IMG/VR virus record: IMGVR_UViG_3300024301_000084
Coordinates: 1 to 25,783 of that record
Length of the DNA: 25,783 nt
Reading direction: 5' to 3' (one strand)
From: a virus
Each line of letters opens with the position of its first letter. Position 1 is the first letter of the stretch. The position numbers and the translations under genes were made by a program. This document shows, one piece after another, positions 1 through 25,783 of the stretch. A model generated the notes under the pieces. That model ran no database searches. It was not told the DNA's origin and was given only the letters and a program-made list of their open reading frames with translations.

Positions 1-2302
1 ATGCCTGTCCTGTTAGATTGTTTACCTTTAAGCCTGAAATTGTAAAAACAGCATCAGTGCCAGATGCAGGAGCATAATAAGGAACACCTGAAATATATTT
101 CATTGCTCCAGGTGTTTTTTCTGTTATTGTAGCACTGCTTACATCAATTGAAGGAAGGCTAGTCATATCATCATACACTACTGAAACATAATTTGTTGGA
201 CCTGTTACAGTGTGTTCCATTGCTTGATCGTTTACACCAACACTATATGTGCTGGTTAAAGCACCTGTAAGTTTTGCGTCAAATGTTTGATAAAAACCTG
301 TAGGATATGTTGCTGCACTAATTGTATCATGAACATCTCCTTGCCCACTAATAATAAGTTTATCAAATGTTCCGTTTTCATTTAATGTTGTAGTAAATGT
401 TTTATTACCGCTGTCTACACCATTGATATATGCTGTTACTGTTCCGCTTGCGCCGTCATAAACATTGTTAAGGACATTTGTGTCAATAGTTCCACTAGTA
501 TAACGTCTAGCAGTTGTTGTTTGTAGACTATCGCCTGCGCTCAGTGGATTACTATCACTGTTGTCTGTAAACCCTGCAGCGAGTCTTGGGCTTGTACCTT
601 GATACGCATCTGCTAATGAAAGAGGTTGTAATCTCATCTGATTAGTAATAGGCGCACTTGGCACATTGTTAACTTGTACTGTAATACTATTATCCGTATC
701 TGTTTGAGCTGTAATATCAGGTGTGCCCGTTGCTGTAAATGTTAAATTATAGTTACCAGCAGTAATACTTGAGTCATTAAAGTCTAATTCTAAATCAGTT
801 CCCACATAACCAGGTGCACCTACTGTATTAGGAAAATTAGCAAATGGAACTGGTAACGGCCAAGTATAACTAAAACTATCAGCGTTTTGTGATGTATTTG
901 TTAAACGAAATAGGCCTCTGTTATTACCATTATAATCTGTTCCTTTATAAACATCATACTGGTTATCTCCACTCTTATTACTTGTATTAACTGCTGTTCC
1001 ACTAATATTTGCTCTAACATCTGGCTCTAAGTGTACTGTAAAATCAGATGTTACAAAAGGACTACTTCCATGTGAAGTAGTAAGTGTTAATCTACCTGTA
1101 TAATCTTTCGCGGTACCATTCGCCTGTTCGGATGAGGTTAATGTATATTTGTGTGTAATTGTTCTGCCATGATCACCTGATTGGTTGGTTCCAGCGTTAA
1201 CTGTTGAAGTTGTTCCATCGCCCCATGTATAAACATATTGACTACCATGTGTACTATAATTACCCACGGTAGTTTCTGTATTATTTGTAAATGTTACTGT
1301 TAAACCAGCAGATGATTCTTCATTAATTCCAGTTGTAATATCTTGTGAAATTTCAGGAGTATGATCATCGTATATTTTATATGTAATACTATCACTAAGT
1401 GGTACTACCCCAGGTGTTGCAGTGGAGTGGCTATCTAATGTTAATGTAACTACTTTAGTAATATCTGCTTCATTGCTTGCAGCAAATACATGTGCAAATC
1501 TACCACCACCTACACCGCCTGCTTGACTGTCTGCTGTAATTGTTGCTGTAGTTCCATCATTAAAATTCCATGTATATTGTACTGATGCGCCATTAGTATA
1601 AGTTGTTGTATTTTCAAAATATACAGTATCGCCATCGTCCCACTGTGTAATAGGACTTCCGCCTGTTGGGTTTGCATACGCCGCAAAACTGACTTCTGGA
1701 TCTGGAGTATAAACTGTAACGTATGATTGTCTTTCCCTACTAGCAGTACTTCCACTGCCTGTGCCGCCATCATTATATGCTGTTACTGTGACGTCAAAAG
1801 GACTTCCTGTATTAGTGCTATATGTATGTGAAGGTGTTGTACTTGTTGTTGCAGTAGTTGTTGATCCATCACCCCAATCAATTGTATATCTATTAGGATT
1901 TCCTACAGATGTAATAGTTAAATTAACTGTAATACCTGCGCCGCCAACCAGTGGCGTGCCTGTAAAATCTACACTTTTAACAAATGTGTTATTACGAATA
2001 TTTTCTATTGTTTCGTTTAGATCATCAATAGCATCTGTAATTGTTTGACCCGTGGAAAATTGCGTATAAGCGCCGTCACCAAATGTCCCATCTGCAGGTG
2101 TTCCTAAAGAAAGATTTCCACCACTTCCTGATTGTGAATCTACATACGCTTTAGTGGTTAAATCTTGAGGATCGGTTGGATCACTGGCATTCTTAACCTG
2201 CTTTGCAGATACATCGACATTTCCTGTAGACCCTGCATCCAGTACTAGATCATTATCGTCTGCTTTTAATGTGTTATTTGCATGGTTTATATTAATCGGC
2301 AA
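1..2302 (-). CDS. Large PKD-domain tail/adhesin-like structural protein (3' end outside window)
   Basis: The minus frame is open from 2302 to the window edge (767 codons, incomplete C-terminus). I chose a TTG start at 2300-2302 because an AGGA Shine-Dalgarno sits 9 nt upstream and no in-frame ATG lies near. Residues 41-55 carry the DPTD-x-QD-x3-TKAYVD motif common in phage tail-fibre N-termini. At least three PKD-type beta domains follow: about 110-198 (WGDG at 143-146), 203-312 (WNFNDG at 245-250) and 318-420 (WGDG at 360-363). Beyond them are more Thr/Asn/Gly-rich beta-type segments. PKD domains are usually extracellular binding or spacer modules, so a virion-surface receptor-binding or decoration role is inferred. 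It lies just downstream of a fibre-like gene. No enzymatic motif is visible. Confidence 0.8.
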   Translation of the reverse strand, partial: MPININHANNTLKADDNDLVLDAGSTGNVDVSAKQVKNASDPTDPQDLTTKAYVDSQSGSGGNLSLGTPADGTFGDGAYTQFSTGQTITDAIDDLNETIENIRNNTFVKSVDFTGTPLVGGAGITVNLTITSVGNPNRYTIDWGDGSTTTATTSTTPSHTYSTNTGSPFDVTVTAYNDGGTGSGSTASRERQSYVTVYTPDPEVSFAAYANPTGGSPITQWDDGDTVYFENTTTYTNGASVQYTWNFNDGTTATITADSQAGGVGGGRFAHVFAASNEADITKVVTLTLDSHSTATPGVVPLSDSITYKIYDDHTPEISQDITTGINEESSAGLTVTFTNNTETTVGNYSTHGSQYVYTWGDGTTSTVNAGTNQSGDHGRTITHKYTLTSSEQANGTAKDYTGRLTLTTSHGSSPFVTSDFTVHLEPDVRANISGTAVNTSNKSGDNQYDVYKGTDYNGNNRGLFRLTNTSQNADSFSYTWPLPVPFANFPNTVGAPGYVGTDLELDFNDSSITAGNYNLTFTATGTPDITAQTDTDNSITVQVNNVPSAPITNQMRLQPLSLADAYQGTSPRLAAGFTDNSDSNPLSAGDSLQTTTARRYTSGTIDTNVLNNVYDGASGTVTAYINGVDSGNKTFTTTLNENGTFDKLIISGQGDVHDTISAATYPTGFYQTFDAKLTGALTSTYSVGVNDQAMEHTVTGPTNYVSVVYDDMTSLPSIDVSSATITEKTPGAMKYISGVPYYAPASGTDAVFTISGLKVNNLTGQA

Positions 2303-2335
2303 CTTATAAAATCCTCGTAATTTTCTATACTAGTT

Positions 2336-2342
2336 GTATTTA
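2336..2342 (-). promoter_or_regulatory. Putative late promoter (TAAATAC element)
   Basis: The minus strand reads CTAAATAC 33 nt before the TTG start of the PKD-domain gene. It resembles the T4 late -10 element TATAAATA. The same heptamer recurs at similar distances before other structural genes here. It lies in the gap between the two tail genes. Activity is inferred. Confidence 0.5.
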
Positions 2343-2344
2343 GT

Positions 2345-2995
2345 TTATATCACTGTTGTTCTAAAAACAGAAATTATATGCCAACCTGTTGAATGATATA
2401 TCAATTGGGCACTATCTCCTATATTAGTAAATCTAATACTGGTGAAACCAACAGCATTAGTTGGCGTCACTGTAACAGGTGAACTTGGTGACGAAATTGT
2501 TATAAAATTTTTAACAAATCCATTTTCAGCATCTGCTAACGAAATAGTTGCATTCGTAGCAGTTTGAATCATATCAGTTTGATAATCTAAACTTGCTGAT
2601 GTTATACAATCTATAAATTGAGGTGATATTACATTTTTTGTGTAAATTTTATTCCAAGTCGACGATACTGAGCCGAGGTTATATGTTTCTGTTGTGCTAG
2701 GTATTACGTCACTACTGACGTTTGCACCAAGTGTCAAACTGCCACTTGCATTACCTAAAGTTACAACGTCTCCGTTTGCAATAAATGTTCCACCCACATA
2801 CGAGTTACCTGCAACGTAACTGCCACCAGCAACATTTAATGCTACATCGGAAAGCGCATAATTAGGTGGAATTGCTGTTAAATTAATATCATCCGTATTA
2901 TCAATTCTAACTTTTCCTAATTCTAAGTTACCATCTGCTGATATTGAACCATTGACAATAAATTCTCCATTATCCGGATTAATCACTGTAGCCAT
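2345..2995 (-). CDS. Small tail-fibre-like structural protein
   Basis: 216 aa. The N-terminal half is a low-complexity Gly/Asn/Val/Ser region with short beta-type repeats (GGSYVAGNSYVGGTFIANG, then GSLTLGANV), suggesting a beta-helix or trimeric shaft. At about residue 105 the text YNLGS-x3-TWNKIYT matches the short W-containing repeat often seen in phage fibre and baseplate-fibre proteins. The C-terminal part has beta-strand-like patterns (FTNIGDSAQLIYHSTGWHIIS), typical of a small tip domain. GGAGA lies 7 nt before the ATG. It sits between the capsid gene and the PKD-domain gene, so both may belong to one fibre or head-decoration unit. I do not recognise a specific family; the structural role is inferred. 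Confidence 0.7.
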   Translation of the reverse strand: MATVINPDNGEFIVNGSISADGNLELGKVRIDNTDDINLTAIPPNYALSDVALNVAGGSYVAGNSYVGGTFIANGDVVTLGNASGSLTLGANVSSDVIPSTTETYNLGSVSSTWNKIYTKNVISPQFIDCITSASLDYQTDMIQTATNATISLADAENGFVKNFITISSPSSPVTVTPTNAVGFTSIRFTNIGDSAQLIYHSTGWHIISVFRTTVI

Positions 2996-3025
2996 TATAA
3001 ATCTCCAAATATATACAATTATAAT

Positions 3026-3032
3026 GTATTTA
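3026..3032 (-). promoter_or_regulatory. Putative late promoter (TAAATAC element)
   Basis: The minus strand reads CTAAATAC 30 nt before the ATG of the small fibre-like gene, just beyond the terminator that follows gp23. This placement would restart transcription for the two tail genes. Confidence 0.5.
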
Positions 3033-3047
3033 GTTAAATGTACTCAT

Positions 3048-3077
3048 AAAAAAACAGGGTGCGGAGCACCCTGTTTT
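3048..3077 (-). terminator. Rho-independent terminator after gp23
   Basis: On the minus strand a perfect 12-bp stem (AAAACAGGGTGC with GCACCCTGTTTT) closes a 3-nt loop and runs into a tract of T residues (A tract at 3048-3054 on the plus strand). It starts about 20 nt after the gp23 stop codon. It should end the head-gene transcript. Confidence 0.9.
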
Positions 3078-3098
3078 CTAATTTATATTAAGCAAATC

Positions 3099-4262
3099 TT
3101 ACTGGAATGACAATGCGCCAGAGTTAACAGCAATCTTGCTTAGGTAGTCAGCAGCATTACCAAGAGATGAAGCCTGGTTGCTTAGTTCAACATAACCATA
3201 ACGTGTCATGAATGATACGACTGGTTCGAATGTTGATGGATCTAGTACTGTGCCAGATGACATTAGTGGAATGTATGGGCAATAGAATGCTGCCGCATCA
3301 ATTTCACCTTCGCCCTTGTAACCAACAAGAACGTTTGCGCTATCTGAAGCGTACTGGTTAACGAATACTTTCATTGTACCGTTTAGTGTACCAACGAATT
3401 TAGTATTTGTTGGAGCCTCGAAAGGACCTTCAGTTGTTCTTGCGAACGCTGAAGTTGTTGCACTTTGTAGTACTGTTAGAATTGTTGGTGAAACAACAAC
3501 CCAGTTACCAGCGCCACGACGTGTTCTAGCAGCAATTAAGTTTGCTGAACGGTTGATTAGAACCGCTAGAGCTGCGTGTTGGTCACCAACGAATGTTGGA
3601 GTACCTGAAACTGTACCTTGGTTGTATGTATCAGTTGCTGTACCAGCAAGTGTATCTAGGCTACTTAGGATTTCCTGATCGATTTCAGCAGTAATTTCCT
3701 GAGCTAGTGCTTGCATGATTTCTGCTTCAACATCTAGACCATGCATAGACTGTGCGTCTTGTGCAGCTTCGAAAGTCCAACGTGCTGATAGTTTGCGTGT
3801 CTTCGCTTCTACTGTCTGCTTTAGAACCTGGATGCTCATTGCACGACCACCGTCTGCTTCATATGCTGAAGTAGAGTCTGCCTTACCAGATGATGCATTA
3901 CCAGAATAACCGTTTGCAATAGCAAATGGTGATAGTGCTTCGTCACCAGCTGCAACACCTGCTGCTGATTCACTGTAGCGAACACGTAGAGTGTGAATTT
4001 GTCCTACTGGACCTTGCATTGGCTGAACGCCAACTAGTTCGTTAGCGATGACTGTTGGCATCACACGACGAATTACTGGAAGGATAACTTTGTTAAGTGT
4101 AGCAATGTTACCTGCCATTGTTGTGCCTGAGGCTGCTGTTTCTGTTAGGTAGCTCTTTGTATTTTCAAGAACTGATTCCATAACCTGCTTTTTGCTGCCT
4201 GTAAGACCATCTGTTAGGGCAGTTTTAGTTACGTCCCAATTTTCAAATAGTTTCTGTGACAT
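3099..4262 (-). CDS. gp23: Major capsid protein gp23
   Basis: 387 aa; the main hexameric shell protein of the head. Residues around 60-100 contain the family hallmark: VIRRVMP, then NELVGVQPMQGPVGQIHTLR and an RYSE segment, closely like T4 gp23 around its VGVQPM-GPVG-IF-L stretch. It is shorter than T4 gp23 (521 aa), as in many marine T4-like phages. A possible gp21 cleavage site is LTE41-T42, which fits the T4 (I/L)-x-E rule; cleavage would remove about 41 residues. A good ribosome site (AAGGAG) precedes the ATG. It is last in the run gp20-gp21-gp22-gp23 and is followed by a strong terminator, as expected for a highly expressed gene. Confidence 0.97.
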   Translation of the reverse strand: MSQKLFENWDVTKTALTDGLTGSKKQVMESVLENTKSYLTETAASGTTMAGNIATLNKVILPVIRRVMPTVIANELVGVQPMQGPVGQIHTLRVRYSESAAGVAAGDEALSPFAIANGYSGNASSGKADSTSAYEADGGRAMSIQVLKQTVEAKTRKLSARWTFEAAQDAQSMHGLDVEAEIMQALAQEITAEIDQEILSSLDTLAGTATDTYNQGTVSGTPTFVGDQHAALAVLINRSANLIAARTRRGAGNWVVVSPTILTVLQSATTSAFARTTEGPFEAPTNTKFVGTLNGTMKVFVNQYASDSANVLVGYKGEGEIDAAAFYCPYIPLMSSGTVLDPSTFEPVVSFMTRYGYVELSNQASSLGNAADYLSKIAVNSGALSFQ

Positions 4263-4278
4263 TTTGGTATACTCCTTA

Positions 4279-5373
4279 TTAATTGATACCTGCTAATTTT
4301 TTAAGGTTAATAATTTCAGCATCGCTCTCAGAATTCTGTGTGCGAGCCTTGTTACCTGTAATCTCAGTCTTCTGAGATTCATTTAGTGTTTGCGCTTTTG
4401 ATTCTTTAACTGATTCATTTAGAACAGTTGGTAGATACTTGTTATATGCTACTTTCAGTTTATCTGTTTTCACACTCTCAAGTAAATTACTCATCAATTC
4501 ACGCTTATCTTTTGCAAGTGGACTTAAAAGATCTGCAAGGACATAAGCACGTTCGTTTGCTTCAGCAATACGACTTGCTTTCTTCTCTGCTTTTTCAATT
4601 AATTCCTGCTTCTCAGCAATTTGGTTAGTTGATTCTTCTAATTTAATAGTTAAATCTTTAACCTGCTGAGAAAGTTTAGAAACTTGTGTACCGTCTGCTA
4701 AGTGAGAGCCCATGAACTCAGTTGCAAAAGTTTCGAAGATCTTACGACCAAACATATTTTCTTTTGCTTTCTGAATATCTTCTTTCAAAGTACCTAGTTC
4801 TTTTGTTAATGTTTCATCAACAATATTTGCTAGTTTTGTAGAAGCCTTTTCAATAAACTTCGCTTTAGCCTCGGCAATCATTTCCTTACCTTCTTTCACC
4901 AATTTGACTTTCTGCTCTAGAAGGTCTTTTTTGTCTTGGTGGAAATCATTAAGTTCTGATGTTAGTTGCTCCATAACAAAGCCTTCTAACATTTCAAAGT
5001 TGCTTTCTTGTAACTTACGATCATCACGTAATTCTTGGATTTCCTTTTTAAGGGTTTCCATTACAAATTGATCTAAAAGTTTTGCATGTTCTGCAATTTG
5101 TGCTTGATAATGAACTTTTGCAGCAACGGCAGCTTTTTTATCTTCACTAAATTCCTCTAGTTCAGATTTAATGGTATCACCTAGCATTGCATCTAGTGCT
5201 TCTACCATCTGCTCTTTGTCTGTTTCATATCTTTGTGCAAATTCTTCACGAAGTTCAAATGTAATTTCTTCGCGAGCTTCTGCTAATTTTGCTTCCCATG
5301 CTTCAGTAAGAGTGCTACGCACTTCTTCTGAAAGCACTTCTGAACTTAGGAGTTGTTCGATTGCATGAGCCAT
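4279..5373 (-). CDS. gp22: Prohead core scaffolding protein gp22
   Basis: 364 aa. Its position between the protease and capsid genes is the T4 position of gene 22, whose product forms the inner scaffold removed by gp21 during maturation. The sequence is almost wholly charged and helical, rich in Glu, Lys and Ala with heptad-like patterns, consistent with long coiled coils. Several (I/L)-x-E motifs that gp21 could cut are visible: LTE near residue 24, and LNE twice in the last 55 residues. It is longer than T4 gp22 (269 aa), and residues about 80-200 repeat a pattern of EL-x-DF/DDR-K-x-L motifs. GGAGAA precedes the ATG. The call rests on position and composition; scaffold sequences diverge quickly. 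Confidence 0.85.
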   Translation of the reverse strand: MAHAIEQLLSSEVLSEEVRSTLTEAWEAKLAEAREEITFELREEFAQRYETDKEQMVEALDAMLGDTIKSELEEFSEDKKAAVAAKVHYQAQIAEHAKLLDQFVMETLKKEIQELRDDRKLQESNFEMLEGFVMEQLTSELNDFHQDKKDLLEQKVKLVKEGKEMIAEAKAKFIEKASTKLANIVDETLTKELGTLKEDIQKAKENMFGRKIFETFATEFMGSHLADGTQVSKLSQQVKDLTIKLEESTNQIAEKQELIEKAEKKASRIAEANERAYVLADLLSPLAKDKRELMSNLLESVKTDKLKVAYNKYLPTVLNESVKESKAQTLNESQKTEITGNKARTQNSESDAEIINLKKLAGIN

Positions 5374-6018
5374 TTACGTTCTCCTAATATTTAGGTTATT
5401 AATTAATCTAAGTACCTCTTCTTGAAGATACTTTTGTGCTTTAGTGTCATGGTTAGTAGCCTTAGCCACGTCCATTAAAATATTTCCACGCTTACCATTC
5501 ATAATCGCTTCATATAATGGATCTGGATAAGCATCCGGAGCACTAGGGTTAGCAACGATATCCACTGTTTGGATTTCGAAACCACTAACATTTCCACTTC
5601 CGTCTACTTCACCGCTACCTCTACTTGACACACCAAGCCTACACTTGTTTTCCAATAAGGTTTTGCAAATATTACCCATTGGGGTTGGTAGTAGTCTGAG
5701 GCGTCCCAAACCATCACTACCGTTCATCCACATTTTTTCAATAATGTGACTAACACGGTCTAGATTTACTTGTAAATCATCTGGATGATCCGCTTCACCT
5801 AATACTGAATATCCCTCATCAATTCGTGACTGAATATTTTTAACAGCCTTTGTAATTTCGTTTACAGGATATACACGTTGGTTTTGATTACGCTTATCTC
5901 CTTGCACAAAGATGCCTTCCATGAACAAGTTTTTGTTACCGTTTCCATCATCCTTAGACTCAACGACACAATTTGCTTGATCAAATGAAAGTTTTTCTAC
6001 AAGGGTTTTAGTAGCCAT
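5374..6018 (-). CDS. gp21: Prohead maturation protease gp21
   Basis: 214 aa serine protease of the herpesvirus-assemblin-like fold; it is assembled in the prohead core and cleaves scaffold and shell proteins after (I/L)-x-E. Landmarks are the substrate-side segment KRNQNQRVYP (42-51), the catalytic-histidine segment GEADHP (H78), and GVSSRGSGEVDG (129-140) with the nucleophilic serine at 131 or 132. The later EIQTVDIVANPSAPDA segment is also typical of the family. Length matches T4 gp21 (212 aa). Its stop is adjacent to the gp22 start. AAGGA precedes the ATG. Confidence 0.95.
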   Translation of the reverse strand: MATKTLVEKLSFDQANCVVESKDDGNGNKNLFMEGIFVQGDKRNQNQRVYPVNEITKAVKNIQSRIDEGYSVLGEADHPDDLQVNLDRVSHIIEKMWMNGSDGLGRLRLLPTPMGNICKTLLENKCRLGVSSRGSGEVDGSGNVSGFEIQTVDIVANPSAPDAYPDPLYEAIMNGKRGNILMDVAKATNHDTKAQKYLQEEVLRLINNLNIRRT

Positions 6019-6024
6019 AATCTA

Positions 6025-6810
6025 TTATCCTTTTGCCTTTGGCGCAGGTTTTAGATCTTTGACATCTTGTGGGTTGACTGCTTCCATCTTCTTTGCAGCT
6101 GGAGCCTTGCCACCCTTTTCAGCGCCGCCTTTAGACATCATATCATCACCTGATTTTTCACTGTCAACATGAGAGAACGGATCTTTCATACCAGGGCCTA
6201 CAGGACCTGCTTTACCGTCTGTGTTGTCAGGATGTGAAACAGAAACAGCAGAAAGTTTTGCTTCTTCTTCTAGAGTTTCCTCTTCAGATTCTTCAATTTC
6301 TTCATCTGCACTTTCAAAAGCAACTTCTTCTTCCATGTCATCTTCCATGTCCATGTCCATGTCGTCGCCTTCTTCGTCACCCATAATGTCAGCAAATGCT
6401 GCTTTTAGATCTGCCAATGCATCTTCAACATTTTGCATTGCTTCTTCAGCGTCAGGTGCTTCTTCATCACCTTCTTCTTCGCCGTCGATGGCTAATTCAA
6501 TTTCAGCATCATCCATATCTAGTTCACCTTCGTCTTCGTCTTCGGCTTCACCAAATGCTTCTTCTGCTTCAATTTCATCTTCATCTTCTTCAATGTCATC
6601 TAGGAAGTCGCCGGCTTCTTCATCACCGATTGCTTCTTCTAGATCTTCTTCTGCGATTTCGTCTTCAACGATTTCGTCTTGCTCTACGAGATCTGACCAG
6701 ATATCGCGAGCTTTCTCAACAAAAGCCTCATGTAATAGTGCAGATGCTTCATCTTTTTCACCATTAACTAGAGACTCAATTATTTGTCTATAACGATCTT
6801 GAGCACTCAT
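6025..6810 (-). CDS. Highly acidic prohead-core-like protein (gp68 position)
   Basis: 261 aa, with a central part (about 35-185) that is almost wholly Glu, Asp, Ala, Met and Gly. The first 35 residues form an amphipathic helix (QDRYRQIIESLVNGEKDEASALLHEAFVEK in pattern). The last 75 residues are Lys/Gly/Pro/Ala-rich. It lies between portal and protease genes, where T4 encodes small core proteins gp67 and gp68. A head-core role, perhaps packing against basic proteins or later removed by gp21 (LHE-A occurs near residue 28), is inferred from position and composition. Homology cannot be judged from low-complexity sequence. A strong AAGGAG ribosome site and a TAAATAC element precede it. Confidence 0.75.
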   Translation of the reverse strand: MSAQDRYRQIIESLVNGEKDEASALLHEAFVEKARDIWSDLVEQDEIVEDEIAEEDLEEAIGDEEAGDFLDDIEEDEDEIEAEEAFGEAEDEDEGELDMDDAEIELAIDGEEEGDEEAPDAEEAMQNVEDALADLKAAFADIMGDEEGDDMDMDMEDDMEEEVAFESADEEIEESEEETLEEEAKLSAVSVSHPDNTDGKAGPVGPGMKDPFSHVDSEKSGDDMMSKGGAEKGGKAPAAKKMEAVNPQDVKDLKPAPKAKG

Positions 6811-6845
6811 AATAATCTCCTTTTAATAGATAGGTTATAACATAT

Positions 6846-6852
6846 GTATTTA
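6846..6852 (-). promoter_or_regulatory. Putative late promoter (TAAATAC element)
   Basis: The minus strand reads TTAAATAC 35 nt before the ATG of the acidic protein. It comes directly after the hairpin terminator at 6877-6900, so it would start a separate transcript covering the acidic protein, gp21, gp22 and gp23. Confidence 0.5.
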
Positions 6853-6876
6853 AGATGTATTGGTTACAAATAAGGC

Positions 6877-6900
6877 AAAACGCGGTTAAAACCGCGTTTT
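6877..6900 (-). terminator. Hairpin terminator between small gp67-position gene and acidic gene
   Basis: An inverted repeat AAAACGCGG / CCGCGTTTT with a 6-nt loop lies about 30 nt after the stop of the small 67-aa gene. It has four T residues on the exit side on both strands, so termination may be partial and is possible in either direction. No gene needs it on the plus strand. Confidence 0.7.
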
Positions 6901-6928
6901 CGGTAGAAAATTTCTGTTTTGGTATATT

Positions 6929-7132
6929 TTATTCTTGAGGCGATGCGTTTCCGGCACCATATTGAATCTTCCACTGTTTTACTTGTTCAATATGTTCTAC
7001 TTTAGCGATTTCTCGCATTCCACGCATTTTATTCAAATGTTTAAGTGTAAGTTTAGGGCGTCTTGTATCATCAATTTCCCACTTATTGTATTCATCATTT
7101 TCTGCACTCTGTGCTATTTCACCAAATCTCAT
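6929..7132 (-). CDS. Small basic conserved-type protein in the gp67 position
   Basis: 67 aa. Residues 25-58 (RRPKLTLKHLNKMRGMREIAKVEH, then a WKIQYG ending) form a basic helix pattern seen in small genes next to gp20 in T4-like phages of proteobacteria, as far as I recall. Its ATG overlaps the gp20 stop in an ATGA tetranucleotide and is preceded by GAGGGA, so translation is probably coupled. T4 has gp67, a prohead core protein, at this place, but T4 gp67 is acidic, so equivalence is positional only. Confidence 0.65.
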   Translation of the reverse strand: MRFGEIAQSAENDEYNKWEIDDTRRPKLTLKHLNKMRGMREIAKVEHIEQVKQWKIQYGAGNASPQE

Positions 7133-8802
7133 TGTTGTCCCTCCTCAGGCGGTGCTCCACTAATTGGAGATTGGGCACCATCAGCAGTGCCTCCTGCATC
7201 TACATCAGGTACACCGTCGCCATCTGCATCAACAGCATCTACATCAGTAGGTTCAAAACCTTCCACGTCGCCGCTTCTCAAGCCCAAACCACCTAAATTT
7301 CCTTTAGAATCAATTTCTGGTTCGCTGAACATGTCATTTTCATCTCGCCACATACGTTCATTTTCCACCAACTCATCTTCAGAAAGTCCAAGATATTTCT
7401 TGAGGATAAATCGTCTGCTAAGATATGGAACACCCTCAAGGTTACCAAATAATGCCGCTCTGCTATTATCTAATTCAATTTCTCTATATTGACTAAAACT
7501 CTGTGGTTCGCTAAACTGTAAGTCAAATAAACTACTAGGAACTTCAATCCCTCTATGTTTTAAAAATAGTTTAAATTCTTTGTCTAACTCAGATTGTAGC
7601 ATACTTTGAATACGTTCACAATATTTACTAAAACGATATTCTTGTATCAATGCTGTGCCTACTCGACCATCATTATATGTAGCAGTACCATCTTCTGATC
7701 CTGTAGGCAAATAACTACTCGGAATACGCAATCCACGCATTAATTTATTATTAAAATATTTTAGATCGTCAATCTCACCTAAGTTTTCACCACCTTGTAA
7801 TACTTCAACTTTAGAACCACGTCCTTCTGCTGTTTGTGCAAAAAAGTAATCTTCCATAATAGAAAGAGGATTATAAGCAGCATCCATAATGTTAGTGCCG
7901 CCACCAGTCTTATTAGGAATACGAGTTTGGTGTACTTCGTTTTTGACACGCTCAACAAAACTCATTGCTTTGTGCGCTGGCATATTACCAACATCAATGT
8001 AGAATACACGTCTTTCTGGCGCACGTTGTACACGGTAGATAATAATACTATCTTCTAGTAATTCTTTTTGTTTGTAAACTTTAAATACTGCTTCAAGAAT
8101 ACTTGTACCAAATGGCCATCCAGCATTCATACCATCAGTTAGCGCAATATGAATAACATTACTTGCATCTACAGCATATTCTGTATTAGAATTGTTGAAA
8201 TTTCCATGTACAACACCAGCATTATTTGTAGGTGTGGCATACGTTGTTGCTCCTGATGTTCCAGTATTTTGTAATTTTTTTGTATCTGTTGCTACTAAAT
8301 CTTTTAAGTTAAGGCTAATATTTTTAATAATGTATTGATCAATCTCTTTTCCAGTACTTTCATTAACAATCGCCTTTGTAACATCACGTGGTTCTACCCA
8401 AATAAGTTTATATGTTTCAGGATCACGAATAAAAAATTGATCACCATACTTAATTGTATTACGAAATATACCAAATATTCTTTTTTCTAAATTATTAATA
8501 CTACACCACTGTTTCAAACCAGTTTGAAGAGCGTTTACTTCACTTTCAGTTGCTTCATCTTTAAAATTAATACTGAAAGGTAAATTTGAGTCAACATCTG
8601 CTTGTGTACTAAATTCAGCAATAGTATCTAATGCAGCGTTAATTTCACTGTCTTGATCCATTTGATCATATTGAATATATCGTTCAGTACGATTAGGTTG
8701 ACCACTATATACCTCTGGTAGCCAACTTTGCCAACGGTTTGCTTTTGCTCTAGGGCCATCGCCAGCACCGTCATATCTTGTAAAATGTTTTTTCCAACTC
8801 AT
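7129..8802 (-). CDS. gp20: Portal vertex protein gp20
   Basis: 557 aa (T4: 524). It forms the dodecameric portal through which DNA is packaged and to which the neck attaches. Family landmarks are clear: an early YIQYDQMDQDSEINAALDTIAE segment (about 42-63), the RVQRAPERRVFYIDVGNMP block (about 255-275), and MDAAYNPLSIMEDYFFA followed by a GGENLGEIDDLKYFNNKLMRGLRIPSSYL-type block (about 307-370). An unusual C-terminal tail (525-535) reads DADGDGVPDVD, like a calcium-binding thrombospondin-type-3 repeat. It is followed by a 4-nt overlap with the next gene and preceded by a TAAATAC element; the ribosome site is weak (AAGG). Confidence 0.97.
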   Translation of the reverse strand: MSWKKHFTRYDGAGDGPRAKANRWQSWLPEVYSGQPNRTERYIQYDQMDQDSEINAALDTIAEFSTQADVDSNLPFSINFKDEATESEVNALQTGLKQWCSINNLEKRIFGIFRNTIKYGDQFFIRDPETYKLIWVEPRDVTKAIVNESTGKEIDQYIIKNISLNLKDLVATDTKKLQNTGTSGATTYATPTNNAGVVHGNFNNSNTEYAVDASNVIHIALTDGMNAGWPFGTSILEAVFKVYKQKELLEDSIIIYRVQRAPERRVFYIDVGNMPAHKAMSFVERVKNEVHQTRIPNKTGGGTNIMDAAYNPLSIMEDYFFAQTAEGRGSKVEVLQGGENLGEIDDLKYFNNKLMRGLRIPSSYLPTGSEDGTATYNDGRVGTALIQEYRFSKYCERIQSMLQSELDKEFKLFLKHRGIEVPSSLFDLQFSEPQSFSQYREIELDNSRAALFGNLEGVPYLSRRFILKKYLGLSEDELVENERMWRDENDMFSEPEIDSKGNLGGLGLRSGDVEGFEPTDVDAVDADGDGVPDVDAGGTADGAQSPISGAPPEEGQQ

Positions 8803-8827
8803 GATTGTTATATGCCTTTATAATATA

Positions 8828-8834
8828 GTATTTA
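8828..8834 (-). promoter_or_regulatory. Putative late promoter of gp20 (ATAAATAC element)
   Basis: The minus strand reads CATAAATAC 25 nt before the gp20 ATG. It overlaps the last codons of the 834-aa gene upstream. It matches the T4 late element except in its first base. Confidence 0.55.
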
Positions 8835-11336
8835 TGTATTGTACATACTATCCATAACTCTACGATTTTGTGAATTATTAGACCAGTTATCAATTAATGC
8901 TTTAAACTCTTTCCATAAGTTTAACTGATTTTCTGTATTTTGTAAAGAACTTTCTTCAAATTCTCCATCTTTTTGTGTATTTGTTTTCACCATTGGATCA
9001 GTTTCCATTGATGAAGTCTTTAATTTTTCTACATCATTACGAATTCCATCTTTTGAATCTTTAAATGATGCTAACGTAGATGTTTGAGGCTGATTTGGTT
9101 GTGCAGGCGGTTTGCCTATTTCTGCCGCTTTAATTTTAAATTGCGCTATTTGGTTTTCTATCTCTAAAAGTCTGTTCTTATCTTGTTCGTTTTGATCCCT
9201 TGTTTTTTTATTTTTTCTAGGGCCGCTATTAAACTTTTCCATTCTCATTTGGATTTCTTCACGTTCAATATCATATTCCATTATTTTGTCATTTATAAGT
9301 TCTAACATTTTTTCTGGATTATTCTTTTCCATTACTGCAACAGCATTATTCATTTTTTTAATCATATTATTTGCTACTGGTGGCAGTTTAGGCTTTTCTT
9401 CAGTTTGTGTATCTTTATCATAACCAAAAAAGTTCATTATTTTATCTAAAATAGATTCATCATCCTTTGGTTTTTCTAATACTTCAGGCTTAGCATTATT
9501 TTTTAACTCTTCTTTTCGTTGTTTTACTTCTTCTCTTCTTTGTAGAGCTCTACTACGCCAATTATTGCCATCTTTGTTATTACCCGCTTCAGTTACTTCA
9601 GAAAGACTAGGGCCAGGTTGTGCAGGAACTGTTCCTGAGCTACTACCAGTAATAACTGTTCTTCCAGGTTCTCCCGATCGTATAATTTTCTGTTGTTTCT
9701 GCGTCATTGTTTTTTCAGGACCTGATTCGCCTCCTAAAAATTTTGTAGTACTGGAAAGCACATTTGAAAAGGTTGACATATTAATTGTCATCATATCTTG
9801 AACCTTTAGAAAACCTTCTTCCATATCATTTAGGCTTCGTGTCATTTGTCCCGAATCACCTAACTGTTTTTTGTACTGATTTTCTCTTGCTTTCTTTTCT
9901 TCGTCAGTCATATTCGCTGCTTTTTCAGTAGCAATGGAAAGTCTTCTAGATTCTGCTTGCATATTTTTCAATGCGCCCAATGGACCATCCATCTGTCCTG
10001 CTGTGACTTGTATATTTTTACTTGATTCAGAAAATTTAACCATACTATTCATTATTAGGTCTTGAGCTGTCTTAAAATCTCCAGATCTCACTGCTGTATT
10101 AATATCTTGAAGTAATGTACTTCCACCTTGTTTTAAAGCAGTTACTAAATCTTGACCACCATTAGCCATCATAAATGGTACAATATCAAAACCTGAAGCA
10201 TTATTACCCATAGCGTTTACTGCTTGGCTAAAGGCCTGTGTTAAGGGTTTTGCTAAACTTGGAACTCCAATTTTTTCATCTTGAAGTGCAAATAAACTTT
10301 TACCTAATGCTTCAATTGTTTTTGCGCCGTCTTCATCTCCTAATCTACGTCGTCTAGCGGCCGCAGCATTCATACCTTGATCTTCAGCCATTTGTTTTTG
10401 TGCATCTAATAACTGTTTTCTACTAAATGCAGTAGCACTAGCAAGCGACCCTTGTTCAATCATTAATTCTTGATAACCAGAAACTAACTTATCACCAAAA
10501 TTTGCTTGATTTCTGTCTACATTACCCAAAAGTCTCTGTGTCTCAACATACTGTGCAAAACCTTCAGTTAGTTGTTCATTAGTCATACCAAAATCACCAA
10601 ACTGATCGCTTGTTTCATTTAGTTTTTCAGCAAGTCTAGCAAACTGTACTGTTCCATTTGATGTATTTCCACCCAAAGCAGTCATCGCAGGTCCAAAATT
10701 ACCAACAACTTCAGTTAATTTTAGATATGTTATACCTGCATCAAAAGAGGCTTGACGTAGATCTTCAAAAGCCTGAGAACTGTCAAACATAATAGCACCA
10801 GAATCAATCATCTGTTGTTGTGCTTGTGCAAATTGCTCTGCTCGGCCAGCCATATAACCTGCCCAAACGGTGGCAACCTCACCACTTACACCAAGAGCAC
10901 CACCGAATGTGTCCATAAAGCCGCCCATTTTTTCTGCAGCTTTTTTCTGTAAGTTGCTACCCCATTTAGAGTTGGCTGCCATATCTTTGGCACCTTTAGC
11001 GATATCTTCTCCAAAATTGACTAAACTAGTAAGAGGTTTACTTGTGTCATTAAATCTACCAGCAGCAGTAGAGAGAACTGTACCAAGTCTTTTTGCATAG
11101 TCTTTACTATTATTTTCGTTTTGTGCCTGTACTGCATCATCGACATTACCCAATTCTGAAATCTTATTAGATATAGCATTGATATCTTTGGTGCCATTAT
11201 CCATTAAATCACTAATGATATCAACTGCTTGCCCGTTTTTGCGTAAAATTGTTCCTAGATTGTTTAAAGTAGCATCTTTAGCCCACTCAGGTAAAGGAAT
11301 TTGGCCTACACCGGGTATATTGATATTATCTGCCAT
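8832..11336 (-). CDS. Large tape-measure-like tail protein B (834 aa)
   Basis: 834 aa, not assigned to a named family with certainty. The N-terminus has PEWAKDATLNNLGTIL (16-31). A Gly/Ala-rich segment GGALGVSGEVATVWAGYMAG (145-164) is hydrophobic, and helical Gln/Glu/Ala repeats follow to about residue 560. The last third is charged coiled-coil (KNKKTRDQNEQDKNRLLEIENQ-type). Residues 16-31 and 176-260 align almost without gaps with the neighbouring 779-aa protein. Long helical proteins with hydrophobic patches, next to a gene for a frameshifted tail chaperone, suggest a tape-measure or baseplate-hub role like T4 gp29. This is inference; an internal head protein is an alternative. GAGGT precedes the ATG, which overlaps the upstream gene by 11 nt. 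Confidence 0.7.
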   Translation of the reverse strand: MADNINIPGVGQIPLPEWAKDATLNNLGTILRKNGQAVDIISDLMDNGTKDINAISNKISELGNVDDAVQAQNENNSKDYAKRLGTVLSTAAGRFNDTSKPLTSLVNFGEDIAKGAKDMAANSKWGSNLQKKAAEKMGGFMDTFGGALGVSGEVATVWAGYMAGRAEQFAQAQQQMIDSGAIMFDSSQAFEDLRQASFDAGITYLKLTEVVGNFGPAMTALGGNTSNGTVQFARLAEKLNETSDQFGDFGMTNEQLTEGFAQYVETQRLLGNVDRNQANFGDKLVSGYQELMIEQGSLASATAFSRKQLLDAQKQMAEDQGMNAAAARRRRLGDEDGAKTIEALGKSLFALQDEKIGVPSLAKPLTQAFSQAVNAMGNNASGFDIVPFMMANGGQDLVTALKQGGSTLLQDINTAVRSGDFKTAQDLIMNSMVKFSESSKNIQVTAGQMDGPLGALKNMQAESRRLSIATEKAANMTDEEKKARENQYKKQLGDSGQMTRSLNDMEEGFLKVQDMMTINMSTFSNVLSSTTKFLGGESGPEKTMTQKQQKIIRSGEPGRTVITGSSSGTVPAQPGPSLSEVTEAGNNKDGNNWRSRALQRREEVKQRKEELKNNAKPEVLEKPKDDESILDKIMNFFGYDKDTQTEEKPKLPPVANNMIKKMNNAVAVMEKNNPEKMLELINDKIMEYDIEREEIQMRMEKFNSGPRKNKKTRDQNEQDKNRLLEIENQIAQFKIKAAEIGKPPAQPNQPQTSTLASFKDSKDGIRNDVEKLKTSSMETDPMVKTNTQKDGEFEESSLQNTENQLNLWKEFKALIDNWSNNSQNRRVMDSMYNT

Positions 11337-13665
11337 CTGAAATTACCTCTTTGATGTTTTCTTTTACCATTGTAGAATTCACACTTTTCATAATTTGTAT
11401 CATTTCTTTTACCATTGATTCATATTTTGCTTTTGCTTCCCATTTCTTGGTACCTACGCTTGTTTCATATTCAGTTTTTAATTCTTTATATGTTTCGATC
11501 ATTTGTTTTGCTTTTACTTCTATATTATCCTGTGATGAAGTAACAGTAATTGGTTTTTTATTGTTATCCAATGGTATAGACTTACTATCTAAATCTTTAA
11601 AATTTTTAGGAACAAATTTTGGTTCTGGTTCTTCAGGACCGAACAACCATTCCATTAGTCCGTCCCAAGAATTTTGTATAAAACTGCTATCTTTAATCAT
11701 AGAACCAACACCATGTGTTACTTCAAATGGTTTAGGATCCATTACCGGTGCAGACAAGCCACCTGCTTCAACATTTTTAGAATCAGAAATAGCATCAACA
11801 TTAAATCCTGCAAATCTCTTTTCAGTTAAACTTGCAATTCTTGCTCTTTCAGCATCGGCAAATTCTTTACTTAATGTCCCTGTTAAGTTTGCGCCTTCAA
11901 GATCTTGTTTATAAGTTTCCATAATCATTTTTCTTAATCCAGGAGGTGCTTTTTCTAAATTTTTTCCATATGCTTCTATTGCTTCATTTAGTTTTTCTTC
12001 TGCCTCTTTATTTCTTTCATCTCTCTTTTGATAATATTCTTCAACTGCATTTAAATCAAAATCAAAGCCCATTGCTTTACCGAATTCGGAAACACTTCCT
12101 GATAGCGTATCAAACAATTCACCAGTAGTTTTTAGAGCAGGTGTCATGGTAGCATATGTATTACGAAATCCTTTACTAACATCGTCTAAACCATCTTGCA
12201 TATTGTCTGCGCTTTCCGCAGCTTTTTTTGTATTATTAACCCCTTTAATAAAATCACTTATTGGTTGATCTAAGTTAGGAACAATGTTTGCTTCTGCAAC
12301 CAATTCATTAACTTTCTTAGACATCTCATCAGGACCAGACCTAACATCGATATCACGAGTATATTTTTGAATTTCACGAACAGCAATAGGTGCATCTACA
12401 CCTTCCATTCTAGTAGAAAATGTATTTTTAACTAAATTAACCATTTTTTTAGCCAACTCTGGATCCGCGACCATTAATTTTTCATATGCTTCCGAGCTAA
12501 ATGACAAAACTGCATTTTCACCATTAACTCTAAAGTCCTGTGCATAGTTTGCTATTGCTTCATTATACATTTTTTGTAAAGTGGGAGTCGATGCGAGTGC
12601 TGCTGTTGTGAATCGTACATTTGCTTGAATCTGATTAGCGGCGCCTTCTCCATATTTTTCTTCAATATACTCTTTATTCTGCGTTAGGCTGTGTTGAAAA
12701 TTAGCATCTTTAACAACTGCATCGCCTTGTGCAAGTAATTCACTTTTTCGTTGCCCAGTATAGGAAGCCATACCTCCTAAAATCATTTCAATATTTTCAA
12801 AGTTTTTATAAACTCTACCTTTTACTTGCAAATCACTATCTCTTAAATCATTTAGTTCGTATAGGTATTCTGCTTCTTCCCTCATACGATTAGAAAGTTG
12901 TTGGGCACTATATCCAAAATCACTAATACCCCCTCTTCCTCCCATATTCATTCTTTCTATTTCAGCAGTAAATTTATAAAATTTATCAGCGCCGCCTAAT
13001 ATGTTATCACCTAATGAAGCAAACATACCCTGTGATTGTGCTATTTGTTGAGTTGCTTCAACTAAACTCATACCTGTATCAGCAACATTTTTTCTGAAAC
13101 CTTCTATCTGATCGCCAACTCCTACGGCACCAACTTCTATCATAGCCCTATAATCTTTTTCGAGTGTCATTATAATAGCACCAGATGCCGCTGTAAAACT
13201 ACTTAGAGCCTTTGCCGCTTTTAGTCCGCCGCCTGCAACTTTATCAATTCCCTCAACCACCGCTTTAGAGTAAGGATTTTTACCACCAACCTTATCCATG
13301 AAGCCGATACTTTTACCAATTGCCTTCAGGCTTCCAGATCCAACGGTTCCCATTGTTGAAATAGCAGTCGCCATTCCAGTAATAGGATTACCTCCACCTC
13401 GTACTAAAACATCAACAGAGGACATAACATTCTTTTTAAAGGATCTGGTTTTTCTTAATTGTTTGTGTTTTTGTTTTATCTGTTCTTGGACTGATACCAT
13501 AACTGGTTCAAAACCAAAGGTTTTAGAGAGTTTATTTAATCTAGTTAAATTACGCTGAAATGCAGAATCACTAGATGCTGTGATGGCTTGAAGTGTAGAT
13601 TCTTTAACCCAACCAGGCGCTGATGCTATTATAGATTGTAATTCTTGAATTCCAAGTTCTGCCAT
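11326..13665 (-). CDS. Large tape-measure-like tail protein A (779 aa)
   Basis: 779 aa, unassigned. It starts with APGWVKESTLQAITAS (16-31), similar to the same place in the 834-aa neighbour. Residues 90-168 are Gly/Ala/Ile-rich, with a likely membrane-active stretch at 147-168 (GLKAAKALSSFTAASGAIIM in pattern). Residues 175-260 (MIEVGAVGVGDQIEGF onward) parallel 176-260 of the neighbour. The C-terminal half is helical and charged, and a WDGLMEWLF patch lies near residue 673. Hydrophobic segments within a long helical protein are typical of tape-measure proteins, which set tail length and may contact the host membrane. It is divergently placed against the gp26-type chaperone gene. The ribosome site is weak. 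Role inferred. Confidence 0.7.
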   Translation of the reverse strand: MAELGIQELQSIIASAPGWVKESTLQAITASSDSAFQRNLTRLNKLSKTFGFEPVMVSVQEQIKQKHKQLRKTRSFKKNVMSSVDVLVRGGGNPITGMATAISTMGTVGSGSLKAIGKSIGFMDKVGGKNPYSKAVVEGIDKVAGGGLKAAKALSSFTAASGAIIMTLEKDYRAMIEVGAVGVGDQIEGFRKNVADTGMSLVEATQQIAQSQGMFASLGDNILGGADKFYKFTAEIERMNMGGRGGISDFGYSAQQLSNRMREEAEYLYELNDLRDSDLQVKGRVYKNFENIEMILGGMASYTGQRKSELLAQGDAVVKDANFQHSLTQNKEYIEEKYGEGAANQIQANVRFTTAALASTPTLQKMYNEAIANYAQDFRVNGENAVLSFSSEAYEKLMVADPELAKKMVNLVKNTFSTRMEGVDAPIAVREIQKYTRDIDVRSGPDEMSKKVNELVAEANIVPNLDQPISDFIKGVNNTKKAAESADNMQDGLDDVSKGFRNTYATMTPALKTTGELFDTLSGSVSEFGKAMGFDFDLNAVEEYYQKRDERNKEAEEKLNEAIEAYGKNLEKAPPGLRKMIMETYKQDLEGANLTGTLSKEFADAERARIASLTEKRFAGFNVDAISDSKNVEAGGLSAPVMDPKPFEVTHGVGSMIKDSSFIQNSWDGLMEWLFGPEEPEPKFVPKNFKDLDSKSIPLDNNKKPITVTSSQDNIEVKAKQMIETYKELKTEYETSVGTKKWEAKAKYESMVKEMIQIMKSVNSTMVKENIKEVISDGR

Positions 13666-13686
13666 AATTAACTACTATTTTAATTG

Positions 13687-13695
13687 TATAAATAC
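13687..13695 (+). promoter_or_regulatory. Putative late promoter of the gp26-like gene (TATAAATAC)
   Basis: TATAAATAC contains the full T4 late consensus TATAAATA, 44 nt before the ATG at 13740. It is the best late-promoter match in the window. A second element on the opposite strand lies only 20 nt away. Confidence 0.6.
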
Positions 13696-13715
13696 GATAG
13701 ACGCATTTACTAATT

Positions 13716-13722
13716 GTATTTA
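13716..13722 (-). promoter_or_regulatory. Putative late promoter of the tape-measure-like genes (ATAAATAC)
   Basis: The minus strand reads AATAAATAC 50 nt before the ATG of the 779-aa gene. It faces the plus-strand element at 13687-13695, so each transcript would cross the other's promoter. Confidence 0.5.
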
Positions 13723-13739
13723 TTTGGAGAAAATACCCT

Positions 13740-14573
13740 ATGAGCAATAATCCACTAATTCAGGCATATAAAAAGCCTGCCGTGTTTGTATCTTTACCTA
13801 GTAAAGGTAAATGGTATGAACCAAAGCCAAATTTAAGCGTTGATGGTGAAATCGCTGTATATCCAATGAGTGCTAAGGATGAACTTATTACAAAAACACC
13901 CGATGCATTATTCAACGGAGAAGCAACAGTTTCATTATTGCAGAGTTGTTGTCCGGATATCGAAAATCCTAGACAAATCCCAGTAAGCGATCTACTTGTA
14001 TTGATGATTGCTATTAGACAAGCAAGTTATGGAAATAAATTAGACATTGATCTTAATTGCCCTGAGTGCAATATGCTCAATCAACTTGCTATTGATAGCT
14101 CAAGATTGCTTGCATCTGCTAAACCAGTATCCTCTGATGATGTAATTACATTATCTAACGATTTTAGAATCAAAGTCAAACCATACAATCTAGAAGATAG
14201 AACATTACTGCAACTACAAAGTATTAAACAACAAAAAATGTTGAGACAACTTTCAGACGAAAACCTTTCTGATGAGCAAAGAGCAAAACAGTTTGGTGAA
14301 ACATTTGTAGGAATAGCAGAATTAACTGTTCAACTTATATCAAATTGTGTTATAAGTGTAAGTCCTCCTGATTCAGAGCCAGTAGTAGATAAAGAGCTTA
14401 TTTTAGAGTGGCTACAAAGTATTACTAAAAAAGATTACGATTCTATCAGAGACAGAGTAGATGAACTTAGCGATCCAGGAATTGATAATAATTTCAATGC
14501 TAAGTGCCAAGACTGTCAACACGAATGGGCTACTGAAATTGAATTGGATTTGGCAAATTTTTTCGCAGGCTGA
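13740..14573 (+). CDS. gp26: gp26-family baseplate hub / tail assembly chaperone (0-frame product)
   Basis: 277 aa; T4 gp26 is 208 aa and acts in baseplate hub assembly. Similarity to the T4 baseplate family is suggested by VFVSLPSKGKWYEP (16-28), then GEIAVYPMSAKDELITKTPDALFNGEA (36-62), and an LLVLMIAIRQASYGN block (85-99). Two Cys pairs, CPEC (107-110) and CQDC (256-259), could hold a zinc ion. TTTGGAGAAA lies before the ATG. The last codons form a slippery tract, and an open -1 frame follows, as in frameshifted tail chaperones of phages lambda and P2. This makes a chaperone for the adjacent tape-measure-like proteins the likeliest role. Confidence 0.75.
   Translation: MSNNPLIQAYKKPAVFVSLPSKGKWYEPKPNLSVDGEIAVYPMSAKDELITKTPDALFNGEATVSLLQSCCPDIENPRQIPVSDLLVLMIAIRQASYGNKLDIDLNCPECNMLNQLAIDSSRLLASAKPVSSDDVITLSNDFRIKVKPYNLEDRTLLQLQSIKQQKMLRQLSDENLSDEQRAKQFGETFVGIAELTVQLISNCVISVSPPDSEPVVDKELILEWLQSITKKDYDSIRDRVDELSDPGIDNNFNAKCQDCQHEWATEIELDLANFFAG
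14555..14564 (+). promoter_or_regulatory. Programmed -1 ribosomal frameshift site
   Basis: The gp26-like frame reads GCA AAT TTT TTC GCA GGC TGA. Two overlapping X XXY YYZ heptamers are in phase: A AAT TTT (14555-14561) and T TTT TTC (14558-14564). Both lie just before the 0-frame stop. The P2 E/E+E' gene uses the related T TTT TTG. No stimulatory structure was computed. Confidence 0.7.
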
Positions 14574-14788
14574 TCGCCACTAGTCAGCCGCAAGAAGTTT
14601 TAGAACATGTTGAAAGGTATGATGTACAAAGAAAAGATCTAGAAGCATCATATATGGATATAATACTCTACAGTGGCGGAGCAGTTGGTTATAATGATAT
14701 TATGACCATGCCTGTTCCATCTATTCAAATTTTGGTAGATCAAATGAATAAAAAAGCAGAAGAAACTAAAAAGGCTATGCGCCGGTGA
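14564..14788 (+). CDS. -1 frame extension of the gp26-like chaperone (gp51 position)
   Basis: After a slip at 14558-14564 translation would continue for 74 codons to the TGA at 14786-14788, giving a 349-aa fusion beside the 277-aa form. The -1 frame opens at 14543 after a TGA. It has no ATG, GTG or TTG before 14654, where the ATG lacks a convincing ribosome site and would skip half the domain. The peptide is helical (EVLEHVERYDVQRKDLEASY, then MPVPSIQILVDQMNKK), with coding-like codon use. Tail-chaperone extensions are small helical domains of this kind. T4 gene 51 lies next to 26, so this may be its functional equivalent. The last 14 nt overlap the convergent gene. Confidence 0.7.
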   Translation, partial: RRLIATSQPQEVLEHVERYDVQRKDLEASYMDIILYSGGAVGYNDIMTMPVPSIQILVDQMNKKAEETKKAMRR

Positions 14789-15218
14789 TTGATTTATAAT
14801 ACCATTCAGGCCAGTTTTCATAATATTTTGTTGTATGTAGATACTTTCGCTTTTCCATTATGTCGTCATATAGTTGAATGAATATACAATTAGTAAAGTT
14901 TTTAGCAAAATATCCTGAATCAGTAGTGCTTATAAAATATAACAAGTCTTTATTTTTATTTCTAAGTCTATCTAAAGCATAATCAACGATACGCATGTTA
15001 ACATCTTCACCTATCCATGCTATACCTATTTCAAAACTATTTTTATCAAACGTTTCAAGTGATTCATACACTTCATCTGTGGCATTAATAAACTGTATCT
15101 TGTTTTGCAGTCTTGCTTTTCTTGCAAACGGACATATAGGGAATCCATCATCTTTTTTTGCTTCAATAACTTCTTCAGTCCATTTTAGAAAGGTATCTTG
15201 GAAATCTTGGAATGTCAT
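14775..15218 (-). CDS. Conserved-type small protein of unknown function (CPFA motif)
   Basis: 147 aa from the ATG at 15216-15218. A start 19 codons further up would add an Arg-rich MIRRRRCRK leader that falls on a hairpin, so I prefer the internal start (protein begins MTFQDFQDTFLKW). Near residue 28 it has GFPICPFARKARLQ, a Cys-Pro-Phe-Ala motif I associate with small uncharacterised proteins in marine T4-like phages. The C-terminus is rich in aromatic residues (TTKYYENWPEWYYKS). I do not recognise a function. The 3' end overlaps the frameshift extension by 14 nt in convergent orientation. Confidence 0.7.
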   Translation of the reverse strand: MTFQDFQDTFLKWTEEVIEAKKDDGFPICPFARKARLQNKIQFINATDEVYESLETFDKNSFEIGIAWIGEDVNMRIVDYALDRLRNKNKDLLYFISTTDSGYFAKNFTNCIFIQLYDDIMEKRKYLHTTKYYENWPEWYYKSITGA

Positions 15219-15242
15219 TTTTCTCTTTCGGGGGTTATTAAC

Positions 15243-15260
15243 AGATGCCTTACGGCATCT
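15243..15260 (-). promoter_or_regulatory. Stem-loop with GNRA loop ahead of the CPFA gene
   Basis: The minus strand reads AGATGCC GTAA GGCATCT: a perfect 7-bp stem with a GTAA (GNRA-type) tetraloop, 25 nt before the chosen ATG. No T run follows, so it is not a classic terminator. It could stabilise or process the mRNA, or mark the 3' boundary of the structured RNA transcript. Confidence 0.5.
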
Positions 15261-15348
15261 TCGTCTTCGTATCACTTCGTTATACTCGACGAATTATTTA
15301 AAATATCGAATTTTTTTATATTGTTCGAATTGATTAGTATTGTAATCT

Positions 15349-15356
15349 TATTTATT
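15349..15356 (-). promoter_or_regulatory. Weak late-promoter-like element
   Basis: The minus strand reads AATAAATA, seven of eight bases of the T4 late consensus, about 130 nt ahead of the CPFA gene. It lies in AT-rich sequence, so a chance match is quite possible. Confidence 0.25.
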
Positions 15357-15711
15357 AGTACTTTTCCTTAATCTGTCATTCACACTTAGCCTGATTAGGC
15401 CAAGTGCAAATTCAACTTTTCCCGTCAAAGTCAAACACATCGTTATAGTAAAACCTTTTTACAGGGAGACGCGGTTACGCTAAACGTCTTTACTTACTGC
15501 TTATAAACGCTGGAACACACATTGCCTAACGACGACTTTGTGCTACCTGTGAGTTGTAATGGTCCAACAGAGCTCACTCATTATTTAAATCTTTTGCACA
15601 CCAGATCTGTCGGCTACAACTCTCGTTGGCAGACCTCAAGGTGAGTCGAGCAACCTCGACCAAACTGAGCATGTTAGCCTATATTAGTAATATATTAGAA
15701 TTGTATTAGTA
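15353..15711. repeat. TATTAGTA direct repeats on both sides of the structured RNA
   Basis: The octamer TATTAGTA occurs at 15353-15360, 15682-15689 and 15704-15711, thus once on one side and twice on the other side of the structured region. The surroundings are AT-rich. They might be remnants of insertion, or binding sites; short AT-rich repeats also arise by chance. Confidence 0.35.
15383..15660 (-). ncRNA. Putative structured noncoding RNA
   Basis: The stretch 15276-15725 has no convincing gene, but many nested inverted repeats. They are 15383-15392/15397-15406 (10 bp, 4-nt loop), 15426-15432/15534-15540 continued by 15441-15445/15527-15531, 15448-15453/15457-15462, 15467-15471/15485-15489, 15551-15558/15615-15622 continued inward by 15564-15571/15606-15613, and 15645-15650/15655-15660. 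In two helices the only non-Watson-Crick pair is G-U if the minus strand is the RNA, but A-C on the plus strand. That favours the minus strand, the same as the flanking genes. I could not match it to tmRNA, RNase P, a group I or II intron, or a tRNA. Its identity and exact ends are unknown. Confidence 0.5.
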
Positions 15712-15725
15712 AGAGATGGTCTCTA

Positions 15726-16145
15726 TTAGCCCTCTTTTAGAATATGAGAGCCGTGTACTTTGATTTGAATGATGCCGTTGTAGTATTCTTTTGTTTCAAG
15801 AACTTTTCTTTCAAATTGTTCTCTTGCTTCTATATAACTACATTCTGCCTTTGATTTGCCGTAATATAATATTTCTCGGGTAAATTGTTCTGTGCCTAGT
15901 TCTTCTACGTCAGCCTTTAATTCGTCGTTTGATCCCCAATAATCACGCCAATCTGATTCTACTGTATAACGTCTTTTTCTAGTTTTGCCTTTGAGTGGTG
16001 GTCTTGATCTTTTAAAACGAGCCAGTTTTTTGCCAATATATTTTCTGCCATTAGTAGTATTCGTGATTAGATATACGAAGCCTATACAGTCTTCCGGAAG
16101 TTCTGTAACAATATTGCCTTCATAAATCCAATCATTGTGATTCAT
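15726..16145 (-). CDS. GIY-YIG nuclease-family protein
   Basis: 139 aa. Residues 21-39 read IGFVYLITNTTNGRKYIGK, the two core strands of the GIY-YIG fold (here G-F-V-Y and K-Y-I-G). Basic residues follow (KLARFKRSRPP), then DYWGSNDELKADVEELG (about 67-83) and a helix with SYIEAREQFER (about 103-113) carrying a candidate metal-binding Glu. The usual fold length is about 90-100 residues, so there is no separate DNA-binding domain. It could be a small homing-type or repair nuclease. It overlaps the 64-aa gene by 14 nt and stands just upstream of the putative structured RNA. Confidence 0.8.
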   Translation of the reverse strand: MNHNDWIYEGNIVTELPEDCIGFVYLITNTTNGRKYIGKKLARFKRSRPPLKGKTRKRRYTVESDWRDYWGSNDELKADVEELGTEQFTREILYYGKSKAECSYIEAREQFERKVLETKEYYNGIIQIKVHGSHILKEG

Positions 16146-16326
16146 TAATTATTTTCCTAAGACCCTGAACTACATCAATACCTAAACCCTCTTTTACAGA
16201 TTTAGATTCTAGATCAGGATACTTAGTAAAAATAGATGCACCGACTATATCTTTATCACTTAAGGTTATATTAATACTGTTACCATGCATATCCATATCC
16301 CAAGTAATATTATCTGTATCGTTCAT
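16132..16326 (-). CDS. Small protein of unknown function
   Basis: 64 aa, acidic, starting MNDTDNITWDMDMHGNSINITLSD. It shows no motif I recognise. Its ATG overlaps the gp46 stop as TAATG, and its end overlaps the GIY-YIG start by 14 nt. This tight packing on both sides supports a real, translationally coupled gene in the gp55-gp47-gp46 transcript. Confidence 0.6.
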   Translation of the reverse strand: MNDTDNITWDMDMHGNSINITLSDKDIVGASIFTKYPDLESKSVKEGLGIDVVQGLRKIINESQ

Positions 16327-18095
16327 TATGCATCCACAATTTCAACCTCTGTATTAAAGGTTGTAAATCCATTTTCTTTCGTTACTTGTAGAACGTTATT
16401 AACACGCCCTACGAGTTCATCACGGTGTGAAATAAGTAAAATGTTTTTGTGACGTTCACGTTCCATTTTCTTTAATACGCCTAGTGCGCTTTCAACACCT
16501 ATTGTATCCATACCACTATCAACTAACTCATCAATACATATTAGATTAACAGGATGATTCATACTTTCAAACACATCACGGAATGCCCAACTTAAACCAA
16601 GTATAAGTCTATTGCGTTCTCCACGTGATAAATTATCAAAATCTAAATCCTGTCCTAATTGTATGATACTAACTGTTAGATCTGGTTGGAATTGAACCTC
16701 GTGCGGTAACCCTAATCTAGTAATATAGTATTCCAGTCTTGTATTCAAGAACTGTAAGTTTTGTTCAATAATACGTTTGCGAATAAAACTATCTTTATTA
16801 GTAAGAAGTTTAAGCAAGAAATCCTGATGATCTTTTAGTTCAGTCAAACGATTTACTTCGTTCCAATCGACTTCTTGTAAGCCAGTATTGCGAAGTGTCT
16901 CAATTTGTTCTGCGTATGGATCTGTTTCTTGTTGCCTACGATTAATCTCACCTGTTACATTTGTAATACTATTTTGATGCTCATACGCTTCTTGAACAGT
17001 ATTATAGTGTAACTTAGGAGCAACACCGAGTTCGCCAAGCTCTTTCAATGCGCTCTTATAATCATTTATCATCTGTGTATCAGAACCAATATGTCTTACC
17101 GACTCTTCTACTAATTCTGTCTTTTGAGCAACAATTTTATCATGTTGCTCGTCATGAATCTCTTGTCCACAAGCATAACATTTGTGTTCCAGTGTAGCAT
17201 CTAAATCTGCTTGTGCTTTATCTAGGCGTTTTTGTTCGCGTTCTACACTTGTTATTAATCTAGCAATTTCACTGTTTATTGTATCAATTTGTTGTTTTTT
17301 AGAATTAAATTCTACAAATCTTGCATGTGCTTGTAGTTCTAATTGAATATCAACCAATTGTAAATTTGAAAGTTCTTGTTGTAAATTTTCAATATCAGAA
17401 TCTTTTTTGTTATACCATACTCTTTGACGTCTTTCTAAATCTTTAATGCTATCGCCTATGCGATCATTAGCCTCTTCTATACCTTTAATTTTGTATGTTT
17501 CTTCTTGAATACTATCACGGGTTTGTTTAGTTAAATCTTTTAGAATTTCAGCCTTTTCGCTAAGTTGCGTAATACCCAATAATTGCTCAATAAGTTCACG
17601 CTGATCATTTGCTCGCATACTCAAGAAGGGTTCAGTGTATGTGTTTAGTGCAACAATGTGTTTGAACATTGTGTGACTCATACCCAACACACGCTCAATT
17701 ACTCGCTGACTTTCACGACCCTCGCCCTGCATTTCATCAGTGCCGGCAGTGTCTGAATCATTAACAATGAAGCGAAACAAATTTGGCTTACGACCACGTT
17801 CAATGCGATAACTTTGTCCGTCTTTCTCAAAGTCAACAGTAACTAGCATTTGTTTGTTGTTTGTTTTGTTGACCAAGTTATCTTTTTTAATATTGTATAA
17901 TGCATTACCATACAATGCATAACTTAATGCATTGACAATAGTAGTCTTACCAGTACCATTACGACTACCATCTCCGCCTAAATCAATATTATTACCTAAG
18001 ACTAAGGTTAGCCCTGCATTGTCAAATTGAACTGCTTGGGTAACATTACCCACACTCATAAAATTCTTTACAGTTATATTTTTAATTTTAAGCAT
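16326..18095 (-). CDS. gp46: Recombination endonuclease subunit gp46 (Rad50-like ATPase)
   Basis: 589 aa (T4: 560). With gp47 it forms the SbcCD/Mre11-Rad50-type complex that resects DNA ends for recombination-dependent replication and host DNA breakdown. Visible parts: Walker A GDGSRNGTGKTT (K50); two coiled-coil arms meeting at a zinc hook CYAC (C306, C309); ABC signature LSRGERNRL (489-497); Walker B LICIDE (518-523) followed by the D-loop; and the switch His in LLISHRDE (H557). All key residues are present, so it should be active. Its ATG overlaps the gp47 end by 8 nt. Confidence 0.97.
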   Translation of the reverse strand: MLKIKNITVKNFMSVGNVTQAVQFDNAGLTLVLGNNIDLGGDGSRNGTGKTTIVNALSYALYGNALYNIKKDNLVNKTNNKQMLVTVDFEKDGQSYRIERGRKPNLFRFIVNDSDTAGTDEMQGEGRESQRVIERVLGMSHTMFKHIVALNTYTEPFLSMRANDQRELIEQLLGITQLSEKAEILKDLTKQTRDSIQEETYKIKGIEEANDRIGDSIKDLERRQRVWYNKKDSDIENLQQELSNLQLVDIQLELQAHARFVEFNSKKQQIDTINSEIARLITSVEREQKRLDKAQADLDATLEHKCYACGQEIHDEQHDKIVAQKTELVEESVRHIGSDTQMINDYKSALKELGELGVAPKLHYNTVQEAYEHQNSITNVTGEINRRQQETDPYAEQIETLRNTGLQEVDWNEVNRLTELKDHQDFLLKLLTNKDSFIRKRIIEQNLQFLNTRLEYYITRLGLPHEVQFQPDLTVSIIQLGQDLDFDNLSRGERNRLILGLSWAFRDVFESMNHPVNLICIDELVDSGMDTIGVESALGVLKKMERERHKNILLISHRDELVGRVNNVLQVTKENGFTTFNTEVEIVDA

Positions 18096-19119
18096 TAATA
18101 TTCAAACCGTTATATATTTCAACTAATACCTGAGTTTTTATTGTATCACTTTGGATGCTTTGTAATTGACTAAGAACTATTTGATCGACATTTTCAACTT
18201 CAACCTCCACACCCATATTCCAATCCTGTGTATGTTCTTCTTTTTTGCTAGGCATGAGAGCAATTTCACGAAGATTATATTGTGCAGCAAATGTTTCCTT
18301 AATGAAGTTTGCCTCTTCATATGTAATAGGAACATCTAGAGTAATTCTACAGTGTGTCTTATTAGACAACACTTCTTCAGGTTTGTCAATTAATTTAGAC
18401 AAAGAAATTGTTCTATATCGTGGAGCATCAGGCCAATTCACAAACTCAGGCTTTCCTCCCCATTTAAGGAACATAATACCACGATCATCGTCCCAGGCAT
18501 CACTATAGTTGTGTGGGAAACAATTACCAGGATAGATGATATTGCCACGTTCCTGCCTTTTATGGAAATGTCCGCTAAAAACCATCTCTGGTTTTTGTAA
18601 GTCATCTGCTTTCAAACCATGTCCATGATCGGGCATCTGTACCATAGCGTTCATGTAAAAGTTGGGGAGTTCAAAATGGCCAAACATATATTTACATTTG
18701 ATATCTTTTACACGTTTCCATTCATCGTCAACTAGCCACGGAACAATAGCAATATCATCTTTTACCAATATCCCATCGTTGACTACTGTGATATTGGGAT
18801 ATTCCAATGCCATTGGAATACTGTTGATCTCACGTTTTTCTCTGTAATAGAGATCGTGATTTCCCATAATCATGTAAGTTTCTTCAAACGCATCATTAAT
18901 TCTGCGTAGATTACTTACAGTGTAATTAAGTGTACTAACATTAATGCTGGCACGATGATGGTGCCAGTCACCCATAAAAATACATTTTGTGATGTTACGT
19001 TTTTTCGCTTCATCAATCATCCATACAATAAAATCTTCACAATCCTGATTATGGGCACGACTGTTATTTTTCATGCCGAAATGGATGTCTGTGAAGACTA
19101 CTACTTCATCAAAAAACAA
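18088..19119 (-). CDS. gp47: Recombination endonuclease subunit gp47 (Mre11-like nuclease)
   Basis: 343 aa (T4: 339). Calcineurin-type metallophosphoesterase that partners gp46. The metal ligands are all visible: D11 and H13 in FTDIHFG, D51 in MGDWHHH, N87 and H88 in MGNHDLYY, H148 in FGHFE, and H184 and H186 in SGHFHKR. The start is TTG at 19117-19119, with GAGG 8 nt upstream inside the gp55 end. The next ATG would delete the D11/H13 motif, which supports TTG. The TTG lies 3 nt after the gp55 stop, so expression is linked to gp55. Confidence 0.97.
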   Translation of the reverse strand: MFFDEVVVFTDIHFGMKNNSRAHNQDCEDFIVWMIDEAKKRNITKCIFMGDWHHHRASINVSTLNYTVSNLRRINDAFEETYMIMGNHDLYYREKREINSIPMALEYPNITVVNDGILVKDDIAIVPWLVDDEWKRVKDIKCKYMFGHFELPNFYMNAMVQMPDHGHGLKADDLQKPEMVFSGHFHKRQERGNIIYPGNCFPHNYSDAWDDDRGIMFLKWGGKPEFVNWPDAPRYRTISLSKLIDKPEEVLSNKTHCRITLDVPITYEEANFIKETFAAQYNLREIALMPSKKEEHTQDWNMGVEVEVENVDQIVLSQLQSIQSDTIKTQVLVEIYNGLNINA

Positions 19120-19122
19120 ATT

Positions 19123-19959
19123 TTATTCCTCTGCGTTAGATTGTTGTTGTTCCCATTCAGCATTGAATGTACGAGTAAAACTTGGGTTTAACCCTTCTTC
19201 TTCAAGTAAATCGTCTCTGATATTTTGATTTCTTTTTTCTAAGTTAAGAACTCTTGTAAAACTATTGTTGATTGCGGCTGTATAATATGCAAATGGATTC
19301 TGACTCTTTGCTTCATTAAACTGTAAACCAATTTGTGTTAACTGAAGTAATGCTTGTCCTCTCATTTCATCTACATATGTATAACCTCGCCAGTTACCTC
19401 GCATACTGTATCTAGAACAAAGCATTAGATACATTTTTGCTAATCTTTCGCTAGTCTTACCATGAGTTGTGCTAAAGAATCCGTTACTTGGCGATCCTTG
19501 CCAATGACTTCTAGCAACCTCAGAAAGTTCACCTTCAATAAAAGAATAATGTTGAAAGGGTGGAAAATTGCATCTTGCATGATGATCTGCTATTGTTTTT
19601 GGATTTGTTTTTCTGCCAGGCTCTTCTGGTATATGTTGAAAAGACATTACACGAATAACAATATCTTCATCATTGATGGTTTTTGGATCAACAACAAACT
19701 CTGAAGCACGTGGCTTTGTTTTTTTCTGTAATTCACCTTGTTCCCATCTTAACACTTCCGCTTCATGTGCTTCTTTTTGTAGTCTAGATGCTCTGTTTTC
19801 TTTTGCTTCTTTTATTTTTTTCTTTGTTAATTCTTTTAAATCTTCTATAATAATATCATATTTTGAGTATTTTTCATCCATTACCCAACTGTATGACATC
19901 TTTGATTTATGTATTTCTTTTAATAATTCTTTATTTGAAAGATAGTGATTTCTCGCCAT
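19123..19959 (-). CDS. gp55: Late transcription sigma factor gp55
   Basis: 278 aa (T4: 185). It directs host RNA polymerase to late promoters, recognising a -10-like TATAAATA element. The sigma-region-2-like core is at about 170-250: MYLMLCSRYSMRGNWRGYTYVDEMRG, then NPFAYYTAAINNSFTRVLNLEKR. The N-terminal 165 residues are extra compared with T4: a Lys/Glu-rich helix (40-80), then an H/C-containing stretch near 126-137. A YLSNKELLKEIHKSKMSYSWV-type start is, as I recall, shared by marine T4-like gp55 proteins. It is the first gene of a minus-strand unit with gp47 and gp46, behind a consensus sigma-70 promoter. AAGGA precedes the ATG. Confidence 0.92.
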   Translation of the reverse strand: MARNHYLSNKELLKEIHKSKMSYSWVMDEKYSKYDIIIEDLKELTKKKIKEAKENRASRLQKEAHEAEVLRWEQGELQKKTKPRASEFVVDPKTINDEDIVIRVMSFQHIPEEPGRKTNPKTIADHHARCNFPPFQHYSFIEGELSEVARSHWQGSPSNGFFSTTHGKTSERLAKMYLMLCSRYSMRGNWRGYTYVDEMRGQALLQLTQIGLQFNEAKSQNPFAYYTAAINNSFTRVLNLEKRNQNIRDDLLEEEGLNPSFTRTFNAEWEQQQSNAEE

Positions 19960-19982
19960 ATTTGTTCCTTTATACTAGATAC

Positions 19983-20011
19983 ATTATAAACATTAACTAT
20001 TTGTTTGTCAA
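19983..20011 (-). promoter_or_regulatory. Consensus host sigma-70 promoter for gp55
   Basis: On the minus strand TTGACA (20006-20011) is followed after exactly 17 nt by TATAAT (19983-19988), a perfect bacterial housekeeping promoter. The gp55 ATG is 24 nt downstream of the -10 box. This indicates early expression by unmodified host RNA polymerase. Confidence 0.85.
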
Positions 20012-20025
20012 GCGGTTTTTTTCAA

Positions 20026-20033
20026 CTAAATAC
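20026..20033 (+). promoter_or_regulatory. Putative late promoter of the baseplate unit (CTAAATAC)
   Basis: CTAAATAC ends 22 nt before the ATG of the nucleotidyltransferase gene, with ACGGAGAA as ribosome site in between. It is back-to-back with the sigma-70 promoter of gp55, giving an early/late divergent control region. Confidence 0.55.
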
Positions 20034-20055
20034 TATTATTACGGAGAACGACTGA

Positions 20056-20637
20056 ATGCGAATTACTGACATCATAACAGAAGCACCCACTACCGACTTA
20101 ATAGTGTTCTATGGCGGAAGATTCCAGCCCATGCATAATGGTCATTACCAAGTGTATCAGGATTTGGTCCAGAAGTTTGGTAGTAACAATGTATTTATCA
20201 GCACTATGGTGGGCAAGAACGCAGAGCCAGAGCGTGATCCGTTCACGTTTGATGAGAAAGCAATGCTAATGACACAAATGTTTGGCATACCATCAGATCA
20301 TATTATTAACACTCATCCGTACAATGTTGACATGACTAAAGCAGGTCGTGATCCCAAGAAAACAGCACTAGTACTAGTTTATGGTGAAAAAGACGCCAAC
20401 AGATTGAAGATGGGATATTTGCGTTGGTGGAAAGACGGTGAGCCACTTGTAACAGCAGATGAGGCTGGTTATGTTTACACTGTGCCTATTAAAGATGCGG
20501 GCCGTAGTGCTACGGATTTCCGTAATACAATGCGTAGTGACGCTCCTGAAGACGACAAGAAGAAAGTTTTCACTGATTTCTTTGGTAAGTTTGATCAACA
20601 AGTTTATGACTTTATTAAAGGTAGGTTAAGAATATGA
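20056..20637 (+). CDS. HxGH-family nucleotidyltransferase (NMN adenylyl-/cytidylyltransferase-like)
   Basis: 193 aa. After a nine-residue leader, FYGGRFQPMHNGHYQVY (18-34) gives the nucleotide-binding HxGH motif (HNGH, 27-30). GRSATDFR (149-156) corresponds to the second, ISxTxxR-like motif. Both active-site parts are therefore present for transfer of a nucleotidyl group. Archaeal-type NadM and phage cytidylyltransferase-like proteins share this layout; the substrate cannot be read from sequence. The N-terminus MRITDIITE-A resembles T4 capsid-targeting peptides (MKTYQEFIAE-A), so the enzyme may be packaged in the head. It leads the late baseplate unit and overlaps the next gene by 4 nt (ATGA). 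Confidence 0.85.
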   Translation: MRITDIITEAPTTDLIVFYGGRFQPMHNGHYQVYQDLVQKFGSNNVFISTMVGKNAEPERDPFTFDEKAMLMTQMFGIPSDHIINTHPYNVDMTKAGRDPKKTALVLVYGEKDANRLKMGYLRWWKDGEPLVTADEAGYVYTVPIKDAGRSATDFRNTMRSDAPEDDKKKVFTDFFGKFDQQVYDFIKGRLRI

Positions 20638-21776
20638 CAGTTGAAAATGGAAATCCTAACACCGAAAATATATTGGGTCAAGAATATAGCCTGGAAGAAT
20701 TATTAGATGAACCCGTAATGGACAAAAATGCTGCGGCCAAGGGTGAAAAGAAAGTTTTAAAATCATCACTCAAGAATAAGGCGAAAACGAAAATCAGAAT
20801 GCAACAAAACGCAGTTAAAAAAGGTAATTGGCCTCCATCTAGTAGTGAAAGTACTGATGTAGAAGGAAACACTGTTCCAGTAAACGATCCAGCCGCCACT
20901 GTTGAGTTTGAAGATGGTAGTACCTATGATGAATTACCAGAAACACTCACAGCAACAGTTGAAAAACCAGTGTCTCCTAACACTAATAAGAAATTTCCTA
21001 GTGATACAAATAGGAACGGCTTTGAGGGTATAAACAGCCAACACAAAGTAAAATTGGTAAGTGTTAATCCTGAAACAAAAGTTTTAATGGAAAACGGAAT
21101 TATGAGGCCATTATCTAAAACTGAAAATGGTATTATTTTTCCTTATACACCGACTATTATGTGGGGATATGCAGCAAATTATGGATCTTATGATATGATC
21201 CATGGCCAGTATCAACAAAATTATTATCAGAATACCCCTAGCCCTACTGTGCAAGTAACAGCGACATTTACATCAGGAACAGCGGAAGAGGGATATTATA
21301 CATTAGCCGCATTACATTTTTTAAAATGGGCCACTAAAGGAGATTTTGGTGCATATGATTCAAGTGGTGAAAAAAGAAATGCAACAGCGGGTGCACCTCC
21401 ACCTATCTTAAGATTTAGTGCATATGGACATGCCGGTGCTAAAAATCTTCCTGTTGTTGTGAGATCTATAAACTATACATATCCTGAAGATATTGACTAT
21501 ATTACATTACAGCCACCTAAAGGCGGCAGGGTAATTAATGGAATATACTATTCTTATAATGAAATTGAAGAGATGAATTATCAAGCAACTGAATTTAACG
21601 AAGGTGAATATGGTGCTGTTAGATATCCTGAATATAAAGAAGATGCAACAATACCTTCTCAGTTACTTGTTACTTTAGATCTAGCAATACAAATTCCTCC
21701 TCAAAGAGTAAGAGACTATTTTAATGTTAAAGAATATGCTCTAGGTAAAACACTAACAGATAAAGGATTTATTTAA
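20634..21776 (+). CDS. gp48: Baseplate tail-tube cap protein (gp48-like)
   Basis: 380 aa (T4 gp48: 364). gp48 sits on the hub and starts tail-tube polymerisation. The first 140 residues are charged and low-complexity. From about 165 the sequence looks like a folded tube-cap domain: IIFPYTPTIMWGYAANYGSYD, later LRFSAYGHAGAKNLPVVVRSINYTYPEDIDYI, and a C-terminus with SQLLVTLDLAIQIPPQRVRDYF ending in GFI. This pattern is tube-like and fits gp48 better than gp54. Its neighbours are other baseplate genes. The stop overlaps the next start (TAATG). The assignment to gp48 rather than gp54 is uncertain. Confidence 0.7.
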   Translation: MTVENGNPNTENILGQEYSLEELLDEPVMDKNAAAKGEKKVLKSSLKNKAKTKIRMQQNAVKKGNWPPSSSESTDVEGNTVPVNDPAATVEFEDGSTYDELPETLTATVEKPVSPNTNKKFPSDTNRNGFEGINSQHKVKLVSVNPETKVLMENGIMRPLSKTENGIIFPYTPTIMWGYAANYGSYDMIHGQYQQNYYQNTPSPTVQVTATFTSGTAEEGYYTLAALHFLKWATKGDFGAYDSSGEKRNATAGAPPPILRFSAYGHAGAKNLPVVVRSINYTYPEDIDYITLQPPKGGRVINGIYYSYNEIEEMNYQATEFNEGEYGAVRYPEYKEDATIPSQLLVTLDLAIQIPPQRVRDYFNVKEYALGKTLTDKGFI

Positions 21777-22066
21777 TGGCAAAAGTTACATATAGATCAG
21801 ATAGTTTATACAGAAGCACACCAATTATAAAGAACAAGTTTTTAGATATTCTTCAATCTAGTATTTCAAACAAAGAAGAAATACTAACTAGATCTTTTAT
21901 TGTTGAGTCTAAATACGATCATAAGCCAGATAAACTAGCATATGACTTGTATGGCAATGCAAAGTTATGGTGGGTATTTGCTGAATTCAATCCTGACACG
22001 TTAAAAGATCCTATTATAGATTTTGTATCTGGATTAGAAATTCAGGTTCCAGTAACATTTAGTTAA
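21776..22066 (+). CDS. gp53: Baseplate wedge protein, gp53-like
   Basis: 96 aa, about half of T4 gp53 (196 aa). Residues 40-93 match the gp53/LysM-like baseplate pattern: FIVESKYDHKPDKLAYDLYGNAKLWWVFAEFNPD, then DPIIDFVSGLEIQVP. Such proteins clamp wedges together around the hub. Only the core domain is present. It overlaps the gp48-like gene by 1 nt and is followed after 7 nt by the hub-like gene. Confidence 0.75.
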   Translation: MAKVTYRSDSLYRSTPIIKNKFLDILQSSISNKEEILTRSFIVESKYDHKPDKLAYDLYGNAKLWWVFAEFNPDTLKDPIIDFVSGLEIQVPVTFS

Positions 22067-22073
22067 AAATATT

Positions 22074-24023
22074 ATGGCGAGAAAAGTTCAAATTACCGAT
22101 AATTGGATGAGCACTGTGAGTAGCCCGACATATAAATTGTCGCTATATCTTGTGCATCCTGATGTTTGGAATGAACCACTTACACTAATGCAATACACTG
22201 ATGATTTAAGTGATCTGAGACGAGGTGGCAAGGCGGTTTTAATTGCAGAAAATGGTGTAACTACAGAATATGCTATTGATAATTTAACTATAATGAGTTT
22301 TTATGGACCTAGTCCAGATTCAGGTTCAGTACAGAGTGGTGTATTTCAATTTAATTTAACTGAGCCATTAGGATTTAAATTATTAAATAGAATTCTAAGA
22401 TATTCAACAGCATTTAACTTTAAAACAATACAACATGCACTATATGTTTTAAAAGTAGAATTTATGGCAAGAGATCCTGAAACGAGCAGACCAATCAAAT
22501 ATCCCGGTGAATTTTTCTATAGTTTACAAATAAAACAAATTCAAGCACAAGTTACAGAAATGGGAACACGTTATAATATTATTGCTCATAACGTTCCTAA
22601 AACTGCTTCCAGTTTATGTACTTTGAAAATGCCTGTAAAAATTCCTAATGTAAAAAAAGTTAATGATTTATTAACATCATTAGAAAAAGCATGTAATGAA
22701 GCAGAAGTAAAATTAAGAAAAGATGCAAAGATTCAAGATCCAAAGAGTAATCACAAATGGAAATTTGTATTAGATGATAGTGTAAAATTTACAGTAACAC
22801 AAAGAATTGATATACCACAAAATCCCGACGGGTCTGGACATAAAATATTCAGTGAAAAGTTTGATTTAGGTTCTCAAAGTTATGCATCAACAGGTAATTC
22901 GGGTAGTGCAGGTGGACAAAATAGAAAATTATCTGACGAAACATCTGTTGATGAGTTTATTACTGTAGGGTCTAATGTTGTAGACTGGCTACAACAAGAA
23001 CTTACAAAAAACGTTCCTGCGTTTGCTCAACTTAATAAAAAACAAAGGCAAGCAACAGATAATATTTTAAAATCACACATAACTGTTACTCCTAATGTAA
23101 CATATGGATCTGCAACTGATCAATACACAAACACTCAAGAGCGAGTAATTACTGTAACAGTAGGTATAGGCAATACATATGCTACTCCACAAACTACACC
23201 AAAAGCACAGGAAGAAAAAGTTAATAATAGAGAAAATCAAAAGAAATGGTTTGCAGAAATGCCTATTACTAAAAGATATGATTATCTTTACAGTGGATTA
23301 AACACAGAAATTTTAAGTTTTAATATGAATATTGAAGCAATGTTATATTCTGCGATGGATCCAGCAGCTGGATTAAATTACGCATCTGAAAAGGAATCTA
23401 AAGTTCCTACTAATCCTACTCCTGTTACAGTCGGTAGCGCAGAAAGGTTAACGAACCAAGATGGAATCCCTACAACAGATTATAGAGAAAGAAAAGGAAA
23501 TACAAGAGGGTTTGCTACATTCCTAAGTGAAATACCTGCTTCTAATCAACAAATGTTTGAAAACATGGCATATACATATCAAATGTCATCAGCATCATCT
23601 CAGCAATTAAACGAAGCTCAAGGCAAAGATACTGGAAGTTTAGATGCTTTAGCAGATTTAGAATTTAAACACAGGGATTTAGATTTTCAACAAATTGAAT
23701 TAAAAATTAAAGGTGATCCGTTTTGGATGGGTACACCTGGTGTAAAAAGAACAGAATCTGTCATTGCAGCGGATGCATATTTAATGACTGATAGTCTAAT
23801 TCTATTAACAAACTATATGCCAACACAGGTTACTGGTAGGAATTTTACTTATGAATATCAAGGAAAAGGCGAGTTTGACATTGCTGCCAGCGGAGTATAT
23901 GAAGTAAGATCAATACAAACCGAGATGAGTGGTGGTGAATTTATACAAACTTTAAAATGTTTTAGAAACAGAAATATTAGTTCTTATCTTTTACAAAATG
24001 AAATGGAGGTTAGAAGATCATGA
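22074..24023 (+). CDS. Probable baseplate hub protein (gp27-like position)
   Basis: 649 aa. The place directly before the spike gene is where a hub protein is expected; T4 gp27 has 391 aa. The N-terminus has SPTYKLSLYLVHPDVWNEP and long beta-strand patterns. Residues about 405-440 read KRYDYLYSGLNTEILSFNMNIEAMLY, and IELKIKGDPFWMGTPG lies near 560. The C-terminus (GVYEVRSIQTEMSGGEFIQTLKCFRNRNI) resembles the final strands of hub proteins of the gp27/gpD type. The middle is Thr/Gln/Ser-rich. There is no clear ribosome site ahead of the ATG. It overlaps the spike gene by 4 nt (ATGA). The hub call is inferred from position and pattern. Confidence 0.6.
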   Translation: MARKVQITDNWMSTVSSPTYKLSLYLVHPDVWNEPLTLMQYTDDLSDLRRGGKAVLIAENGVTTEYAIDNLTIMSFYGPSPDSGSVQSGVFQFNLTEPLGFKLLNRILRYSTAFNFKTIQHALYVLKVEFMARDPETSRPIKYPGEFFYSLQIKQIQAQVTEMGTRYNIIAHNVPKTASSLCTLKMPVKIPNVKKVNDLLTSLEKACNEAEVKLRKDAKIQDPKSNHKWKFVLDDSVKFTVTQRIDIPQNPDGSGHKIFSEKFDLGSQSYASTGNSGSAGGQNRKLSDETSVDEFITVGSNVVDWLQQELTKNVPAFAQLNKKQRQATDNILKSHITVTPNVTYGSATDQYTNTQERVITVTVGIGNTYATPQTTPKAQEEKVNNRENQKKWFAEMPITKRYDYLYSGLNTEILSFNMNIEAMLYSAMDPAAGLNYASEKESKVPTNPTPVTVGSAERLTNQDGIPTTDYRERKGNTRGFATFLSEIPASNQQMFENMAYTYQMSSASSQQLNEAQGKDTGSLDALADLEFKHRDLDFQQIELKIKGDPFWMGTPGVKRTESVIAADAYLMTDSLILLTNYMPTQVTGRNFTYEYQGKGEFDIAASGVYEVRSIQTEMSGGEFIQTLKCFRNRNISSYLLQNEMEVRRS

Positions 24024-25237
24024 GCTATACTATACAAACCGGCGGTAAACGAATTCAAAGCAATGTTAAACAAAGTGATACCACTGGTAGAAATATTATC
24101 ACTGGAAATTATGTAGGAACTGTTTCAGAGCATTATGATTCATTACATACTGGAAGAATAGGTGTGGTTATTCCTGAATTTGGCACTGATGATTCAGTTA
24201 TTGTTTTATTAGTAACACCATTTGGTGGTGTTACAGAAGCATTAGATTCCGGAAAACAACCGGATGTGTTTGGTAATGATGAAGAAGGATCCGGCGGTAC
24301 TCCTAAAAGTTATGGTATGTGGCCACAACCTCCTGCGATCGGTACAGAAGTTCTTGTTGCGTTCACAGCAAGTAGACGTGAGGGATTTTTAATTGGTAGT
24401 TTTATAAGCAAAGATAGAAATCATATGATGGGAGGTCGTGCTAGTGCTGAAAGTTTCGATGGAACTATCCAACCAGTTGGTGAAAAAAATCCTTATGACC
24501 TAACAGGTGGAACAATCAAACCAAAAGACGAAGTATTTGCTGATACATTAAAAACACAAGGATTAGAAGAAGATTACAGCCGTGGTCATAGTGGAAGTAG
24601 TGCAAGGCGAGAAACACCGAGCCGTGTTTTTGGAATTACAACAAGGGGCGGACACGTCTTCACAATGGATGATGGAACAGCCGAAGATGCACTAAGTCGT
24701 AATATTAGAATCAGAAGTCGCGGCGGCGCACAGATACTAATTGATGACACCAATGAATTTGTATTCATAACTAATCATAAAGGTAATGCTTGGATTGAAA
24801 TAGATGCGGATGGTCGAATTGATGTGTACAGTCAAAATGACATTAGTTATCATTCTGAAGGTGATTTTAATGTACACGCCAAGGGAAGAATTAATATGGA
24901 AAGTGATATTGGTATTAATATTAGAAGTACCGGTAGTGATGGTGTCAAAGTCGATGCAACTACTGCAGACGTTGATGTGTTCGCTGGTAATGATTTTCAA
25001 ATACAAGCGGCAGTAAACGGAAATGTAAAGGCGGGAGGCAACTATAAAGAAACTGCTAACCGTATTGATATGAATGGTCCACCCGCCACTGATGCCAGTA
25101 GAATTATTACAAAAGAATTAGTCGGAAATAAAAATATATTAAAGAGTGCAGCTACCCGAGTTCCTGAACATCATCCTTGGAAAGGTGCAAGTACCATAGA
25201 AGAAACATTTGAGACAGCAAAAGGTAATACTGCATAA
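24020..25237 (+). CDS. gp5: Baseplate central spike protein gp5-like, without lysozyme domain
   Basis: 405 aa (T4 gp5: 575). An OB-fold domain (about 30-135) shows VGTVSEHYDSLHTGRIGVVIPEFG, PQPPAIGTEVLVAFTAS and EGFLIGSFIS, as in gp5 and VgrG. A linker follows. Then comes a spike beta-helix (about 200-345) with VgrG-like repeats: GITTRGGHVFTMDDG, GAQILIDDTNEFVFI, GNAWIEIDADGRIDVYSQNDI and SEGDFNVHAKGRINMESD. The lysozyme domain that T4 gp5 carries between these parts is absent. A separate lysozyme-fold gene follows directly with 1-nt overlap (TAATG), as if the domain were encoded apart. Confidence 0.9.
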   Translation: MSYTIQTGGKRIQSNVKQSDTTGRNIITGNYVGTVSEHYDSLHTGRIGVVIPEFGTDDSVIVLLVTPFGGVTEALDSGKQPDVFGNDEEGSGGTPKSYGMWPQPPAIGTEVLVAFTASRREGFLIGSFISKDRNHMMGGRASAESFDGTIQPVGEKNPYDLTGGTIKPKDEVFADTLKTQGLEEDYSRGHSGSSARRETPSRVFGITTRGGHVFTMDDGTAEDALSRNIRIRSRGGAQILIDDTNEFVFITNHKGNAWIEIDADGRIDVYSQNDISYHSEGDFNVHAKGRINMESDIGINIRSTGSDGVKVDATTADVDVFAGNDFQIQAAVNGNVKAGGNYKETANRIDMNGPPATDASRIITKELVGNKNILKSAATRVPEHHPWKGASTIEETFETAKGNTA

Positions 25238-25783
25238 TGGCAACTTATAATCTTCCTAATACAATAAGAGATAAAGATTTAATTGAGTTTGATCTGTTTA
25301 CAGTAAAAGACTCGAGCTTGGTTAACGATAAGAAAATTTTACAAAATCTTGAAGCAAGTTCTAGTTTAATTAATACGATTCTAAGAGAAAAAAAGTGGCG
25401 AGGCTACTCTTATATAGAAAATGGTGTTAGAAAAATTGGATATGGATTAACAGCGGGCTCAGAATCAGACGGGTTATCAGAAATTCAATCATATGGTTAT
25501 TTTATAGAAGATTTCAAACAAAAAGAAAGAAACTTTAAAAAGTTATTACCGCTTAATTATATTTCACAATCATGCTATGATGCATTATTAAGTTTGTATT
25601 ATTATACAGGAACAATAAAAACTATTGGATCTGAATCTAGACGTTTTGATATCAATGATTATGTGATAAATGAAAAATGGCAATATATCGCTAGTATACT
25701 TGTATTAACGAATGATAATAGAACTATTAGACAATTAGAGGCAAGTATAATGATGCTCGCTGATTATGGAAGTCAAAAAGACA
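25237..25783 (+). CDS. Lysozyme-fold (GH24-like) protein, truncated by window edge
   Basis: 182 codons visible, 3' end outside. Residues 48-125 follow the T4-lysozyme layout: ILREKKWRGYSYIENGVRKIGYG, then EIQSYGYFIEDFKQKE and QSCYDALLSLYYYTG, which matches the DAL-f-xN-G helix. Against the GH24 triad E-x8-D/C-x5-T this protein has E51-x8-I60-x5-K66. The Glu is kept, while Asp and Thr are replaced, and the usual His after GxG is Leu71. E61 might compensate. The protein could be a weak lysozyme or a structural domain docked on the spike. It begins inside the stop of the spike gene (TAATG). Confidence 0.6.
   Translation, partial: MATYNLPNTIRDKDLIEFDLFTVKDSSLVNDKKILQNLEASSSLINTILREKKWRGYSYIENGVRKIGYGLTAGSESDGLSEIQSYGYFIEDFKQKERNFKKLLPLNYISQSCYDALLSLYYYTGTIKTIGSESRRFDINDYVINEKWQYIASILVLTNDNRTIRQLEASIMMLADYGSQKD

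Follow-up and report, generated by a model that had tools for sequence, protein, structure and literature searches.

Frameshifted tail assembly chaperones are known from phages lambda (G/GT) and P2 (E/E+E'). Their heptamer differs from that of the gene studied here, and a PDB fold search with a model of the gp26-family protein gave no match to a solved structure at E <0.001 and no known tail-chaperone (TAC) fold. The tail assembly chaperones of T4-like phages were the subject of Vladimirov, Gautam and Davidson (2022, Virology 566:9-15), a study cited in PMC10885494 and PMC12846349; the gene studied here belongs to the same PF12322 family as gp26 and gp51 and has the same layout, in which the long form is the short form plus a helical tail. 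PMC10885494 (the PRFect paper) tells of some T4-like phages with a short gene and a separate longer fusion gene, and PMC12846349, a phage paper of 2025, of poly-T slippery -1 signals known in the TAC-N genes of T4-like phages. In a review of T4 (PMC3004832) the one role still listed for gp26 and gp51 is that of hub assembly chaperone. The link between the T4-like genes 26/51 and the frameshifted chaperones, which the original prediction had put forward for the present phage, is supported by the comparison below, but going by these citing papers it was already known. What sets the window phage apart from the system described there is its membership of a jumbo clade in which a single gene carries a -1 site; the extension to this clade, the stimulators and the turnover of the heptamer may be new.

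The window is a stretch of 25,783 nucleotides (positions 1 to 25,783 of IMG/VR record IMGVR_UViG_3300024301_000084); coordinates refer to its plus strand unless marked otherwise. The ORF at 13740-14573 encodes a putative gp26-family baseplate hub/tail-assembly chaperone, in a short form of 277 aa. It matches PF12322 over nearly its full length (residues 24-275, E 8e-20, 71.8 bits against a curated cut-off of 24.5) and phrog_150 in a profile search (E 2e-25), and its AlphaFold (AF2) model, discussed below, was also used in the assignment. The gene ends in TTG GCA AAT TTT TTC GCA GGC TGA, in which two slippery heptamers, A AAT TTT (14555-14561) and T TTT TTC (14558-14564), overlap in phase and are followed by two sense codons and the 0-frame TGA (14571-14573). 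According to the codon listing, the last -1-frame stop upstream of the heptamers is the TGA at 14540-14542, and the -1 frame is then open to the TGA at 14786-14788. The two stops, upstream in the -1 frame and downstream in the 0 frame, limit a switch of frame to 14543-14570. The candidate -1 extension (14564-14788, 74 codons and the TGA) would form a domain resembling the gp51 tail, as judged from its open frame in relatives, its dN/dS and its AF2 model, and ATG, GTG and TTG are absent from its first 18 codons after the heptamer. Computed translation gave 277 aa for the unshifted product and one identical 349-aa product for a slip on either heptamer. In these respects the original prediction, which had described a gp26-type gene with two in-phase heptamers just before the stop, a 74-codon -1 frame lacking an early start and predicted products of 277 and 349 aa, was borne out by the sequence. 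The presence of a heptamer was dropped as evidence in itself: in this AT-rich window such motifs are frequent by chance, with about 34 in-frame XXXYYYZ-type heptamers among its approximately 7,980 codons; only this pair lies 20 codons or fewer from a gene end. The case for frameshifting therefore rests on conservation.

A tblastn search with the window protein retrieved 63 phage records, mostly of jumbo phages, among them Atu_ph07, Phosso, GAP32, RaK2, 121Q, CBB, PA5oct, XacN1 and SCTP-2. Of 17 isolate-phage loci inspected, 16 have T TTT TTY at the matching position and about 70-80 open codons in the -1 frame, and the lone exception is a distant locus (L011); published annotations of these relatives omit the downstream part or give it as a separate hypothetical ORF. 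Scans of IMG/VR yielded 142 jumbo-type rows, about a dozen contigs being reached twice; the distinct junctions whose -1 ORF is complete number 118 (22 of the window clade and 96 others). T TTT TTY occupies the equivalent position in 137 of the 142 rows; the remaining five (L178, L180, L183, L213 and L214) read GTA AAT TTT TCA TAA, with A AAT TTT as their only canonical heptamer, and they too retain the -1 tail. Except at contig ends, the -1 ORF is kept in all 142. Both heptamers named in the original prediction are thus real, with the refinement that T TTT TTY is the main conserved signal and that A AAT TTT is nested with it in 94 of 137 jumbo loci. Cyanophage-type loci carry T TTT TTY one or two codons before the stop in 79 of 79 cases, with a conserved tail in the -1 frame, and the site is also found in S-PM2, DSL-LC02, Aeromonas phiAS5, the KVP40-like Vibrio phages QD01 and D480 and Rhizobium IC12, and as T TTT TTT in Caulobacter Cr30. 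At some loci the -1 frame is shut directly 5' of the heptamer, or the 0 frame directly 3' of it. Given this conservation across phages, the window heptamer is therefore far beyond chance.

Selection was examined at the junction and in the extension. Within the 137 jumbo rows the codon preceding the heptamer ends in T without exception, TTT encodes the first heptamer Phe in every row (background 74%), and TTC encodes the second in 133 (background 26%). When the last 25 codons of the distinct junctions are compared, those of the heptamer rank near the top for invariance in each of the three groups. Judged by codon usage, they are synonymously frozen; the counts ignore phylogeny, yet the pattern recurs in separate groups. 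For the -1 ORF dN/dS was 0.155 in the cyanophages and 0.34 in the window clade; the same DNA read in its other two frames, as a control, gave 0.88 and 2.4 for the cyanophages and 0.94 and 1.9 for the window clade. The value across all jumbo pairs (0.89) is saturated and uninformative. By this measure the -1 ORF is under purifying selection in cyanophages and in the window clade. An alignment of homologues, suggested as a check along with the original prediction, thus finds both the heptamer and the -1 frame conserved, with low dN/dS. A frameshifted tail assembly chaperone is recognized by a conserved slippery heptamer near the 3' end of the gene together with a conserved coding -1 extension, and both were found here. 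On these comparisons we are highly confident that the site is a conserved -1 programmed frameshift site, from which one gp26-family gene of a new jumbo clade would yield a short and a long tail-assembly chaperone.

The dnaX-type -1 frameshift of E. coli has an upstream Shine-Dalgarno (SD) sequence, and the cyanophage gp26 genes appear to be alike. GGAGG lies approximately 7-10 nt 5' of the heptamer in 63 of 65 cyanophage loci, against a background of 5%; the Glu codon at this place is GAG in 60 of 65 (background 28%), and GGG follows all five GAA codons. The distance of this GGAGG from the internal ATG is too great for it to be the ribosome site of that codon. RNAalifold found no consensus structure in the pooled cyanophage region 3' of the heptamer, where most of the sequences sampled one by one do form a strong hairpin. 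The window clade differs in having a probable downstream hairpin in place of the upstream element. An SD-like element 5' of the heptamer is present in just one of 22 window-clade and two of 96 other jumbo loci, and SD stimulation was ruled out for the window clade on the first of these counts. The putative stimulatory hairpin of the window, proposed from its fold and from covariation, has a 7-bp stem (14568-14574 paired with 14583-14589; 14568-14589 overall) and begins 3 nt 3' of the heptamer; the window RNA folds at -13.1 kcal/mol, and the hairpin taken alone has a z of -1.5. The stem is present in 22 distinct relatives, with a C-G/U-A exchange at one pair. This pair joins a Leu codon, CTG or TTG, to a Gln codon, CAG or CAA, both silently variable, and was seen as C-G 9 times, U-A 10, U-G 3 and C-A 0 (Fisher p 4.6e-4, 22 distinct rows). 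Across the clade 92.6% of cells are paired, compared to 10-43% for slid partners. In a neighbouring clade the stem is 9 bp long, 86.2% of cells are paired and 25 cells are compensatory, the last compared to 8.3 in shuffles. Some members of the Rak2 group fold poorly at the hairpin position, and an Rfam search gave no match. Two relatedness-robust counts showed no excess over shuffles in either clade; because these counts, the least sensitive to relatedness, lack significance, the hairpins of the window and neighbouring clades are graded as probable and not as proven.

One alternative explanation makes the second frame a small gene in its own right, with translation by reinitiation or from a ribosome site of its own. 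This frame is annotated as a separate ORF in S-PM2 (a gp51 of 57 aa) and in several jumbo phages, among them 121Q and GAP32, and in D504, BX-1, Cygsa01 and QD01 an ATG overlaps the 0-frame stop as TAATG. Against this, the first 18 codons are devoid of ATG in 74 of the 96 other jumbo loci and in 22 of 22 window-clade loci, for which a free second gene was ruled out on this ground; in the 79 loci with an ATG, an SD-like tetramer within 16 nt was found in none. A separate gene would also leave unexplained both the synonymously frozen heptamer and the coding constraint from FF onward, and we regard it as very improbable. Transcriptional slippage on the T run, producing mRNAs of altered length and a fusion that needs no slip of the ribosome, appears slightly less probable still: nearly all loci do have a T6 run, but a conserved C holds it at six, five loci have just T5 (within A AAT TTT TCA), and the codon-phased heptamer, the downstream hairpin and the upstream SD-like element all indicate ribosomes. 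A sequencing indel (homopolymer runs are error-prone) or a degraded fusion gene has a negligible chance of being correct, as the arrangement is shared by hundreds of independently sequenced phages and contigs, which refutes the indel raised with the original prediction itself, and as the -1 ORF is under selection.

The relation to T4 was addressed by comparing the two products with gp26 and gp51. Each of these T4 proteins matches PF12322 over its full length, and by this measure the two are paralogues; gp51 is a full PF12322 protein that continues into a tail of about 48 further residues. The window protein likewise contains the PF12322 domain, as does the long form in T4, gp51. The cyanophage -1 tail aligned with the C-terminal tail of gp51 with an hhalign probability of 97% (E 5e-11) and also matches phrog_634, "baseplate hub assembly catalyst"; from these profile matches the two tails are homologous. 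The jumbo and mixed tails match that of gp51 only weakly by profile (hhalign probability 35%, E 4e-4), and their status as its counterpart is supported in part by position and by the cyanophage and KVP40-like tails. The original prediction of a domain in the gp51 position is upheld inasmuch as the extension lies at the place of the gp51 tail; what required refinement is gp51 itself, which is a PF12322 protein plus that tail. In a search of 26 complete or near-complete phage records, 23 phages with a downstream tail had one PF12322 gene, T4 and Proteus SJ_PmiM had two, and SCTP-2 gave no match. One gene with an out-of-frame tail, or two genes, would so give the same short/long pair, and the comparison supports a correspondence of the 349-aa form to the whole of T4 gp51 and of the 277-aa form to gp26.

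Several loci depart from this pattern. In Ackermannviridae (L113 1438-2402; L276-L290) a gp51-like tail, RDFHLIFEIDLLSYF, is retained in the -1 frame, the junction reads GAG ATT TTC ATT TAA, with neither a canonical heptamer nor an ATG, and in several members a -1 stop lies just 5' of it. Cygsa01, BX-1 and Vibrio D504 (L027, L109 and L111) have no T heptamer and a stop/start overlap, TAATG, at which reinitiation may take the place of frameshifting. In L011, from LR756508, an uncultured and distant phage, a stretch resembling the tail, YYSNGGYSWYNVYHHMPVHHRKFHLRKLQ, at about 2741-2990 is in the +1 frame and not in the -1. The "gp51" annotated in S-PM2 as a free protein of 57 aa (L115 2220-2393) lies within the -1 extension of gp26.

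The AF2 model of the gp26-family protein had a pLDDT of 87.9, and its best matches in BFVD were T4-like baseplate hub proteins (E 1e-25). Modelled alone, the -1 extension is helical with a pLDDT of 91.8, a confident predicted fold of the kind expected of a real domain; a BFVD search with this domain alone returned mostly unnamed small phage proteins at E >0.01. Genes for frameshifted tail assembly chaperones are expected between those for the tail tube and the tape measure. The chaperone gene lies directly 3' of the tail tube gene in DSL-LC02, D480, QD01 and IC12, and in the window it is a lone plus-strand gene with genes of the opposite strand on both sides. Beside it on the minus strand (8832-13665) are two large ORFs of 834 and 779 aa that matched neither Pfam nor PHROG families; in related jumbo phages the place adjoining gp26 is taken by a "virion structural protein". 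A SegE-like GIY-YIG homing endonuclease is encoded nearby, at 15726-16145 of the minus strand.

Taken together, the comparison of sequences establishes a conserved heptamer followed by a conserved coding -1 ORF, limits the switch of frame to the heptamer, reveals no independent start that is conserved, and shows one PF12322 gene as against the two of T4. Under the frameshift reading, the majority of ribosomes would end at 14571 and release the 277-aa gp26-like short chaperone of tail/baseplate-hub assembly, and a minority would slip back one base on A-AAT-TTT-TTC, presumably at a useful rate. In the window clade the slip would be stimulated by the hairpin 3 nt downstream, and it would add the 74-residue helical tail, giving the 349-aa equivalent of T4 gp51; present in a set ratio, the two forms would then serve as chaperones of tail assembly. 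Its wide spread suggests that the frameshift is the ancestral state. A broader scenario, for and against which we see about equal weight, is one of a single ancient -1 frameshift whose heptamer is near-fixed and occasionally turned over (T TTT TTC to A AAT TTT) and whose stimulators were swapped between lineages, GGAGG upstream in cyanophages and a hairpin downstream in jumbo phages; T4 would be a derived two-gene exception, and the Ackermannviridae would have the same extension with no canonical heptamer or ATG.

The finding would correct the annotation of the second product, now listed as a free "gp51" or a hypothetical ORF in hundreds of phages. It lends support to the view that the T4 gene pair 26/51 is the equivalent, by duplication, of the frameshift pair, offers a natural series in which one slippery site is paired with different stimulators, and may provide a testable frame for what gp51 does in hub assembly, which is poorly understood.
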